Shown piece by piece: positions 1 to 64,000 of a stretch of DNA of 64,000 nt. Below the pieces are notes generated by a model. It was not told the origin of the DNA, did not search any database, and saw only the letters and a program-made list of their open reading frames with translations. Source of the stretch: Ralstonia sp. SET104 (GTDB lineage: Bacteria > Pseudomonadota > Gammaproteobacteria > Burkholderiales > Burkholderiaceae); NCBI RefSeq assembly GCF_003851545.1, contig NZ_BHVX01000007.1:1-64000 (forward strand). Reading direction: 5' to 3'. Positions within the stretch are counted from its first letter, which is position 1. Every line of letters starts with the position of its first letter. Made by a program: the position numbers and the translations under genes.

Positions 1-35
1 AGGGCTGAGTCCTGTGCAATACAGAACTCAGCCCT
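1..35. other. Inverted repeat at the window edge
   Basis: A ten-base arm AGGGCTGAGT is matched by ACTCAGCCCT, and a further CTGT/ACAG pair extends it inward with one mismatch, giving an approximately 15-bp imperfect stem with a five-base loop. No T-tract follows on either strand. It lies downstream of ppk1 and beyond the last visible gene, so it may be a factor-dependent or bidirectional terminator between ppk1 and an unseen convergent gene. Confidence 0.45.
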
Positions 36-120
36 GTCAGGCCTAGCCTTACGAACCGTCCAACTTTACGGGGTCAGTTCAGTTGAGCGTGCGTTTTTCA
101 TTTGCAGGCCAGCCGGCCGA

Positions 121-2292
121 TCAGCCCGCAGAAATCTCGACCGGCGCCCGCACCGTCGGTTCAGCGGCCGTTGCCGCTGCCACCGCAGCGGCCGTCTCTG
201 CCGCAGCAGCGGCTTGCGGCGAGAAGTGGTTGAGCAGTTCCAACTGGCTGATGCGCACGTGCTTGCCGCGTGTCTGGCGTTGCACATAGCGGCCATCCTG
301 TTGCATGACCCACGCCGATGCGTTGTCGCGCAAATGCACCTGCAGACTTTCTTTGATGACGCGTGCCTTGAGCTTGCGATCAAGCACAGGGAAGGCCACT
401 TCCACGCGGCGGAACAGGTTGCGGTCCATCCAGTCAGCGCTGGAGAGGTAGACGACCTCTTCACCGCCCGCATGGAAGTAGTAGACGCGATGATGCTCCA
501 GAAAACGCCCGACGACGGAGCGCACGCTGATGTTCTCCGACAGCCCTGGCACGCCCGGCTTGAGCGCGCACACACCGCGCACGATCAGGTCGATCTTCAC
601 GCCGGCGCGCGATGCCTTGTACAGCTCATCGATGATGGTAGGTTCCAACAGCGCGTTCATCTTGCCGATGATGCGTGCACGTTTGCCTGTACGGGCGGCG
701 CGTGCTTCGGCGCGGATGTGCTCGATCAGGTTGTCGTGCATCGTGAACGGCGAGTGCCACAGATGATGCAGCTTGATTTGCGCGCCGGTGCCGGTGAGCA
801 ACTGGAACACGTGATGCACGTCTTCGCAGATCTGCTCGTTGGCCGTCATCAAGCCGAAATCGGTGTAGAGCCGGGCGGTCTTGGGGTGGTAGTTGCCGGT
901 GCCCAGGTGCGCGTAACGGCGTAGCTTGACCGCCTTGCCCTTGCCTGACACTTCGCGGCGGACCACCAGCAGCATCTTCGCGTGGCACTTGTGGCCAACC
1001 ACGCCGTATACCACGTGTGCACCGGCCGATTCGAGCTGGTCTGCCCAGTTGATGTTCGTTTCTTCGTCAAAGCGCGCGAGCAGCTCGACGACTACAGTCA
1101 CTTCCTTACCGTTGCGAGCCGCCTTGATGAGCGCTTCCATCACCGTGGATTCGTTGCCGGTGCGGTAGACCGTCTGCTTGATGGCGACCACGTCAGGGTC
1201 GCGCGCCGCTTGCTGCAGCAACTCCAGCACGGGCGTGAAGCTTTCGTATGGATGGTGCAGCAGGATGTCGCCCTGACGAATGGCGTCGAACACGTTTGAG
1301 CTGTTCGCCACCTGCTTGACCGTTGCCGGCACGTGCGGCGGGTACTTCAGCACAGGCTTGTCAACCATGTCAGGCACCTGCAGCAGGCGCACCAGGTTCA
1401 CCGGACCTTTCACGCGGTAGCAGTCTGTTTCGGTCAGGCCAAACTCCTGCAGCAACCGAAGCACCAATGTCGGCGACGTGTCATGCGCGATTTCCAGGCG
1501 CACCGCATCGCCAAAGTGGCGCGTGGACAGTTCGCCCTGCAGTGCCTCGCGCAAGTCTGTGATTTCATCTTCCGACACGAACAGATCGGAATTGCGCGTC
1601 ACGCGGAATTGATAGCAGCCATGGACGTCGATCTGCGGGAACAGCTCGTGCACAAAGCCCTGCATAAACGACGACAGCAGCACGAACCCATACGGATAAC
1701 CCGACAGCTCCGGCGGCATCTGCACGAGCCGGGGCAGGGCACGCGGCGCCTGCACGATGGCCAGTTCAGCCTCGCGGCCGAAGGCGTCCTTGCCCGACAG
1801 CTCGATGATGAAGTTCAGACTCTTGTTGAGCACGCGCGGGAAGGGGTGCGCGGGGTCCAGCGCCATCGGCGTCAGAATGGGCACCAGTTCGTGCTGGAAG
1901 AAACTGCGGCACCAGGCGCGCTGGGTTTCATTCCAGTTGGTGGTCATGTGGAAGAAGACGCCTTCCTTCTCCAGCAAAGGCAGGATGTTGTCCTGCAACA
2001 TGGCATACTGTTGCGCGACCAGTTGCCGTACCTGCTCAGAGACCACGCCAAACGCCTGCTGCACTGACAGCCCGTCGGGCGTGACCGACGAAGGGTTGTC
2101 GCGCATCTGCTCCTTCAACCCGGCAACGCGGATTTCAAAGAACTCATCGAGATTGCTCGACACGATGCAGATGAATTTCAGCCGCTCCATCAACGGCACG
2201 CCCGGGTCAGCAGCCTGGGCAAGCACGCGGGCGTTGAATTCCAGGATGCCCAGTTCGCGATTGAGCAGATCGCCCGCGGGCAATGTCGACAT
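121..2292 (-). CDS. ppk: Polyphosphate kinase 1
   Basis: Polyphosphate kinase (EC 2.7.4.1) reversibly moves the ATP gamma-phosphate onto inorganic polyphosphate, usually at the inner membrane face. The 723-residue product is of normal family length and starts MSTLPAGDLLNREL, the typical PPK1 N-terminus; an in-frame ATG 13 codons upstream (2331) is possible but has no family support. The two active-site histidines of the phospholipase-D-like core are visible: H437 in CHAKML (the phospho-acceptor of the family) and H462 in YAHLGTGN. The segment between them is slightly longer than in the E. coli enzyme. The C-terminal tail is alanine-rich and not catalytic. It is divergent from ppx across a 168-bp region holding Pho-box-like repeats, consistent with phosphate-starvation control. 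Confidence 0.97.
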   Translation of the reverse strand: MSTLPAGDLLNRELGILEFNARVLAQAADPGVPLMERLKFICIVSSNLDEFFEIRVAGLKEQMRDNPSSVTPDGLSVQQAFGVVSEQVRQLVAQQYAMLQDNILPLLEKEGVFFHMTTNWNETQRAWCRSFFQHELVPILTPMALDPAHPFPRVLNKSLNFIIELSGKDAFGREAELAIVQAPRALPRLVQMPPELSGYPYGFVLLSSFMQGFVHELFPQIDVHGCYQFRVTRNSDLFVSEDEITDLREALQGELSTRHFGDAVRLEIAHDTSPTLVLRLLQEFGLTETDCYRVKGPVNLVRLLQVPDMVDKPVLKYPPHVPATVKQVANSSNVFDAIRQGDILLHHPYESFTPVLELLQQAARDPDVVAIKQTVYRTGNESTVMEALIKAARNGKEVTVVVELLARFDEETNINWADQLESAGAHVVYGVVGHKCHAKMLLVVRREVSGKGKAVKLRRYAHLGTGNYHPKTARLYTDFGLMTANEQICEDVHHVFQLLTGTGAQIKLHHLWHSPFTMHDNLIEHIRAEARAARTGKRARIIGKMNALLEPTIIDELYKASRAGVKIDLIVRGVCALKPGVPGLSENISVRSVVGRFLEHHRVYYFHAGGEEVVYLSSADWMDRNLFRRVEVAFPVLDRKLKARVIKESLQVHLRDNASAWVMQQDGRYVQRQTRGKHVRISQLELLNHFSPQAAAAAETAAAVAAATAAEPTVRAPVEISAG

Positions 2293-2337
2293 GTTGTGTT
2301 CAGACGGATGGCGATCGGGCCACTTTTTCATAGTTCG

Positions 2338-2380
2338 GTGTCAAATTTGTGACACATTGGAATTGTCACGTTAGGGACAC
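2338..2380 (-). promoter_or_regulatory. Candidate tandem Pho boxes upstream of ppk
   Basis: Read on the minus strand there are two pairs of seven-base half sites with 11-bp period: GTGTCAC-AAAT-TTGACAC (2355 to 2338) and GTGTCCC-TAAC-GTGACAA (2380 to 2363). This matches the architecture of PhoB sites (CTGTCAT repeats, 11 bp apart, AT-rich spacer), though both halves are degenerate. The first pair can also be read as a perfect GTGTCA/TGACAC palindrome. Placement just upstream of ppk supports control by PhoB; this is inference. Confidence 0.45.
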
Positions 2381-2460
2381 AATAAATACATATTTTGTTG
2401 CGCATCGTTTCGAACGACAATACTCCGCGCTACGATTTTGCTCCTCACCCGTTTTCATTC

Positions 2461-3999
2461 ATGAGTCCCACCCCCCGTCTGCTGGCCGCTGTCGACATGG
2501 GCTCCAACAGCTTCCGGCTGATGATCGGTCGCGTTGACGAAACCACTGGCGCCAATGGCGTCAGCAGTACCCAGATTTTCCAGGTCGATGCGCTGCGCGA
2601 ACCGGTGCGTTTGGCCGCCGGCCTTACGCAAGATAAATACCTGGATCAGCCGGCGCGCCGGCGCGGTGTTGACGCCCTGCGCCGCTTTGGCGACCGCCTG
2701 CGCGACTTCGCCCCCGAACATGTGCGTGCCGTGGCCACCAACACCTTGCGCGTGGCCAAGAACGCGCAGGAATTCCTGATCGAGGCCGAGGCCGCGCTCG
2801 GGTTCCCCATTGAGGTGATTGCGGGTCGTGAAGAAGCGCGATTGATCTATCTCGGTGCATCGCATGATGCACCGGCGTGCCAGGGCAACCGGCTCGTTGT
2901 CGACATCGGCGGCGGCTCCACCGAGTTCATCATCGGCAATGGCTACAAGCCCAAGCTGATGGAGTCGCTTTACATCGGCTGCGTTTCGCACAGCCGGCAT
3001 TTCTTCCCGAACGGCAACGTGGACGAGTACGCGATGAAGCAGGCCGAGCTGGCCGCGCGTCGCGAGATCCAGGTGCTTGTGCAGCAGTACCGTACGGCGG
3101 GCTGGAACCAGGCGGTGGGGTCATCGGGCACGGCCCGCGCGCTGGCTGAGCTGATCGAGCTGAACGGCTTCAATGACAAGAGCAACGAACACGGCATCAC
3201 GCGCGAAGGGCTGGAGCGCCTCAAGCGGGCGCTCGTCAAGTCCGAGAACACCAACCGCCTGAAGCTTAATGGCCTGAAGTCGGATCGGATTCCGGTGCTG
3301 CCGGGCGGGCTGTCGATCATGCTGGGCGTATTTGCCGAACTCGATGTCGACCGTATGGACGTGACCGACGGTGCGTTGCGCCTGGGCGTGCTGTATGACC
3401 TGCTCGGCCGCACGCATCATGAAGACATGCGCACGGTGACGATCGAGCAGTTCATGCGCCGCTACAGCGTTGACCGCGCGCAGGCGAGCCGCGTACGTGA
3501 TGCGGCGACGGCGCTGTTGTCGCAGTTTCCCGATCCGCCCGACGAGCGTCGCGAAGACAATCTCGCGCTGCTGGGCTGGGCGGCAAGCCTGCACGAGATT
3601 GGCATGAGCATTTCACACAGCGGATATCACAAGCACTCGGCGTATATCTCCAGCCATGCGGATATGCCGGGCTTCTCCAAGACGGATCAGGCGCGCCTGG
3701 CAACGCTGCTGCTGGGCCATGCCGGCAAGCTGGGCAAGCTCTCGGGCGGCGGCAAGTTCCCGGATTGGCGGATGCTGTTCAGCCTGCGTCTGGCGTTCGT
3801 GCTGTGCCGTCGGCGTGGCGCGATCCAACTGCCGGGCCTGCGCGTGCGTCACAGCGAGGGCGAACTCAACGAAGGCGGTTTCGAGGTCGAACTGCCCAAG
3901 AGCTGGATCGAGCAGAACCCGCTGGTGGAATACAGCCTCATGAAAGAAGCGGACGAGTGGCAGCGTATTGGCCGCCGCTACAAGGTCGTGTACGTGTAA
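2461..3999 (+). CDS. ppx: Exopolyphosphatase (Ppx/GppA family)
   Basis: Exopolyphosphatase (EC 3.6.1.11) removes terminal phosphate from polyphosphate and opposes the divergent ppk1. The 512-residue protein has the ASKHA-type phosphate-1 motif near the N-terminus (VDMGSNSFRLMIG) and the second glycine-rich loop VDIGGGSTEF, followed by the HD-like C-terminal region usual in long Ppx proteins. I start it at the ATG of MSPTPRLLAAVDMGSN; an ATG-less extension to 2395 would add 22 residues that look non-homologous. No good Shine-Dalgarno is visible before the chosen start. A strong hairpin terminator follows the stop codon. Confidence 0.95.
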   Translation: MSPTPRLLAAVDMGSNSFRLMIGRVDETTGANGVSSTQIFQVDALREPVRLAAGLTQDKYLDQPARRRGVDALRRFGDRLRDFAPEHVRAVATNTLRVAKNAQEFLIEAEAALGFPIEVIAGREEARLIYLGASHDAPACQGNRLVVDIGGGSTEFIIGNGYKPKLMESLYIGCVSHSRHFFPNGNVDEYAMKQAELAARREIQVLVQQYRTAGWNQAVGSSGTARALAELIELNGFNDKSNEHGITREGLERLKRALVKSENTNRLKLNGLKSDRIPVLPGGLSIMLGVFAELDVDRMDVTDGALRLGVLYDLLGRTHHEDMRTVTIEQFMRRYSVDRAQASRVRDAATALLSQFPDPPDERREDNLALLGWAASLHEIGMSISHSGYHKHSAYISSHADMPGFSKTDQARLATLLLGHAGKLGKLSGGGKFPDWRMLFSLRLAFVLCRRRGAIQLPGLRVRHSEGELNEGGFEVELPKSWIEQNPLVEYSLMKEADEWQRIGRRYKVVYV

Positions 4000-4023
4000 C
4001 GGTGCGTCGCAGCACCCAATGCA

Positions 4024-4051
4024 AAACGGCCCGGAGTGTTCCGGGCCGTTT
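4024..4051. terminator. Bidirectional terminator after ppx
   Basis: The 11-bp perfect stem AAACGGCCCGG / CCGGGCCGTTT encloses the loop agtgtt. It lies between the convergent ends of ppx and the olsB-like gene, with T/A-rich flanks inside the stem itself, so it can serve both strands. Confidence 0.75.
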
Positions 4052-4083
4052 GCTTTGGTGCGGCGACTGTTTGTCGTGCTACA

Positions 4084-4929
4084 TCAACCGCGCAGGAAGT
4101 GGCGTGCGTAGCGGGGGTTGATGTCCGACAGACGCAGCAGCGTGAGAAAGTCGGCGACGTTGAAGTCAGGGTCCCATGCCGGTGCGCCGCAGATGCGTGC
4201 GCCCAGGCGCAGATAACCCTTCACGAGCGCAGGCGGCTCGACCTCGAGATTCTGGTTCAACTCGTCTACCGGCAGCGCTACGCGCGGGAAGGCGTGGTAC
4301 TCGATCGGCGCAAGCGACCCGTCGTCGACGAAGCTGCGATACAGGCTTGCGGCAAAGTGGCCGCCATCGCCCATCGACACGCTTGCGCAACCCAGCATCG
4401 ATTCGAAGCCGTAGCGCTGCATGTATTCGCCCAGGCCGGCCCACAGCGCCATGATGACGCTGCCCGAGCGGTAGTCGCGGTGCACGCACGAGCGGCCCAG
4501 TTCGACCATCTTCGGGCGCAGGTGTGTCAGGCGCACGAGGTCGAATTCGGATTCGGAGTACAGGCAACCGATTTTCTTGGCGGCATCCGGGCGCAGCACG
4601 CGATAGGTGCCGACCACGCGCAGCGTTTTCTGGTCGCGCACGATCAGGTGATCGCACACGGCGTCGAACATGTCGACGTCCAGTTCGGTATGCGCCGAGG
4701 GCAGGCGGGCGCCCATTTCCTCTGCAAACACCTTGTAGCGCAGGCGCTGCGCTTCGGTCACTTCATCCTGGTGGCGCGCCCACGAAATGGCCAGAACAGG
4801 CTTGTCACGCGTCGGAACAGCTTCGGGTGAGCGAGGAAGGCCCCTCCGTGCAGATTGACCGAGATTCGCCAGATTCAGGCTCGGCAGTGCATCGATCAAC
4901 GGCTGGGTGGGCGTCGGCAGGTCTCGCAT
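4084..4929 (-). CDS. olsB: GNAT-fold N-acyltransferase, OlsB-like (ornithine lipid synthesis)
   Basis: The 281-residue product resembles OlsB-type L-ornithine N-alpha-acyltransferases, which use 3-hydroxyacyl-ACP to make lyso-ornithine lipid. Support is the central YKVFAEEMGA and LRVVGTYRVL segments, followed by VELGRSCVH and the GYMQRYGF-like acyl-donor region, the pattern of the hemolysin/OlsB acetyltransferase-like family. I start at ATG 4929 because GGGGA precedes it by about eight bases; an upstream in-frame start at 4992 would add 21 unsupported residues. No olsA (second acyltransferase) is adjacent. It is convergent with ppx. The ornithine-lipid role is inferred from family only; a general GNAT acyltransferase role remains possible. 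Confidence 0.78.
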   Translation of the reverse strand: MRDLPTPTQPLIDALPSLNLANLGQSARRGLPRSPEAVPTRDKPVLAISWARHQDEVTEAQRLRYKVFAEEMGARLPSAHTELDVDMFDAVCDHLIVRDQKTLRVVGTYRVLRPDAAKKIGCLYSESEFDLVRLTHLRPKMVELGRSCVHRDYRSGSVIMALWAGLGEYMQRYGFESMLGCASVSMGDGGHFAASLYRSFVDDGSLAPIEYHAFPRVALPVDELNQNLEVEPPALVKGYLRLGARICGAPAWDPDFNVADFLTLLRLSDINPRYARHFLRG

Positions 4930-5055
4930 TCGGATCCCCAAGGGTGGATTTCGAGGCGATTCTAGAGACACTACATGACAGATCGCTGACAAAAGCGTGT
5001 CAATCGTGACTGTTGCGTGAATTTTGCATGGCGATACTGTGACGAGAGCGATGTG

Positions 5056-5529
5056 TCACGCAAACTCGGGATTCACCACGGCGCGTAGCACCGTTTGTGC
5101 TTCGTCTTCGCGCATGCGACGGCATAGCCACCATACGGCGGCTTTCTTTACGCTCCAGTCCATTTCCGTGCCCGCAATGAGCAGGCTGGCCAAGCGGCCC
5201 AGCCATGGCTGATGACCGACCAATAGCAGGTTGGTGTTCGACGGCCAATCGAGTGCGTCGAGGATTGCGCTCACGTCGGCCCCGGGCGCAAGCGCGGTCA
5301 GCGTTTGAAAATGCTCGGTGAGCGCGCGTGCGGTCTGCTGGGTGCGCACGGCGGGGCTGGCGAGGACGAGCGTGTCTTCGGGCAGGCGAGGGCGCAGCCA
5401 AGCGGCCATCTTCTCCGCCTGCTTGTGGCCGCGCTTGGTGAGTTCGCGCTGGAGATCGGTGTTGCGCTGAATGCGCAAGGACGCGGCTACGTCTTCGGCT
5501 TCGGCGTGGCGCCACAGGATGAGATTCAT
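5056..5529 (-). CDS. sixA: Phosphohistidine phosphatase SixA
   Basis: A 157-residue single-domain histidine phosphatase. The catalytic RHAEAE motif occurs at residues 7-12 (H8 is the expected phospho-acceptor), the second arginine lies in ASPAVRTQQTA, and the second histidine in LLVGHQPWL, all hallmark positions of the SixA branch. SixA removes phosphate from phosphohistidine on HPt domains or PTS proteins in the cytoplasm. It stands alone between olsB and tRNA-Pro, and nothing nearby shows its partner. Confidence 0.9.
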   Translation of the reverse strand: MNLILWRHAEAEDVAASLRIQRNTDLQRELTKRGHKQAEKMAAWLRPRLPEDTLVLASPAVRTQQTARALTEHFQTLTALAPGADVSAILDALDWPSNTNLLLVGHQPWLGRLASLLIAGTEMDWSVKKAAVWWLCRRMREDEAQTVLRAVVNPEFA

Positions 5530-5607
5530 GGGGACGGTGAGCGGCGTTGCATGATGCGGATGCCGTCTTTATAGCACCGTCAGATGACATCGCCAGCCGC
5601 CTCAAAA

Positions 5608-5642
5608 CAAAACGGCTTACGTGGTGAACGTAAGCCGTTTTG
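5608..5642 (-). terminator. Terminator of tRNA-Pro(TGG)
   Basis: A perfect 15-bp stem (CAAAACGGCTTACGT and its complement) with a five-base loop lies immediately downstream of the tRNA gene. On the minus strand it ends in TTTTGTTTTG, a good U-tract. Confidence 0.85.
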
Positions 5643-5657
5643 TTTGCTGCTGAATGC

Positions 5658-5734
5658 TGGTCGGGGCGGCAGGATTTGAACCCGCGGTCTTCCGGTCCCA
5701 AACCGGACGCGTTACCAGACTACGCTACGCCCCG
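5658..5734 (-). tRNA. tRNA-Pro (anticodon TGG)
   Basis: A 77-nt cloverleaf with encoded CCA. The acceptor stem CGGGGCG/CGCCCCG is perfect, T8-A9-G10 follow it, and the anticodon loop TTTGGGA carries TGG. The T-arm has GGTTCAAATCC. A terminator follows directly. Confidence 0.97.
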
Positions 5735-5769
5735 AAGAACGCGATTGTACCGCTTTCGCAACAACTCGG

Positions 5770-6591
5770 TCAAATCAGTGTTCGGACGATCATGCCCAAG
5801 GCTACAGCGCCCGCAAACGCGGCAAATCCTTGCTGCAGCGCCGGCCCTGCCAAATGCCGTGCAAAGCGCCGCCCTAGCAGCATGCCGGTCAGCGCACCTG
5901 CGGCGAATGGCAACGCGATATGCCAATCGACATGCCCGCCGATGGCCGAGGCGACCACGCCGCCGGCGGACACCAGCGCGATCACCGCCAGCGAGGTGGC
6001 GACGATGGTCTGCATCGGCAGATCGGTTGCGCGGCGAAGGGCGGGCACGATGACGAAGCCGCCGCCCACGCCCAGCAATCCGGAGAGGAACCCCGCACCC
6101 GCGCCGGACGCGGCCAGTGCGCGTGCGCACGGTAGCGTCCAGACCAGCTTGGCGGTGGTGGTATCGAGATGACAGGGCGGTGCCATCCGTCTTGGCTGGG
6201 GCTCGGTTGACGGTACGGCGCGCGCTTGCCGGAACATGCGCATCGCCACATAGGCGAGCACCGCTGCGAACAGCAGCGTCAGCGGCGTGTTGGGCACGCG
6301 GTGCGCAACCCAGATGCCGAATGGCGATACCACCACACCGCACAGCGCCATCAGTCCCGCAGCCTTGTAGCGGACCTTGCCCTCACGCAAGCCGAGCATC
6401 GCACCGAGTCCGGCGGACAGCCCCACAGCCAGCAGTGCAATCGGCGCGGCTTGCGACACCGACAGATGCAACCCAAAGATCAGCAGCGGCACCGCGACAA
6501 TGGCGCCGCCCGCGCCCGTCAACGCCAGGATGAGCCCCACCACCGAGCCCAGCCCTGCGCTGATGATCCAACCCGCTTCCATTGGTGACAT
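5770..6591 (-). CDS. TauE/SafE-family sulfite/sulfur-species exporter
   Basis: The 273-residue protein is an integral inner-membrane permease of the TauE/SafE (DUF81) family, whose members export sulfite, sulfonates or related anions. It shows about eight hydrophobic segments in two halves, each starting with a glycine-rich repeat (VVGLILALTGAGGAIVAVP near the N-terminus and GFLSGLLGVGGGFVIVPAL in the second half), the inverted-repeat signature of the family. The start ATG lies two bases after the bigR stop, so bigR and this gene form one transcript. With Blh encoded divergently, the expected cargo is sulfite or thiosulfate from persulfide oxidation; the cargo is inference. Confidence 0.88.
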   Translation of the reverse strand: MSPMEAGWIISAGLGSVVGLILALTGAGGAIVAVPLLIFGLHLSVSQAAPIALLAVGLSAGLGAMLGLREGKVRYKAAGLMALCGVVVSPFGIWVAHRVPNTPLTLLFAAVLAYVAMRMFRQARAVPSTEPQPRRMAPPCHLDTTTAKLVWTLPCARALAASGAGAGFLSGLLGVGGGFVIVPALRRATDLPMQTIVATSLAVIALVSAGGVVASAIGGHVDWHIALPFAAGALTGMLLGRRFARHLAGPALQQGFAAFAGAVALGMIVRTLI

Positions 6592-6593
6592 GG

Positions 6594-6977
6594 TCAACGC
6601 TCCGCCGGGGTGGATATCTTCTTCAAGACCTTGCCGCAATACAGTTCGGAGAGCGTCTGCATGATCTGGATGACCTCGAAGCTGGCGAGCCGGTAGTAGA
6701 TGTATTTGCCTTCGCGCCGTGTGGTGACCAGACCTTCGTCGCGCAGCACGCCCAGTTGCTGGGACAGGCTGGGCTGGTGCAGGCCCACCAGCGCTTCCAG
6801 TTCACCGACGTTGCGCTCGCCTTGCGTGAGTCGGCAGAGCAGCAGCAGGCGGTCTTCGTGGGCCATGGCCTTGAGCACGGCACACGCCTGCGATGCAGAC
6901 GCGCGCAGCATGGAAATGGCCGCCTCGGGCAGCGGCACAACGTTGGGGTCGGTAGTCGGGGCGATCGAATCGGTCAT
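6594..6977 (-). CDS. bigR: ArsR/SmtB-family sulfide-sensing repressor (BigR/SqrR type)
   Basis: A 127-residue winged-helix repressor. The ArsR DNA-recognition helix is LHQPSLSQQLGVLRDEGLV, followed by the wing TRREGKYIYYRL. It has C48 (LLLLCRL) and C114 (ELYCGK), exactly 66 residues apart as in the BigR pair C42/C108, which form the intramolecular polysulfide bridge that releases DNA; a third cysteine, C32, is extra. It is cotranscribed with the TauE exporter and divergent from blh across a region with an AT-rich palindrome. Metal-site residues of ArsR/SmtB sensors are not evident. Function is strongly supported by cysteine spacing and neighbours. Confidence 0.92.
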   Translation of the reverse strand: MTDSIAPTTDPNVVPLPEAAISMLRASASQACAVLKAMAHEDRLLLLCRLTQGERNVGELEALVGLHQPSLSQQLGVLRDEGLVTTRREGKYIYYRLASFEVIQIMQTLSELYCGKVLKKISTPAER

Positions 6978-7049
6978 TGGGGCACGGTACTGCGTTCTCT
7001 GCTTCTCTTCGTTCTATTTGCGCTATTGGCAGACAGAATGCCAGGCGAT

Positions 7050-7069
7050 ATTCTATAAAAATATAGATT
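7050..7069. promoter_or_regulatory. Candidate BigR operator
   Basis: The AT-rich palindrome CTATA-aaaa-TATAG (7053-7066), extended by ATT at the left and ATT at the right, lies 18 bp before the blh start codon and between bigR and blh. Known BigR boxes are AT-rich palindromes overlapping the promoter of the same divergent pair. A repressor bound here would block the blh promoter and could also act on bigR. Confidence 0.65.
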
Positions 7070-7086
7070 GTTTGCGAAAGCCCGCC

Positions 7087-7947
7087 ATGCATGCCCAGAT
7101 CGAACCCTTCTACGACCCCGATACCTGCACCATGACTTATGTGGTGCACGCAGGGCCCGGCACACCATGCGCTGTGATCGATTCGGTACTCGACTACGAT
7201 CCAAAATCGGGCCGTACGACGACCCGTTCAGCAGATCGCGTTGCCGCATTTATCGAAGCGCAGGACTTGCGCATCGAGTGGCTGCTGGAGACCCACGCGC
7301 ATGCCGATCACCTGTCGGCCGCTCCGTACCTGCGTGGGCGCTTCGGCGGGCGCATTGCCATTGGCGAGCGCATTAGCGTGGTGCAGGGCGTGTTCAAACC
7401 GGTCTTCAATCTCGAGCCGTCGTTCCAACTTGATGGCTCGCAGTTTGATCACCTGTTTGCGCCTGACGAGGTCTTCCATATCGGCAATCTGGAAGCAAAG
7501 GCGCTGGCCGTGCCGGGTCATACGCCGGCCGACATGGCTTATCAGGTGGGCGACGCGGTGTTTGTGGGCGACACGCTGTTCATGCCGGACGTGGGCACCG
7601 CGCGCTGCGATTTTCCCGGCGGGGATGCTGGCACGCTGTACCAGTCGATTCGCAGTCTGCTGGACTTGCCGCCGCAAACGCGGCTCTACATGTGCCACGA
7701 CTATCCGCCCGCCGGCCGTGAGGCCATATGCCACACCACGGTGGCCGAGCAGCGCCGCGCCAACATCCACGTGCGCGATGGCGTGACCGAAGCCGAGTTC
7801 GTGCAGATGCGCACCACCCGCGACGCGACGCTCGGCATGCCGACGCTGATGCTGCCGGCCATCCAGGTCAACATCCGCGCAGGCATATTGCCGCCGGCTG
7901 AGCAGAACGGCGTGCAGTACCTCAAGATTCCGCTGAACGCGCTGTAG
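7087..7947 (+). CDS. blh: Beta-lactamase-like hydrolase / persulfide dioxygenase (Blh, ETHE1-like)
   Basis: The 286-residue metallo-beta-lactamase-fold protein oxidises glutathione persulfide to sulfite in characterised relatives. The metal-binding motif HAHADH spans residues 70-75, further ligands are H145 (PGHTPAD), D162 (GDTLF) and H204 (MCHDY); in the ETHE1 family the first, third and last bind a single ferrous iron. The C-terminal VNIRAGILPP segment is typical of bacterial Blh. The protein ends there and carries no DUF442 domain, unlike Blh of Xylella or Agrobacterium. It starts at ATG 7087, just after the AT-rich palindrome; an open frame reaching back to 6700 runs through bigR and is not real. 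Confidence 0.93.
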   Translation: MHAQIEPFYDPDTCTMTYVVHAGPGTPCAVIDSVLDYDPKSGRTTTRSADRVAAFIEAQDLRIEWLLETHAHADHLSAAPYLRGRFGGRIAIGERISVVQGVFKPVFNLEPSFQLDGSQFDHLFAPDEVFHIGNLEAKALAVPGHTPADMAYQVGDAVFVGDTLFMPDVGTARCDFPGGDAGTLYQSIRSLLDLPPQTRLYMCHDYPPAGREAICHTTVAEQRRANIHVRDGVTEAEFVQMRTTRDATLGMPTLMLPAIQVNIRAGILPPAEQNGVQYLKIPLNAL

Positions 7948-8081
7948 CCGCTTAGGGGGGCGAATAGCGCGGGTTTGCCCGGCCGAAGGCGTGGCAGGTG
8001 TTGGATGGGCTGATTGGCATAACGATGCCGGCGCTGTCTGCCTTGCTGCTGCGCCACGCCGTGGGTGGACTCTAACTCCGT

Positions 8082-8315
8082 CTACCGCAGAGCCACCGTC
8101 GCCAGCGTGTCCTTGCGCGCGCGGAGCACCCCCAGCGATTTCAACAACGCATGCCCCTGCTGCGTGACGCGCGGCTCGCTCACGCCAGGGCTCGGGCGTT
8201 CCAGCGTAATGAGCTGAAGCGCCAGCAGCGTTTCAATATCCACCGTATCCAGATCGCGCGGCTGCGAGTCGCCACACACCAGAACCAACGTCGCAATTTC
8301 GTGGGGGCTCAACAT
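8082..8315 (-). CDS. Small hypothetical protein, winged-helix-like
   Basis: A 77-residue cytoplasmic protein without recognised family. The sequence alternates short predicted helices (SPHEIATLVLV, TVDIETLLALQLI) with a turn-rich VTQQGHALLKSLG segment reminiscent of a winged-helix or restriction-regulator half domain; this is a loose resemblance. I choose the second of two ATG codons because GGAG lies six bases upstream of it; the first ATG (8318) is too close. It stands alone, with a 340-bp gene-poor interval upstream. Confidence 0.6.
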   Translation of the reverse strand: MLSPHEIATLVLVCGDSQPRDLDTVDIETLLALQLITLERPSPGVSEPRVTQQGHALLKSLGVLRARKDTLATVALR

Positions 8316-8318
8316 CAT

Positions 8319-8655
8319 TGTCTCCAGCTGTTCTGTCGCGCAAATGGCTTTTATACAAAGCCGCGCGTAAGCGCTACTGCATGGCTCGTGTCAGAAACGC
8401 CAACAGCGGTCCTGCGGGTGCTGTCAGGCGATCTAAAGTGCGTTGCCTTTTGCCCCGATGCCAGCGCTTCCGGCATCGGGCGCGGGGGAGGACGCAATTG
8501 CCATTCCCACGACGAGAATATGGTGCTCGCGAAGGGGTACGTGTTCTCCCTGCCCACAGCAGGCTCAGCAGGGCAAGGGGGCGAGATAGCCACCCGGACG
8601 GCCCCACGCGGTGATGACCAACACAGATACATTCAAACGGATCCAAACAGGCCAC
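8319..8655. other. Interval without a confident gene; structured DNA
   Basis: Between the small hypothetical gene and merR there is no convincing gene. It contains a perfect 9-bp hairpin CCCGATGCC / GGCATCGGG (8454-8480) with no T-tract, and a second GC-rich partial repeat around TGCCC/GGGCA (8561-8576). A 93-residue minus-strand open frame (8351-8632) fills it almost exactly but has weaker third-position GC than neighbours and no recognised motif. It could be a long 5' leader of the downstream gene, an RNA gene or a decayed gene. Confidence 0.4.
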
Positions 8656-9114
8656 TCAGCCGCGCCCTCTTGCAGGGCGCGCTTGCGGCTCTGCGGCGGG
8701 CTGCTTGAGCGGCCTCAGATTCATCTTGTTGATTACGCGGCGGGCGCGCTCGGTGCAGTCTTCACCGTCGGGCTGGTGATCGACTTCGCGAATCAGCGCA
8801 AGCAGATCACGCTTGTTTTGCGCCAGGCGCTGTTCCAGCACATTGATTTCTTCGACTTTGTTGCGCAGCGCTTGCAGGAGTTCTTCGCGTGGCCACTCGC
8901 CCAGATGGGCGGGCAACAGGGCGCGGATCTCGTCCAACGAGAAGCCCGCGCTCTGCGCGCGCAGGATGATTTCCAGCCGCGTTAATGATTCGGGCGCGTA
9001 TTCGCGATAGCCATTGGATTGCCGCTCGGCCGGCTGCAGCAGACCGCTCGCTTCATAGAACCGGATACGGGAGGCGGCCACGCCGCTCAGGCGGGCCAGT
9101 TCACCAATCTTCAT
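8656..9114 (-). CDS. MerR-family transcriptional regulator
   Basis: A 152-residue MerR regulator: N-terminal helix-turn-helix MKIGELARLSGVAASRIRFYEASGLL, the wing with SNGYREY, then the dimerisation coiled coil from about residue 75 (REELLQALRNKVEEINVLEQ) and a basic, proline/alanine-rich tail. The effector region has no metal-binding cysteine pair, so it is of the organic-compound or redox type (NmlR/AdhR-like), not a metal sensor; only one cysteine (EDCTER) is present. ATG 9114 is chosen because GGAG lies eight bases upstream; the upstream ATG at 9138 lies inside the operator. It is divergent from the flavin oxidoreductase and probably activates it. Confidence 0.88.
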   Translation of the reverse strand: MKIGELARLSGVAASRIRFYEASGLLQPAERQSNGYREYAPESLTRLEIILRAQSAGFSLDEIRALLPAHLGEWPREELLQALRNKVEEINVLEQRLAQNKRDLLALIREVDHQPDGEDCTERARRVINKMNLRPLKQPAAEPQARPARGRG

Positions 9115-9131
9115 TTGCGTACTCCGCAGGC

Positions 9132-9162
9132 TTGACATTCAAGTTGACTTTAAGCTTAGGGT
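9132..9162 (+). promoter_or_regulatory. MerR-type promoter with elongated spacer
   Basis: A perfect -35 box TTGACA (9132-9137) is followed by a 19-bp spacer and a TAGGGT -10-like element (9157-9162). The spacer holds the 16-bp dyad TTCAAGTTGACTTTAA (9138-9153), imperfect at one pair of positions. A 19-bp spacer filled by a dyad is the classical arrangement of MerR-activated promoters. Confidence 0.72.
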
Positions 9163-9212
9163 TCGGGTGTCGTCAAACGTCAAACGTCAATAGTCAAATG
9201 TGGATGCCACCC

Positions 9213-10448
9213 ATGAAGCTCTTCACGCCCCTCGTTTTGCCCAACGGCGCGGTGATTGCCAATCGCCTTGCCAAGGCCGCCATGGAAGAGAACATGGCCG
9301 ATGCCGATCACGCACCGTCCGACGCGTTACTGCGCTTGTATGAAGCATGGGCGGCAGGCGGCGCCGGCTTGATCCTGACCGGTAACGTGATGGTTGACCA
9401 CCGAGCCATGACCGGCCCGAGCGGCGTCGTGCTGGAAGACGGCGTACATCTGGAACGCTTTCGCCGCTGGGCGCAGGCCGCGCGTGCGCATGGCGCGCAT
9501 GCGTGGGTCCAGATCAACCATCCGGGGCGCCAGATGCCGGCGGCACTGGGGCAGGCCACGCTGGCACCGTCGGCGGTTCCACTTGCGCTCGGCGCGCTAT
9601 CCAAGCAGTTTCCAGTGCCCAGAGCGATGACCGAGGCGGACATCTTCGACGTTCAGCAACGCTTTATGCGTAGCGCGCAACTGGCCGAGCAGAGCGGTTT
9701 TAGCGGTGTGCAGATCCATGCTGCCCATGGTTATCTGTTGAGCCAGTTTCTGTCGCCCATCTCCAATCGGCGGCAGGACCAATGGGGTGGCCCGATCGAG
9801 AATCGCGCGCGGCTGTTGCTCGACATCGTGCGTGGTGTGCGAGCGGCCGTGTCGCCGCAGTTTGTGGTGTCGGTCAAGTTGAACTCGGCCGATTTTCAGC
9901 GCGGCGGTTTTAGCCCCGATGACGCGAAGCAGGTGGTTGAACTGCTCAACCCGCTCGGCGTTGATCTGGTCGAGCTGTCTGGCGGCAGCTATGAAGTACC
10001 TGCCATGCAAGGGCACGCGCGCGATGGCCGAACGCTGGCCCGCGAGGCGTATTTCCTGGAGTTCGCGCGTGACATCGCTGCCATTGCGCGCATGCCCCTG
10101 ATGGTCACGGGCGGCATCCGGCGCCGGGCGGTGGCGGAGCAGGTCATCGACAGTGGGGTCGATATGGTGGGCATTGCCACCGCGCTATCCATTGATCCGA
10201 ACCTGCCGCGCGATTGGGCTGGCGGCAAGAACAGCGCGCCGGTGCTGCCGCCCATTACGTGGAAGAACAAGGCGCTGGGGGCGTTGGCCAACATGGCGGT
10301 CGTCAAGTTCCAGCTCAACCGGCTGAGCAAAGGGCGCACGACGGCCCCGCGTGTATCGCCGCTGCGGGCGCTGATACAGCAACAACTCGCGGCATCTTGC
10401 CAGTCGCGGCGCTATCGACGATGGACGGCACAACGTCAGGCACGCTAG
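9213..10448 (+). CDS. NADH:flavin oxidoreductase, Old Yellow Enzyme family
   Basis: An approximately 411-residue FMN-dependent TIM-barrel oxidoreductase. Family marks are the start MKLFTPLVLPNG, VQINHPGRQ in the first third, HAAHGYLLSQFLSP (substrate- and flavin-binding histidine pair region) and the C-terminal phosphate-binding VTGGIRRR segment. Such enzymes reduce activated alkenes, nitro compounds or quinones. Starts at 9198, 9204 and 9213 are all in frame; I prefer 9213 for family fit and because GTGGA lies about nine bases upstream. It sits alone under the divergent MerR regulator, which suggests induction by an electrophile or nitro compound. Confidence 0.87.
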   Translation: MKLFTPLVLPNGAVIANRLAKAAMEENMADADHAPSDALLRLYEAWAAGGAGLILTGNVMVDHRAMTGPSGVVLEDGVHLERFRRWAQAARAHGAHAWVQINHPGRQMPAALGQATLAPSAVPLALGALSKQFPVPRAMTEADIFDVQQRFMRSAQLAEQSGFSGVQIHAAHGYLLSQFLSPISNRRQDQWGGPIENRARLLLDIVRGVRAAVSPQFVVSVKLNSADFQRGGFSPDDAKQVVELLNPLGVDLVELSGGSYEVPAMQGHARDGRTLAREAYFLEFARDIAAIARMPLMVTGGIRRRAVAEQVIDSGVDMVGIATALSIDPNLPRDWAGGKNSAPVLPPITWKNKALGALANMAVVKFQLNRLSKGRTTAPRVSPLRALIQQQLAASCQSRRYRRWTAQRQAR

Positions 10449-10538
10449 GGCGTATTTTCTGACGGGACTGGCACAGCCTTACCGGTGCGCCGCGTCTCTT
10501 GTAGATTCATGTTTTGCCCCCCAACCGGAAAGCACGAC

Positions 10539-11372
10539 ATGAAACAAGTCACTTTGCCCGACGGCGAACGCGTCTCAGCGCTCGGCATGGGCACGTGGAA
10601 CATGGGCGACGACCGTACTACGCGGGCCGAAGAAATCGCCACGTTGCGCCTGGGCCTCGACCTGGGTTTGCGCCTGATCGATACGGCCGAGATGTACGGT
10701 GAAGGCCTCTCCGAATCGTTGATCGGCGAGGCCATTGCCGGGCGCCGTGATGAGGTCTTTCTCGTCAGCAAGGTCTACCCGCACAACGCCAACCGACGCG
10801 GCATTGCCGCGGCATGTGAGCGCAGCCTGCGCCGGCTTGGCACCGACCGGCTCGATCTGTACCTGCTGCATTGGCGCGGCGATGTGCCCTTCGATGAAAC
10901 GGTGGAAGGTCTGCAGGCCCTGCAGCGCGAAGGCAAGATCCGCCACTATGGCGTGAGCAACCTCGACTTGTCGGATATGGACGAATTGTGGGGCATGCCG
11001 GGCGGCGATGGGATCGCCGTTAACCAACTGCTGTACAACCTCAGCCGGCGCGGCATCGAGTGGGACTTGCTACCCTGGCTGCGCGAGCGCCGCGTGCCGG
11101 TAATGGCCTATTCGCCCATCGAGCAGGCGCGGTTGGTTCGGCATCCGAAGCTGGTGCGTTTTGCGCAGGAGTGCGGTATGACGCCGGCACAGGTGGCGCT
11201 GGCGTGGTTGCTGGCGCGTGACGGCATCATCGCGATTCCGAAGACGGGCCATCGTGAGCGCTTGCGCGAGAACATCGGCGCGCTGTCGCACACGCTCACG
11301 GCTGAGCAGCTCGCTACGTTGGACAGCATCTTCCCGCCGCCCAAAGGGCCGCGCGCGTTGGAGATGCTGTAA
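10539..11372 (+). CDS. Aldo/keto reductase
   Basis: A 277-residue NADPH-dependent AKR. The catalytic tetrad can be read as D in LIDTAEMYG, Y in EMYGEG, K in FLVSKVYP and H in LYLLHWRG; the C-terminal IPKTGHRERLREN segment is the usual cofactor-binding motif. This is the bacterial YeaE/2,5-diketo-gluconate reductase-like branch acting on small aldehydes. ATG 10539 is preceded by GGAA. It follows the flavin oxidoreductase by 90 bp on the same strand and may belong to the same stress response. Its last base is four bases from the convergent lipoprotein gene. Confidence 0.88.
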   Translation: MKQVTLPDGERVSALGMGTWNMGDDRTTRAEEIATLRLGLDLGLRLIDTAEMYGEGLSESLIGEAIAGRRDEVFLVSKVYPHNANRRGIAAACERSLRRLGTDRLDLYLLHWRGDVPFDETVEGLQALQREGKIRHYGVSNLDLSDMDELWGMPGGDGIAVNQLLYNLSRRGIEWDLLPWLRERRVPVMAYSPIEQARLVRHPKLVRFAQECGMTPAQVALAWLLARDGIIAIPKTGHRERLRENIGALSHTLTAEQLATLDSIFPPPKGPRALEML

Positions 11373-11376
11373 CGGG

Positions 11377-11796
11377 TCAGCGCGATTTGGCCAGGTAGCG
11401 TTCGTGGTCGACGTAGCTGGTCAGGTAGACGCGCGCTTTGTCGCGAGTGTCTGTGGTGACGCGATCGGCCACCTTGCGTGCGCCGGAAGACGACATTGAT
11501 GCGCTGAGGTAATCGCGGAAGCCATCGTGCATGGTGCGCAGATCCGCCTCGCAGGCATTGAGCGCGGACGACACGACGGCCTTCGTCTGCGTAGTGCCCG
11601 GGACACCGTCGTCGGCATGGCGCTGGACGCAAGCCATGTATCGGGCGCGCAGTGTTTGCCAGCCTTGGTCAGCGCTGGCGGCACCAGTTGTGTTGGTAGC
11701 GCTGCTGGTATCGGCGGGCGGTTGTTGCGGGGCCGAGCCGCATGCACCGAGCAGGGCCAGCAGGACGAGAGACGGGCAAATCAGGGCTTTCTTCAT
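11377..11796 (-). CDS. Predicted lipoprotein of unknown function
   Basis: A 139-residue protein with a lipoprotein signal peptide: MKKALICPSLVLLALLGAC, lipobox LGAC, followed by a low-complexity Ser/Thr/Pro/Ala linker of about 30 residues and a small helical domain with two cysteines (YMACVQ and LNACEAD) that could form a disulfide. Expected to be lipid-anchored in the envelope. No family recognised. The upstream extension of the frame to 11913 is not needed. Confidence 0.75.
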   Translation of the reverse strand: MKKALICPSLVLLALLGACGSAPQQPPADTSSATNTTGAASADQGWQTLRARYMACVQRHADDGVPGTTQTKAVVSSALNACEADLRTMHDGFRDYLSASMSSSGARKVADRVTTDTRDKARVYLTSYVDHERYLAKSR

Positions 11797-11952
11797 GGCA
11801 TGGACTGTACTGCACGGCTCTGCTGCTTGCGGCCTCCGAAGTCGGTTCTGGCTCACCCGGTAACATTTGGAAACGAAAAATTTCGGGCCACGTTTTGCGG
11901 CCGCGCTGCCCACCTCGAAGAACTTACGCAGCGCTCGGCGCGAGCCGCTGCC

Positions 11953-12969
11953 TCAGCCGTTGCGGAAGATGAAGCTGTACGCATTAAGGGCTGGTACGCC
12001 GCCCAGATGGGCATAGAGCACGCGCGAGCCTTCGGGGAATTCGCCGTTGCGCACCATGTCGATCATGCCGTGCATGGATTTCCCTTCGTACACCGGGTCG
12101 GTCAGCACGGCTTCCTGGCGTGCGCACAGGCGAATGGCTTCGAGCGTGCCCTCGTTGGGCAGGCCGTATTCCGGGCCGCCGTAGCGCGTGTCGAGCACCA
12201 CGTCTTTCTCGGTGATGTCGCGGCCGAGGTCGACCAGTTCGGCCGTGTTCTGCGCAATGCGCAGGATCTGCGCGCGCGTCTGAGCGGGCTTGGCCGACGC
12301 ATCGATGCCGATCACCTTGTCGGCGCGGCCATCCGCCGCAAAGCCCACGACCATGCCGGCCTGCGTGCTGCCCGTAACCGAGCACACCACGATGTAATCG
12401 AACTTGAAGCCCAGTTGCGCTTCCTGCTGCCGCACTTCTTCGGCAAAGCCCACAAAGCCCAGGCCGCCGAGCGGATGTTCCGAGCAACCGGCCGGAATCG
12501 GGAACGGCTTGCCGCCGCGCTTGCGCACGTCCTCCATGGCCTGTTCCCAGCTCGGGCGGATGCCAATGTCGAAGCCAGCCGCATCGAGGCGTACATCCGC
12601 GCCCATGATCCGCGACATTTCGATGTTGCCGACGCGGTCGTACACGGCGTCGGAATAGTTCACCCAGTTCTCCTGCACCAGCACGCACTTGAGCCCGAGG
12701 TGTGCTGCCACGGCAGCGACTTGGCGCGTCTGGTTCGACTGAATGCCGCCAATGGAAACCAGCGTGTCGTATCCGCCTTCCAGCGCTTCCGGAATCAGGT
12801 ATTCCAGCTTGCGCGTTTTGTTGCCGCCGAAGGCCAGGCCGCTATTGCAGTCCTCGCGCTTGGCATACAGCTCCACTTTGCCGCCCAGGTGTGCGCTCAG
12901 CCGTTTCAGTGGCTGGATGGGCGTTGGCCCAAACGTCAGGGGATAACGAGGAAATCTCTGCAGGTTCAT
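11953..12969 (-). CDS. acdS: 1-aminocyclopropane-1-carboxylate deaminase
   Basis: The PLP enzyme (EC 3.5.99.7) opens ACC, the ethylene precursor of plants, to 2-oxobutanoate and ammonia. The product has 338 residues, the standard length. K51 (GGNKTRK) is the PLP lysine and S78 (GIQSNQ) the nucleophilic serine; Y294 and E295 (VYEGKSMHG) and L322 (AHLGG) are present. E295 and L322 are the accepted residues separating true ACC deaminase from D-cysteine desulfhydrase, which has other residues there. AAGGAG lies seven bases before ATG 12969. It is divergent from the Lrp-type regulator acdR, the usual arrangement. The activity suggests life near plants, though it may also serve in D-amino-acid use. 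Confidence 0.96.
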
Positions 12970-13046
12970 GAACTGGCTCCTTCCGTGCCGCACGTGGCGG
13001 GATGTCGGAAACCAATGGTACGCAGAACAACGAGAAATGGGATTGC

Positions 13047-13092
13047 AAAAATAAACTAATATTCAAAACGAATCCAATCGAAATTTATTTTT
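13047..13092. promoter_or_regulatory. acdS-acdR intergenic operator region
   Basis: In the 145-bp divergent interval an AT-rich stretch carries a nine-base inverted repeat AAAAATAAA (13047-13055) and TTTATTTTT (13084-13092), with TTCAAAA/TTTTTGAA-like elements between and beside them. Such AT-rich, widely spaced dyads suit an Lrp-type octamer; AcdR is known to bind the acdS promoter region in other genera. Confidence 0.5.
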
Positions 13093-13114
13093 GAATTCTA
13101 TTTGTTTCTTGGAA

Positions 13115-13636
13115 ATGAAAAAAGGCGGAACAAAATTGCAGGATGCGTCCGGCGATGCGGTGGCTTCTGCGCGCCACGCCTTGGATCGCACCGATCGGGC
13201 GATTCTCAGGGCACTTCAGCGCGATGCGTCCATCTCCAACGTCGCGCTCGCGGCCAAGGTGAGCCTGAGCCCGCCGGCCTGTCTGCGCCGGGTGGAACGG
13301 CTCAAGGCGCTGGGGCTGATCAAGGGGATCGTTGCGCTGCTCGATCCGCGTGCGCTGGATCTGGGGTCACTGGTGATGATCGGCGTCGTGCTGGATCGCT
13401 CGACGCCGGAATCCTTCGCGGCATTTGAGAAGGCGGCGCAGAAGGTCTCAGGCTGCCTGGAATGCCATGTCGTGACCGGCGAGTTTGACTACTTCATGCT
13501 CGTGCGCACGAAAGACAGCGAGGGTTACAACCGCCTCCATGCCGAACAGTTGCTGTATCTGCCAGGCGTGCGGCAAATCCGGACGTTCATGGTGCTCAAG
13601 CAGGTGCTGTCCACGACGGAACTGCCGGTGGCGTAA
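13115..13636 (+). CDS. acdR: Lrp/AsnC-family activator of acdS
   Basis: A 173-residue Lrp/AsnC regulator: helix-turn-helix with VALAAKVSLSPPACLRRVERLKALGLI, then the RAM ligand-binding beta-alpha-beta domain containing ECHVVTGEFDYFMLVRTKD and VRQIRTFMVLKQV. Genome position directly divergent from acdS identifies it as AcdR. ATG 13115 is chosen; an in-frame TTG at 13091 would add eight residues and overlaps the operator. About 20 residues of extension precede the HTH. It ends four bases from the convergent cysteine desulfurase fusion gene. Confidence 0.9.
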   Translation: MKKGGTKLQDASGDAVASARHALDRTDRAILRALQRDASISNVALAAKVSLSPPACLRRVERLKALGLIKGIVALLDPRALDLGSLVMIGVVLDRSTPESFAAFEKAAQKVSGCLECHVVTGEFDYFMLVRTKDSEGYNRLHAEQLLYLPGVRQIRTFMVLKQVLSTTELPVA

Positions 13637-13640
13637 GGCT

Positions 13641-15119
13641 TCAGGCCTTGCGTTGATCCGTCAGGCGGTTCCAGAGCATTCCAGCCCGGTTCCCGCTTTT
13701 GCAATAGGCGAGGATGGGCTTGGGCAACGTGTCGACCAATGCGCCAAATGCCTCGACATCTGCATCGCCAATGCCATTCGGTTCGACCGGCAGGTAGCGC
13801 GCCTGCATACCCAGTTCGCGGGCAGCAGCGGCAATGTCTTCAAACGTGGGCTGATCAATGCTCTCGCCGTCAGGACGATTGCAGATCACCGAGCGGAAAC
13901 CTGCACTGCGGATGGCTTTCAAGTCCGCCGGAGTGATCTGCCGCGAAGCGGTCAGGCCACTGGATGCCGTGGCCTGGCATTGCTCGATCGCGCGCTCAAA
14001 GCAGGCGATCGCAAAGTCGATGTCCTGCTCCGTCGCAAAGCGGCCAAGGCTGATGCGCACGGTGCGGCCCGCCGCATCTGCATCCAGGCCGATGGCCGAC
14101 AACACATGAGAAGGCGTGCCCGCGGCGGAGTTGCACGCCGATGTGGATGACACGGCAAGATCGTCGCCCAGCATCATCGGGAAGAAGCCGGGCGCATTGA
14201 CCGTCAGGCTCAAGGTATGGGGAATGCGCCGTGCTACGTCGGCGTTCTGCACCACATCGCCAAGCGCAAGAACCGATGCCTTCAGCCGCTGGCTCAGCGC
14301 CGAAATGCGGGCGATTTCCTGTGCAAGGTCTTCCGCCGCCAACTCGCACGCGACGCCCATGCCGACAATCTGATGCGTTGCCAGCGTGCCCGAGCGCAGG
14401 CCGCGCTCGTGTCCGCCACCGTGGATTTGCGGCGCAATTTGCGCTGCGATTTCGCGGCGGACGAACAGCGCGCCGATCCCCTTGGGGCCATACACCTTAT
14501 GGGCAGACATCGACAGCATGTCGATGCCGAGCGCACGCACATCTATCGGCGTTTTGCCGAGCGCCTGTGCAGCATCGACATGGAGCAGCGCGCCTGCGGC
14601 GTGCACGATCTGCGCAATCGCACGAATGTCAGTCAGCGTGCCAAGTTCATTGTTCACCAGCATCAGCGATACGAGGCCGGTTTCGGGGCCAATCGCCGCG
14701 GCTACTGCATCAGCGCTGATTTCGCCCTCGCGGGTCGGGCAGAGATAGGTCACCGAGCAGCCGCGCGCCGAGAGGTTCGCCATCGTGTCCAGAACGGCCT
14801 TGTGCTCAATGCGGCTGGTGATGAGGTGGCGCTTGCTTGTGGCCGTGTCAGCGTAGCCTTTCAGCGCAAGGTTGTTGGATTCGGTCGCGCCCGACGTCCA
14901 GATGATTTCGTCGGCATCCGCACCAATGAGCTTGGCGACCTGCTCGCGTGCGTGCTCAACTTTGTTCCGTGCAACACGGCCGGTTGCGTGCGAACTCGAC
15001 GCCGGGTTGCCGAACGCGCCTTCCATGCCAAGGCAGGCTGTCATCGCTGCAATCACGCGAGGGTCGGCCGGCGTTGTGGCTGCGTAGTCGAGGTAATGCA
15101 AGGTGTTGGTGTCGCTCAT
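13641..15119 (-). CDS. Cysteine desulfurase fused to a DUF442 (TIGR01244-like) sulfurtransferase domain
   Basis: A 492-residue two-domain protein. Residues 1 to about 385 form a fold-type-I PLP cysteine desulfurase of the NifS/IscS class: PLP lysine K208 in SAHKVYGPKG, HVDAAQ in the cofactor pocket, and catalytic C329 in SSTSACNSAAG on the mobile loop. Residues of about 393-492 form a complete DUF442 domain (QITPADL, VICNRPDGE, ending in AYCKSGNRAG with thiol C473), a phosphatase-like fold seen on or beside Blh persulfide dioxygenases. No scaffold, ferredoxin or chaperone genes of the Isc system are nearby. The divergent regulator resembles cysteine-responsive DecR. A likely job is persulfide transfer from C329 to C473 during cysteine breakdown; this is inference. 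Confidence 0.92.
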   Translation of the reverse strand: MSDTNTLHYLDYAATTPADPRVIAAMTACLGMEGAFGNPASSSHATGRVARNKVEHAREQVAKLIGADADEIIWTSGATESNNLALKGYADTATSKRHLITSRIEHKAVLDTMANLSARGCSVTYLCPTREGEISADAVAAAIGPETGLVSLMLVNNELGTLTDIRAIAQIVHAAGALLHVDAAQALGKTPIDVRALGIDMLSMSAHKVYGPKGIGALFVRREIAAQIAPQIHGGGHERGLRSGTLATHQIVGMGVACELAAEDLAQEIARISALSQRLKASVLALGDVVQNADVARRIPHTLSLTVNAPGFFPMMLGDDLAVSSTSACNSAAGTPSHVLSAIGLDADAAGRTVRISLGRFATEQDIDFAIACFERAIEQCQATASSGLTASRQITPADLKAIRSAGFRSVICNRPDGESIDQPTFEDIAAAARELGMQARYLPVEPNGIGDADVEAFGALVDTLPKPILAYCKSGNRAGMLWNRLTDQRKA

Positions 15120-15182
15120 TTTGTTTTCTTGCTGCGGTAGGGGCAGGAAAATGATACGGCGGATGATCCAGAAAAATAATTT

Positions 15183-15209
15183 AAAGTTTCCTTCGAATTT
15201 GGAAACTTT
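15183..15209. promoter_or_regulatory. Perfect palindrome between the desulfurase fusion and the DecR-like gene
   Basis: AAAGTTTCC (15183-15191) and GGAAACTTT (15201-15209) are perfect inverted repeats separated by nine bases. A further GGAAAGTTTTC follows at 15212. This sits 64 bp from the desulfurase start and 55 bp from the regulator start, the expected position for an Lrp-family operator controlling both genes. Confidence 0.7.
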
Positions 15210-15263
15210 GCGGAAAGTTTTCTCTAAAATTGAGATTTTATAGAAGCTGATTTCTGAATCGAA

Positions 15264-15734
15264 ATGGATGCCATTGACCGCGAATTACTGAGGCTGTTGC
15301 AGGCCGACGCAACGCTGCCTATTGCAGAACTCGCGCAGCGCGTGAATCTCTCGCAGACACCGTGCTGGAAGCGGGTGCAACGGCTCAAGGACACGGGGGT
15401 CATCCGCGCGCAGGTGGCGCTGTGCGATGCGCGCAAACTGGGTGTCGGTACGACAGTGTTTGTTGCTGTTCGAACTGACCAGCACACGGAAAAGTGGGCG
15501 CAGCGTTTCACGCAGGTGGTGCGCGACATGCCGGAAGTGGTTGAGGTCTACCGGATGAGCGGCGAAATGGACTATCTGTTGCGCGTTGCCGTAGCCGGCA
15601 TTGAAGACTACGACCGCGTCTACAAGCACCTCATTAAGGCCGTGCCGCTCTCGGATGTGAGTTCATCGTTCTCGATGGAGCAGATCAAGTATTCGACTGC
15701 GTTGCCGGTGCGCGATGGTGGTCAGGCGGATTGA
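15264..15734 (+). CDS. Lrp/AsnC-family regulator resembling DecR/CyuR (cysteine-responsive)
   Basis: A 156-residue Lrp-family protein: HTH with LAQRVNLSQTPCWKRVQRLKDTGVI, then RAM domain with MPEVVEVYRMSGEMDYLLRV and the C-terminal SSFSMEQIKYSTALPV. From memory these segments (TPCWKR, MPEV, GE-DYL-RV, SSF-MEQIKY-T-LP) closely follow E. coli DecR/YbaO, which senses cysteine and activates cysteine breakdown. It is divergent from the desulfurase-DUF442 gene across a perfect palindrome, which fits activation of that gene by excess cysteine. Identity should be confirmed by alignment. Confidence 0.85.
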   Translation: MDAIDRELLRLLQADATLPIAELAQRVNLSQTPCWKRVQRLKDTGVIRAQVALCDARKLGVGTTVFVAVRTDQHTEKWAQRFTQVVRDMPEVVEVYRMSGEMDYLLRVAVAGIEDYDRVYKHLIKAVPLSDVSSSFSMEQIKYSTALPVRDGGQAD

Positions 15735-16071
15735 ACGCAACCCTCGATTGTCGTCATGAGAGCTTGCATCGCTTTGCCATGGTGATCGGGGCTTACACAG
15801 ACTGGACTGGGGTTGCGCCGCCATGACGGTCACTATCTGGCGAACTCCTATGCGGACGGCTGTGATCGCCGTATATCGGCCAACCCGATCGGAATCGAAG
15901 ACCTCTACGAGCTGCCGCTGCATTCACAGTTGACGTGAGCTATGGGCGCGCAGCTCTCCATTGGATGTATTGCGGCGGCGGTATTGGCGTTGCGTGGGAT
16001 AACCCGGGAATCGCCTTCCAAGGCTATTCCGATGCAGCGGTTACCCACGTTCTTGATTTTCAGGGGGAATG
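15735..16071. other. Gene-poor interval with a possible gene remnant
   Basis: No complete gene is visible. A short open stretch at 15807-15938 encodes a 43-residue peptide with ordinary codon use (LRRHDGHYLANSYADG and ANPIGIEDLYELPLHS) with no start codon context, preceded by an in-frame stop. It looks like the tail of a decayed gene. The rest shows nothing I recognise. Confidence 0.35.
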
Positions 16072-16148
16072 TGGCCTGCCCAGAGGGATTCGAACCCCCG
16101 ACCGTCGGCTTAGAAGGCCGATGCTCTATCCAACTGAGCTATGGGCAG
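16072..16148 (-). tRNA. tRNA-Arg (anticodon TCT)
   Basis: A 77-nt cloverleaf with encoded CCA. The acceptor CTGCCCA/TGGGCAG is perfect, T8-A9-G10 present, anticodon stem CGGCC-/-GGCCG-type with loop CTTCTAA giving TCT, and T-loop TTCGAAT. Reads AGA codons, which are rare in this GC-rich DNA. Confidence 0.97.
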
Positions 16149-16235
16149 ATTTGCAGACTGCCCAGACACACCAAAACGCACGGCCTCCGGGTGCCTGGGA
16201 GGTCGCGATTCTAACAGATGGGATGTTGCCCAGCG

Positions 16236-16433
16236 CTAGTGCTGGGGCGGGATTTCCGGCGGTAGCTCGCCGGGCGGCAGTTCGATAGGAGGTGTGCTGG
16301 GCTCGGGGTCGTGCACGGGGTCGTGGGCTGGCTCGTCGGGCGGCGGCATTTCCGGCGGCGGGTGCGGGGGCTGCTCCGGCGGCTGCGGTGGCGTGATGTG
16401 GGCGTGCTTGGTCAGATCGGGCAAGGCGGGCAT
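16236..16433 (-). CDS. Small proline-rich protein
   Basis: A 65-residue protein of which more than a third is proline, rich also in Glu, Asp and His (ITPPQPPEQPPHPPPEMPP, then PPPDEPAHDP). No signal peptide or membrane segment. A very good ribosome site GGAGG lies six bases before the ATG, which makes translation likely. It shares the PPPDEPA element with another small proline-rich protein encoded at 48415-48585. No known family; function unknown. Confidence 0.68.
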   Translation of the reverse strand: MPALPDLTKHAHITPPQPPEQPPHPPPEMPPPDEPAHDPVHDPEPSTPPIELPPGELPPEIPPQH

Positions 16434-16533
16434 GGACTGCCTCCATACATAGGTCGATTTTCGGGTTTGCCCTAATCGAGCCCGCAAGCGTCGTTCCTGC
16501 GCATCATCCAAATGGTGATACCTAAAATACGTA

Positions 16534-16555
16534 CCCCCCATTCGGGGGGATTTTT
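16534..16555 (+). terminator. GC hairpin followed by T-run
   Basis: Six C, loop attc, six G (16534-16549), then ATTTTTG. It has the form of a Rho-independent terminator on the plus strand, but no plus-strand gene ends just before it, so it may instead be a leader structure for the small genes downstream. Confidence 0.4.
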
Positions 16556-16578
16556 GATACATTTCGTGGCGTCGGGTA

Positions 16579-16809
16579 GTGCCACACAACAACAACGTTT
16601 CATTCGAAATTCCGCGCAAAGACGCGGAACGCCGTGCCTACGCACGCCAGATGGGCGTGACGACGCTTTTCCGGTTCCGACCAGACGGGGAAATTAAGGG
16701 AGTCTTGTTTGGGCAGCCATGGAGCAATCCATGGAGCTGCTGTGTTTCGTCATGGTTGCAGGGGGCCGGGCGAGGCGCTAGTCATGGGGCAGGGAGGAAA
16801 CAACAATGA
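16579..16809 (+). CDS. Doubtful small open frame
   Basis: A 76-residue frame from GTG 16579, whose N-terminal half is charged and looks protein-like (SFEIPRKDAERRAYARQMG, then FRFRPDGEIKGVLFG) but whose C-terminal half is low-complexity. Its stop overlaps the start of the next small gene. No Shine-Dalgarno is visible. It could be a real small cytoplasmic protein or chance. Confidence 0.28.
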   Translation: MPHNNNVSFEIPRKDAERRAYARQMGVTTLFRFRPDGEIKGVLFGQPWSNPWSCCVSSWLQGAGRGASHGAGRKQQ

Positions 16810-17009
16810 GCACACGTCATGCACGACGCCCGGCAGGGTCGTCCCGCAGCACCTACATCCGTAACGCGCAGAGCGGCCGCATTGGCGATCGTTCCAACGC
16901 CAACGACCATCGTCTGCCGCCCAGCGGCGTACCGCGCATGCTGCTATGGCTGCTGGCCGCGACGATCCTCTTCGCGGTGGCGAACTACACGTTCAGGCTG
17001 TTCGGCTGA
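16806..17009 (+). CDS. Small single-pass membrane protein
   Basis: A 67-residue protein: a basic, Arg/Ser-rich N-terminal half followed by one C-terminal transmembrane helix (MLLWLLAATILFAVANYTF). GGGAGG lies nine bases upstream of the ATG. Topology by the positive-inside rule puts the N-terminus in the cytoplasm. No family recognised. It ends nine bases before the convergent oxidase gene. Confidence 0.62.
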   Translation: MSTRHARRPAGSSRSTYIRNAQSGRIGDRSNANDHRLPPSGVPRMLLWLLAATILFAVANYTFRLFG

Positions 17010-17018
17010 AGCGGCGCC

Positions 17019-18431
17019 TTATAACACTTTCCCCGGATTCATCAGGTCGCGTGGGTCCAGCGCCTGCTTGATCGCACGCATGGCCGCCAGTTCAACGGGG
17101 CTCTTGTAGCGTGCATTGTCTTCGCGCTTGAGCTGGCCGATGCCATGTTCGGCCGAAATCGAACCGCCATGCGCATGCACGCTGTCGTGCACGATGCGGT
17201 TGATGCCATCCTGGTTTGCCAGGAACGATTCGTGCGCGTGGCCTTCCGGGGGCGACACGTTGTAATGCAGGTTGCCGTCGCCAAGGTGGCCGAACGTCAC
17301 CATGCGGATGTCGGGGTAGGCCGCGGCCAGCGCGCGGTCGGTCACGTCAATGAAATCTGCGATGCGCGAGATCGGCACACCAATGTCGTGCTTGATGTTC
17401 TTGCCCTCGTCAGCCTGTGCCAGCGGAATGTGTTCGCGCAGGTTCCAGAAATCGCGCGACTGCGCCACAGATTCCGCCACCGCCGCATCGTCGATCACGC
17501 CGCGCGCCAGCGCATCTTCCATGAGCGTTTCGAACAGCGTGCGGGCGTGCTCCTCGCTTTCCAGATCGGATAACTCCAGTAGCACGTACTGCGGATGCGC
17601 CTGCGTGAACGGCATGCGCAATTGCGGATAGTGCTTGCGCACCAGTTCCAGGCAGAACGCCGACATCAGCTCAAAGCCTGTCAGCAGCGTCCCGGCATGG
17701 CCTTGCGCCAATGACAGGAACTCCAGCGCCTGACGCGGCGATTGCAGGGCCGCCAGCGCCGTCACCTTGGCGCGCGGCTGCGGAAACAGCTTGAGCATCG
17801 CCCCGGTGATGATGCCCAGCGTGCCTTCCGCGCCGATCAACAGGTCACGCAGGTCATAACCCGTGTTGTCTTTGCGCAGGCCGCGCAGGCCATTCCACAG
17901 TTCGCCGTTGGGCAGTACCGCTTCGATACCCAGACACAGTTCACGTGCGTTGCCGTAGCGCAAGACGGCGGTGCCGCCGGCGTTGGTCGCCAGATTGCCG
18001 CCGATGGTGCAACTGCCTTCTGCCGCCAGGCTGAGCGGGAAGAGTCGGTTGGCCTCGGCTGCGGCCTGCTGCACGTTGGCCAGAATGCAGCCCGCATCCA
18101 CGGTGATGGTGTTGTTGATGGGGTCGACCGCGCGTACGTGCTGCATGCGCTGCAACGAGATCACGACGGCGCTGCCGTCCATATCGGGCGTTGCGCCGCC
18201 ACACAGGCCGGTATTGCCGCCTTGCGGAACGATGGGCACGCTGTGTTCGCCGCACAAGCGCACGAGTGCAGCCACCTCATCGGGCGTGGCCGGGCGCAAC
18301 ACGGCGCGTGCGCGGCCCGAGAAACGCTTGCGCCAATCGGTCAGGTAGGGCGTCTGGTCTGCCGGGGCGGTCAGGACATGCGTTGCACCGATGGTATCAA
18401 CGCAGGCTTGCAGAAACGCATCGTGGGTCAT
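17019..18431 (-). CDS. FAD-linked oxidase, GlcD / D-2-hydroxyacid dehydrogenase type
   Basis: A 470-residue VAO-family flavoprotein. The FAD-binding PCMH domain includes VPIVPQGGNTGLCGGA and GCTIGGNLATNAGG (written here in part), then GAEGTLGIITG; the C-terminal FAD-oxidase domain has FGHLGDGNLHYNV and SAEHGIGQLKR, the substrate- and metal-binding histidines of the D-2-hydroxyglutarate/D-lactate dehydrogenase branch. It oxidises a D-2-hydroxyacid; which one cannot be read from sequence. No GlcE/GlcF partners are adjacent, so the single-subunit type is likely. Six bases separate it from the upstream DUF2069 gene, suggesting a wrbA-DUF2069-oxidase operon. Confidence 0.9.
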   Translation of the reverse strand: MTHDAFLQACVDTIGATHVLTAPADQTPYLTDWRKRFSGRARAVLRPATPDEVAALVRLCGEHSVPIVPQGGNTGLCGGATPDMDGSAVVISLQRMQHVRAVDPINNTITVDAGCILANVQQAAAEANRLFPLSLAAEGSCTIGGNLATNAGGTAVLRYGNARELCLGIEAVLPNGELWNGLRGLRKDNTGYDLRDLLIGAEGTLGIITGAMLKLFPQPRAKVTALAALQSPRQALEFLSLAQGHAGTLLTGFELMSAFCLELVRKHYPQLRMPFTQAHPQYVLLELSDLESEEHARTLFETLMEDALARGVIDDAAVAESVAQSRDFWNLREHIPLAQADEGKNIKHDIGVPISRIADFIDVTDRALAAAYPDIRMVTFGHLGDGNLHYNVSPPEGHAHESFLANQDGINRIVHDSVHAHGGSISAEHGIGQLKREDNARYKSPVELAAMRAIKQALDPRDLMNPGKVL

Positions 18432-18437
18432 GGCGGG

Positions 18438-19480
<1,043 letters not shown>

Positions 19481-19499
19481 TTACTCCGCCTCATTTTTC

Positions 19500-20831
19500 A
19501 TGCGTTTTGACACCCGTGTGCTTCGTCAATGGAATGCCGCCAAGCTGCGTGCGCTGGCGCGTTATGCCTTGCGCCGCGCCGGTGAGGACCACCTGCCGCA
19601 AGTGGCCGGCAGCCTGACATTCACGACCGTGCTGTCGCTGGTGCCTATTCTGACGGTGGCATTTGCGCTGTTCACGGCGTTCCCGATATTCAAGAGCTTT
19701 CGGGCAGACATCGAAGGCTACATGTTCAGCAACCTCGTGCCGGGCAGCATCAGCCGGCCGATCCTGACGTATCTCAACCAGTTTTCCAGTAATGCCAAGG
19801 GGCTGACGGCAGCGGGCCTGATCGGTTTGGTTGTGACGTCGGTCATGACGATGCTCACGGTCGAAAACGCGCTGAACGCCATCTGGCGCGTGCGCCATCG
19901 GCGGCCGCTGGCGCAGCGTGTGCTGGTGTTCTGGGCGCTGATGACGTTCGCGCCAGTGCTGATTGGCGCGAGTCTGTCGGTCAGTTCGTATCTTGTGTCG
20001 ATTTCCGCGGGCTATGTACACAAGCTGCCGTTCGGCCTGGGCGTGGTGGTGGGCTTGATCCCGATCCTGCTGTCGGCCATTGCGTTTGCGATGCTGTATG
20101 TGTTCGTGCCGAATACCAATGTGGAGCGGCGCGATGCATTCATCGCTGGCTTGATCGCCGCAGCGGCGTTTGAAATCGCCAAGCGCGTCTTCGGCTCTTA
20201 CGTTGCGCACATTCCCACATACACGGCCGTCTATGGCGCGTTTGCGACGCTGCCGATTTTCCTGACGTGGATCTACGTGAGCTGGCTGGTGACATTGCTG
20301 GGCGCGACCATCGCGTCGACGCTGCCGGTCATTCGGCAGGGCTATTGGCGGCGGCGCACGTTTCCGGGCAGTGAATTCTTTGATGCGCTGGGCATTCTGC
20401 TGTTGCTATATCGCGCACGTGAGCAGGCGCCGCGTACGGTTGCCGAGCGCGACGTTGGTCGGCGCCTGCAACTGGAAGCCGACTACCTGGTTGACTTGCT
20501 GACCAAGCTGAAGGCGTTGCACCTGATCGGCAAGCTGCAGCAGGATCGCGGCGAGGCCCATTGGGCGCTGCTGTGCGACGCCCACACGACCACGCTGCGG
20601 CCGCTCTATGAAAAACTGGTGCTGAATCTGCCGCGCTTGTCGCGCACCGCGCTGGCGCACCAGCTGGGGGACACGCACGCGCTGGTCAGTCAGTTGCAGA
20701 ATCCCGCGCTCGATGCCACGTTGGAGCGTATTTTCACCACCGGTGAACGCGGGGTGGCGGCTGCCGTCCAGGCTGCTGCGGCGCCGGTGCCGGCCTCGGC
20801 AATGCCCGCCGCTGCCAGCGCTGGCGCCTGA
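19500..20831 (+). CDS. YihY/UPF0761 family inner-membrane protein
   Basis: A 443-residue membrane protein with about six transmembrane helices in the first 290 residues (DHLPQVAGSLTFTTVLSLVPI, then the conserved PTYTAVYGAFATLPIFLTWIYVSW region in part) followed by a cytoplasmic C-terminal winged-helix-like domain and an alanine/proline-rich tail. Family members were once named RNase BN; that activity is not accepted for them and the role is unknown. Start at ATG 19500. Ends four bases from the convergent DUF962 gene. Confidence 0.88.
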   Translation: MRFDTRVLRQWNAAKLRALARYALRRAGEDHLPQVAGSLTFTTVLSLVPILTVAFALFTAFPIFKSFRADIEGYMFSNLVPGSISRPILTYLNQFSSNAKGLTAAGLIGLVVTSVMTMLTVENALNAIWRVRHRRPLAQRVLVFWALMTFAPVLIGASLSVSSYLVSISAGYVHKLPFGLGVVVGLIPILLSAIAFAMLYVFVPNTNVERRDAFIAGLIAAAAFEIAKRVFGSYVAHIPTYTAVYGAFATLPIFLTWIYVSWLVTLLGATIASTLPVIRQGYWRRRTFPGSEFFDALGILLLLYRAREQAPRTVAERDVGRRLQLEADYLVDLLTKLKALHLIGKLQQDRGEAHWALLCDAHTTTLRPLYEKLVLNLPRLSRTALAHQLGDTHALVSQLQNPALDATLERIFTTGERGVAAAVQAAAAPVPASAMPAAASAGA

Positions 20832-20835
20832 TGCT

Positions 20836-21153
20836 TCAGAACGGGATCTTGCCCGTCCAGATGTCGCGGTACATTACCCAGTCGCCCATCAGGCTGTAAA
20901 AGGGGTGGCGGAAGGTGGCGGGCCGGTTCTTCTCGAAGCCGAAGTGCCCGACCCACGCGAATGCATAACCGCTGACAGCCGCCCCCAGCAGCCACCACAG
21001 GTTGCCCGTGAAAACCAGCAGGATCAGGCTCACCAGCGCCACCGTCGAACCGGCAAAGTGCAGGCGCCGGCAGATGCGATCCTGGTGCTCGCTCAGGTAA
21101 TACGGATAGAACTCGGCAAAGCTGCCGAAGCTGTGGGTGTCGGTGGTGGCCAT
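20836..21153 (-). CDS. DUF962 / Mpo1-like small membrane protein
   Basis: A 105-residue protein with the Mpo1-like signature: SFAEFYPYYLSEHQDRICRRLHF at the N-terminus (HxxxxR-H type metal-binding histidines), two central hydrophobic helices and the terminal NRPATFRHPFYSLMGDW motif. Yeast Mpo1 is an Fe(II) dioxygenase for 2-hydroxy fatty acid alpha-oxidation; bacterial homologues are uncharacterised. Start ATG 21153 with AGGAGGC upstream. Confidence 0.85.
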   Translation of the reverse strand: MATTDTHSFGSFAEFYPYYLSEHQDRICRRLHFAGSTVALVSLILLVFTGNLWWLLGAAVSGYAFAWVGHFGFEKNRPATFRHPFYSLMGDWVMYRDIWTGKIPF

Positions 21154-21175
21154 GATTGCCTCCTGTGCGGGACGC

Positions 21176-22012
21176 CTATCGAGACACTTCCGCGGCGACC
21201 ACGTCGTGTTCACGCGCAAAGGCGATCAGTGCGTCGAGTGTGCCGTCTGGGCATTCTCCCATGATGGCATGCCCGCCCGGCAGGCCGACAATGCGGCTGC
21301 CCGCCAGTCCCGCCGCGACTTGGCGGCCGGCTTTTGCGGGCGTCATCTGGTCTTTCTCACCCACGATTACAAGTGATGGGCACTTCACTGATGCCATGGC
21401 CTCGGCGCCGCGCGCGTAGGCATTGCAGGCGGAGAAATCTATGTGAAAGACCGGAGCGTCTGTGCCGTTTGCTACGCGTTCCATCAGCCGTTGGCTGCCG
21501 CCGTGCATCCAGAAACCCGGCCCGGGTGATGACGGCTTATTGGCCAGGCTGGAATGCGACCAGACATTCACCATATCGATAGCCACTGGTGTGTTGTTGA
21601 GCGCGGCGTCGAGCAGCGCATCCGACACCTTCATCGGCCAGGCTGTGGCCACCAGCGCGATCCGGCGTACGCGATCGGCGTATCGTGAGGCGCACTCCAG
21701 TGCAATCAGCGAACCCATGCTATGCCCCACCACCATCACCGGTTGCCTGACGCCCGTTGCCTGAACGAGCGCCATCACCCAGTCCGCCATGGCTTCCACC
21801 GTCTGCAGCGGTGTGCCAGCGCTGCGGCCGTGTCCGGGCAGATCAACCGCGAGCACGCTGAAACCGTGGTGTGCGAACCAGCGCGTCTGCAGACCCCAGA
21901 CCGAATGATCATTCTGCGCACCGTGCACGAACACGACACACGGCAGTTCCGCATTGAACGGTTTGCCGCCGGTATAGGCGTAGGCGCGCTCGCCTCGTAC
22001 GGTCCATTCCAT
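21176..22012 (-). CDS. Alpha/beta hydrolase
   Basis: A 278-residue serine hydrolase: oxyanion segment FVHGAQNDHSVW, nucleophile elbow GHSMGS, acid in VIVGEKDQMTP and histidine in GGHAIMGE. The start codon overlaps the metY stop (TGATG), so the gene is translationally coupled to metY. That linkage suggests a thioester or homoserine-ester substrate, but the sequence does not give the substrate, and a role like homoserine acyltransferase (MetX) is not supported by its length. Confidence 0.85.
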   Translation of the reverse strand: MEWTVRGERAYAYTGGKPFNAELPCVVFVHGAQNDHSVWGLQTRWFAHHGFSVLAVDLPGHGRSAGTPLQTVEAMADWVMALVQATGVRQPVMVVGHSMGSLIALECASRYADRVRRIALVATAWPMKVSDALLDAALNNTPVAIDMVNVWSHSSLANKPSSPGPGFWMHGGSQRLMERVANGTDAPVFHIDFSACNAYARGAEAMASVKCPSLVIVGEKDQMTPAKAGRQVAAGLAGSRIVGLPGGHAIMGECPDGTLDALIAFAREHDVVAAEVSR

Positions 22013-23346
22013 CAACGGGCTCCGGTTGCGTTGGGAGCGGCCTTTCCGGGCGCGGCGGACATCGCGCGCTCGGCAGCTTTCAGGCCGCGCTTGAGATCGT
22101 CGATCAGGTCGTCGGCATCCTCCAGGCCGATCGACAGGCGGATCGTGCCTTCACTGATGCCGGCTGCGGCCAGCGCATGCGCATCCATGCGGAAATGCGT
22201 GGTTGATGCCGGATGGATGACCAACGACCGCGCGTCGCCCACATTGGCCAGGTGCGAGAACAAACCGAGCGATTCAATGAACTGCTGGCCCGCACGCCGA
22301 TCGCCACGCAGGTCGAAGCTGAACACTGCACCGCTGCCGCGCGGTAGCAGGCGTTTCGCAAGCGCGTGATCCGGGTGCGATTCCAGTTCAGGGTAGGCGA
22401 CTGACGCCACCATCGGATGGCTCGCCAGGAAAGCGACGACGCGGCGCGTGTTTTCCACATGCCGCGCCATGCGCAGCGGCAGCGTTTCGATGCCTTGCAG
22501 CAGTTGCCATGCGGCCATCGGGTTCATGCACGCGCCGAAATCGCGCAGGCCCTCGCGCCGAGCGCGCAGCAGAAAGGGGGCGACAGTGCTTTCCTCGGCA
22601 AACACCATGTCGTGGAAGCCCGCGTACGGCTCGGTCAGCTCGGGGTGCTTGCCGGCGGCCACGTAGTCGAACGTGCCGCCGTCGACCAGCACGCCGCCGA
22701 TGGTTGTGCCATGCCCGCCCAGGAACTTGGTGGCCGAGTGATAGACGAGGTCTGCGCCGTGGGCGAATGGCTGCAGCAGCCACGGTGTGGTGAAGGTCGA
22801 ATCGACTAGCAGCGGCACGCCCGCATCATGCGCAATCGATGCAATGGTCGGGATGTCGAGCACATCCAGCCCCGGGTTGCCGAGCGTCTCACCAAACAGC
22901 AGCCGTGTGTTTGGGCGGATGGCAGCGCGCCAGCCGTCGATATTGCCGGGCTTGACGAAGGTCGTCTCGATGCCGAAGCGGCGCAGCGTGTAATGCAGCA
23001 GATTGTGCGAGCCGCCATAGAGCGCAGAGGAGGCGACGATATGCGAGCCCGCGCCCATCAACGTAACGATGGCCAGATGCAGCGCTGCCTGGCCCGAAGC
23101 CGTAGCAATGGCGCCAACGCCGTTCTCAAGCGACGCCGTGCGTTCTTCGAACACGGCAACGGTCGGGTTGGAGATGCGCGAGTAGACGTGGCCCGCGCGT
23201 TCCATATTGAACAATGACGCCGCGTGTTCGCTGTCGCGGAACACAAAGGACGTGCTCAGGTGGATGGGCGTGGCGCGCGCGCCGGTGGCCGGGTCGGGCG
23301 CGGCACCGGCATGCAGGGCCAGCGTGTCGAAGCGGGCTTTGGACAT
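22012..23346 (-). CDS. metY: O-acetylhomoserine aminocarboxypropyltransferase (O-acetylhomoserine sulfhydrylase)
   Basis: A 444-residue Cys/Met-metabolism PLP enzyme that makes homocysteine (or methionine with methanethiol) directly from O-acetylhomoserine and sulfide. Visible are the N-terminal FDTLALHAGAAPDPATGARA, the PLP lysine in YHSATKFLGGHGTT, and the inserted FGACMNPMAAWQLLQGIETL segment typical of the long MetY branch rather than the approximately 390-residue MetZ/MetB. I start at ATG 23346; ATG 23394, with GGAG ten bases upstream, would add 16 residues. Coupled to a downstream alpha/beta hydrolase. A consumer of sulfide in a genome region rich in sulfur genes. Confidence 0.92.
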   Translation of the reverse strand: MSKARFDTLALHAGAAPDPATGARATPIHLSTSFVFRDSEHAASLFNMERAGHVYSRISNPTVAVFEERTASLENGVGAIATASGQAALHLAIVTLMGAGSHIVASSALYGGSHNLLHYTLRRFGIETTFVKPGNIDGWRAAIRPNTRLLFGETLGNPGLDVLDIPTIASIAHDAGVPLLVDSTFTTPWLLQPFAHGADLVYHSATKFLGGHGTTIGGVLVDGGTFDYVAAGKHPELTEPYAGFHDMVFAEESTVAPFLLRARREGLRDFGACMNPMAAWQLLQGIETLPLRMARHVENTRRVVAFLASHPMVASVAYPELESHPDHALAKRLLPRGSGAVFSFDLRGDRRAGQQFIESLGLFSHLANVGDARSLVIHPASTTHFRMDAHALAAAGISEGTIRLSIGLEDADDLIDDLKRGLKAAERAMSAAPGKAAPNATGAR

Positions 23347-23585
23347 GGATTCAAGCACCCAGACAGGATGCGGGAGCGGGTTTGGACGGGGCATGCTAGC
23401 ACCGCTCCTGTTGCGGCGCATTCCGGGCAAACGCCGAGCGGGCGCGGTTTTTGACAGGTTTTTTCTGCGCTGCGAGCTTGTCGAAGCCATCCGGTTTGGG
23501 CTAGGATCGAAACACAACCATAACCACAACCCGCGCGCGGTCGCCCCCCGGCAGACTGGCACCCCGATACTCTGGGAGACGCACT

Positions 23586-24041
23586 ATGAAAGTCAGCGAC
23601 ATCCTTCACGTGAAGGGCAACACGCTCTACACCGTGGCACCCGAAACCAAGCTCCAGGTGGCCGTGCAGACGATGGCGGAAAAAGACATCGGCTCGCTCG
23701 TCGTCATGGAATACGGTGAACTGGTCGGCATGCTGACCTTCCGGGAAATCATCAAGGTTGTCGCCAAGAACCACGGTTCCGTTGGCGATGGCACCACCAT
23801 CCGCAAGGTGATGGACGATCATCCTGTCACCTGCACGCCCGAAACCGAAGTCAACGAAGTGCGCCGCATCATGCTGGAGCACCATGTGCGCTACCTGCCG
23901 GTGCTCGACAGCCGCACGCTCATGGGCGTGATCTCCTTCTATGACGTGGCCAAGGCCGTGTTCGAAGACCAGAGCTTCGAAAACAAGATGCTCAAGGCGT
24001 ACATTCGCGACTGGCCCGAAGAAAAGGCCAACGAAGACTGA
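23586..24041 (+). CDS. CBS-domain pair protein
   Basis: A 151-residue protein made of two tandem CBS domains (about residues 8-62 with DIGSLVVMEYGELVGMLTFREI and 78-133 with VRYLPVLDSRTLMGVISFYDV). Such Bateman modules bind adenine nucleotides or S-adenosylmethionine and regulate other proteins; no effector domain is attached. GGGAG lies upstream of the ATG. It stands alone and is followed by a strong terminator. Partner unknown. Confidence 0.92.
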   Translation: MKVSDILHVKGNTLYTVAPETKLQVAVQTMAEKDIGSLVVMEYGELVGMLTFREIIKVVAKNHGSVGDGTTIRKVMDDHPVTCTPETEVNEVRRIMLEHHVRYLPVLDSRTLMGVISFYDVAKAVFEDQSFENKMLKAYIRDWPEEKANED

Positions 24042-24076
24042 TCTGTACCACCTCTGCACCGCATTCCTGAAACCCG

Positions 24077-24100
24077 CCCGCTGCTGCGAGCGGGTTTTTT
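24077..24100 (+). terminator. Terminator after the CBS protein
   Basis: Stem CCCGCT/AGCGGG with loop gctgcg, followed by six T. Confidence 0.85.
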
Positions 24101-24123
24101 GTTGAACCCCCAATATCCTGCCG

Positions 24124-26031
24124 ATGAGTCAATCGAGCCAGTTTTCCCTGCTCAAGCAGCGCCGCTTCGCACCGTTCTTCTGGACCCAGTTTCTGGGCGC
24201 GATGAACGACAACGTTTTCAAGGTGGCGTTTTCCTCGCTGGTCACCTACCACGCCGCGCTGTTCGGCAACGCGGACCCGGCCTCGGCGGCGTTCCTCATT
24301 TCGGCGATTTTCATTGCGCCGTTCGTGCTGCTGTCGGCTACCAGCGGGCAGATTGCCGATCGCCTGGACAAGGCTCGGCTGATCCGCGTGGTCAAGACGC
24401 TGGAAATTGCCATCATGGCGATCGGCTGTGCGGGCTTTGCGCTGCGCCACGTTGAATTGCTCTATCTGTGCACCTTCCTAATGGGCGTGCATTCCACGCT
24501 GTTCGGGCCCGTCAAGTACGCGTATCTGCCGCAGCATCTGCAATCGACCGAGCTGGTGGGTGGCAATGGGCTGGTGGAAATGGGCACCTTCGTCGCCATC
24601 CTGATCGGCACCATTGGCGGCGGGGAGCTTGCCAACTACACGCGCAACGGCGAGCTGATCGGCCCGACGTTCACCGGCATTGCCTGCCTGGTCATCGCCG
24701 TGGCCGGTTGGCTGACGGCGCGCAGTGTGCCCGTGTCGCCGGCTTCGCAGCCGGACCTGCGCATCAATTGGAATCCGATCTCCGAGACTTGGCGAAACCT
24801 GAAGCTGGCCAGCAATCAGCGCGCGGTGTTCCTGAGCCTGATGGGCATCTCGTGGCTGTGGTTTGTAGGCGCGACGTTCCTGACGTCGTTCTTTGCCTTT
24901 GCGCGTAATGTGCTTGGCGGCGACCAGAACGTGGTGACGCTGCTGCTGGCAGTGTTCTCAGTCGGTATCGGGTTGGGCTCGGTGCTGTGCGAGAAGCTCT
25001 CGGGCCGTACAGTAGAAATCGGTCTCGTGCCGTTTGGGTCGATTGGTATGACGGTGTTTGCGGTTGACCTGTACTTCGCATCGCACGCCGAGGCGCTGGT
25101 CGCGCACGACGTGTTGACGGGAATTTCCGGCTTCCTGCAGAACCACCGCCATTGGCGCGTGCTGGCCGACCTGTTCCTGCTGGCGATGTTCGGCGGTTTC
25201 TACAGCGTGCCGCTTTATGCGTTGATCCAGAGCCGTTGCGAGCCGACCCACCGCGCACGCATCATTGCCGCCAACAACATCCTCAATGCGCTGTTCATGA
25301 TTGCTTCGGCGGTGTTGGCGATGGTGCTCACACGCTCCGGTTTTACGATTCCGCAGTTGTTTCTGGTGACCGGCATTCTCAACGCTGTGGTGGCCCTCTA
25401 CATCTACACGCTGGTGCCAGAATTCCTGATCCGCTTCGTGATGTGGCTGCTGATCCATACCGTCTACCGCGTGAAAGTGGAAGGCGCCGAACAGATTCCC
25501 GATGCGGGCCCGTGCTTGCTGGTCTGCAATCACGTGAGCTTTGTCGATGCCGTGGTGGTGGGGGCCTTCGTGCGCCGGCCCGTGCGCTTCGTGATGGACC
25601 ACCGCATCTTCAAGGTGCCGGTGTTGTCGTGGTTCTTCCGCACGGTCAAGGCGATCCCGATCGCGCCGCTGCACGAAGATCCTGAGATGCTCAAGCGCGC
25701 CTACGGCATGATTGCTGCCGCGCTGGCCGAGGGCGAGGTCGTTTGCATCTTCCCTGAGGGCAAGATCACCGCGACGGGCGAGATGAACCCATTCAAGGAA
25801 GGCGTGCGCCGCATCATCGAGCAGTCTCCGGTGCCGGTGGTGCCGATGGCGTTGCGCGGGCTCTGGGGCAGCTTCTTTTCGCGCAAGGATGGAGCGGCGA
25901 TGTCGCGCCCGTTCCGTCGTGGCTTTCTCAACAAGCTCGAACTTTGCATCGGCACGCCGGTGTCGCCGCAAGCGGCATCGCCCGAAGGGCTGCAGGCTGC
26001 CGTGCTGGCGCTGCGCGGTGAGCGGCTATAG
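24124..26031 (+). CDS. Lysophospholipid transporter fused to a PlsC-type acyltransferase
   Basis: A 635-residue protein with two parts. Residues of about 1-430 are a 12-helix major-facilitator domain like LplT, which flips lysophospholipids inward (FWTQFLGAMNDNVFKVAF at the start is typical). Residues of about 440-635 are a PlsC acyltransferase with NHVSFVD (catalytic H and D) and FPEGKIT (phosphate binding), facing the cytoplasm. Together they would import and re-acylate lysophospholipid. In E. coli Aas the acyltransferase is joined to an acyl-ACP synthetase; that third domain is missing here, so acyl-ACP or acyl-CoA must come from elsewhere. Stands alone between terminator and FKBP gene. 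Confidence 0.88.
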   Translation: MSQSSQFSLLKQRRFAPFFWTQFLGAMNDNVFKVAFSSLVTYHAALFGNADPASAAFLISAIFIAPFVLLSATSGQIADRLDKARLIRVVKTLEIAIMAIGCAGFALRHVELLYLCTFLMGVHSTLFGPVKYAYLPQHLQSTELVGGNGLVEMGTFVAILIGTIGGGELANYTRNGELIGPTFTGIACLVIAVAGWLTARSVPVSPASQPDLRINWNPISETWRNLKLASNQRAVFLSLMGISWLWFVGATFLTSFFAFARNVLGGDQNVVTLLLAVFSVGIGLGSVLCEKLSGRTVEIGLVPFGSIGMTVFAVDLYFASHAEALVAHDVLTGISGFLQNHRHWRVLADLFLLAMFGGFYSVPLYALIQSRCEPTHRARIIAANNILNALFMIASAVLAMVLTRSGFTIPQLFLVTGILNAVVALYIYTLVPEFLIRFVMWLLIHTVYRVKVEGAEQIPDAGPCLLVCNHVSFVDAVVVGAFVRRPVRFVMDHRIFKVPVLSWFFRTVKAIPIAPLHEDPEMLKRAYGMIAAALAEGEVVCIFPEGKITATGEMNPFKEGVRRIIEQSPVPVVPMALRGLWGSFFSRKDGAAMSRPFRRGFLNKLELCIGTPVSPQAASPEGLQAAVLALRGERL

Positions 26032-26121
26032 CAGCAGGCGCCAGACCGGAATTCGATACACTGCCGGTCGGCCTGCAACCGGCCAGTGTTTTTCTATCCC
26101 CAAACTCTCCCGTTACCTGCC

Positions 26122-26538
26122 ATGAAACACGTTTCCCTGCTGCTGTGCGCGTCGTCGCTTGCCCTGGCTGCTGTTACCGCACAAGCTGCGTCGCCTGCAT
26201 CGAGCGAAACCTTGCCCTCCGGCGTGGTTGTCCAGACGCTGACCAAGGGCACGGGCCCGTCGCCCAAGGCCAGCGATTCGGTCAAGGTGCATTACCGCGG
26301 GACGCTGACTGACGGCAAGGAGTTCGACAGTTCCTACAAGCGCGGCCAGCCGATCTCGTTCCCGCTGAACCGTGTGATTCCGTGCTGGACCGAGGGCGTG
26401 CAGAAGATGCAAGTTGGCGGCAAGGCGAAGCTGACCTGCCCGGCGGCCACCGCTTACGGTGCCAACGGCGTGCCTGGCACGATTCCGCCCAACGCCACAC
26501 TGAACTTCGAGGTCGAGCTGCTGGGCATCGGCGGCTGA
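26122..26538 (+). CDS. Secreted FKBP-type peptidyl-prolyl isomerase
   Basis: A 138-residue periplasmic isomerase. Residues 1 to about 23 form a signal peptide (MKHVSLLLCASSLALAAVTA, cut after AQA). The FKBP domain follows with VHYRGTLTDGKEFDSS, FPLNRVIPCWTEG and YGANGVPGTIPPNATL, the usual active-site pattern. A cysteine pair (C in VIPCW and in LTCPA) could form a disulfide. Start at ATG 26122; the upstream frame lacks homology. Assists folding of exported proteins. Confidence 0.92.
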   Translation: MKHVSLLLCASSLALAAVTAQAASPASSETLPSGVVVQTLTKGTGPSPKASDSVKVHYRGTLTDGKEFDSSYKRGQPISFPLNRVIPCWTEGVQKMQVGGKAKLTCPAATAYGANGVPGTIPPNATLNFEVELLGIGG

Positions 26539-26622
26539 TTGATCGGCTTACAATAGCGGTTTCCCGATGTACCGTGCCGCCGCTTTGGCGGCACATTTCT
26601 GCGCACAATCGCGAGCACGATC

Positions 26623-27723
26623 ATGTCTGGCAATACCCTGGGCCTGCTGTTTTCCGTCACCACCTTCGGCGAGTCGCATGGCCCGGCCATCGGCGCCGTC
26701 ATCGACGGCTGCCCGCCGGGCATGGCACTCTGCGCGGAAGATATCCAACCCGATCTGGACCGCCGCAAGCCCGGCACCTCGCGCCACGTCACGCAGCGCA
26801 AGGAAGACGACCTGGTCGAAATTCTTTCCGGCGTCTACGAGGGCAAGACCACTGGCACACCCATTTGCCTGCTGATCCGCAACACCGACCAGCGCAGCAA
26901 GGACTACAGCAACATTGCTGAGACCTTCCGTCCCGGCCATGCTGACTACACCTATTGGCACAAATACGGCATTCGCGACCCGCGTGGCGGTGGCCGTTCT
27001 TCGGCACGATTGACGGCGCCGACCGTCGCCGCCGGTGCAGTCGCCAAAAAGTGGCTGCGCGAAAAATTTGGAATCGAAATCCACGGCTTCATGTCGCAAC
27101 TCGGCGATATCCAGATCCCGTTCGTCGACTGGAACGAGGTGCCGAACAACCCGTTTTTCGCGCCCAATGCCGAGGTCGTTCCTGAACTCGAAACCTACAT
27201 GGATGCGCTGCGCAAGGACGGCGATTCCGTCGGTGCCCGCATTGAAGTGGTGGCCACCGGCGTACCGGTTGGCTGGGGGGAGCCCCTGTTCGACCGCCTG
27301 GACGCCGATATCGCCCACGCCATGATGGGTCTGAACGCAGTCAAGGGCGTTGAGATCGGTGCGGGCTTCCACGCCGTGGCCCAGCGCGGCTCCGAGCACG
27401 GCGATGAACTGACGCCGGAAGGTTTCGTCGGCAACAACGCGGGCGGCATCCTGGGCGGCATTTCGACCGGGCAGGACATCTCCGTGTCGCTGGCGATCAA
27501 GCCGACGTCGAGCATCCGAACGCCGCGCCGCTCGATCGACAAGGCAGGCGATCCGGCAATGGTGGAAACGTTCGGTCGTCACGATCCGTGCGTGGGCATT
27601 CGTGCCACGCCGATTGCTGAGGCGCTACTGGCGCTGGTGCTGATTGATCACGCGTTGCGCCACCGCGCGCAATGCGGCGATGTGTCGGTCGAGACGCCGG
27701 CCATCGCAGCAAAAGCCTCGTAA
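26623..27723 (+). CDS. aroC: Chorismate synthase
   Basis: The last enzyme of the shikimate pathway (EC 4.2.3.5), converting EPSP to chorismate with reduced FMN. The 366-residue length is normal. Conserved signatures are [20 protein letters not shown] at the N-terminus, [28 protein letters not shown] and the C-terminal [17 protein letters not shown]. The upstream gene is FKBP on the same strand 84 bp away; a strong terminator follows. Confidence 0.98.
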
Positions 27724-27742
27724 TTCAGTTCAGGTAGGCAAC

Positions 27743-27771
27743 AAAAAAGACGGCTTGGAGCCGTCTTTTTT
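27743..27771. terminator. Bidirectional terminator between aroC and ETF-QO
   Basis: A perfect 13-bp stem AAAAAAGACGGCT / AGCCGTCTTTTTT with a three-base loop gives T-tracts on both strands between convergent genes. Confidence 0.92.
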
Positions 27772-27798
27772 GTTGGGCGCTTGCCCGCGTCCGCCGGC

Positions 27799-29484
27799 TT
27801 ACATGCCGACGTAGTTGGGGCCACCACCGCCTTCCGGCGTGACCCAAACGATGTTCTGGGTCGGGTCCTTGATATCGCAGGTCTTGCAGTGCACGCAGTT
27901 CTGCGCGTTGATCTGCAGGCGCTCCGTGCCTTCATCATTCTTGACGAATTCATACACGCCGGCCGGGCAGTAGCGCTGCTCGGGGCCGGCAAACTGCGTC
28001 AGGTTGATGCGCGTCGGGACGGTCGGGTCCTTCAGCGTCAGATGAGCCGGCTGATTTTCTTCGTGGTTGGTGTTCGAGATGAACACCGACGAGAGGCGAT
28101 CGAACGTGATCTTGCCGTCCGGCTTCGGATACTCGATCTTCGCGCATTCCGATGCGGGCTTGAGCGACTGGTTGTCCGACTTCGTGCCGTGCAGCGTCCA
28201 CGGCGGGTTGCTGACGCCGATCTTGGGCAGCAGCCATTGCTCGATGCCGGTCATGATCTTGCCCAGCGTCGGGCTCTTCTTAAACCACAGCTTGAAGTTG
28301 CGCGACTGGTCCAGCTCTTCCTTCAGCCAGCTTTGCTCGAAGGCCGCAGGGTAGGCGGATAGCTCATCCGCCGAACGGCCGGTCGTCACGGCTTCGAACA
28401 CGGCGTCGCCGCACATCATGCCGCTCTTGATGGCCGCGTGACTGCCTTTGATGCGCGCGGCATTCAGGTAGCCGGCGTCGCAGCCGACCAGTGCGCCGCC
28501 CGGGAACACCGTCTTGGGCAGAGCCTGCGGCGTGCCGTTGTTGATCGCGCGGGCGCCGTAGCCGATGCGCTTCCCGCCTTCGATGTGCGCGCGGATGGCC
28601 GGGTGGGCCTTCCAGCGCTGCATTTCCTCGAACGGGCTCATCCACGGGTTCTTGTAGTCCAGCCCGATCACAAAACCGAGCGTGATCTTGTTGTCTTCCA
28701 GGTGATACAGGAAGCCGCCACCGAAGGTGTCATCTTCCATTGGCCAGCCGGCCGTGTGTACCACCAGGCCGGGCTTGGCTTTGGCTGGGTCGATTTCCCA
28801 CAGTTCCTTGATGCCGATGGCGAAGGTCTGAGGGTCTTTGCCCGCGTTGAGCTTGAATTTTTCCAGCAGTTGGCGGCCCAGGTGGCCGCGTGCACCTTCA
28901 GCAAAGATGGTGTACTTGCCAAGCAGCTCCATGCCGAGCTGGAAATTCTCCGTCGGTTCGCCGTCCTTGCCGATACCCATGTTGCCGGTGGCGACGCCGC
29001 GCACGGCGCCCTTGTCGTCATAGAGCACTTCCGCTGCGGCAAAGCCGGGGAAGATTTCCACGCCGAGCGCTTCGGCCTGCGTGGCCATCCACTTGACCAC
29101 GTTCGACAGCGAGACGACGTAGCAGCCGTGGTTGTGGAAGTTGCGCGGCACAAGCCAGTCGGGCGTACGCTTGGAATCGGTTTCGCTCAGGAAGAGCACA
29201 TCGTCGCCGGTCACGGCCTGGTTGAGCGGGGCGCCGTCGGCTTTCCAGTTGGGCAGCAGCTCGGTGATGGCGCGCGGGTCCATCACGGCGCCCGAAAGAA
29301 TATGCGCGCCCGGCTCGGAGCCTTTTTCCAGCACGACAACGGACACTTCCTTGCCCGTCTCGGCGGCCAGTTGTTTGATGCGGATCGCAGTCGCCAGGCC
29401 GGCAGGGCCGCCACCGACGACAACGACGTCATACTCCATGGACTCTCGTGGGCCGTATTGCTCAAGGAGCTGCTGCTGGTTCAT
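27799..29484 (-). CDS. Electron transfer flavoprotein-ubiquinone oxidoreductase
   Basis: A 561-residue ETF-QO that passes electrons from acyl-CoA dehydrogenases through ETF to ubiquinone at the inner membrane. The N-terminal FAD motif is VVVVGGGPAGLATAI; the C-terminus carries the 4Fe-4S ligands CPAGVYEF, then CVHCKTCDIKDP. The terminal INAQNCVHCK region and GGGGPNYVGM ending are standard. AGAGG precedes ATG 29484; further upstream starts (to 29580) lack support. It is divergent from a short-chain dehydrogenase across a palindromic site, and ETF itself is not in the window. Confidence 0.95.
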   Translation of the reverse strand: MNQQQLLEQYGPRESMEYDVVVVGGGPAGLATAIRIKQLAAETGKEVSVVVLEKGSEPGAHILSGAVMDPRAITELLPNWKADGAPLNQAVTGDDVLFLSETDSKRTPDWLVPRNFHNHGCYVVSLSNVVKWMATQAEALGVEIFPGFAAAEVLYDDKGAVRGVATGNMGIGKDGEPTENFQLGMELLGKYTIFAEGARGHLGRQLLEKFKLNAGKDPQTFAIGIKELWEIDPAKAKPGLVVHTAGWPMEDDTFGGGFLYHLEDNKITLGFVIGLDYKNPWMSPFEEMQRWKAHPAIRAHIEGGKRIGYGARAINNGTPQALPKTVFPGGALVGCDAGYLNAARIKGSHAAIKSGMMCGDAVFEAVTTGRSADELSAYPAAFEQSWLKEELDQSRNFKLWFKKSPTLGKIMTGIEQWLLPKIGVSNPPWTLHGTKSDNQSLKPASECAKIEYPKPDGKITFDRLSSVFISNTNHEENQPAHLTLKDPTVPTRINLTQFAGPEQRYCPAGVYEFVKNDEGTERLQINAQNCVHCKTCDIKDPTQNIVWVTPEGGGGPNYVGM

Positions 29485-29591
29485 AAGTGCCTCTTCGCTT
29501 GTAGGGCGTTTGCTTATTGGTATGACGGATTGCTGCATTAGAATTTCCCGCATTGTCCGGGACGCGCCCGGATGCGGCAAGGGGAATTTCT

Positions 29592-29603
29592 GAACGATCG
29601 TTC
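29592..29603. promoter_or_regulatory. Palindromic operator candidate between ETF-QO and SDR genes
   Basis: The perfect 12-bp palindrome GAACGATCGTTC lies 108 bp upstream of the ETF-QO start and 92 bp upstream of the SDR start. Its form is like sites of TetR-family repressors that control fatty-acid degradation in beta-proteobacteria; which protein binds here is unknown. Confidence 0.5.
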
Positions 29604-29694
29604 GATTTTTTGCTACGCTGCGCTCAAATCACATGCCGGAGCCGCTTCGAGTCGCCCCGGCGCATGCCAAACCAACATACGGGGATCACGCATC

Positions 29695-30480
29695 ATGGGT
29701 TTGTCGATCAATCTGGAAGGCAAGGTCGCGCTGATCACGGGCGCATCGAGTGGCCTGGGCGCGCGTTTCGCGCACACGCTCGCTGCGGCCGGTGCCAAGG
29801 TCGTGCTGGCGTCGCGCCGCGTCGAGCGCTTGAAGGAACTGCGCGCCGACATCGAATCAAAGGGCGGCAGTGCGCACGTCGTCCGCCTGGACGTGACGGA
29901 TCCGGATAGCATCCGTTCAGCCATTGCCCACGCTGAAACCGAGGCGGGCACCATCGACATACTGGTCAACAACTCGGGCGTTTCCACCACGCAGCGCATG
30001 GTGGACGTTACGCCGGATGACTTCGATTTCGTGTTTGATACCAATACGCGCGGCGCCTTTTTCGTGGCCCAGGAAACCGCCAAGCGCATGATTGCGCGGG
30101 CCAAGGGCGCGGAGAAGAACGGCTCACCGCTGCCGCAATCGCGCATCATCAACATTGCCTCGGTGGCGGGGCTCAAGGTGCTGTCGCAGATCGGTGTGTA
30201 TTGCATGAGCAAGGCGGCGGTGGTGCACATGACCAAGGCCATGGCGCTGGAGTGGGGCCGTTACGGCATCAATACCAACGCGATCTGCCCGGGTTATATC
30301 GATACCGAAATCAATCATCACCACTGGGAAACAGAGCCGGGCCAGAAGCTTGTGCAGATGCTGCCTCGCAAGCGTGTTGGCAAACCGGAAGACTTGGATG
30401 GGCTGATTCTGCTGTTGGCGTCGGATCAATCTGACTTCATCAATGGCGCCGTCATCAACGCTGACGACGGCATGGTCTAA
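29695..30480 (+). CDS. Short-chain dehydrogenase/reductase
   Basis: A 261-residue classical SDR: cofactor motif TGASSGLG, NNSG motif (NNSGVSTT) and the active-site pair Y-C-M-S-K with the preceding catalytic serine in NIASVAG. The C-terminal CPGYIDTEINHHHWE segment lines the substrate pocket. Many members of this subgroup act on 3-hydroxyacyl or 3-oxoacyl-CoA-like substrates, which would fit the divergent ETF-QO gene; the substrate is inference. Start at ATG 29695 (MGLSINLEGK). Confidence 0.88.
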   Translation: MGLSINLEGKVALITGASSGLGARFAHTLAAAGAKVVLASRRVERLKELRADIESKGGSAHVVRLDVTDPDSIRSAIAHAETEAGTIDILVNNSGVSTTQRMVDVTPDDFDFVFDTNTRGAFFVAQETAKRMIARAKGAEKNGSPLPQSRIINIASVAGLKVLSQIGVYCMSKAAVVHMTKAMALEWGRYGINTNAICPGYIDTEINHHHWETEPGQKLVQMLPRKRVGKPEDLDGLILLLASDQSDFINGAVINADDGMV

Positions 30481-30490
30481 GCACCGTCGC

Positions 30491-31036
30491 CTAGTGCCCC
30501 ATTAGCCGCTGCACCAACTCAAGCGAGGTGCCGGCGGCGTACTTCTTCATCAGCCGCGCGCGATAGATCTCCACCGTGCGCGGGCTGATTTCCAACTGCT
30601 TGCCGATCTGCTTGCTGGTCTTGCCTTCGACCAGTTGCGCGGCGATATCGCGCTCGCGCGGCGTGAGCGCTGCTGTGACGGGGCGGTGTGCTGACAGGTC
30701 TTCGAATGTCCAGATGCCTTCCCCTAGCGGCTTGGTGCGATCAAGTGCGCGACCTGTGACGTGGCACCAGAAGAGCTCACCGCTGGCGCGTTTCATGATG
30801 CGTTCGTCGGAGTAGCTGCCGCGTGCGTTCATGACGGGGATGATGCGGGCGCCGGTGCGCTCGTATTCGTCGTGTGTCGGATAGAGCAACTCAAACGATT
30901 GTCCGATCATTGCGGTACGCATCTGGCCAAAGATGCGGGCGGCTTCATCGTTGACGTCGAGCATGATGCGCTCGCGGGACATCACCATGCCAACCGGGGC
31001 AAGCTGGAACGCAGTCTGATAGTCGAGGGCGGGCAT
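30491..31036 (-). CDS. PAS-LuxR-type transcriptional regulator
   Basis: A 181-residue regulator without a receiver domain: an N-terminal PAS sensor domain (about residues 5-115, with NDEAARIFGQ and a GELFWCHVTGR beta-strand region) followed by a LuxR/FixJ HTH (LTPRERDIAAQLVEGKTSKQ, then SPRTVEIYRARLMKKY). The PAS domain likely binds a small ligand or reads redox state. It is divergent from scoA and probably controls the scoAB-bdh operon, paralleling LuxR-type regulators next to ketone-body genes elsewhere. No Shine-Dalgarno is obvious before the ATG. Confidence 0.85.
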   Translation of the reverse strand: MPALDYQTAFQLAPVGMVMSRERIMLDVNDEAARIFGQMRTAMIGQSFELLYPTHDEYERTGARIIPVMNARGSYSDERIMKRASGELFWCHVTGRALDRTKPLGEGIWTFEDLSAHRPVTAALTPRERDIAAQLVEGKTSKQIGKQLEISPRTVEIYRARLMKKYAAGTSLELVQRLMGH

Positions 31037-31047
31037 ATGTATTCGTA

Positions 31048-31127
31048 CGTATTGCTGCGTCGCGCGACGCTTGCGTATTCTCGCCGGATTGTACCGTTAC
31101 AATTTTCCGGCGCCGCACGCACGTATT
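31048..31127. promoter_or_regulatory. Repeated CGTATT elements in the luxR-scoA interval
   Basis: Three copies of CGTATT(C/G) occur at 31048, 31074 and 31122, the first within TTCGTACGTATTG, which has a CGTACG core. LuxR/FixJ regulators bind short direct or inverted half sites of this sort, and the interval lies between the PAS-LuxR gene and scoA. Confidence 0.35.
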
Positions 31128-31203
31128 CCCCAACTGTGCGCACGGTCAAAAACCCAGCCGCGAAACCCAGCCGGACTTGTTGGACCACCAAGGAGAAGCA
31201 CGC

Positions 31204-31905
31204 ATGAACAAAATCTTCGCCAGCGCCAGCGAGGCGCTTGCGGGCGTCGTCAAAGACGGCCAAACCATTGCCGTGGGCGGCTTCGGCCTGTGCGGCATTC
31301 CGGAAGCGCTGATTGCCGCGCTGCGTGATTCGGGTGCCAAGAACCTCACCTGCATCTCCAACAACGCGGGCGTCGACGGCTTTGGCCTGGGCCTGCTGCT
31401 GGAAACCCGCCAGATCAAGAAAATGATTTCGTCCTACGTGGGCGAGAACAAGGAGTTCGAACGCCAGTATCTGGCTGGCGAACTCGAGTTGGAGTTCACC
31501 CCGCAAGGCACGCTTGCGGAGAAGCTGCGCGCTGGCGGCGCCGGCATCCCCGCGTTCTTCACCAAGACCGGTGTCGGCACGCTGGTGGCCGAGGGCAAGG
31601 AACTGCGCGAGTTCGACGGTGAAACATACGTCATGGAGCGCTCGCTGGTGCCCGATGTGTCGCTGGTCAAGGCTCAGGTGGCTGACAAGTCCGGCAACCT
31701 GCGTTTTAACCTGACCGCACGCAACTTCAACCCGGCTGCTGCGACTGCTGGCAAGATCTGCATCGTCGAAGTGGAAGAGATCGTTGAGGTGGGCGAGCTT
31801 GCTCCGGACGACATCCACCTGCCAGGCATCTACGCGCATCGCATCGTGCTGAATGCGGCGCCCGAGAAGCGCATCGAAAAGCGCACCATCCGAGCCGCCA
31901 ACTAA
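31204..31905 (+). CDS. scoA: 3-oxoacid CoA-transferase subunit A
   Basis: A 233-residue alpha subunit of a class I CoA-transferase (succinyl-CoA:acetoacetate). The glycine-rich [14 protein letters not shown] segment near residue 25 and the [15 protein letters not shown] region are typical, with the later [20 protein letters not shown] motif. AAGGAG-like sequence precedes ATG 31204. It sits ten bases before scoB and with bdh; this context favours acetoacetate over 3-oxoadipate as substrate. Confidence 0.93.
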
Positions 31906-31915
31906 GGAGACCGAC

Positions 31916-32551
31916 ATGGCCTGGACTCAAGACCAAATGGCGGCGCGTGCTGCTCAGGAATTGCAAGACGGTTTCTACGTCAACCTCGGCATCGGCATCC
32001 CGACGCTGGTCGCCAATCACACAGGCGACAAGGAAGTCTGGCTGCAGAGCGAAAACGGCATGCTTGGCATCGGCCCGTTCCCCACGGAAGACGAAGTGGA
32101 CGCCGACCTCATCAACGCCGGCAAGCAAACCGTGACCACGTTGCCGGGCAGCGCCATCTTCGGCAGCGATCAGAGCTTTGCGATGATCCGCGGCGGCAAG
32201 ATCAACCTGTCGATTCTCGGCGCGATGCAGGTGAGCGAGACGGGTGACCTCGCCAACTGGATGATCCCCGGCAAGATGGTCAAAGGCATGGGCGGCGCGA
32301 TGGACCTCGTGGCCGGCGTCAAGCGCGTGATCGTGCTGATGGAGCACACCGCCAAGAAGAAGGACGGGACCGAAGACCTGAAGCTGCTGCCCAAGTGCAC
32401 GCTGCCGTTGACGGGCGTGGGTGTGGTCGACCGCATCATTACCGATCTGGGCGTGATCGACGTGACAGAGCAGGGCCTGAAGCTGGTCGAAACCGCGCCC
32501 GGTGTGTCGCGCGAAGACATCCAGGCCAAGACTGGCGTGAATTTGCTGTAA
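31916..32551 (+). CDS. scoB: 3-oxoacid CoA-transferase subunit B
   Basis: A 211-residue beta subunit. The catalytic glutamate lies in the SENG motif ([12 protein letters not shown]), which forms the glutamyl-CoA thioester. [13 protein letters not shown] at the N-terminus and the [18 protein letters not shown] segment are family signatures. AAGGAG is five to six bases before the ATG. With scoA it activates acetoacetate to acetoacetyl-CoA. Confidence 0.94.
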
Positions 32552-32565
32552 TCCGGAGAACCTGC

Positions 32566-33345
32566 ATGCTGCAAGGAAAAACCGCCCTTGTTACGGGCTC
32601 GACCAGTGGGATTGGTCTGGGTATCGCCTGCTCGCTGGCCGCGCAGGGCGCCAATATCATCATGAACGGCTTTGGCGATGTGGAAGCGCCAAAAGCGCAG
32701 ATCGCGGCCGCAGGCAAGAGCGCCATCCGCATCGGCTACCACGGCGCCGACATGAGCAAGCCGACCGAGATCGAAGCGATGTTCGCCTACGCCGACGCTG
32801 AATTCGGCGGCGTGGACATTCTCGTGAACAACGCCGGCATTCAGTACGTGGCCAACGTGGAGGATTTCCCGACCGAACGCTGGGACGCCATCATCGCGAT
32901 CAACCTGACTTCGGCCTTCCATACGACGCGATTGGCCGTGCCGGGCATGAAGCGCAAGAACTGGGGCCGCATTATCAACATCGCTTCGGCGCATGGTCTG
33001 GTGGCATCAGCGCAGAAGTCGGCATATGTGGCGGCCAAGCACGGCATCGTTGGCTTGACCAAGTCGGTGGCGCTGGAAACGGCGCAGACCGGCATCACGT
33101 CTAACGCAATCTGCCCGGGCTGGGTGCTGACGCCGCTGGTGCAGAAGCAGATCGATGCGCGTGCCGAGAAGGAGGGTATCCCGGCATTGCAGGCCAAGAA
33201 GGAGCTGCTGATGGAAAAGCAGCCTTCGGGCGAATTCGTTACACCCGATCAGCTCGGCGCGCTGGCGGTGTTCCTATGCAGCGACGCAGCCGAACAGGTG
33301 CGCGGCGTGGCCTGGAACATGGACGGCGGCTGGGTGGCCCAGTAA
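32566..33345 (+). CDS. bdhA: D-3-hydroxybutyrate dehydrogenase
   Basis: A 259-residue SDR: TGSTSGIG cofactor loop, NNAG motif, catalytic serine near S141 (NIASAHG), Y154 and K158 (YVAAK). The C-terminal ICPGWVLTPLVQKQI and LMEKQPSGEF segments match bacterial 3-hydroxybutyrate dehydrogenases that oxidise D-3-hydroxybutyrate to acetoacetate. It is the last gene of scoA-scoB-bdhA, which turns the polyhydroxybutyrate monomer into acetoacetyl-CoA. CGGAGA precedes the ATG. A terminator follows. Confidence 0.94.
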   Translation: MLQGKTALVTGSTSGIGLGIACSLAAQGANIIMNGFGDVEAPKAQIAAAGKSAIRIGYHGADMSKPTEIEAMFAYADAEFGGVDILVNNAGIQYVANVEDFPTERWDAIIAINLTSAFHTTRLAVPGMKRKNWGRIINIASAHGLVASAQKSAYVAAKHGIVGLTKSVALETAQTGITSNAICPGWVLTPLVQKQIDARAEKEGIPALQAKKELLMEKQPSGEFVTPDQLGALAVFLCSDAAEQVRGVAWNMDGGWVAQ

Positions 33346-33366
33346 CACGGCTGTTGTTTCGGAAAG

Positions 33367-33390
33367 GCCTCGCTTCGGCGAGGCTTTTTT
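33367..33390 (+). terminator. Terminator of scoAB-bdhA
   Basis: GCCTCGC-TTCG-GCGAGGC, a UUCG tetraloop hairpin, followed by six T. Confidence 0.93.
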
Positions 33391-33490
33391 GTTTTGCGAA
33401 GACTGGCACGTCTGCTGCGCCGCCGCATGCTTGCCGAGCCGCGTACAATCGGGCTTCGCTGTCTCCGTCATTCCTGTGTAGGAGTTGTTC

Positions 33491-34360
33491 ATGCCCGTTT
33501 CGCCGCGCCTTGCCTTCGTGCAGTGCCTGAGCCCGTCCGGCTTGCACCGGATGGCGTATCACGAGTGGGGCGATCCGCAGAATCCGCGCGTGCTGGTCTG
33601 CGTGCACGGGCTCTCGCGCACGGGGCGCGATTTTGACGTGCTGGCGCAAGCGCTGCGCAATGACTATCGCGTCATCTGCCCCGACGTGGTCGGCCGCGGG
33701 CGTTCCGATTGGCTGCTCGATCCGAAGGGCTATGTGCTGCCGCAGTATGTGGCCGACATGGTGACGCTGCTGGCGCGCCTGAATGTGGAGTCGGTCGACT
33801 GGTTTGGTACGTCGATGGGCGGGCTGATTGGCATGAGCCTGGCGGGTCTGCCGAAATCGCCGGTCCGCAAGCTGCTGCTCAACGATGTGGGCCCGCGCGT
33901 GACGGAGTCGTCGTTGACGCGCATCGGTGCGTACCTGGGCCTGAACGTCCGCTTCAAGACCTTTGATGAAGGGCTGACGTACCTCAAGACGATCAGCGCT
34001 TCGTTTGGCCCCCACACGCCGGAGCAGTGGCGCGAGTTGAACACCGCGATTCTGAAGCCGCAGGGCGGCGAATGGATCCTGCACTACGATCCGCGCTTGG
34101 CCGAGCCTTTCAAGAGTGCCACCCCCGAACTGATCGCCGCCGGCGAAGCCACGCTGTGGAAGCTGTTCGAGGCGATCCCCGGCGAGGTACTGATCGTGCG
34201 CGGCGCGCAATCGGACCTGCTGACGCGCGAGACCGTCGAAGCCATGACGCAGCGGGGCCAGCATGTGAGCACGGTGGAGATTCCCGACGTAGGCCACGCG
34301 CCGACCTTCATCCAGCCGGATCAAGTGGCGATTGCCCGCAAATTCTTCCTCGGTCAATGA
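33491..34360 (+). CDS. Alpha/beta hydrolase
   Basis: A 289-residue serine hydrolase: CVHGLSRTGRDFD oxyanion region, GTSMGG nucleophile elbow (a Thr replaces the usual His before the Ser), acid in the RGAQSDLLTRE segment and histidine in PDVGHAPTF. TAGGAG lies six bases before ATG 33491. The next gene, a RidA homologue, starts 27 bases after the stop, then relA, so the three may be cotranscribed. Substrate not determined. Confidence 0.85.
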   Translation: MPVSPRLAFVQCLSPSGLHRMAYHEWGDPQNPRVLVCVHGLSRTGRDFDVLAQALRNDYRVICPDVVGRGRSDWLLDPKGYVLPQYVADMVTLLARLNVESVDWFGTSMGGLIGMSLAGLPKSPVRKLLLNDVGPRVTESSLTRIGAYLGLNVRFKTFDEGLTYLKTISASFGPHTPEQWRELNTAILKPQGGEWILHYDPRLAEPFKSATPELIAAGEATLWKLFEAIPGEVLIVRGAQSDLLTRETVEAMTQRGQHVSTVEIPDVGHAPTFIQPDQVAIARKFFLGQ

Positions 34361-34387
34361 CCGTTTTGACCCTATTCGATTTGCAAG

Positions 34388-34756
34388 ATGAGCACTGAAC
34401 TGAAGCGTTACAACGTAGAACATCGCTATTCCGACGCGGCTGTCTACAACGGTGTCGTCTATGTGGCCGGCCAAGTGCCAGAGACCACGCTGGATTCTGG
34501 TATTGCCGAGCAGACGGCAGAAGTGCTCGCCATCATCGATCGCGTGTTGGCAGCCAATGGCAGCGACAAGACGCGCATCCTGATGTGCCAGATCTTCCTG
34601 GCGGACATCAGCGAGATTGGCGAGATGAACAAAGTGTGGGATCAATGGGTCGCCGCCGAGTCGAAGAATTCGCCGCCGCGTGCCACGGTTGAGGCCGCGC
34701 TGGCCAATCCGAAGTACCGCATTGAAATCGTCGTGACGGCAGCGCAAAAAAGCTGA
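34388..34756 (+). CDS. RidA/YjgF/UK114 family protein
   Basis: A 122-residue member of the RidA superfamily with VYVAGQVPE near residue 27 and the SPPRATVEAAL segment, whose arginine binds the carboxylate of enamine/imine substrates in active deaminases. The N-terminus lacks some RidA-type conserved residues, so this may be an Rid2-7 subgroup member. It lies between a hydrolase and relA. Confidence 0.88.
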   Translation: MSTELKRYNVEHRYSDAAVYNGVVYVAGQVPETTLDSGIAEQTAEVLAIIDRVLAANGSDKTRILMCQIFLADISEIGEMNKVWDQWVAAESKNSPPRATVEAALANPKYRIEIVVTAAQKS

Positions 34757-34783
34757 GCCCGTCGCGTCACAGCAGGACGCATC

Positions 34784-37021
34784 ATGGAGAACAAGACCGA
34801 CCGGCCAGCCGAAGGGGCTGGCAAGTTGGCAACACTCGCGGCAGAGCAGGTCGCACGGGCGATCGAGTACCTCGCAGCCAACGCCGCAGACCGCGTCACG
34901 CTGACCGGCGAGCCGCTGGAGTCGCACGCACGCGGCACGATTGCCATTCTTGAAGGATTGCGCGTCGATGCGCCGTCGCTGCAGGCTGCCGCGCTGTTCC
35001 TGCTGCCTACGCTGGCGATGGACAACGAAAAGGCGCTCGAACCTGCGTTCGGCGCCGAGGTCGCCAGGCTTGTGCACGACGTGCGGCAGTTGCTGCGCAT
35101 CGGCGCGATTGCAGGTCTCGTCAGCCCCACCGATGCCAGCATCACGCGCAAGAACGAAGCCGAGGCGCGCCGGGCGCAAGTCGAGGCGCTGCGCAAGATG
35201 CTGCTCGCGTTCGCGCAAGACATTCGCGTGGTGCTGATCCGGCTGGCGTCACGGCTGCAGTCGCTGCGCTGGCTCGCGCAGACCAAGCGCCCCGTGCCCG
35301 AAGGCATAGCGCGCGAAACGCTCGACATCTACGCGCCGCTGGCCAACCGCCTGGGTATCTGGCAACTCAAATGGGAGCTTGAAGACCTCGGTTTCCGCTT
35401 CGACGACCCCGACACCTATAAGCGCATCGCCCGCCTGCTTGATGAAAAGCGCATCGAGCGAGAAAAATTTATCGGCCAGGCCATCGCGCAACTGCAGAAG
35501 ACACTGCACGACGCCGGCATCCAGGCCGAGGTAAGCGGGCGGCCCAAGCACATCTACAGCATCTGGAAAAAGATGCGCGGCAAGGAACTCGACTTTGCCG
35601 ATCTGTACGACGTGCGCGCCTTCCGCGTCATCGTCGACGACATCAAGGATTGCTACACCGTGCTCGGTTTCGTACACCACATGTGGCAGCCGATCCCGAA
35701 GGAGTTCGACGACTACATCTCGCGTCCGAAGGCCAACGGCTACATGTCGCTGCATACGGTGGTGATCGGTGACGATGGCCGCGCGCTGGAGGTGCAGATC
35801 CGCACGCGCGAGATGCACCACTTTGCCGAATACGGTGTGGCGGCACACTGGCGCTACAAGGAAGCTGGCAATAAGGGTTATGCCGGCCAGTTTTCTGCCA
35901 GCGAGCGCTACGACGAGAAAATCGCCTGGCTGCGGCAGTTGCTCGCCTGGAAGGATGACGCCGAACACACCGTCGCGCACGAGGATTCGCCCTGGGAGCA
36001 GCTCAAGCACACCGAACTGGATGACCACATCTACGTGCTGACGCCGCAGGCACGCGTGATCGCGTTGCCGCAAGGCGCGACGCCGGTCGACTTCGCCTAT
36101 TACCTGCACAGCGATCTCGGTCATCGCTGCCGCGGCGCGCGGGTCGACGGCACGATGGTGCCGCTGAATACACCGCTCAAGAACGGGCAGACCGTCGAGA
36201 TCGTTACAGTCAAGCAGGGCGGACCGTCGCGCGATTGGTTGAACACTGAGCTGCATTACCTGGCCAGCCCGCGCGCGCGCACGAAAGTGCGTGCGTGGTT
36301 CAACGCAATGGAGCTGGAAGAGACGCTCGCACAGGGCCGGGCACTCATCGACAAGACGCTGCAGCGCGAGGGCAAGACCGCCGTCAACCTGGAAGAGCTG
36401 GCGGCCAAGCTCGGCTATAAGACGCCGGACGATCTCTATGCCGTGGTCGCCAAAGACGAGCTGAGTCTGCGCCGTATCGAGGCCGTTCTGCGCTCCGATG
36501 GCGCGCCGCCGCCAGCGCCCGTCGATGATGAGGCGGCCATCACCAAGAAGAGCCGCGCGACCAGCGTGGCCCGTGGCGCAAAAAGCGGCGTGCTGGTGGT
36601 GGGCGTCGATTCACTGCTCACGCAGATGTCGCGCTGCTGTAAGCCCGCGCCGCCGGATCCGATCGTCGGCTTCGTCACGCGTGGGCGTGGCGTGTCGATT
36701 CACCGGCAGAGCTGCGCGACGTTCCAGCAACTGGCCGCCCGCGCGCCGGGTCGCGTGATTCAGACGGAGTGGGGGCAGCGTAGCGATTCGGTCTACCCGA
36801 TTGACATTCAGGTCGAGGCGCTGGACCGGCAGGGTTTGTTGCGCGACATCTCGGAAATCCTCTCGCGCGAGAAGATCAACGTGACCGGCGTGCGCACGCT
36901 GTCGAGCAAGGGCGTTGCCAAAATGCAGTTCACGGCGGAGGTGGCAGAGGCCACACAACTGCAGCGCGCGCTGACTTTGATCGAAGAAGTGCAAGGGGTA
37001 TTGACAGCGCGGCGGAAGTGA
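34784..37021 (+). CDS. relA: GTP pyrophosphokinase RelA ((p)ppGpp synthetase)
   Basis: A 745-residue stringent-response synthetase. The N-terminal HD region (about 40-190) lacks the HDxxED metal residues, so hydrolase activity is absent. The synthetase domain (about 240-350) has GRPKHIYSIWKKM near 252, EFDD at 307-310 (the acidic variant typical of monofunctional RelA rather than SpoT), YMSLHTVV near 320, and VQIRTREMHHFAE. A TGS domain follows (HIYVLTPQARVIALPQGATP), then a zinc-finger-like segment with CC near 616 (RCCKPAPPDP) and a C-terminal ACT domain. It senses uncharged tRNA on ribosomes. A tRNA-Val gene starts 22 bases after the stop. Confidence 0.97.
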   Translation: MENKTDRPAEGAGKLATLAAEQVARAIEYLAANAADRVTLTGEPLESHARGTIAILEGLRVDAPSLQAAALFLLPTLAMDNEKALEPAFGAEVARLVHDVRQLLRIGAIAGLVSPTDASITRKNEAEARRAQVEALRKMLLAFAQDIRVVLIRLASRLQSLRWLAQTKRPVPEGIARETLDIYAPLANRLGIWQLKWELEDLGFRFDDPDTYKRIARLLDEKRIEREKFIGQAIAQLQKTLHDAGIQAEVSGRPKHIYSIWKKMRGKELDFADLYDVRAFRVIVDDIKDCYTVLGFVHHMWQPIPKEFDDYISRPKANGYMSLHTVVIGDDGRALEVQIRTREMHHFAEYGVAAHWRYKEAGNKGYAGQFSASERYDEKIAWLRQLLAWKDDAEHTVAHEDSPWEQLKHTELDDHIYVLTPQARVIALPQGATPVDFAYYLHSDLGHRCRGARVDGTMVPLNTPLKNGQTVEIVTVKQGGPSRDWLNTELHYLASPRARTKVRAWFNAMELEETLAQGRALIDKTLQREGKTAVNLEELAAKLGYKTPDDLYAVVAKDELSLRRIEAVLRSDGAPPPAPVDDEAAITKKSRATSVARGAKSGVLVVGVDSLLTQMSRCCKPAPPDPIVGFVTRGRGVSIHRQSCATFQQLAARAPGRVIQTEWGQRSDSVYPIDIQVEALDRQGLLRDISEILSREKINVTGVRTLSSKGVAKMQFTAEVAEATQLQRALTLIEEVQGVLTARRK

Positions 37022-37043
37022 CGGTATAGTCTTGTTCTTCGGC

Positions 37044-37120
37044 AGGCTCGTAGCTCAGCTGGTTAGAGCACCACCTTGACATGGTGGGGGTCGTTGGTTC
37101 GAGTCCAATCGAGCCTACCA
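37044..37120 (+). tRNA. tRNA-Val (anticodon GAC)
   Basis: A 77-nt cloverleaf with encoded CCA: acceptor AGGCTCG/CGAGCCT perfect, TAGCTCAGCTGGTTAGAGCA D-arm, anticodon stem CCACC/GGTGG with loop TTGACAT (GAC), T-loop TTCGAGT. It follows relA immediately. Confidence 0.97.
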
Positions 37121-37315
37121 ACGCATTTAGCAGGACGCGTCGGGTAGGATGTCCAAGCCGTCATCCCTCGGGTTTGTCCCGTGCAATTAACACAAGGCGA
37201 ATATGATTCGAGCACCGCGAACTACAACCGCTTCGGAGCGACAGTAGTCAAGGTGCGTCGGGGTTGTGTTCCTGCCCTTTGCGGTCTGCCCAAGCGGTAG
37301 ATAGCGCAAATGAAA

Positions 37316-37340
37316 ACGCGGCCTTGGCCGCGTTTTTTTT
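37316..37340 (+). terminator. Terminator upstream of thrS
   Basis: ACGCGGCC-tt-GGCCGCGT followed by eight T in total. It lies 196 bp after tRNA-Val and 159 bp before thrS. The rest of the 378-bp interval (37121-37498) shows no gene; the hairpin could end the tRNA transcript or act in the thrS leader. Confidence 0.88.
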
Positions 37341-37498
37341 CGTCCGCAGTTTCGTATCGCGCGTGACGATCGAGCTGAAAGCGCTTCGAAGCATTTGATT
37401 CGACAACCTGCTGCGCTGGTTTGGCGTGGCGCACGACAGAATAACGACCGCCGCGTATCTATCTCTAAATGCGCGATGGTGACTCCACAGGAGCAAGC

Positions 37499-39406
37499 AT
37501 GATCGCAATCACGTTGCCGGACGGTTCCCGGCGCGAGTTTCCCGGCCCGGTGACGGTGGCTGACGTGGCGCAAAGCATCGGTGCGGGTCTGGCCAAGGCT
37601 GCGCTGGCGGGCCGTGTGGACGGCCAGATGGTCGACACCAGCTACACGATTGATCGCGACGCCAAGCTCGCCATCATCACGGACAAGGATGCTGACGGGG
37701 TCGATGTGATTCGTCACTCGACGGCGCACTTGTTGGCATACGCCGTCAAGGAGCTGTATCCGGACGCGCAGGTCACGATCGGCCCGGTGATCGACAACGG
37801 CTTTTACTACGACTTTGCCTATAAGCGTCCTTTCACGCCGGAAGACCTCGTTGCCATCGAAAAGAAGATGGCTGAACTCGCCAAGAAGGACGAGAAGGTC
37901 ACGCGCGAAGTCTGGAACCGCGACGATGCCGTCAAGCTGTTCGAGGGCATGGGCGAGAAGTACAAGGCTGAGATCATCGCCTCCATTCCGGAAGACCAGG
38001 AAATCGGCCTGTACCGTGAAGGCAATTTTGTTGATCTTTGCCGTGGCCCGCACGTGCCGTCCACGGGTAAGCTCAAGGTCTTCAAGCTGATGAAGGTTGC
38101 TGGCGCCTATTGGCGCGGCGACCACAACAACGAGATGCTCCAGCGCATCTACGGTACGGCCTGGGCCAAGAAGGAAGACCAGGAAGCCTACCTGCACATG
38201 CTGGAAGAAGCCGAGAAACGCGACCACCGCAAGCTCGGCCGTGAACTCGACCTGTTCCATATCGATGAATACTCGCCCGGCACGGTGTTCTGGCACCCCA
38301 AGGGCTGGACGCTGTGGCAGGAGGTCGAGCAGTACATGCGCCGCGTCTATCGCGAGAACGGCTACCAGGAGGTGAAGGGGCCGCAGATTCTCGATAAGTC
38401 ACTGTGGGAGAAAACGGGCCACTGGGACAAGTACCGCGAGAACATGTTCATCACGGAATCGGAAAAGCGCGAATACGCGCTCAAGCCGATGAACTGCCCC
38501 GGCCACATCCTTATCTACAAGCAGGGCATCAAGAGCTACCGCGACCTGCCGCTGCGTTTCGGCGAATTTGGCGCCTGCCACCGCAATGAGCCCTCGGGCG
38601 GCCTGCACGGCATCATGCGTGTGCGCGGTTTCACCCAGGACGACGGTCACATCTTCTGCACGGAAGACATGATTCAGGCCGAGGTGACGGCGTTTACGAC
38701 GCTGCTGCAGAAGGTCTACAAAGATTTCGGCTTTACCGACATTCTGTACAAGCTGTCCACGCGCCCCGACAAGCGCATCGGTACCGAGGAAAGCTGGGAC
38801 CGCGCCGAAGCGGCGTTGGCCGACGGTTTGCGTGCGTCGGGCTGTGAGTTCGAGTACCTGCCGGGCGAAGGGGCGTTCTACGGTCCGAAGATCGAATATG
38901 TGTTGAAAGATGCACTCGGCCGCCAGTGGCAGTGCGGCACGATTCAGGTCGATCCGAACCTGCCGGAGCGCTTGGATGCCGAATTTGTTGGCGAAGATGG
39001 CGCGCGCCATCGGCCGATCATGCTGCACCGTGCCATCGTCGGTAGTCTGGAGCGCTTTATCGGTATCTTGATCGAGCAGTACGCGGGCGCGCTGCCCACG
39101 TGGCTTTCGCCGGTGCAGGTTGCGGTGCTCAGCATTACCGATTCGCACGCCGAATACGCACAATCCGTTGCGCAATCCCTGCAAAAACAAGGATTTAGGG
39201 CGGTTGTTGATTTGCGGAATGAGAAGATTGGGTATAAAATCCGCGAGCATTCCGTGCAGAAGGTCCCTTACCAGGTTGTGGTGGGCGACAAAGAACGGGA
39301 TGAAAATCAGGTGGCCGTGCGTGCCCGTGGCAACGTCGATCTAGGCTCTATGCCAGTTTCGGCGCTCGTTGAGCGACTGCAGAACGATCTCGCCAACAAG
39401 TCATGA
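37499..39406 (+). CDS. thrS: Threonyl-tRNA synthetase
   Basis: A 635-residue class II synthetase with N-terminal TGS domain, editing domain ([16 protein letters not shown] with HxxxH-type residues, then [10 protein letters not shown]), catalytic core ([11 protein letters not shown] with the zinc-binding cysteine, [20 protein letters not shown] motif 2 region in part) and C-terminal anticodon-binding domain. AGGAG lies seven bases before ATG 37499. It is the first gene of the thrS-infC-rpmI-rplT-pheS-pheT-ihfA order known from E. coli. Confidence 0.98.
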
Positions 39407-39448
39407 GCTGGGCACGGCCTGTTTTTTTGATTCTTTGAGGACATCAAC

Positions 39449-39970
39449 ATCGCTACTGAGAAATCTCACCGCATCAACCGCGAGATCAGCGCACCGGAAA
39501 TCCGGCTGACCGGGGTTGAGGGAGAAGCGCTCGGCATCGTCAAGCTGTTCGACGCACTGCGTCTGGCAGAAGAGAAAGACGTCGACTTGGTCGAGATCGC
39601 GCCGACCGCGCAGCCGCCCGTCTGCCGCCTGATGGACTATGGCAAGTTCAAGTATTCGGAGCAGAAGAAGGCTCACGAAGCCAAGCTCAAGCAGAAGGTC
39701 ATCCAGGTGAAGGAAGTCAAGTTCCGCCCTGGTACCGACGACAACGACTACGGCGTCAAGCTGCGCAACGCGACGCGCTTCCTGGAGGATGGCGACAGGG
39801 TGAAGGTTACCTTGCGTTTCCGAGGCCGCGAAATGGCTCACCAGGAGATCGGTATGCGCGTACTGGAGCGTATCAAGGCTGACCTGGAAGAATTCGGTCA
39901 AGTTGAGCAGATGCCGAAGATGGAAGGTCGCCAGGCAGTGATGATGTTGGCGCCCAAGAAGAAAAAGTAA
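39449..39970 (+). CDS. infC: Translation initiation factor IF-3 (ATC start)
   Basis: A 173-residue IF-3. The open frame has no ATG near its N-terminus; the family N-terminus KSHRINREI begins five codons after an ATC at 39449, which has GAGG eight bases upstream. An AUU/AUC start is the known basis of IF-3 autoregulation, since IF-3 itself discriminates against non-canonical starts. The two-domain body is complete: [15 protein letters not shown] linker helix and the C-domain [15 protein letters not shown]. Annotation from the first ATG (39632 region or upstream GTG) would truncate the protein. Confidence 0.95.
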
Positions 39971-39977
39971 TGCAGTG

Positions 39978-39999
39978 GCGGCCGGGCGATTCCGGCCGC
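39978..39999 (+). promoter_or_regulatory. Hairpin in the infC-rpmI leader
   Basis: GCGGCCGG-gcgatt-CCGGCCGC, an 8-bp perfect GC stem without T-tract, lies just after infC in a 179-base interval before rpmI. In other bacteria this interval carries the L20 (RplT) autoregulatory site; that role here is inference. Confidence 0.45.
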
Positions 40000-40149
40000 G
40001 CTGAGCAGGTTCCGGACGGAAACGTCGGAAAACGCGGCGGGTCAGGTGTGCAAACCCCGAATCTGTCGCGATACAACAAGTGAGCCCGGGTCTTGCAAGT
40101 GTCGGCGCCAGCCGTCCACCTGGCTTCATGTCAAAAACGGAGTTGTTCC

Positions 40150-40347
40150 ATGCCGAAGATGAAGACGAAGAAAAGCGCCTCCAAGCGCTTTACTGCCCGT
40201 CCTGGTGGCACGATCAAACGTGGCCAAGCCTTCAAGCGTCACATCCTGACCAAGAAGACCACCAAGAACAAGCGTCACCTGCGCGGTACCGAGGGCGTCC
40301 ATGAGACGAACCTGAAGTCCGTTCGCGCGATGATGCCTTACGCCTAA
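40150..40347 (+). CDS. rpmI: 50S ribosomal protein L35
   Basis: A 65-residue, strongly basic protein beginning [20 protein letters not shown], the L35 signature. GGAG lies seven bases before the ATG. It forms one operon with infC and rplT, whose start is 28 bases downstream. Confidence 0.98.
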
Positions 40348-40375
40348 CCCTAACTAACTACGAAAGGAGCATTTC

Positions 40376-40732
40376 ATGCCTCGAGTAAAACGTGGGGTCA
40401 CAGCGCGGGCCCGTCATAAGAAGGTTATCAGCGCAGCCAAGGGTTACCGCGGCCGTCGCAATAACGTTTATCGCATTGCCAAGCAAGCGGTCATGCGTGC
40501 CGGCCAGTACGCCTACCGCGATCGTCGCAACAAGAAGCGCGTGTTCCGCGCACTCTGGATTGCACGTATCAACGCTGGCGCACGCGAGCACGGCCTGACC
40601 TACAGCAAGTTCATGAACGGCCTGAAGAAGGCGTCCATCGAGCTGGACCGCAAGGTGCTGTCGGACATGGCCATTCACGACAAGGTGGCTTTTGCCGCCA
40701 TCGTGAACCAGGTGAAAGCCAACGTCGCCTGA
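40376..40732 (+). CDS. rplT: 50S ribosomal protein L20
   Basis: A 118-residue basic protein with the standard start [16 protein letters not shown] and the [12 protein letters not shown] and [14 protein letters not shown] blocks. L20 binds 23S rRNA early in 50S assembly and represses its own operon in several bacteria. AAAGGAGC precedes the ATG. A terminator-like hairpin follows, before pheS. Confidence 0.98.
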
Positions 40733-40790
40733 TTGGATTGGCCGGGCAGGCCGCTGGGATTGCCCAACAGTTTGCCGGCTAGTCACCCTG

Positions 40791-40818
40791 ACGGGGCTCA
40801 CACCGAGCCCCGTTTTTT
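40791..40818 (+). terminator. Terminator/attenuator between rplT and pheS
   Basis: ACGGGGCTC-acacc-GAGCCCCGT followed by a six-T run, 45 bp before pheS. Position matches the pheST attenuator of E. coli, but I see no phenylalanine-rich leader peptide, so it may only reduce read-through. Confidence 0.85.
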
Positions 40819-40862
40819 ATTCCGTAGTTCCGAATCACCCGAATTTTTTCGCTCGCCTTCCC

Positions 40863-41897
40863 ATGTCACTGGATCTGGATCAAGTCGTCGTCGATGCCCA
40901 AACCGCGTTTGCCTCTGTGGAGGACAACGCCTCGCTGGAAAACGAGAAGGCGCGCTTTCTCGGCAAGTCCGGCGTATTGACCGACTTGCTCAAGGGCCTC
41001 GGTAAGCTCGATCCGGAGACGCGCAAGTCCGAAGGCGCGCGCATCAACCAAGCCAAGAGCCGCGTTGAAGAGGCACTGAATGCCCGCCGCCAGGCGCTGG
41101 CCGATGCGCTCATGAACGCGCGTCTGGCCGCCGAGGCGATCGACGTGACGCTGCCCGGCCGCGACGTGGCCGAGGGCAGCTTGCACCCGGTGATGAATAC
41201 GTGGGAGCGCGTCGCCAAGATCTTCGGCTCGATCGGTTTCGATGTGGCCGATGGCCCCGAAATCGAATCCGACTGGATGAACTTCACGGCGTTGAACAAC
41301 CCGGATAACCATCCAGCGCGCTCGATGCAGGACACTTTCTACATCGACGGTCGCGACAGCGAAGACAAGCTCCTGCTGCTGCGCACGCACACCAGCCCGA
41401 TGCAGGTGCGCTACGCCCGCATGCACGTCGAGAAGTACAAGCATCTCGACCGCATCCCGCCGATCAAGGTTATCGCGCCGGGTCGCACGTACCGCGTTGA
41501 CAGCGATGCGACGCACTCGCCGATGTTCCATCAGGTCGAAGGCCTCTGGATTGCTGACAACATCAGCTTTGCTGACTTGAAGGGCGTCTACACCGACTTC
41601 CTGCGCAAGTTCTTCGAGCGCGACGACATCAACGTGCGCTTCCGCCCGTCGTATTTCCCGTTCACGGAGCCGTCGGCTGAAATCGACATGGCCTTCGGCA
41701 ACGGCAAATGGTTGGAGATTTCTGGTTCCGGCCAAGTGCACCCGACCGTGGTGCGCAACATGGGTCTGGACCCGGAGCGTTACATCGGCTTTGCGTTCGG
41801 CTCCGGCCTGGAACGCCTGACGATGCTGCGCTATGGCATCAACGACTTGCGCCTGTTCTTCGAGGGCGATGTGCGTTTCCTGCGCCAGTTCGCGTAA
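40863..41897 (+). CDS. pheS: Phenylalanyl-tRNA synthetase alpha subunit
   Basis: A 344-residue catalytic alpha subunit of the (alpha-beta)2 enzyme. N-terminal coiled coil, then class II core: [36 protein letters not shown] (motif 2 region in part) and [15 protein letters not shown] (motif 3). A conserved alanine at the phenylalanine pocket lies in the C-terminal IGFAFGSG segment. pheT follows 63 bp downstream. Confidence 0.98.
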
Positions 41898-41960
41898 AGC
41901 GCGTTTGCTCGCAGTTTCGTCACTTTGCCTCGTTAATCGAATTCTCTTTTCTGTCGCGCC

Positions 41961-44390
41961 ATGCAATTTCCGGAATCCTGGCTTCGCAGTTTCGTCAATC
42001 CGCCGATCACCACCGATGAACTCTCCCATCGCCTGACGATGGCTGGCCTCGAAGTGGAAGAGGTCGATCCCGTCGCGCCGCCGTTCTCGCAGATCGTTGT
42101 CGGCCACGTGGTCGAGGTGAGCAAGCATCCGGACGCGGACCGCCTGAACGTCTGCAAGGTCGATGCGGGGACGGGCGAGTTGCTGCAGATCGTCTGCGGT
42201 GCGCCGAACGTGTCGGTGGGCATCAAGGTGCCGTGCGCGATGGTGGGCGCTGAACTGCCGCCGGGCGAAGACGGCAAGCCTTTCAAGATCAAGATCGGCA
42301 AGCTGCGCGGCGTGGAAAGCTACGGCATGCTGTGCTCGGCGCGCGAGCTGAAGCTGTCGGAAGACCACGGCGGCCTGCTGATCCTGCCGAAAGACACGCC
42401 GGTGGGCGAAGACATCCGCAAGGTGCTTGATCTGGACGATCAGATTTTCGTCATCAAGCTCACGCCTAACAAGGCGGACTGCCTGTCGATCCACGGTGTG
42501 GCACGTGAAGTGTCCGCGCTGACGGGCGCGCCCATCACGCTGCCGTCGATGGCACCGGTGGCAGTGACGTTGTCCGACAAACTGCCGGTCAAGGTGGAGG
42601 CGCCCGACTTGTGCGGCCGTTTCTCGGGTCGCATCATCCGCGGTGTGAACGCGCATGCGAAGACGCCGGCATGGATGGTCTCGCGCATCGAGCGTGCAGG
42701 CATGCGCAGCGTGTCGGCGCTGGTCGATATCTCCAACTACGTGATGCTGGAGCTGGGCCGTCCGTCGCACGTGTTCGATCTGGACAAGATCCACGGCGGC
42801 CTGACGGTGCGCTGGGGCAAGGCGGGTGAGGCCCTCAAGCTGCTCAACGGCGACACCATCACCGTCGATGAAAAGGTCGGCGTGATTTCGGATGAGCAGG
42901 CCATCGAAAGCCTGGCCGGCATCATGGGCGGCGACAAGACGGCCGTCACGCTCGACACGCAAAACATCTACGTCGAAGCCGCGTTCTGGTGGCCTGCCGC
43001 CATCCAGGGCCGTGCGCGCCGCTACAACTTCTCGACCGATGCTGGCCATCGCTTTGAACGCGGCGTTGATTACGCCACCACCGTTGAACACATCGAGCGC
43101 ATCAGTGCATTGATCCTCGAAATCTGCGGTGGCCAGGCTGGCCCGATCGATGATCAGATCGTTAATCTGCCCAAGCGCGAGCCCGTACGCATGCGTGTCG
43201 CACGTGCGGCGCGTGTGCTGGGCATTCCTTTGTCGCACGACGTCGTGGCCGATGTGTTCAAGCGCCTCGGCCTCACGTTCGGCGTGGACGGCGATGTGTT
43301 CATCGTTGAGCCGCCGTCGTACCGTTTTGACCTTGAGATCGAGGAAGACCTGATCGAAGAAGTCGCCCGCATCTACGGCTTTGAGCAGATCCCCGCCAAG
43401 CCGCCGGTCGCCGAGAGCGCAATGCGCCCGACCGACGAGGCGCGCCGCACGATGCACGATGTGCGTCATGCCGTGGCTGCGCGCGACTATCACGAGGTCG
43501 TCAACTTCGCTTTCGTTGAGACCGAATGGGAAGCCGACTTTGCCGGCAACACCAACCCGATTCTGCTACTGAACCCGATCGCCAGTCAGTATTCGGTGAT
43601 GCGCAGCACGCTCATCGGCGGTCTGCTCGACAAGGTGCGCTACAACCTGAACCGAAAGGCTTCGCGCGTGCGGATGTTCGAAGTGGGCCGCGTGTTCCAC
43701 CGCGACGCGAGCGTCGCAGATGGTGGCCTGTCGATTGCCGGCTATGCACAGCCGATGATGGCCGGCGGTATCGCCTATGGTCCGTCCAAGGAAGAGCAGT
43801 GGGGCGTGCAGACGCGTCCTGTCGACTTCTTTGACGTGAAGGGCGATGTCGAGTCGCTGCTGTGGCCGCTGCAGGCGCGCTTCGAACGCGCGGAGCACCC
43901 CGCGCTGCATCCGGGCCGCGCCGCACGCGTGATGCTGAATGACCGCGCAATCGGCTGGATTGGCGAGCTGCATCCGCGTTGGCTGCAGAAGTACGATCTG
44001 CCGACCGCACCGGTAGTGTGGGAAGTGGAGCTTGACGCTATCACTGCAGTGGGTTTGCCGAAGTATCGCGAAGTCCCGCGCGTGCCGGCCGTGACGCGCG
44101 ATATCGCGCTTGTCGTGCGCCAGGATGTGGCGGTGCAGGACCTGGTCGATACGTTTGAGAAAACGGCTGTCGGCACCCCGTGGCAGCGTTATCTGCAAGG
44201 CGTTGTGCTGTTCGATGAGTTTCGTCCGAAGGCCGCCACGGCGGCCATTGGGGCGCAGGAGAAAAGCCTTGCCTTCAGAATTACGTTGCAAGATACTGAC
44301 AGCACCCTTCAGGACGACATTGTCGAGGCCGCCACACAGCAACTGATTCGAGCGGCCGGCGATGTATTCGGCGCGCGCCTGCGCGCCTGA
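41961..44390 (+). CDS. pheT: Phenylalanyl-tRNA synthetase beta subunit
   Basis: An 809-residue beta subunit with N-terminal EMAP-like tRNA-binding domain ([20 protein letters not shown]), B3/B4 editing domain, B5 domain ([18 protein letters not shown]), catalytic-like core and C-terminal anticodon-binding FDX-ACB domain ([19 protein letters not shown]). Start [15 protein letters not shown] is standard. Together with pheS it charges tRNA-Phe and edits Tyr-tRNA-Phe. Confidence 0.98.
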
Positions 44391-44468
44391 CGTCTTTAAC
44401 GTCCGCACTCCGCTAGAGACAGCTCGAACGAACCTCCGCATTCGGATCGAATACGCCAAGCGAATCCT

Positions 44469-44885
44469 ATGAACGATCAACACGCGCCTGCGTTGGCGGC
44501 ACCCTTGGGCGACGCGCTCGGTTCTTCTTCGTCAGCATTGGCCGACGCACGTGATGCGCGCGGTCAGGATGTGCCGACGCTTACCAAGGCCGAGCTTGCC
44601 GAGATGCTGTTCGAGCAGGTCGGTCTGAACAAGCGTGAATCGAAGGACATGGTCGAAGCGTTTTTCGACGTGATTCGTGAGGCGCTTGAACAGGGTGATA
44701 GCGTCAAGCTGTCCGGCTTTGGCAACTTCCAGTTGCGCGACAAGCCGCAGCGTCCGGGCCGCAACCCGAAGACGGGGGAGATCATCCCCATCACCGCACG
44801 CCGCGTCGTGACGTTCCATGCCAGTCAGAAGCTCAAGGCGCTCGTTGAAGAGCGTGTCGAGCCGCTGCCGGTGGATGTCGCGTAA
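44469..44885 (+). CDS. ihfA: Integration host factor alpha subunit
   Basis: A 138-residue nucleoid protein. The core [20 protein letters not shown], then GRNPKTGE with the DNA-intercalating proline arm, ITARRVVTF, is canonical IhfA. It has a 37-residue Ser/Ala/Asp-rich N-terminal extension compared with the 99-residue E. coli protein; similar extensions occur in Burkholderiales. No internal ATG exists near LTKAEL, though a GTG codon (VPTLTK) could allow a short form. Placed directly after pheT as in many proteobacteria. Confidence 0.95.
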
Positions 44886-44943
44886 TCCGGCTGCGTGATT
44901 TCGTTCAATCGTCCGTTCAATCCGTTTCTTTCGCCAGCCCCGT

Positions 44944-45375
44944 ATGGCCGCCGATAAACACACGGAGCGGGTCAACCTGCCACCGATTCCTGCCAAACGC
45001 TACTTCACCATTGGTGAGGTGAGCGACCTGTGCGCCGTCAAGCCGCACGTGCTGCGCTATTGGGAGCAGGAGTTTACGCAGCTCAAGCCGGTCAAGCGGC
45101 GTGGCAATCGTCGTTACTACCAGCATCATGAAGTGCTGCTGATCCGGCGTATTCGTGAGCTGCTGTACGAGCAGGGTTTCACGATCAATGGCGCGCGCAA
45201 TCGGCTGGATGAACTGCGGCATGGTGCGAGTGCCGCACCATCGGTTGAAGACGAATTGCCGGAGGTGGAGGCCGTGGCGTCGGCGCCTGTCGCTGCGAAT
45301 GGCCAGGTCGATGTGCCTGGCGTGAGACGTGCGTTGTTGGCGGTGCTGGAAGTGCTGCGTACCGACAAGCCGTAA
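44944..45375 (+). CDS. MerR-family regulator adjacent to ihfA
   Basis: A 143-residue MerR-type protein with N-terminal HTH (YFTIGEVSDLCAVKPHVLRY, WEQEFTQLKP) and RRYYQHHEVLLIRRIRELLY, and an acidic/alanine-rich C-terminal half lacking a ligand domain or metal cysteines. This gene habitually follows ihfA in proteobacteria, but its target is not known. Ends just before the tRNA-Pro terminator. Confidence 0.9.
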   Translation: MAADKHTERVNLPPIPAKRYFTIGEVSDLCAVKPHVLRYWEQEFTQLKPVKRRGNRRYYQHHEVLLIRRIRELLYEQGFTINGARNRLDELRHGASAAPSVEDELPEVEAVASAPVAANGQVDVPGVRRALLAVLEVLRTDKP

Positions 45376-45428
45376 AGCCGATACTGCACGCAGGATGTGT
45401 GCAAAAGGATGCGCGCAAATAGAAACGA

Positions 45429-45465
45429 AAAAGCCCGCGTAACGTGATCCGTTACGCGGGCTTTT
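45429..45465 (-). terminator. Terminator of tRNA-Pro(GGG), bidirectional
   Basis: A perfect 16-bp stem AAAAGCCCGCGTAACG and its complement with loop tgatc. It gives a T-tract on both strands and lies between the merR gene end and the tRNA end. Confidence 0.92.
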
Positions 45466-45467
45466 GT

Positions 45468-45546
<79 letters not shown>

Positions 45547-45709
45547 AAGCCTGAAAGTATAACAGAGGCATGGCGCCGATGACTAGTGGGTCGCTTGCAG
45601 TTCCTTCAAGTCTGCGTGGTCACATTTGCATCGGGATGCGGTGAAGAAAATCCTTGCACTAGAGTGCGCTCTAGCACCTGTAATCAGAGCGTTCATTTCA
45701 GTGGGCTCC

Positions 45710-45985
45710 ATGACCGCACTCGAGAACAAGCAGTTGTTGCAGGCCGCTTTTGCCGAACTGGCAGTGAGCAACGCCAAGCCTTTCGTGGCCCTCATGGCGG
45801 ATGATTTTTGTTGGGTGTGCACCGGCACGACGCGTGATGGCGTTTCCTATAACAATCAGTACTGCTTCGTCAGCAAGATCGATTTCTACGGCGAATGGGT
45901 GGCCACGGGAACACGCCCGGCCCGCGAGCCCGCCCTGTCGCAAAGCAACACGAAAACGTCCGCTCGCCGTAAATCCGAGCGCTAG
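45710..45985 (+). pseudogene. Degenerate SnoaL/NTF2-like gene
   Basis: The N-terminus MTALENKQLLQAAFAELAV and FVALMADDFCW is that of SnoaL-like (NTF2-fold) proteins, which are normally about 130 residues. After TGTT the sequence jumps to SYNNQYCFV, a strand that in intact relatives lies about 60 residues further on, and the C-terminus then turns into unrelated sequence (ending TSARRKSER). This suggests an internal deletion plus a later frame disruption in a 91-residue product. Comparison was by memory of the fold, so a short variant protein cannot be excluded. It overlaps nothing and ends at the convergent araC stop. Confidence 0.6.
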
Positions 45986-46927
45986 CTAGTTGGTGGCAGC
46001 GTTGTTGGAAGGCTTATCCGCTGCCCGCCGATACCGCGCGGGTGTCATCCCCAGTTGCTGCTTGAATGCCTTGCCGAACGCCGCTTCGGATTGATAACCG
46101 ATGCGCGCACCGATTTCGCCTGCACTGAGTCGCGTATGGATCAGTGCGTCGCACGCGAGCGTCATGCGCACACGCGTGAGGAAATCCCACACCGTCATGT
46201 CAGCGCGCGCCTTGAAGTGGCGCGCGTAGGTGGCGCGTGACATGGCGGCCAGGTCGGCGAGGGCGTCGATGGTCCACGCACGTTCGGGCGCGCTGAGCAT
46301 GGCCTGTACGGACAGACCGAGGCGCGCGTCTGAGAGCAACGTTAGCGTGCCGGGGGCAGCGCTTTCGCGCTGGCCGTAGACGCGCAGGGCCATCGTCAGC
46401 AACGCCTGGCTCAGCGAGGTGACGACCGCCAGTGCACCGGGGGCACGCGTTCCTGCTTCGTCGCGCATCAGCCCAATGAGTGCTTGCAGCGCCGGAAACG
46501 ACGCGCTATCACTCAATGACACATGCAGTGGATCGGGCAACGTACGCACCAGCAGCGTGGTCGAGCCGGGCTCGTGAACAAAGCGGCCGCAGAGCAGATC
46601 GACCTCGGCCGTGCCCCGGCCGGTTTGGCGAAGCGGCAGCATGCCGTCGTGCGACGCGCGGGGCTTGCGGGCGGGCGTGTCTGCGGCGCTGAGGTCGTGA
46701 ATGGTGTGTGCCCCACCGCGCGGGAACAGGATGAAATCGCCCCCGCGCAGCGTGAGCGTGCGGCCGCCGGCGTCAATCAGGCAACTGCCCGACAGCACCA
46801 GGTGGAACAGCACTTGGCCATTCGGCTCCGGATCGTGCGGGACCGAGAACCGCCCCTGGAACAGGCAGCGCAAATCGAGGCTGGCCTGCGGCCGGGTGAG
46901 CTGGATGAATTGACTGAGCGCGTCCAT
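45986..46927 (-). CDS. AraC-family regulator with N-terminal cupin domain
   Basis: A 313-residue regulator: cupin-type sensor (about residues 1-170, with GGDFILFPRGGAHTIHD) and two C-terminal AraC helix-turn-helix motifs (WTIDALADLAAMSRATYARH and AGEIGARIGYQSEAAFGKAF, then GMTPARYRR). It is divergent from a carboxymuconolactone-decarboxylase-family gene, a common arrangement in which it likely controls that gene. Start ATG 46927; the frame extends further upstream without homology. Confidence 0.9.
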   Translation of the reverse strand: MDALSQFIQLTRPQASLDLRCLFQGRFSVPHDPEPNGQVLFHLVLSGSCLIDAGGRTLTLRGGDFILFPRGGAHTIHDLSAADTPARKPRASHDGMLPLRQTGRGTAEVDLLCGRFVHEPGSTTLLVRTLPDPLHVSLSDSASFPALQALIGLMRDEAGTRAPGALAVVTSLSQALLTMALRVYGQRESAAPGTLTLLSDARLGLSVQAMLSAPERAWTIDALADLAAMSRATYARHFKARADMTVWDFLTRVRMTLACDALIHTRLSAGEIGARIGYQSEAAFGKAFKQQLGMTPARYRRAADKPSNNAATN

Positions 46928-47045
46928 TGAGACGATTTCGACAAAATTTGCGTAAATCGAGTATTCAGTGGATCGCCCGTCAAGGCAATACTCTTTCCAA
47001 CGGCGCGGGCATCGGGCCAGCGCCACGCCACCGGAGCACATCATC

Positions 47046-47381
47046 ATGTTGAACTGGGTTGAGTATCGGAAGGAACTGCTGGGGCGCATTGGCGAGATTG
47101 GTCAGGTCACGCCGGATACGGTCAAGGGCTACAAGACACTGTCGGGTGCGACGACCGGCAGCCTAGATGCGAAAACGCGCGAACTGATCGCGCTGGCCGT
47201 GGCGGTAACCACGCGTTGCGATGGTTGTATCACCGTGCACACGGCCGAAGCGATCAAGCATGGCGCGACGCATGAGGAGATTGCCGACGCACTGAGCGTG
47301 GCGATTTCGCTCAATGCCGGGGCAGCGTTGGTGTACTCCGCGCGCGTGATGGACGCAGTGCAGGCCTACGAGAAGGCCTGA
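47046..47381 (+). CDS. Carboxymuconolactone decarboxylase / AhpD-like protein
   Basis: A 111-residue all-helical protein. The redox motif C-D-G-C-I-T-V-H (CxxCxxxH) near residue 58 marks an AhpD-like alkylhydroperoxidase rather than a true decarboxylase. Expected to form trimers or hexamers and act as a thiol reductant. Divergent AraC regulator; between the two start codons an inverted repeat GAGTATT/AATACTC (46959-46993) may be its operator. Confidence 0.9.
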   Translation: MLNWVEYRKELLGRIGEIGQVTPDTVKGYKTLSGATTGSLDAKTRELIALAVAVTTRCDGCITVHTAEAIKHGATHEEIADALSVAISLNAGAALVYSARVMDAVQAYEKA

Positions 47382-47401
47382 CGACTGGCCTGATGGGGCT
47401 G

Positions 47402-48367
47402 CTAGCGTGCGATCCGCAGGCGGCAAGTTGCCTGCCGGGTCTCGCCGGGGGCGAGCAGGTGCAGGCCCTCGCCATGATGGATCGCATTGGGCAGGCCCAT
47501 CCACGGTTCGACGCAGTAGAAATCGGACGTGGGGTTTTCCGTCCAGGTGGTGATGGCATGCCAGGGCACCGGCGCGCCGTCTACCTCGACACGAATGCGT
47601 CGACCAAGCGGCGCTTCTGCATGCGGCGGGATGACGAGCGTGACCGCACCAGCGTCATCTAACAGGTGATAACGGTCTTGCAGTGCCGGGTCGTTGAGCT
47701 GGTAGGTCCTGCGCCCCGGCTCCGGCCTGTCGAGGCTGCCGTCGGGCAGTTGGCGTGATAGCCGCGCCGGCGGCGTCAACAGCTCGGTCGTGCCACGCAA
47801 AGCGTGCGGTAGTGCTAAGTAGAAATGATGACCGGCGTAAAAGGGCATCGGCGCATGCGCGTCGCCTTCGTTCAGATGCTTGACGGAGAACGTTGCCTCA
47901 AGTCCATCGTGAATCAGCCGGTACGTCACGCGAAATTCAAAGGCAAACGGATAACTTTCGTGCGTCTGCGGGCTGTCGCGCAGCAACAGGACGACGTGCG
48001 CGTCGCTTGCGTCTTCCACCTCGAACGGTAGGTCGCGAGCAAAGCCGTGTTGCGGCAGCGCGTGAAGTTGCCCACGCGCGTCGCGCCAGCGGCCGACCTC
48101 GCCATCCACGAAATGCCGGCCGATGAAGGGAAACAGAAGCGGATTGCCGCCGCGGACTTTGGCCGGGTTGGACCAATCAGCGGACGCGGGCCAGAAGAGG
48201 ATGTCTTCACCGCGATGGCGCCAGCGCACAAGGCGGCCACCGGCTTCGGGTGCGAGCAGCAGCATGGAGCCGTCGGCGTGCGTGTCGCCAATGCGAATGA
48301 GTGTGCGGTCCTGAAAGCGAGCGGTGGGCAGGTCTTGCATGGGCTGGGCGGGGTGGCTTGTTGGCAT
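47402..48367 (-). CDS. Aldose 1-epimerase family protein
   Basis: A 321-residue galactose-mutarotase-fold protein. Typical landmarks are GGNPLLFPFIGRHF (arginine and histidine of the sugar pocket), HGFARDLPFE with the catalytic histidine, AGHHFYLAL, and the C-terminal glutamate in FYCVEPWMGLPNA. It interconverts anomers of free or phosphorylated sugars. The ATG at 48367 gives nine residues more than an alternative at 48340; neither is decisive. Stands alone. Confidence 0.87.
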   Translation of the reverse strand: MPTSHPAQPMQDLPTARFQDRTLIRIGDTHADGSMLLLAPEAGGRLVRWRHRGEDILFWPASADWSNPAKVRGGNPLLFPFIGRHFVDGEVGRWRDARGQLHALPQHGFARDLPFEVEDASDAHVVLLLRDSPQTHESYPFAFEFRVTYRLIHDGLEATFSVKHLNEGDAHAPMPFYAGHHFYLALPHALRGTTELLTPPARLSRQLPDGSLDRPEPGRRTYQLNDPALQDRYHLLDDAGAVTLVIPPHAEAPLGRRIRVEVDGAPVPWHAITTWTENPTSDFYCVEPWMGLPNAIHHGEGLHLLAPGETRQATCRLRIAR

Positions 48368-48414
48368 GGGAATCGCGTACTAGATTGTCAATGCGTTTTG
48401 ACCGGAGGGAAACC

Positions 48415-48585
48415 ATGTCCATCCATTGCGTGCTGCCCGCACATACCGTTCCCCCACCCGACGAACCTGCGCCGCCGGGGATTCCTCCTGATCTGCCATC
48501 GCCCGATGAACCTCCGCCGCCGGTTGAGCCGCCGGAGGTGTTGCAGAAGGCATGTGCCGTTACCAATCGTCACAGCTTTGCGTGA
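48415..48585 (+). CDS. Small proline-rich protein
   Basis: A 56-residue protein with about one-third proline and many acidic residues (HTVPPPDEPAPPGIPPDLP, then PSPDEPPPPVEPPEV), ending in a non-proline tail with a cysteine (LQKACAVTNRH). GGAGG lies seven bases before ATG 48415. It shares the PPPDEPA element with the protein at 16236-16433. No family recognised. Confidence 0.65.
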   Translation: MSIHCVLPAHTVPPPDEPAPPGIPPDLPSPDEPPPPVEPPEVLQKACAVTNRHSFA

Positions 48586-48654
48586 AGCGGTTCGTAAGAT
48601 AGCGCCAGTTCCCGCGCGACTGCGCTTTTCTATAACGACAATACGAGCCCAATC

Positions 48655-49032
48655 ATGTCGATTCTTCCGCGTCTGACCCTGTGCGCTGTGCTGGTGGCCT
48701 CCATGGCCGGTTGTGTCGTGGCGCCGCCGCAGCAAACACGCACGGTGGTGGTGCACGAGCCGGTTCCGGTTGCGGCGCCTGCGCCGACGGACCCGCGCGC
48801 CCGCTTCGATCAAGTGCAGGGCCGCCTCGCGGAAGAATTCCACCGCGTCGACGTTCGCCAATCGCAGGGCTATATCGACCCGTATCGTGCTGACGGCCTG
48901 CGCGATCGCCTGCGCCGCATCCGCCAGGAAGCCAGCGACATGGCCAGCCAGCATCGCGGCGGCTTGTCCGGCGATGAGCAGCGCGCGCTGAACGACGAAC
49001 TTGGCGCTGTGGGGCACGATATCGGCCGCTAA
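48655..49032 (+). CDS. Small predicted lipoprotein
   Basis: A 125-residue protein with signal peptide MSILPRLTLCAVLVASMAGC, lipobox MAGC, a proline-rich linker and a helical domain (about 50-125, RLAEEFHRVDVRQSQGYIDP, RLRRIRQEASDMAS). The position-2 residue after the cysteine is valine, compatible with outer-membrane sorting. Function unknown. Confidence 0.82.
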   Translation: MSILPRLTLCAVLVASMAGCVVAPPQQTRTVVVHEPVPVAAPAPTDPRARFDQVQGRLAEEFHRVDVRQSQGYIDPYRADGLRDRLRRIRQEASDMASQHRGGLSGDEQRALNDELGAVGHDIGR

Positions 49033-49163
49033 ACCGTTTTCTCCTGCCGGCCTCATTTGCCCCGATGCTGCGTTGCGGTATCGGCGAAATGCATTGTTGC
49101 GCCGCCAGGCATGCGTATTCAGTGGGCAGCGGGCGGAAGCTGATACGCTTGCGTTCGTCCTGA

Positions 49164-50288
49164 ATGAGCAAGCCCGATTCCAACGCGGCTTCCTGCGGCC
49201 GGTTCTGGCCTTGTGCCGTGCGAAAGATCATCCACTGCGACTGCGATTGCTTTTACGCCGCCATCGAAATGCGCGACGATCCGCGCTTGGCCGGCAAGCC
49301 GTTGGCCGTGGGCGGGCGGCCGGAGCGGCGCGGTGTGGTTGCAACCTGCAACTACGAGGCGCGCAAGTTTGGCATCCATTCGGCGATGCCCATGGCGCAG
49401 GCCGTCAAGCGCTGCCCGGACTTGCTGATCGTGCCGCCGTCCATGGACAAGTACCGCCAGGTCGCGCGCCAGATCTTCGCCATTTACCACAGCTACACGC
49501 CGCTGGTGGAGCCGCTTTCATTGGACGAGGCTTACCTGGACGTGACCGGCAGCCCGATGCTTGCCGGCAGCGGCACGCGCATCGCTGAAGACATCCGCCG
49601 CCGCGTGCGCGAAGAGATTGGTATCACCGTGTCGGCGGGGGTTGCGCCCAACAAGTTCATCGCCAAGATCGCCAGTGATTGGAACAAGCCCGATGGCCTG
49701 TTTGTTGTGCGGCCAGAGCAGATCGACGCGTTTGTTGCGGAGTTGCCCGTTGATCGCCTGTTCGGCGTCGGTAAGGTGACGGCCGCCAAGCTGCGCCGCT
49801 TGGGCGCCGAAACTTGCGGCGACCTGCGCGCCTGGGGCACCGACCGCTTGCAGCAGCATTTCGGCGTGTTTGGTTTTCGGCTGCACGATCTCTGCCGGGG
49901 CATCGACCACCGGCAGGTGCAGTCTTCGCAGATTCGCAAGTCCGTCAGCGTGGAAGAAACCTACGCCACCGATCTGCGAACACTCGACGATTGCCAGCGC
50001 GAGTTGATCATCCTCGTTGAGCAATTGGCCGCTCGCGTTGAACGTGCCCGCGCCGGAAGCATGATCCACAAGACGTACGTCAAGCTGCGTTTTGCAGATT
50101 TTCATGGCACGACGGTAGAGTGCATCTCGCCGCAGGTGTCGTTGCCGGTGTTCTTCAAGTTGCTGGCGCAGGGGTTTGAGCGCCGTGGCATTCCTGTGCG
50201 ATTGCTTGGTGTGGGCGTGCGGTTGTATGAATCGGATGCGCACGCGCGTCAGCAGCCGCTATTTGCCGAAGACCGTGCCGCCGAGTGA
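49164..50288 (+). CDS. dinB: DNA polymerase IV
   Basis: A 374-residue Y-family translesion polymerase. Catalytic acids lie in IIHCDCDCFYAAIE and SLDEAYLDVT; the steric-gate region is the FYAAIE segment. The thumb has the HhH element LFGVGKVTAAKLRRLG. The C-terminal RQQPLF is a beta-clamp-binding motif. Cysteines in place of the usual V and M in the first motif (H-C-D-C-D) are unusual. ATG 49164 gives about 19 residues before the first motif; a GTG at 49218 would give the more usual length. No LexA box (CTGT-N8-ACAG) is seen upstream. Confidence 0.95.
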   Translation: MSKPDSNAASCGRFWPCAVRKIIHCDCDCFYAAIEMRDDPRLAGKPLAVGGRPERRGVVATCNYEARKFGIHSAMPMAQAVKRCPDLLIVPPSMDKYRQVARQIFAIYHSYTPLVEPLSLDEAYLDVTGSPMLAGSGTRIAEDIRRRVREEIGITVSAGVAPNKFIAKIASDWNKPDGLFVVRPEQIDAFVAELPVDRLFGVGKVTAAKLRRLGAETCGDLRAWGTDRLQQHFGVFGFRLHDLCRGIDHRQVQSSQIRKSVSVEETYATDLRTLDDCQRELIILVEQLAARVERARAGSMIHKTYVKLRFADFHGTTVECISPQVSLPVFFKLLAQGFERRGIPVRLLGVGVRLYESDAHARQQPLFAEDRAAE

Positions 50289-50478
50289 GCGTGGCGCTTC
50301 GACCCTGCAAGCGGGTACGAATTGTCCTATTTTCCTGTCTGCATGACGGCGATAGAAGGGTGGAGTGTCGCCAGCGGGTAAAATGCCCGCTTTTTTGCAC
50401 AATCCGCCGCCGCGCACTACACGTGCCCGACAGTGCATGCCGTCACATTCGGCAGCGCGCAGACAGGAGCCGCAGTCA

Positions 50479-51909
<1,431 letters not shown>

Positions 51910-52437
51910 TCGAGAGCAGCGCGACCATTCCCTGACGACATGGCTGCCGCGCAGCCAAGCACCGTCATTCAGGCCGCCGGCTGAGCGGTTCCCCCTCAGC
52001 CGGCGCGCAACTATTACAACGTTGGTGTATTGCGTTCAACCGCCGCGCCTTTCTGGCGATGATTTCAGTGCATCCGGCGTTGACATCAACGTGTCGCAAA
52101 CCATGTGGTTGCATTAGCGGGCGCGCGTCGGCCAATACGTCCGGCACGCGCCTTGCATGTGGCCTTCGCTTTGCTCAAACCGGCAGACGCGCGACCCTGA
52201 CAAAAAAGCATAGCTGCGATGATGGGCGCGCGAGGCCTGATGCTGCCTGGGATGGCGGCTTCGAGCCGCCGTCCAAAGGCCGCGATGCGGCAAATGACGT
52301 TCGCACGCGCATCGCAAGCTGTGGTTAAAATGATCTGTGCAGTCAGACAGAATGTCTGACGAAGCCTTGCCGGCCCCCCCGCACGGTTTCCACGCAACAG
52401 CGTGTGCGTTGTTGTCCATTGCAATCGGAGGGCTTTG
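51910..52437. other. Gene-poor interval with two hairpins
   Basis: No convincing gene in this 528-bp stretch. After the permease stop there is a perfect 10-bp hairpin GCCGGCTGAG/CTCAGCCGGC (51976-52004) without T-tract, possibly a terminator. The middle holds only weak frames. A perfect palindrome at 52342-52360 lies before the next gene. Confidence 0.6.
52342..52360. promoter_or_regulatory. Perfect palindrome upstream of the DUF1488 gene
   Basis: GTCAGACA-gaa-TGTCTGAC, 8-bp arms and a 3-base centre, 78 bp before the start codon. It looks like a dimeric repressor operator; no adjacent regulator gene identifies the binding protein. Confidence 0.55.
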
Positions 52438-52731
52438 ATGATGGAAATCAAGTTCGAAAAGAAAGAAGCGTACGACATCAACAACGAAGGCCTGCTATTC
52501 GACGCCTTGGTCGATGGCGAAAAGGTGACTTGCGTGGCAACGCGCGAGGCGCTTTGGGAAGGTCTGGAAGGTGATCAGGTGTTGTCGCTTCAGGCGGCCT
52601 TCGAGGCTGGTCAAGAGCGGATCCAGGATGCCGCCCGCGTACTCATCGCAGACGGCGTGCAGCGATCTCATGGATTAGATGAGTTGCCGCAACCGGTCGT
52701 GGTCAAGCGCGCGCATATTGCCGTGGCGTGA
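52438..52731 (+). CDS. DUF1488 family protein
   Basis: A 97-residue cytoplasmic protein: EIKFEKKEAYDINNEGLLFD, then VTCVATREALWEGLEGDQ and the C-terminal VVVKRAHIAVA, matching small DUF1488-like proteins of unknown function. GGAGGG lies five bases before the first of two tandem ATGs (52438, 52441); the second may be the real one. Followed by a terminator. Confidence 0.82.
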   Translation: MMEIKFEKKEAYDINNEGLLFDALVDGEKVTCVATREALWEGLEGDQVLSLQAAFEAGQERIQDAARVLIADGVQRSHGLDELPQPVVVKRAHIAVA

Positions 52732-52805
52732 ATCTGATCGATTGCCTGCGTAGACATCGGTGTGTCCGATGCCTCTGTGTGGCGGACACATCGTCCGTTG
52801 CCTGA

Positions 52806-52834
52806 AAAAAGCCGGTCCGCGTGGCCGGCTTTTT
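52806..52834 (+). terminator. Terminator after DUF1488
   Basis: AAAAAGCCGG and CCGGCTTTTT around an inner nine-base loop give a stem with a T-run. Confidence 0.85.
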
Positions 52835-52856
52835 CATTGCGCCGGAGTTTCCCGAC

Positions 52857-52897
52857 TTGACATGGCCGTGATCCGATCTGATGATTAACATGTTAAT
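52857..52897 (+). promoter_or_regulatory. hpa operon promoter with palindromic repressor site
   Basis: A -35 box TTGACA (52857-52862), 17-bp spacer and GATGAT -10-like box (52880-52885) are overlapped by the perfect 14-bp palindrome ATTAACATGTTAAT (52884-52897), 23 bp before hpaG1. AT-rich palindromes of this shape are usual MarR operators, and HpaR is encoded at the end of the cluster. Confidence 0.72.
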
Positions 52898-52920
52898 TAT
52901 ATGGGGTGACAGGAGACACG

Positions 52921-53682
52921 ATGCGGCGAGGCAGAGTGGCATTGCCGGATGGCTGGGTAACGGACATGGCGGTTGCACCCGCCGACGCAGAGGCCTGCAT
53001 GGCAGATTTGCTGTGCTGGCTGCCGCCGATTGAAGGCACGGTCGTCGGCGCACTGTTGAACTACCGTGGCGAACTGGAAGCGTTGGGCGACACGCTCTCT
53101 GCGCCGCCTTACCAGGCACCTCCCAAGGCGCCCATCCTCTATCTCAAACCGGCCAACACCCGTATCGGCCATGGCCACGAAGTCTTGCTGCCGGCAGACG
53201 TCGATGTCGTCTGGGCGGGTGCTTGCCTGGGCGTGGTGGTCAGTCGTACTGCCGCGCGCGTGCCTGCAAAGCGCGCCGCAGATTTCATCTCCGGCTACAC
53301 CATCGTCAATGACTTGACCGTGCCGCACGCGAGTTACTACCGCCCGGCGATCCGTCACAAGTGTCGTGATGGTTTCTGTCCGATTGGCCCATGGGTGGTT
53401 GACCGTGAAGACGTGCCGGATGCCGACGGGCTGGACATCACGGTGCGCATCAACGGCGCGATCAAGCAACGCGCGAACACATCGACGTTGGTGCGGCCGG
53501 TCGCGCAGTTGCTTGCCGACGTGACGGCGTTCATGACGCTGGAAGCCGGTGACGTGCTGCTTGTTGGCATGCCGGAGAATCCGCCACTGGCACGTGCAGG
53601 GGACCGCATCGATATCGAGATCGCCCACATCGGCACGCTGACAACGCGGCTGGTTTGCCACGCGCAGGAGGCTTCGCGATGA
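52921..53682 (+). CDS. hpaG1: Homoprotocatechuate pathway isomerase/decarboxylase, N-terminal-type subunit
   Basis: A 253-residue FAH-fold protein. In E. coli HpaG/HpcE both halves are fused; here they are two genes. This one corresponds to the half with YLKPANTRIGHGHEV and CLGVVVSRTAARV, and the GYTIVNDLTVPHASYYRPAIRHK and FMTLEAGDVLLVGMPEN segments that carry metal and substrate ligands. It works with hpaG2 in decarboxylation/isomerisation of 5-oxopent-3-ene-1,2,5-tricarboxylate. AGGAG five bases before ATG 52921. Coupled to hpaG2 by an ATGA overlap. Confidence 0.9.
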   Translation: MRRGRVALPDGWVTDMAVAPADAEACMADLLCWLPPIEGTVVGALLNYRGELEALGDTLSAPPYQAPPKAPILYLKPANTRIGHGHEVLLPADVDVVWAGACLGVVVSRTAARVPAKRAADFISGYTIVNDLTVPHASYYRPAIRHKCRDGFCPIGPWVVDREDVPDADGLDITVRINGAIKQRANTSTLVRPVAQLLADVTAFMTLEAGDVLLVGMPENPPLARAGDRIDIEIAHIGTLTTRLVCHAQEASR

Positions 53683-54449
53683 AGCACGCGCGTATTGCCT
53701 ATGACGGTGCGATACACCGTGCCACCGCAGTGCCCGGCGACGACACCTATCTGCAACTGGCCGACGGCCGCGTGCTGCATGAGACCGAAGTCGTGTGGCT
53801 GCCGCCGGTTGTGCCACGCACGATTTTCGCGCTGGGTTTGAACTATGCCGATCACGCCAAGGAACTCGCCTTCAAGGCACCCGTTGAGCCGCTTGCCTTT
53901 CTGAAAGGCTCGAACACGCTGATCGGTCATCGTGCGCGCACCGTGCGCCCGGCGGGCGTTGACTTCATGCACTACGAGTGCGAACTGGTGGTCGTGATCG
54001 GCAAGACCGCGAGCAACGTGCCGCGTGAGCGTGCGTACGAGGTCGTATCCGGCTACACAGTGGCCAACGACTATGCCATTCGCGACTACCTCGAGAACTA
54101 TTACCGCCCGAACCTGCGCGTGAAGAGCCGCGATACGTGCACGCCCATTGGCCCATGGCTGGTCGACCGGGACGATGTGCCCGACCCGATGAACCTTGCG
54201 TTGCGCACCACCGTCAACGGCCGCGTGACGCAAGAGGGCAGCACGCGTGACATGATTTTCGATATCCCCGCGTTGATCGCTTGGTTCTCGAGTTTCATGA
54301 CGCTTGAGGCTGGCGACATGATCTTGACCGGCACGCCCGAGGGTTTGGCCGACACGCAGCCCGGCGACGAGGTCATCACCGAAATCGAAAGCATCGGCAG
54401 GCTGGCGAGCACGATTGCCGCGGAACAGCTGAACAAGGAGCCCGCATGA
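53679..54449 (+). CDS. hpaG2: Homoprotocatechuate pathway isomerase/decarboxylase, C-terminal-type subunit
   Basis: A 256-residue FAH-family protein with FALGLNYADHAKEL, FLKGSNTLIGH, metal-binding YECELVVVIGK (E-x-E) and FMTLEAGDMILTGTPEG, more similar to the catalytically complete FAH pattern than hpaG1. The ATG overlaps the hpaG1 stop, and its own stop overlaps the hpaE start, so the first three hpa genes are translationally coupled. It catalyses the decarboxylation to 2-oxohept-3-enedioate and the isomerisation with hpaG1. Confidence 0.92.
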   Translation: MKHARIAYDGAIHRATAVPGDDTYLQLADGRVLHETEVVWLPPVVPRTIFALGLNYADHAKELAFKAPVEPLAFLKGSNTLIGHRARTVRPAGVDFMHYECELVVVIGKTASNVPRERAYEVVSGYTVANDYAIRDYLENYYRPNLRVKSRDTCTPIGPWLVDRDDVPDPMNLALRTTVNGRVTQEGSTRDMIFDIPALIAWFSSFMTLEAGDMILTGTPEGLADTQPGDEVITEIESIGRLASTIAAEQLNKEPA

Positions 54450-55927
54450 ACGCCGTCAACATGGACCCCGTCAAACACTGGATCGACGGCCGGCAGGTCG
54501 ACAGCCCCGAGCGTTTTATTACCACCAATCCGGCTACGGGCGAGGCGATTACCGAGGTGGCGTCGGGCGGCGAAGCGGAGATCAATGCGGCGGTAGCGGC
54601 AGCCAAGGCGGCATTTCCAGCGTGGGCCAACACACCGGCCAAGCAGCGCGCCACGTTGATGCGCCGCTTGGGCGAGCTGATCGAGCAGAACGTGCCGCAC
54701 CTCGCTGCGCTGGAGACGATGGACACGGGCTTGCCGATCGCGCAGACGAGCAAGCAGCTCATTCCGCGCGCATCGGAGAACTTCCACTTCTTCGCCGAGG
54801 TGTGCACGCAGGTCAACGGCCGCACGTATCCGGTTGACGACCAGATGCTGAACTACACGCTGTATCAGCCGGTGGGCGTTTGCGCGCTGATCTCGCCGTG
54901 GAACGTGCCATTCATGACGGCCACGTGGAAGGTCGCGCCGTGCCTGGCGCTGGGCAATACAGCGGTGTTGAAGATGTCGGAGCTGTCGCCGCTGACCGCC
55001 GAGCAGCTTGGCCGCCTGGCGTTGGAGGCGGGCATTCCGCCGGGCGTGCTGAATGTCGTGCAGGGCTATGGCGCAACTGCGGGCGATGCATTGGTGCGTC
55101 ATCCCGACGTGCGCGTGGTGTCGTTCACCGGCGGCACTGTCACCGGCAAGCGCATCATGGAGCGCGCCGGCCTGAAGAAATTCTCGATGGAGCTGGGCGG
55201 TAAATCACCCGTGCTGATTTTCGATGATGCGGATCTGGACCGTGCGCTGGATGCGTCGCTGTTCACCATCTTCTCGATCAACGGCGAGCGCTGCACGGCC
55301 GGTTCGCGCATCTTCGTGCAGGAAAGCGTCTACGACGACTTCGCGCGCAAGTTTGCCGAGCGTGCGAAGCGGCTTGTGGTGGGCGATCCGGCAGATGAGA
55401 AGACCAACGTCGGCTCGATGATCACGCGCGCACATTGGGAGAAGGTCACGGGCTACATCCGCCTGGGCGAGCAGGAAGGCGCCAAGGTTCTGGCGGGTGG
55501 CCCCGACAAGCCGGCAGGGCTGTCCGAGCATCTGAAGAACGGCAACTTTGTTGCCCCGACGGTGCTGGCCAACGTCGACAACCGCATGCGTGTGGCACAG
55601 GAGGAAATCTTCGGACCGGTGGCTTGCCTGATCCCGTTCAAGGATGAGGCCGATGGCTTGAAACTGGCCAATGACGTGGAATACGGCTTGGCCTCGTACA
55701 TCTGGACGCAGGACGTGGGCAAGGTGCACCGTGTGGCGCGTGGTATCGAAGCGGGCATGGTGTTCGTCAACAGCCAGAACGTGCGAGACCTGCGTCAGCC
55801 GTTCGGCGGGGTGAAGGCGTCCGGTACCGGGCGCGAGGGCGGCGAGTACAGTCTGGAGGTGTTTGCCGAGATCAAGAACGTCTGCATCTCGATGGGCAGC
55901 CACCATATCCCACGCTGGGGCGTTTGA
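54446..55927 (+). CDS. hpaE: 5-carboxymethyl-2-hydroxymuconate semialdehyde dehydrogenase
   Basis: A 493-residue NAD-dependent ALDH-family enzyme. The general base E249 lies in SMELGGKSP and the nucleophile C283 in NGERCTAGS; the cofactor loop is FTGGTVTGK. The HpaE branch is supported by the operon: it oxidises the ring-cleavage semialdehyde made by hpaD. ATG 54446 overlaps the hpaG2 stop as ATGA. Confidence 0.95.
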   Translation: MNAVNMDPVKHWIDGRQVDSPERFITTNPATGEAITEVASGGEAEINAAVAAAKAAFPAWANTPAKQRATLMRRLGELIEQNVPHLAALETMDTGLPIAQTSKQLIPRASENFHFFAEVCTQVNGRTYPVDDQMLNYTLYQPVGVCALISPWNVPFMTATWKVAPCLALGNTAVLKMSELSPLTAEQLGRLALEAGIPPGVLNVVQGYGATAGDALVRHPDVRVVSFTGGTVTGKRIMERAGLKKFSMELGGKSPVLIFDDADLDRALDASLFTIFSINGERCTAGSRIFVQESVYDDFARKFAERAKRLVVGDPADEKTNVGSMITRAHWEKVTGYIRLGEQEGAKVLAGGPDKPAGLSEHLKNGNFVAPTVLANVDNRMRVAQEEIFGPVACLIPFKDEADGLKLANDVEYGLASYIWTQDVGKVHRVARGIEAGMVFVNSQNVRDLRQPFGGVKASGTGREGGEYSLEVFAEIKNVCISMGSHHIPRWGV

Positions 55928-55980
55928 CGCTGCTGACGCTGCGCCGGACATACACCAAGACAAGGGCGGAAGGAGACATC

Positions 55981-56838
55981 ATGGGCAAGCTGGCCTTGGC
56001 CGCAAAGATCACCCACGTGCCGTCGATGTACCTGTCGGAGTTGCCGGGCAAGCACCACGGCTGCCGCGCAGCGGCCATCGACGGGCACCGCATCATCGGC
56101 CAGCGTTGCCGTGATCTGGGTGTGGACACCATCGTCGTGTCCGATGTGCACTGGCTGGTCAATGCCGGGTACCACGTCAACTGCAATGCGCATTTCGAAG
56201 GCATCTATACGAGCAACGAGCTGCCGCATTTCATCAAGGATATGCGGTATGCGTACTCGGGCAATCCAGCGCTTGGCCGGTTGATTGCGCAGACGGCAAC
56301 GGAGCGCGGCGTCTTCACCCGGGCGCACGAGATCGACAGCCTGGAACTCGAATACGGCACACTGGTGCCGATGCGTTACATGAACAGCGATCAGCATTTC
56401 AAAGTCGTGTCGATTGCCGGTTGGTGCGCGTGGCACAAATTGGATGAAAGCCGCCGCTTTGGTGCTGCACTGCTCGAGGCCATTGAAGCCAGCGACAGCA
56501 CCGTCGCATTCCTGGCCAGCGGTTCGCTCTCACACCGCTTCAACGATAACGGCAGCCCGGAAGACGCTATCGACCGGATCAGCCGCGAGTTCTACCAGCA
56601 GGTCGATCTGCGCGTGGTGGAATTATGGAAGCAGGGCGACTGGAAAACCTTCTGCGCGATGCTGCCCGAATACGCATCGCTGTGCGAAGGCGAGGGCGGC
56701 ATGCACGACACGGCCATGCTGCTTGGCCTGCTCGGTTGGGATGCCTACGACAAGGGCGTCGAAGTCATCACCGAATATTTTCCCAGTTCCGGCACGGGCC
56801 AGATCAATGCGATCTTCCCGTTGCCGGATCGGGTGTGA
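55981..56838 (+). CDS. hpaD: 3,4-dihydroxyphenylacetate 2,3-dioxygenase
   Basis: A 285-residue class III extradiol dioxygenase (LigB fold) that opens the ring of homoprotocatechuate. Features are KITHVPSMYLSELPGKHHGC at the N-terminus (H ligand), VVSDVHWLVNAGYHVNC with the second histidine, and LEYGTLVPMRYMNSD with the glutamate ligand. AAGGAG lies five to six bases before ATG 55981; the open frame extends upstream without homology. It is the first enzymatic step of the lower pathway. Confidence 0.94.
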   Translation: MGKLALAAKITHVPSMYLSELPGKHHGCRAAAIDGHRIIGQRCRDLGVDTIVVSDVHWLVNAGYHVNCNAHFEGIYTSNELPHFIKDMRYAYSGNPALGRLIAQTATERGVFTRAHEIDSLELEYGTLVPMRYMNSDQHFKVVSIAGWCAWHKLDESRRFGAALLEAIEASDSTVAFLASGSLSHRFNDNGSPEDAIDRISREFYQQVDLRVVELWKQGDWKTFCAMLPEYASLCEGEGGMHDTAMLLGLLGWDAYDKGVEVITEYFPSSGTGQINAIFPLPDRV

Positions 56839-56851
56839 GCAGGAGCGCGAC

Positions 56852-57241
56852 ATGCCGCATGTCATCGTCGAATACACCGACAACCTGGGCGGCGACGCCC
56901 GCATCCAGCAACTGCTGCAGAGCCTCAACGAGACGCTGATCGCGCAGAATGGCGTGTTCCCGACGGGCGGCATCCGCTCGCGCGCCATCAAGCTGACGGA
57001 CTACCGCGTAGCCGACGGCAAGGAAGACGACGCGTTCGTCCATGTCACGCTCAAGATCGGTGCGGGCCGCACGCCCGAGATCAAGAAGGTTGCGTGCGAT
57101 GCGCTGTTCGAGGCGATCAAGGCGCATTTTGCGGAAGTCTTTGCGCGCCGTTACCTGGCCCTCTCGATGGAGCTGACCGAGTTTGACGAGGGCAGCAGCT
57201 ATAAGCACAACAACATCCACGCGCGTTTCCGCAAGGCCTGA
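56852..57241 (+). CDS. hpaF: 5-carboxymethyl-2-hydroxymuconate delta-isomerase
   Basis: A 129-residue tautomerase-fold enzyme. It begins MPHVIVEYTDN; after Met removal the N-terminal proline (P2) is the catalytic base, as in the family. FPTGGIRSRAIKLTDYRVADG is conserved CHMI sequence. AGGAG lies seven bases before the ATG. It isomerises 5-carboxymethyl-2-hydroxymuconate in the pathway. Confidence 0.95.
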   Translation: MPHVIVEYTDNLGGDARIQQLLQSLNETLIAQNGVFPTGGIRSRAIKLTDYRVADGKEDDAFVHVTLKIGAGRTPEIKKVACDALFEAIKAHFAEVFARRYLALSMELTEFDEGSSYKHNNIHARFRKA

Positions 57242-57244
57242 TCC

Positions 57245-58048
57245 ATGCTCGAACCCACGACCGTTGAGACCATCGCGCGCCGCTTGCATCGGGCCGAGAT
57301 CGATCGCAAGCAGATCCGCCAGGTGTCGCTCGACTACCCCGACATCACCATTGAAGATGCTTACGCCATCCAGCGCGAATGGGTGACGATGAAGCTGGCG
57401 CAGGGGCGGCGCCTGAAGGGCCACAAGATCGGCCTGACATCGCGCGCGATGCAGCAGTCTTCGCAGATCGACGAACCTGACTATGGTGCGCTGCTCGACG
57501 ACATGTTCTTTGCCGAGGGCAGCGAGATTCCCACCCATCGATTCATCGTGCCGCGCGTGGAGGTGGAACTGGCGTTCGTGCTCGGCAAGCGGCTGGGGGG
57601 CGCGGAGGTGACGCTGTTCGATGTGTATGAAGCGGTGGATCACGTGATTCCCGCGCTGGAGATCATCGATGCGCGTTCGCAATCGATCGACCCCGAAAGC
57701 GGCCGCCCGCGCAAGGTTTTCGACACGATTGCCGACAACGCCGCCAACGCTGGCGTGGTGATCGGCGGCCGGCCGATCCGCATGCACGATGTGGACCTGC
57801 GTTGGGTCAGCGCCATCCTGTCGCGCAACGCCGTCATTGAAGAAACGGGCGTGGCAGCCGGCGTGCTGAACCATCCGGCCAACGGCGTGGTGTGGCTTGC
57901 GAACAAGCTGGCGCCGCACGGTGTGGCGCTGGAGCCGGGGCAGGTCATCCTTGGTGGCTCGTTCACGCGGCCTGTGGCCGCACGCCCGGGTGATACCTTC
58001 CACTGCGACTACGGCCCGCTCGGCAGCATCGCCTGCCATTTCGTCTGA
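57245..58048 (+). CDS. hpaH: 2-oxo-hept-4-ene-1,7-dioate hydratase
   Basis: A 267-residue hydratase of the FAH superfamily (MhpD/HpaH branch), Mg-dependent. Signatures are [30 protein letters not shown] (E-x-E metal ligands) and [16 protein letters not shown]. It adds water to the dienoate before the aldolase step. It starts three bases after hpaF. Confidence 0.95.
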
Positions 58049-58068
58049 TCCTCGACAGGGTGCACACC

Positions 58069-58875
58069 ATGCAACTCCCAGAGAACCTCTTCAAGCGCGC
58101 GCTGGCCGAACGCCGTGCGCAGATTGGCCTGTGGATGGCGATGACGCATCCGTACCCGGCCGAGATCGTGGCGGGGGCTGGTTTCGATTGGCTGTTGATC
58201 GACAACGAGCACGCGCCTAACCAGTTGCAATCGACATTGGCCCAACTGCAGGCAGTGGCACCGTACCCGTCGCATCCGATTGTTCGGCCGGCCTGGAATG
58301 ATCCGGTCGAGATCAAGCGCCTGCTCGACATCGGCGCGCAGACATTGCTGATACCGATGGTGCAGAACGCCGATGAGGCACGTGCCGCGGTGGAAGCGAT
58401 GCGCTATCCGCCCAACGGTATCCGCGGCGTGGGCAGTGCGCTGGCTCGCGCGTCGCGCTGGAACCGTGTGGACGATTATCTGCACCAGGCCAATGCGCAG
58501 ATGTGCACGCTTATTCAGGTCGAAACCGTAGAGAGCGTGGCGAATCTCGACGGGATTCTCGCGGTGGAGGGCGTGGACGGCGTCTTTATCGGCCCCGGCG
58601 ATCTGGCTGCCTCCATGGGGCACCTGGGCGCGCCGGGGCATCCGGAAGTTCGCCAGGTCATTGACGGGACGATCGGCCGTATCGTTGCCTCGGGCAAGGC
58701 AGCCGGCATCCTGTCGGCGGATCAGGCGCAGGCACGGCACTACCTGTCGCTCGGGGCGACCTTCGTTGCGGTGGGGACGGATGTGACGTTGCTGGCGCGC
58801 AGCGCCGAACAACTGGCGCAGGCGTTCAAGGGAACGGGCGCTGCCAAGCCTCAGACCGCTGGCAGCGTTTATTGA
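58069..58875 (+). CDS. hpaI: 4-hydroxy-2-oxo-heptane-1,7-dioate aldolase
   Basis: A 268-residue class II HpcH/HpaI aldolase. H48 (IDNEHAPN) is the catalytic base, R73 (IVRPAWND) binds pyruvate, the metal ligands lie in QVETVE and the later D, and [12 protein letters not shown] is the phosphate-like loop. It splits the substrate to pyruvate and succinic semialdehyde, ending the pathway. ATG 58069; GTG 58060 also in frame. Convergent with hpaR, whose stop is six bases away. Confidence 0.95.
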
Positions 58876-58881
58876 CGGGGG

Positions 58882-59346
58882 TTACTCGTCGCCCGTGAAC
58901 CGTGCCATCGGTGTGTGCGTTTCCATGACGCGGATTGACTCGTCGATGGCAGTGTAGAGGGCGTCCAGCCGCGCGCGACCAAGCTGCCCCTCGATACGTG
59001 CGTACTCCGCATCCACCTGCGGTTCCACATCGGCCAGGAACTGGCGGCTCTTGGGCGTGAGCGAAATCACTTGCCGACGCTGATCTACCGCCGACTTCGT
59101 CCGCACGATCATCTCGGATTGCTCCATCGCCGCGAGCATGCGCGTCAGGCTTGGGCTCAGGATCAGGCACGCATCGGCAAGCTGGTTGGGCTCCATGTCG
59201 CCCGTGTCGTTGAGCGTGCGCAGCACACGCCATTGCTGCTCGGTGATGCCGTGCTCGCGCAGGATCGGCCGAAAGCGCGCCATGAAGGTCTCACGCGCGC
59301 GCAGCAACAGATGCGGCAGATTGCGGTGCTTGAAAGCAAAAGCCAT
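58882..59346 (-). CDS. hpaR: MarR-family repressor of homoprotocatechuate degradation
   Basis: A 154-residue winged-helix MarR protein: EQQWRVLRTLNDTGDMEPNQ, recognition helix LSPSLTRMLAAMEQSEMI and wing SAVDQRRQVISLT. HpaR is the usual repressor of hpa meta-cleavage operons, relieved by hydroxyphenylacetates. It is convergent with hpaI instead of being beside the hpaG1 promoter, and begins only 12 bp after xthA, so it may be transcribed from the xthA promoter. Confidence 0.92.
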   Translation of the reverse strand: MAFAFKHRNLPHLLLRARETFMARFRPILREHGITEQQWRVLRTLNDTGDMEPNQLADACLILSPSLTRMLAAMEQSEMIVRTKSAVDQRRQVISLTPKSRQFLADVEPQVDAEYARIEGQLGRARLDALYTAIDESIRVMETHTPMARFTGDE

Positions 59347-59358
59347 GCTGGGCGCCCC

Positions 59359-60168
59359 CTATGCGCTGCGCAGAGCGGCGACCACAGGCGTATGGTCCGA
59401 GGGCTGCTCCCACGTGCGCGGCACACGATCGATATGGCACGACTCGCACAGCTTGGCGAGTTCCGGCGACAGCATGATGTGGTCAATCCGCAGGCCGGCA
59501 TTGCGCTTGAAGCCGAACATGCGGTAATCCCACCACGAGAAGAGCTTGTCTTCCTGTTCGAACATGCGGAAGGCATCGACCAGACCGGCGCCTTCCATCG
59601 CGCGAAACGCGGCACGCTCTTCCGGCGACACCAGATTCTGACCTTCCCACTTCTTCGGGTCGTGCACATCGCGGTCTTCGGGGGCGATATTGAAATCGCC
59701 CAGCAGCATCAGGCGCGGGTTTGCTGCCATCTCGGTCTTCAGCCACGCTTGCAGCGCCTCCAGCCAGCGCAGCTTATAGACGAACTTGTCGGAGTCGAGC
59801 GCCTGCCCGTTCGGGATGTAGGCAGAGATCACGCGAACGGGGCCACCGTCCACGTCATACGTGGCAGCCAGGATGCGCTGCTGCTCGTCGTCAAAACCCG
59901 GGATGTTCTTCACCACATCGCGGCCTTCTGGCACCGCAGCCTTGCGCGCGAGGATGGCGACACCGTTGTATGTTTTTTGACCCGTGAACAGTGATGCATA
60001 ACCGGCAGCGTCCAGCTCGGCCAGCGGGTAGCGGTCGTCGGGCAGTTTGAGTTCCTGCAGGCAGAGCAGGTCGATGGGCGTGGCGTCGGCTTCGCGCTCG
60101 GCCAGCCACTGCAGCACGTGCGGCAGGCGGACTTTGAGGGAGTTAACGTTCCAGGTTGCGACGCGCAT
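59359..60168 (-). CDS. xthA: Exodeoxyribonuclease III
   Basis: A 269-residue AP endonuclease/3'-5' exonuclease of base-excision repair. Core motifs are ATWNVNSL, LCLQELKL, GDFNIAPED, LRIDHIML and PSDHTPV. ATG 60168 gives the standard start MRVATWNVNSL; the open frame continues upstream without homology. Sits between prlC and hpaR. Confidence 0.97.
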   Translation of the reverse strand: MRVATWNVNSLKVRLPHVLQWLAEREADATPIDLLCLQELKLPDDRYPLAELDAAGYASLFTGQKTYNGVAILARKAAVPEGRDVVKNIPGFDDEQQRILAATYDVDGGPVRVISAYIPNGQALDSDKFVYKLRWLEALQAWLKTEMAANPRLMLLGDFNIAPEDRDVHDPKKWEGQNLVSPEERAAFRAMEGAGLVDAFRMFEQEDKLFSWWDYRMFGFKRNAGLRIDHIMLSPELAKLCESCHIDRVPRTWEQPSDHTPVVAALRSA

Positions 60169-60259
60169 GGGGCTCGGTCCTTGCAAATGGCGACGGCGCA
60201 CGGGTGGCGCCGTCCAGGGGTGCGTTATTGTGCCATCAAGCGCAGTGGGCTCTAATGAA

Positions 60260-60293
60260 AACGCCGCTTCGGCGCAAGGCGCGAAGCGGCGTT
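60260..60293 (-). terminator. Terminator of prlC
   Basis: AACGCCGCTTCG and CGAAGCGGCGTT form a 12-bp perfect stem with a ten-base loop; on the minus strand the end continues into TTTTC. It separates prlC from xthA. Confidence 0.75.
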
Positions 60294-60316
60294 GCCATCG
60301 CTGACGACGCAGCGCG

Positions 60317-62419
60317 TTATGCGGCTTCCTCCACCATGCCGCCGTGGCGCAGCAGCGCGTCGATGCTCGGCGCGCGGCCGCGGAAGGCTGTGAACGATTC
60401 GATCGCTGGACGGCTGCCGCCAACGGCCAGGACTTCGCGGCGATAGCGTGCACCGGTCTCGGCATCCAGCACCGAGCCACTCAGCTTGCAAGCCTCTTCA
60501 AACGCCGCATAGGCGTCCGCCGACAGCACCTCAGCCCACTTGTAGCTGTAGTAGCCCGCCGCATAGCCGCCGGCAAAGATATGGCTGAACGTATTCGGCC
60601 AGCGCGACAGCTCGGCCTGCGGCACCACGTGGAAACGGTTGTTGACCTGGCGCGACAGATCCAGCACCGAGGTTGCGCCTTTCGGGTCAAAGTCCGTATG
60701 CAAATGCATGTCGAACGTCGAGAACACGATCTGGCGCAGCGTCGCCATGCCGTTCTGGAAGTTCTTCGCGGCCAGCATGCTCTCGTACAGCTTGCGCGGC
60801 AGTGGCTCGCCGGAAGTCACGTGGCGGGTCATGCGCGAGAGCACTTCCCACTCCCAACAGAAGTTCTCCATGAACTGCGATGGCAACTCCACCGCGTCCC
60901 ATTCCACGCCGTTGATGCCCGACACGCCCAGCTCATCCACCTGCGTGAGCATGTGGTGCAGGCCATGGCCGAACTCGTGGAAAAGGGTGATGACTTCGTC
61001 GTGCGTGAACAGCGCGGGTTTGTTGCCGACCGGACCGGAGAAATTGCAGGTGAGGTAGGCCACCGGAGTTTGTACGCGCTGGTTGGGCGTATTCGCGTTC
61101 AGCAGCTTGCGGCCGCGTGCGTCGTCCATCCAGGCGCCGCCGCGCTTGCCTTCACGCGCGTACAGGTCGATGTAGAACTGCGCGAGCAAGTCGCCTTGCG
61201 CCGATTCCACGCGGAAAATGCGCACGTCCGGGTGCCACACCGCTGCCGCTTCCGGCTGGATCTTCACCGAAAACAGCGTCTGCACGACGTTGAACAGGCC
61301 ATCCAGCACGGCAGGTTCCGGGAAGTACTGCTTCACCTCCTGCTCGGAGAATGCATAGCGCGCCTCGCGCAGCTTTTCTGACGCATAGGCCATGTCCCAC
61401 GGTTCGAGCTTGTCGATGCCGAGCGTGGTCTTGGCGAACGCCTGCAGCTCTTCCCAATCCTTCTCGGCGAAGGGGCGGGCGCGGTCGGCCAGTTCGCCCA
61501 GGAAGCGCAGCACGTCTTCCGGTGAATCGGCCATCTTCGGCACGAGCGACACCTCGCCGAAATTGCGATAGCCGAGCATGTGCGCTTCTTCGGTGCGCAG
61601 CGTGAGCTGTTCGGCCATGTTGGCAGTATTGTCCCACTCGGCCTTGCCGCTGCCGTACTGTGCGCCCAGTTCGGACGCGCGTGTGACGTTGGCTTCGTAC
61701 AGCGTGCGACGCAGCGCACGGTCGTCTGCGTACTGCAGCACCGGGAAGTACGAGGGGAAGTGCAGCGAGAATTTCCAGCCGGTCGCGTCGGCGTTGTCGC
61801 GGCGGGCGGCTTCCTGGGCGGCTTGCTTTGCGTCGTCGGGCAGGCCGGCCAGGCGGGCTTCATCGTCGATCAGCAGCGCGTAGGCGTTGGTGGCATCCAG
61901 CACGTGGTCGCTGAAGGCCTTGGTCAGTTGCGCCTGTTGTTCCTGGATGGCTGCAAAGCGCGGTTTCTGGTCTTCCGGCAACTCGGCGCCACCCAGGCGG
62001 AAGCCGCGCAGTTCATTGTCGAGCAGCTTCTTGCGGGCGGGCGACAGCCCAGCGTATTCCGCGCTGTCGGCAATCGCCTTGTACTTTTCGAACAGCTCCA
62101 GATCCTGGCCCAGACCCGACCAGAATTCGGTCACGCGTGGCAGGTTGGCGGCGTGTGCTTCACGCAGCGGAGGTGTGTCGACGACGGCGCTCAGGTGGCT
62201 GACGATGCCCCAGGCCCGGCCCAGCGGCTCCGTGGCTTCTTCCAGCGCGGTGACCACGGTTTCCCAGCTTACCGGCGTGGTCGGGTTCTTGACCTGCGCA
62301 ACCGCCGACGCGGCCTGCTCGAGCAGCACGTCAACAGCCGGTGTGATGTGTTCGGGGCGGATGTCTGCAAAGCGCGGCAGACCGGAGAAATCGAGCAGCG
62401 GATTGTTGGCTTGGGTCAT
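60317..62419 (-). CDS. prlC: Oligopeptidase A (M3 metallopeptidase)
   Basis: A 700-residue cytosolic zinc peptidase that breaks signal peptides and other short peptides. The zinc motif HEFGH is at 481-485 with the downstream glutamate in the WDAVELPSQFMENF region. N-terminal NNPLLDFSGLPRFADIRPEH is typical of OpdA. ATG 62419 is chosen; the frame reaching 62497 passes through a terminator. It lies between folD and xthA. Confidence 0.96.
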   Translation of the reverse strand: MTQANNPLLDFSGLPRFADIRPEHITPAVDVLLEQAASAVAQVKNPTTPVSWETVVTALEEATEPLGRAWGIVSHLSAVVDTPPLREAHAANLPRVTEFWSGLGQDLELFEKYKAIADSAEYAGLSPARKKLLDNELRGFRLGGAELPEDQKPRFAAIQEQQAQLTKAFSDHVLDATNAYALLIDDEARLAGLPDDAKQAAQEAARRDNADATGWKFSLHFPSYFPVLQYADDRALRRTLYEANVTRASELGAQYGSGKAEWDNTANMAEQLTLRTEEAHMLGYRNFGEVSLVPKMADSPEDVLRFLGELADRARPFAEKDWEELQAFAKTTLGIDKLEPWDMAYASEKLREARYAFSEQEVKQYFPEPAVLDGLFNVVQTLFSVKIQPEAAAVWHPDVRIFRVESAQGDLLAQFYIDLYAREGKRGGAWMDDARGRKLLNANTPNQRVQTPVAYLTCNFSGPVGNKPALFTHDEVITLFHEFGHGLHHMLTQVDELGVSGINGVEWDAVELPSQFMENFCWEWEVLSRMTRHVTSGEPLPRKLYESMLAAKNFQNGMATLRQIVFSTFDMHLHTDFDPKGATSVLDLSRQVNNRFHVVPQAELSRWPNTFSHIFAGGYAAGYYSYKWAEVLSADAYAAFEEACKLSGSVLDAETGARYRREVLAVGGSRPAIESFTAFRGRAPSIDALLRHGGMVEEAA

Positions 62420-62451
62420 GGCGGGCTGGGGTAGAAAAATCGAAGGGACAA

Positions 62452-62487
62452 AAAAAGCGTCCGATCCAACAGGTGGGGACGCTTTTT
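62452..62487 (-). terminator. Terminator of folD, bidirectional
   Basis: AAAAAGCGTCC and GGACGCTTTTT form a perfect 11-bp stem around a 14-base loop, giving a T-run on both strands, in the folD-prlC interval. Confidence 0.85.
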
Positions 62488-62514
62488 CCGTTTCCAACTG
62501 GATCGGGGTGAAGC

Positions 62515-63384
62515 TTACGCCGCCAGAGCGGCTCCTTCAGCAGCGCGCTCGGCCGCTTCCAGGGTATTGATCAGCAGCATGGTGATCGTCATCGGGCCAA
62601 CGCCGCCCGGCACCGGGGTGATGTAGCCCGCGACTTCTTTGACACCGGCAAAGTCGACGTCGCCGCAGAGCTTGCCGGCATCGTCTCGGTTCATGCCCAC
62701 ATCGATGACGACGGCGCCCGGCTTGACCATGTCGGCGGTGATGATGTTACGGCGGCCAACGGCGGCCACGATGATGTCGGCCTCACGCGTGTGCGCAGCC
62801 AGGTTGCGCGTCTTGCTGTTGCAAATGGTGATGGTGGCGCCGGCCTGCAGAAGCAGCATCGCCATTGGCTTGCCGACGATGTTCGAAGCGCCCACCACCA
62901 CCGCATTGGCCCCGCGCACCGGGTAGTTGATCGATTCCAGCATCTTCATGCAGCCGTAAGGCGTGCATGGGCGGAACAGCGGGGCGCCGGTCATCAGCGC
63001 GCCGGCATTGGCGACATGGAAACCGTCGACGTCCTTCTCGGGCGCAATGGCTTCGAGCACCTTGTGGCTGTCGATGTGCTTGGGCAGCGGCAGTTGGACC
63101 AGAATGCCATGGATGCGCGGGTCGCGGTTCAGGGCATCGATGCGGCCGAGCAGGTCAGCTTCGGTCAGGTCAGCGGGGTAGCGGTCGAAGCTGGACAGAA
63201 AGCCGTTGTCTTCGCACGCCTTGATCTTGTTGCGCACGTAGACCTGGCTGGCAGGGTCTTCACCGACGAGGATGACGGCGAGGCCAGGCTGGTGGCCCCG
63301 TGCGGTCAGCGCGGCGGCGCGTTGTGCGGCCTCGGCGCGGAGTTGTTTGGCAAGCGCGTTGCCGTCAATGAGTTGGGCGGTCAT
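62515..63384 (-). CDS. folD: Bifunctional methylenetetrahydrofolate dehydrogenase/cyclohydrolase
   Basis: A 289-residue one-carbon enzyme (EC 1.5.1.5 and 3.5.4.9). Signatures: the catalytic lysine in [10 protein letters not shown], the substrate-binding LPLPKHID segment, the conserved [11 protein letters not shown] and the NADP loop [13 protein letters not shown], with C-terminal [15 protein letters not shown]. Standard length. Downstream prlC is separated by a terminator. Confidence 0.98.
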
Positions 63385-63479
63385 GGCTGGGCGGAGGAGG
63401 GAGAGGGCAAACCGCGATTATAAATCGCCGCCTCCCTTCCGCCCGCCCGGATGATCGCTTGGCAGTTCCTGCGGCCGAA

Positions 63480-64000
63480 TCAGGCGTTGCGCGACAAGGC
63501 CAGACGCAGCAGGTCCGCCACGGTGTTCACGTTGAGCTTTTCCATGATGTTGGCGCGGTGCGCTTCCACCGTCTTGATGGAAATGCCCAGATCGTCAGCA
63601 ATCTGCTTGTTCAGGCGGCCCGCGACGATGCGCTCCAGGACTTGCTGCTCGCGCGTGGTCAGGCGGCCGAGCAGATCCTTGGCGGCCTTTTGCTCGCGGG
63701 CGACCGAGTCTTCGCTGCGGGCCTTGCTGAGCATGCGCTCAACCAGCTCGCGCAGTTCGGATTCGTCGAACGGCTTTTCGATGAAATCCACCGCGCCTTT
63801 CTTCATGGTCGACACCGCCATCGGCACGTCGCCATGGCCGGTGACGAAGACGATGGGCATGCGGCTGTTTTCGGCCACCAGGCGGTCTTGCAGCTCGGGG
63901 CCGCTCATGCCTTGCATGCGCACATCGAGGATCAGGCAGCCGACGCCTTCGCCGCGCTTGTCGTCAACCAGGAATTCTTCGGCGCTGCGATAGGTGCGCA
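63480..64000 (-). CDS. FixJ/NarL-type response regulator (5' end outside window)
   Basis: The visible part has a receiver-domain half (phospho-acceptor aspartate in CLILDVRM, then the lysine in FIEKPFDESELR) and a complete C-terminal LuxR HTH (LTTREQQVLERIVAGRLNKQ, KTVEAHRANIMEKL). The protein begins beyond base 64000, so the N-terminal part of the receiver is missing here. The signature resembles FixJ-type two-component regulators; the partner kinase is expected upstream on the minus strand, beyond the window. Confidence 0.93.
   Translation of the reverse strand, partial: RTYRSAEEFLVDDKRGEGVGCLILDVRMQGMSGPELQDRLVAENSRMPIVFVTGHGDVPMAVSTMKKGAVDFIEKPFDESELRELVERMLSKARSEDSVAREQKAAKDLLGRLTTREQQVLERIVAGRLNKQIADDLGISIKTVEAHRANIMEKLNVNTVADLLRLALSRNA

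Follow-up and report, generated by a model that had tools for sequence, protein, structure and literature searches.

The whole 64,000-nucleotide stretch of Ralstonia sp. SET104 DNA analyzed here (the window) belongs to a genome of 4.8 Mb in 58 contigs. It carries a gene whose product joins a cysteine desulfurase to a DUF442 domain, and the question raised by this locus is whether such a protein serves Fe-S assembly, another biosynthetic purpose, or the disposal of cysteine sulfur. To our knowledge, the aerobic disposal of excess cysteine without sulfide flooding is poorly settled.

The fusion protein and its domains

The fusion gene (13641..15119, reverse strand) is one unbroken open reading frame encoding 492 amino acids. 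Based on Pfam searches and on invariant residues, residues 8-368 (14016..15098, reverse strand) were assigned to a desulfurase domain (PF00266, Aminotran_5; 256 bits, E 7e-76), with K208 at codon 14496-14498 and C329 at codon 14133-14135 on the same strand. Residues 388-484 (13668..13958, reverse strand) matched the sulfurtransferase-type domain PF04273, formerly DUF442 and at present named BLH_phosphatase by Pfam, with 76.3 bits against a gathering score of 26.1, over positions 8-104 of the 110 in the profile. The DUF442 loop is C473-K-S-G-N-R478, that is CX4R (C473 codon 13701-13703, R478 codon 13686-13688, reverse strand). Judged from these matches, the window protein is a group I (IscS/NifS-like) cysteine desulfurase fused to a DUF442 domain. 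An earlier sequence-only reading had placed a NifS/IscS-type desulfurase and a DUF442 domain on one chain; both were recovered, and K208, C329 and C473 lie where it had put them. It had set DUF442 at residues 393-492, where the HMM search indeed found the domain, with the match starting at 388 and not at 393.

The NCBIfam sulfur transferase model TIGR01244 gave 85.3 bits on the window fusion, just below its cut-off of 85.85, and passed that cut-off with 89.3 bits on the fusion of another locus (L051). The Blh model NF040641 matched residues 387-483 only, with 65 bits, and did not reach its cut-off of 625. By sequence match, the DUF442 half corresponds to the solved structure 2f46 (E 2e-15). 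The AlphaFold2 monomer predicts an ordered fold for each half, at a mean pLDDT of 89.4; the desulfurase part ends in a helix (364-387) that leads almost directly into the first DUF442 strand at residue 389. The matches listed by Foldseek and VIA-align were desulfurases, covering essentially the desulfurase half only.

Distribution, conservation and origin

The nearest named relatives of the fusion protein are from Ralstonia species (87-91% identical). Among 249 sampled genomes of the family, 51 hold the fusion at full length, distributed over four genera: 14 of the 16 Ralstonia genomes (g1), 25 genomes of g12, 6 of g25 and 6 of g3, where g12 was read as Burkholderia, g25 as Trinickia and, from the tree, g3 as Cupriavidus. 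Because the fusion recurs at this length without internal stops (0/51) and with its catalytic residues kept, a frameshift artefact joining two genes is ruled out. No variation was seen at residues H106, D182, Q185, K208, C329, C413, C473, G476 and R478 across all 87 fused rows (59 distinct sequences, as some loci are present twice), and dN/dS values of 0.08-0.28 in both halves (7 pairs) indicate purifying selection. A search of 300 genomes from the order gave three matches at E<=1e-118, all inside the family; this threshold would miss more distant relatives of the window protein.

The same desulfurase occurs without DUF442 in 45 further family genomes (58-73% identical; 380-394 amino acids in those inspected), and because of these the DUF442 domain is not regarded as indispensable. 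Neither a DUF442 remnant nor a free DUF442 was detected beside the unfused orthologues by blastp of open reading frames and tblastn at the loci examined. The fusion is the sole PF04273 match (E<=0.001) in each of the 14 fused Ralstonia genomes, and at least one further match is present in 21 of 25 fused g12 genomes.

In a desulfurase tree of 80 rows the fused label needs three changes. A single clade of all fused rows was rejected with p-AU 0.00025 in a chosen 38-row subset, the clade having been named after the first tree was viewed, and in the 38-row desulfurase tree an unfused Cupriavidus sequence sits within a fused clade. In the DUF442 tree a single fused clade was not rejected (p-AU 0.37). 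Because the two trees differ on this point, loss and one to three gains are all possible histories of the fusion.

Relation to IscS and Fe-S assembly

The fusion shares its fold and catalytic residues with IscS (49% identity to 1p3w; Foldseek E 4e-41). It differs in scoring below both IscS cut-offs (TIGR02006, 429 of 643 bits; NF010611, 443 of 548), in its lack of the IscS C-terminal tail and in its location away from iscU. The genome's own IscS, of 405 amino acids, is 50% identical to the fusion in the desulfurase part. Its gene adjoins iscU on contig C4, away from the fusion gene, and the sole NifU_N match of the genome also adjoins iscS there. The C-terminal tail of IscS docks IscU; that of the genome's own IscS ends in ...SIQWAAH and is absent from the fusion and from six unfused orthologues inspected. 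Because the tail is missing, iscU lies elsewhere and the scores fall below the IscS cut-offs, a role in Fe-S assembly was rejected, in agreement with the sequence-only reading, which had set the enzyme apart from Fe-S assembly.

The DUF442 domain as a probable sulfurtransferase

By assay, the DUF442 domain of Xylella Blh is a sulfurtransferase that uses thiosulfate as its sulfur donor and works coupled to the dioxygenase on the same chain (PMC5823870). That of the C. pinatubonensis SQR forms thiosulfate from GSSH and sulfite, C94 being essential with R99 beside it (PMC6441731). The CX4R loop of the fusion is of the type seen in the latter domain, and all 33 loci in which blast matched DUF442, two of them being the fusion itself, have CX4R. 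DUF442 is also fused to SQR-like flavoproteins, six of which were confirmed by Pfam to combine it with a pyridine-nucleotide oxidoreductase domain, and to a TsuA/YeeE-like transporter (L203). The SQR-like labels of the tree were given by length and position, and two proteins so labelled (L177 and L178) are really Blh. The full Blh model exceeded its cut-off in 2 of 200 phylum genomes. With these other fusions at hand and full Blh so infrequent, the claim that DUF442 is usually found with Blh is too strong.

The divergent regulator and intergenic region

Divergent from the fusion gene lies a gene for an Lrp-family regulator of 156 amino acids (15264..15734, forward strand), which is 54.7% identical over 150 amino acids to E. 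coli DecR (taken from NC_000913). Of the eight Lrp-family genes found in the genome it is the one that DecR matches best, and in the opposite direction DecR outscores Lrp and AsnC, the other two E. coli proteins compared. In a 12-row tree holding seven of those eight genes it groups with DecR with support of 95/91. By reciprocal best match and tree position it is therefore classed as a DecR/CyuR orthologue, a likeness which had been proposed from the sequence. In E. coli, DecR, also known as CyuR, responds to cysteine by activating the cyuPA operon for cysteine breakdown (PMC9040844).

The DecR orthologue is divergent from the fusion in 14 of 14 fused Ralstonia genomes; no DecR match at E<=1e-45 came from the remaining two, which lack the fusion and are 88-90% complete. 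Outside Ralstonia, DecR was beside the fusion in none of 37 fused loci within the flanks examined, and among 23 unfused orthologues one (L044) has a DecR-like gene divergent from it. DecR-like genes are present in 184 of 249 family genomes; at eight sites elsewhere viewed by eye no evident sulfur genes were seen. The linkage is thus essentially confined to Ralstonia.

The intergenic region between the two genes (15120..15263) contains a 9-bp inverted repeat, AAAGTTTCC / GGAAACTTT, at 15183-15191 and 15201-15209; GGAAACTTT is the only arm largely kept in the aligned Ralstonia relatives. The published E. coli CyuR motif reached at best 13 of 23 positions in this region, a score equalled in 299 of 300 shuffles; the E. 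coli control reached 22 of 23 and was equalled in 0 of 300. No CyuR operator was found between the genes, the motif being not above chance there.

A persulfide dioxygenase-like gene and other sulfur genes nearby

Three sulfur-related genes overlooked in the sequence-only reading are located in the window some 6-8 kb from the fusion. The first (7084..7947, forward strand) encodes a persulfide dioxygenase-like protein of 287 amino acids with a metallo-beta-lactamase fold and without DUF442, which matches the dioxygenase half (141-423) of NF040641 with 381 bits (cut-off 625). The second (6594..6977, reverse strand) encodes an ArsR-family regulator whose best model is BigR (99 bits, below the cut-off of 155), and the third (5770..6582, reverse strand) a protein of the TauE/SafE sulfite-exporter family. 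The dioxygenase gene is 5.7 kb from the fusion with unrelated genes in between, and inside this window their linkage is only suggestive. Ten of the 14 fused Ralstonia genomes have a dioxygenase gene at a distance of 5.7-11 kb from the fusion, one of these genes being a partial match. The linkage in this genus is weak because in the remaining genomes the dioxygenase is on other contigs (two), 850 kb away (one) or represented by a weaker match only (one).

A selected panel of sulfur genes and regulators was looked for around 74 loci, one per genome (all 51 fused genomes and 23 of the 45 unfused ones); neighboring genes were taken from a codon-bias gene caller written for the analysis and not from curated annotation, and 13 Ralstonia loci offered a flank of about 1.5-1.8 kb only. 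In 3 of the 51 fused loci, all from g25 (3 of its 6), the fusion gene is immediately followed by a dioxygenase gene; this was not so in the other 48 fused loci or in the 23 unfused. The two genes stand 25 bp apart in G059, as measured in its locus L081, and at the same offset in G088; in G078 (L051) they overlap by 4 bp. The rough chance of 3/51 is 1e-7, assuming two such genes among 6000; because two of the three genomes are near relatives, the figure for 2/51, 4e-5, is given as well. This arrangement in three genomes favors a catabolic or oxidative role in sulfur metabolism; a catabolic or detoxifying enzyme had been proposed from the sequence.

The dioxygenases of L081 and L051 are 66-79% identical to those beside DUF442-flavoprotein genes in relatives (L193, assigned by Pfam; L210 and L211, assigned by length) and less so, 55-60%, to the window's own. 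A window-type dioxygenase (E<=1e-50) is absent from five of the six fused Cupriavidus genomes. Overall a dioxygenase is present in 46 of 51 fused genomes versus 120 of 198 others (Fisher p 3e-5), a comparison which was kept out of the evidence because it is confounded by kinship.

TauE immediately followed the unfused orthologue at 4 of 23 loci, and the fusion at 0 of 51. A cystine-type amino-acid ABC transporter, whose binding protein has cystine as its best model below the cut-off, lies upstream of the fusion in 2 of 51 loci (2/6 in g25, 0/25 in g12); among 12 named Burkholderia loci it is present in three. Four of these five loci also have a cystathionine-beta-lyase-like gene. Both acdS and acdR occur at 10 of 14 fused Ralstonia loci. 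They were treated as an independent module and a pathway link was rejected, because acdS was at none of the 37 fused loci beyond Ralstonia, one of which has a 36% Lrp-family match nearby.

Proposed function and alternatives

The fusion is best read, with a probability of roughly 0.6, as a desulfurase-sulfurtransferase relay for the disposal of cysteine sulfur via persulfide oxidation, and not for Fe-S assembly. From the domains and their residues we infer the following chemistry and direction of transfer. The PLP domain would convert L-cysteine to alanine, leaving a persulfide on C329, and the sulfur would pass to C473 of the attached DUF442. From C473 it may go on to a low-molecular-weight thiol, with glutathione as the probable one (yielding GSSH), or to sulfite (yielding thiosulfate); a separate dioxygenase would oxidize GSSH to sulfite, and a TauE-type carrier would export the sulfite. 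In Ralstonia the gene would be turned on by the cysteine sensor DecR/CyuR. The purpose of the relay is probably that surplus cysteine sulfur is oxidized to sulfite instead of being freed as toxic sulfide.

Counted in favor of the relay were the invariant catalytic residues and the purifying selection on both halves; the divergent DecR in all 14 fused Ralstonia genomes and its absence from the two that lack the fusion; the adjacent dioxygenase (3/51 fused) and its 66-79% identity to dioxygenases beside DUF442-flavoprotein genes, the adjacent TauE (4/23 unfused) and the cystine-type transporter upstream; and, from published work, the tested sulfurtransferase activity of the DUF442 domains of SQR (with a CX4R loop as here) and Blh, and the loss of activity in CD-Rhd of Pseudorhodoferax when its rhodanese cysteine is mutated. 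Counted against it were the 45 genomes with the desulfurase but no DUF442, the direct dioxygenase linkage in one genus only, the lack of a dioxygenase in 5/6 fused Cupriavidus, the essentially Ralstonia-only DecR linkage and the absence of a CyuR motif from the intergenic region.

Several other explanations were weighed. The enzyme could chiefly serve redox protection or signalling by raising GSSH, protein persulfides or H2S, and oxidation would then be a side path. Such generation was suggested by the authors for the Pseudorhodoferax fusion CD-Rhd (PMC8931425); in E. coli, cysteine-derived H2S under CyuR alters stress and drug tolerance (PMC11408624). This is considered unlikely, as the adjacent dioxygenase and TauE genes point to sulfite disposal. 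Still less likely is a biosynthetic relay in which thiolation (of tRNA) or the synthesis of a cofactor (molybdenum cofactor or thiamine) would draw on the C473 persulfide, even though IscS-type enzymes are the nearest by desulfurase fold and IscS with TusA, ThiI or YnjE has been described as forming such relays (PMC8931425). No thiolation or cofactor gene was noticed among the called genes of 21 loci (by eye, first 45-60 residues), and the adjacent sulfur genes, where present, serve oxidation, export or uptake. The patchy occurrence of the enzyme within the family would also be odd for a housekeeping function.

A neutral fusion beside a chance-placed regulator, that is, a pairing of domains or genes without special function, would fit the variation of gene context between genera and the existence of same-clade enzymes without DUF442; selection on both halves and the unvarying catalytic residues render it improbable. 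Least credence is given to DUF442 acting here as a phosphatase-like or regulatory domain that carries no sulfur. Protein tyrosine phosphatases have a CX5R loop, whereas the fusion has CX4R, as do the 33 loci matched by DUF442 in blast, and the Xylella and C. pinatubonensis domains were tested as sulfurtransferases (PMC5823870, PMC6441731). The suggestion of a phosphatase comes from the Pfam name BLH_phosphatase and from a fold common to protein tyrosine phosphatases (PMC5823870).

If the cysteine-disposal relay is correct, the handing of a protein-bound persulfide to an oxygen-using dioxygenase would amount to clean cysteine disposal. The fusion renders the desulfurase-DUF442 partnership testable on one chain and is a reason to seek free DUF442 proteins as desulfurase partners elsewhere. 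A wider interpretation is offered tentatively, at somewhat less than even odds: DUF442 would be a detachable sulfane-sulfur acceptor, joined in Burkholderiales to several sulfur sources (H2S via SQR, a TsuA/YeeE-like transporter, cysteine via the desulfurase). The desulfurase version would open an oxygen-using route on which cysteine becomes sulfite without sulfide, an aerobic counterpart of CyuR-CyuA, with the acceptor sitting where IscS has its C-terminal tail.

Comparison with known systems

Joining a desulfurase to a sulfurtransferase is not a new concept, because CD-Rhd of Pseudorhodoferax sp., a natural desulfurase-rhodanese fusion, was described in 2022 (PMC8931425, PMC12319549). The DUF442 version was not found described: no open PMC paper dealing with a desulfurase together with DUF442 was found, and other wording for the parts could escape such a search. 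Compared by its published description, CD-Rhd (54 kDa) resembles the present fusion (492 amino acids) in that a desulfurase and, C-terminal to it, a sulfurtransferase domain share a single chain. Both have two catalytic cysteines (C334 and C466 in CD-Rhd) and the same cis relay, proposed in our case; a CX4R-type loop is probably also in common. Rhodanese C466 is the proposed sulfur acceptor, and its mutation cuts desulfurase activity about ten-fold with GSH (PMC8931425). This gives biochemical support to a cis relay of the kind proposed. CD-Rhd differs in that its second domain is termed a rhodanese ("DUF" occurs 0 times in the text of PMC8931425), and the available parts of the published account mention no dioxygenase or regulator linkage (PMC8931425, PMC12319549).

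With the CyuR-CyuA system of E. coli the locus has in common an orthologous cysteine-sensing regulator, which in Ralstonia is beside an enzyme of cysteine-degrading type. CyuA is a cysteine desulfidase that is quickly poisoned by oxygen and frees H2S (PMC9040844). No CyuA was found in the source genome by PF03313 search, because the sole match reads as an L-serine dehydratase.

The C. pinatubonensis type of DUF442-SQR likewise has DUF442 on a persulfide-producing enzyme (PMC6441731), as is predicted here, and it is beside such genes in relatives that the dioxygenases resembling the L081 and L051 proteins lie. There the sulfur comes from H2S via a flavoprotein and DUF442 is N-terminal (PMC6441731), whereas in the desulfurase fusion the sulfur would come from cysteine by PLP chemistry and DUF442 is C-terminal. 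The components of the Blh/bigR operon of Xylella and Agrobacterium, namely DUF442, dioxygenase, BigR-type repressor and TauE (PMC5823870), are all present in the window as well. They are arranged differently: Blh has DUF442 and dioxygenase on one chain, whereas in the window DUF442 is on the desulfurase, the dioxygenase is a separate protein and the BigR-like protein scores under the BigR cut-off.

Genomic context of the desulfurase genes

The fusion of cysteine desulfurase and DUF442 is flanked, in 10 of the 14 fused loci from Ralstonia, by both an ACC deaminase gene and the Lrp-family gene divergent from it. In the window these lie at 11953-12969 on the minus strand (TIGR01274, 657 bits) and 13115-13636 on the plus strand, respectively; the latter is presumably acdR. 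At locus L051, where a persulfide dioxygenase gene directly follows that of the fusion, a gene judged by eye to be of the LysR type (4546-5445) is located upstream of the pair, which may therefore be served by a regulator other than DecR. A DecR-like gene with 54% identity was identified in another genus (L044, 6868-7332), divergent from a desulfurase without DUF442, and this is perhaps an independent pairing.

Based on the presence of a TauE/SafE gene directly 3' of the unfused desulfurase gene in L042 (4885-5730), L089 (7223-8029), L247, L250 and L251, of which L089 and L251, situated on equally long contigs, are probably one and the same, coupling of the unfused enzyme to sulfite export is suggested.

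Other sulfur-related genes

DUF442 was also found at the C-terminal end of a TsuA/YeeE-like sulfur transporter (PF04143; L203, 2115-3623, minus strand) from a relative with a small genome, belonging to genus g13; four g13 genomes carry a DUF442 frame of 506-511 amino acids. Genome G000 encodes a second dioxygenase (C1, 30102-30956) of the same type as, and 69% identical to, that of the window. A further sulfur metabolism gene in the window, for O-acetylhomoserine aminocarboxypropyltransferase, was identified at 22012-23346 on the minus strand (NF006004, 869 bits).
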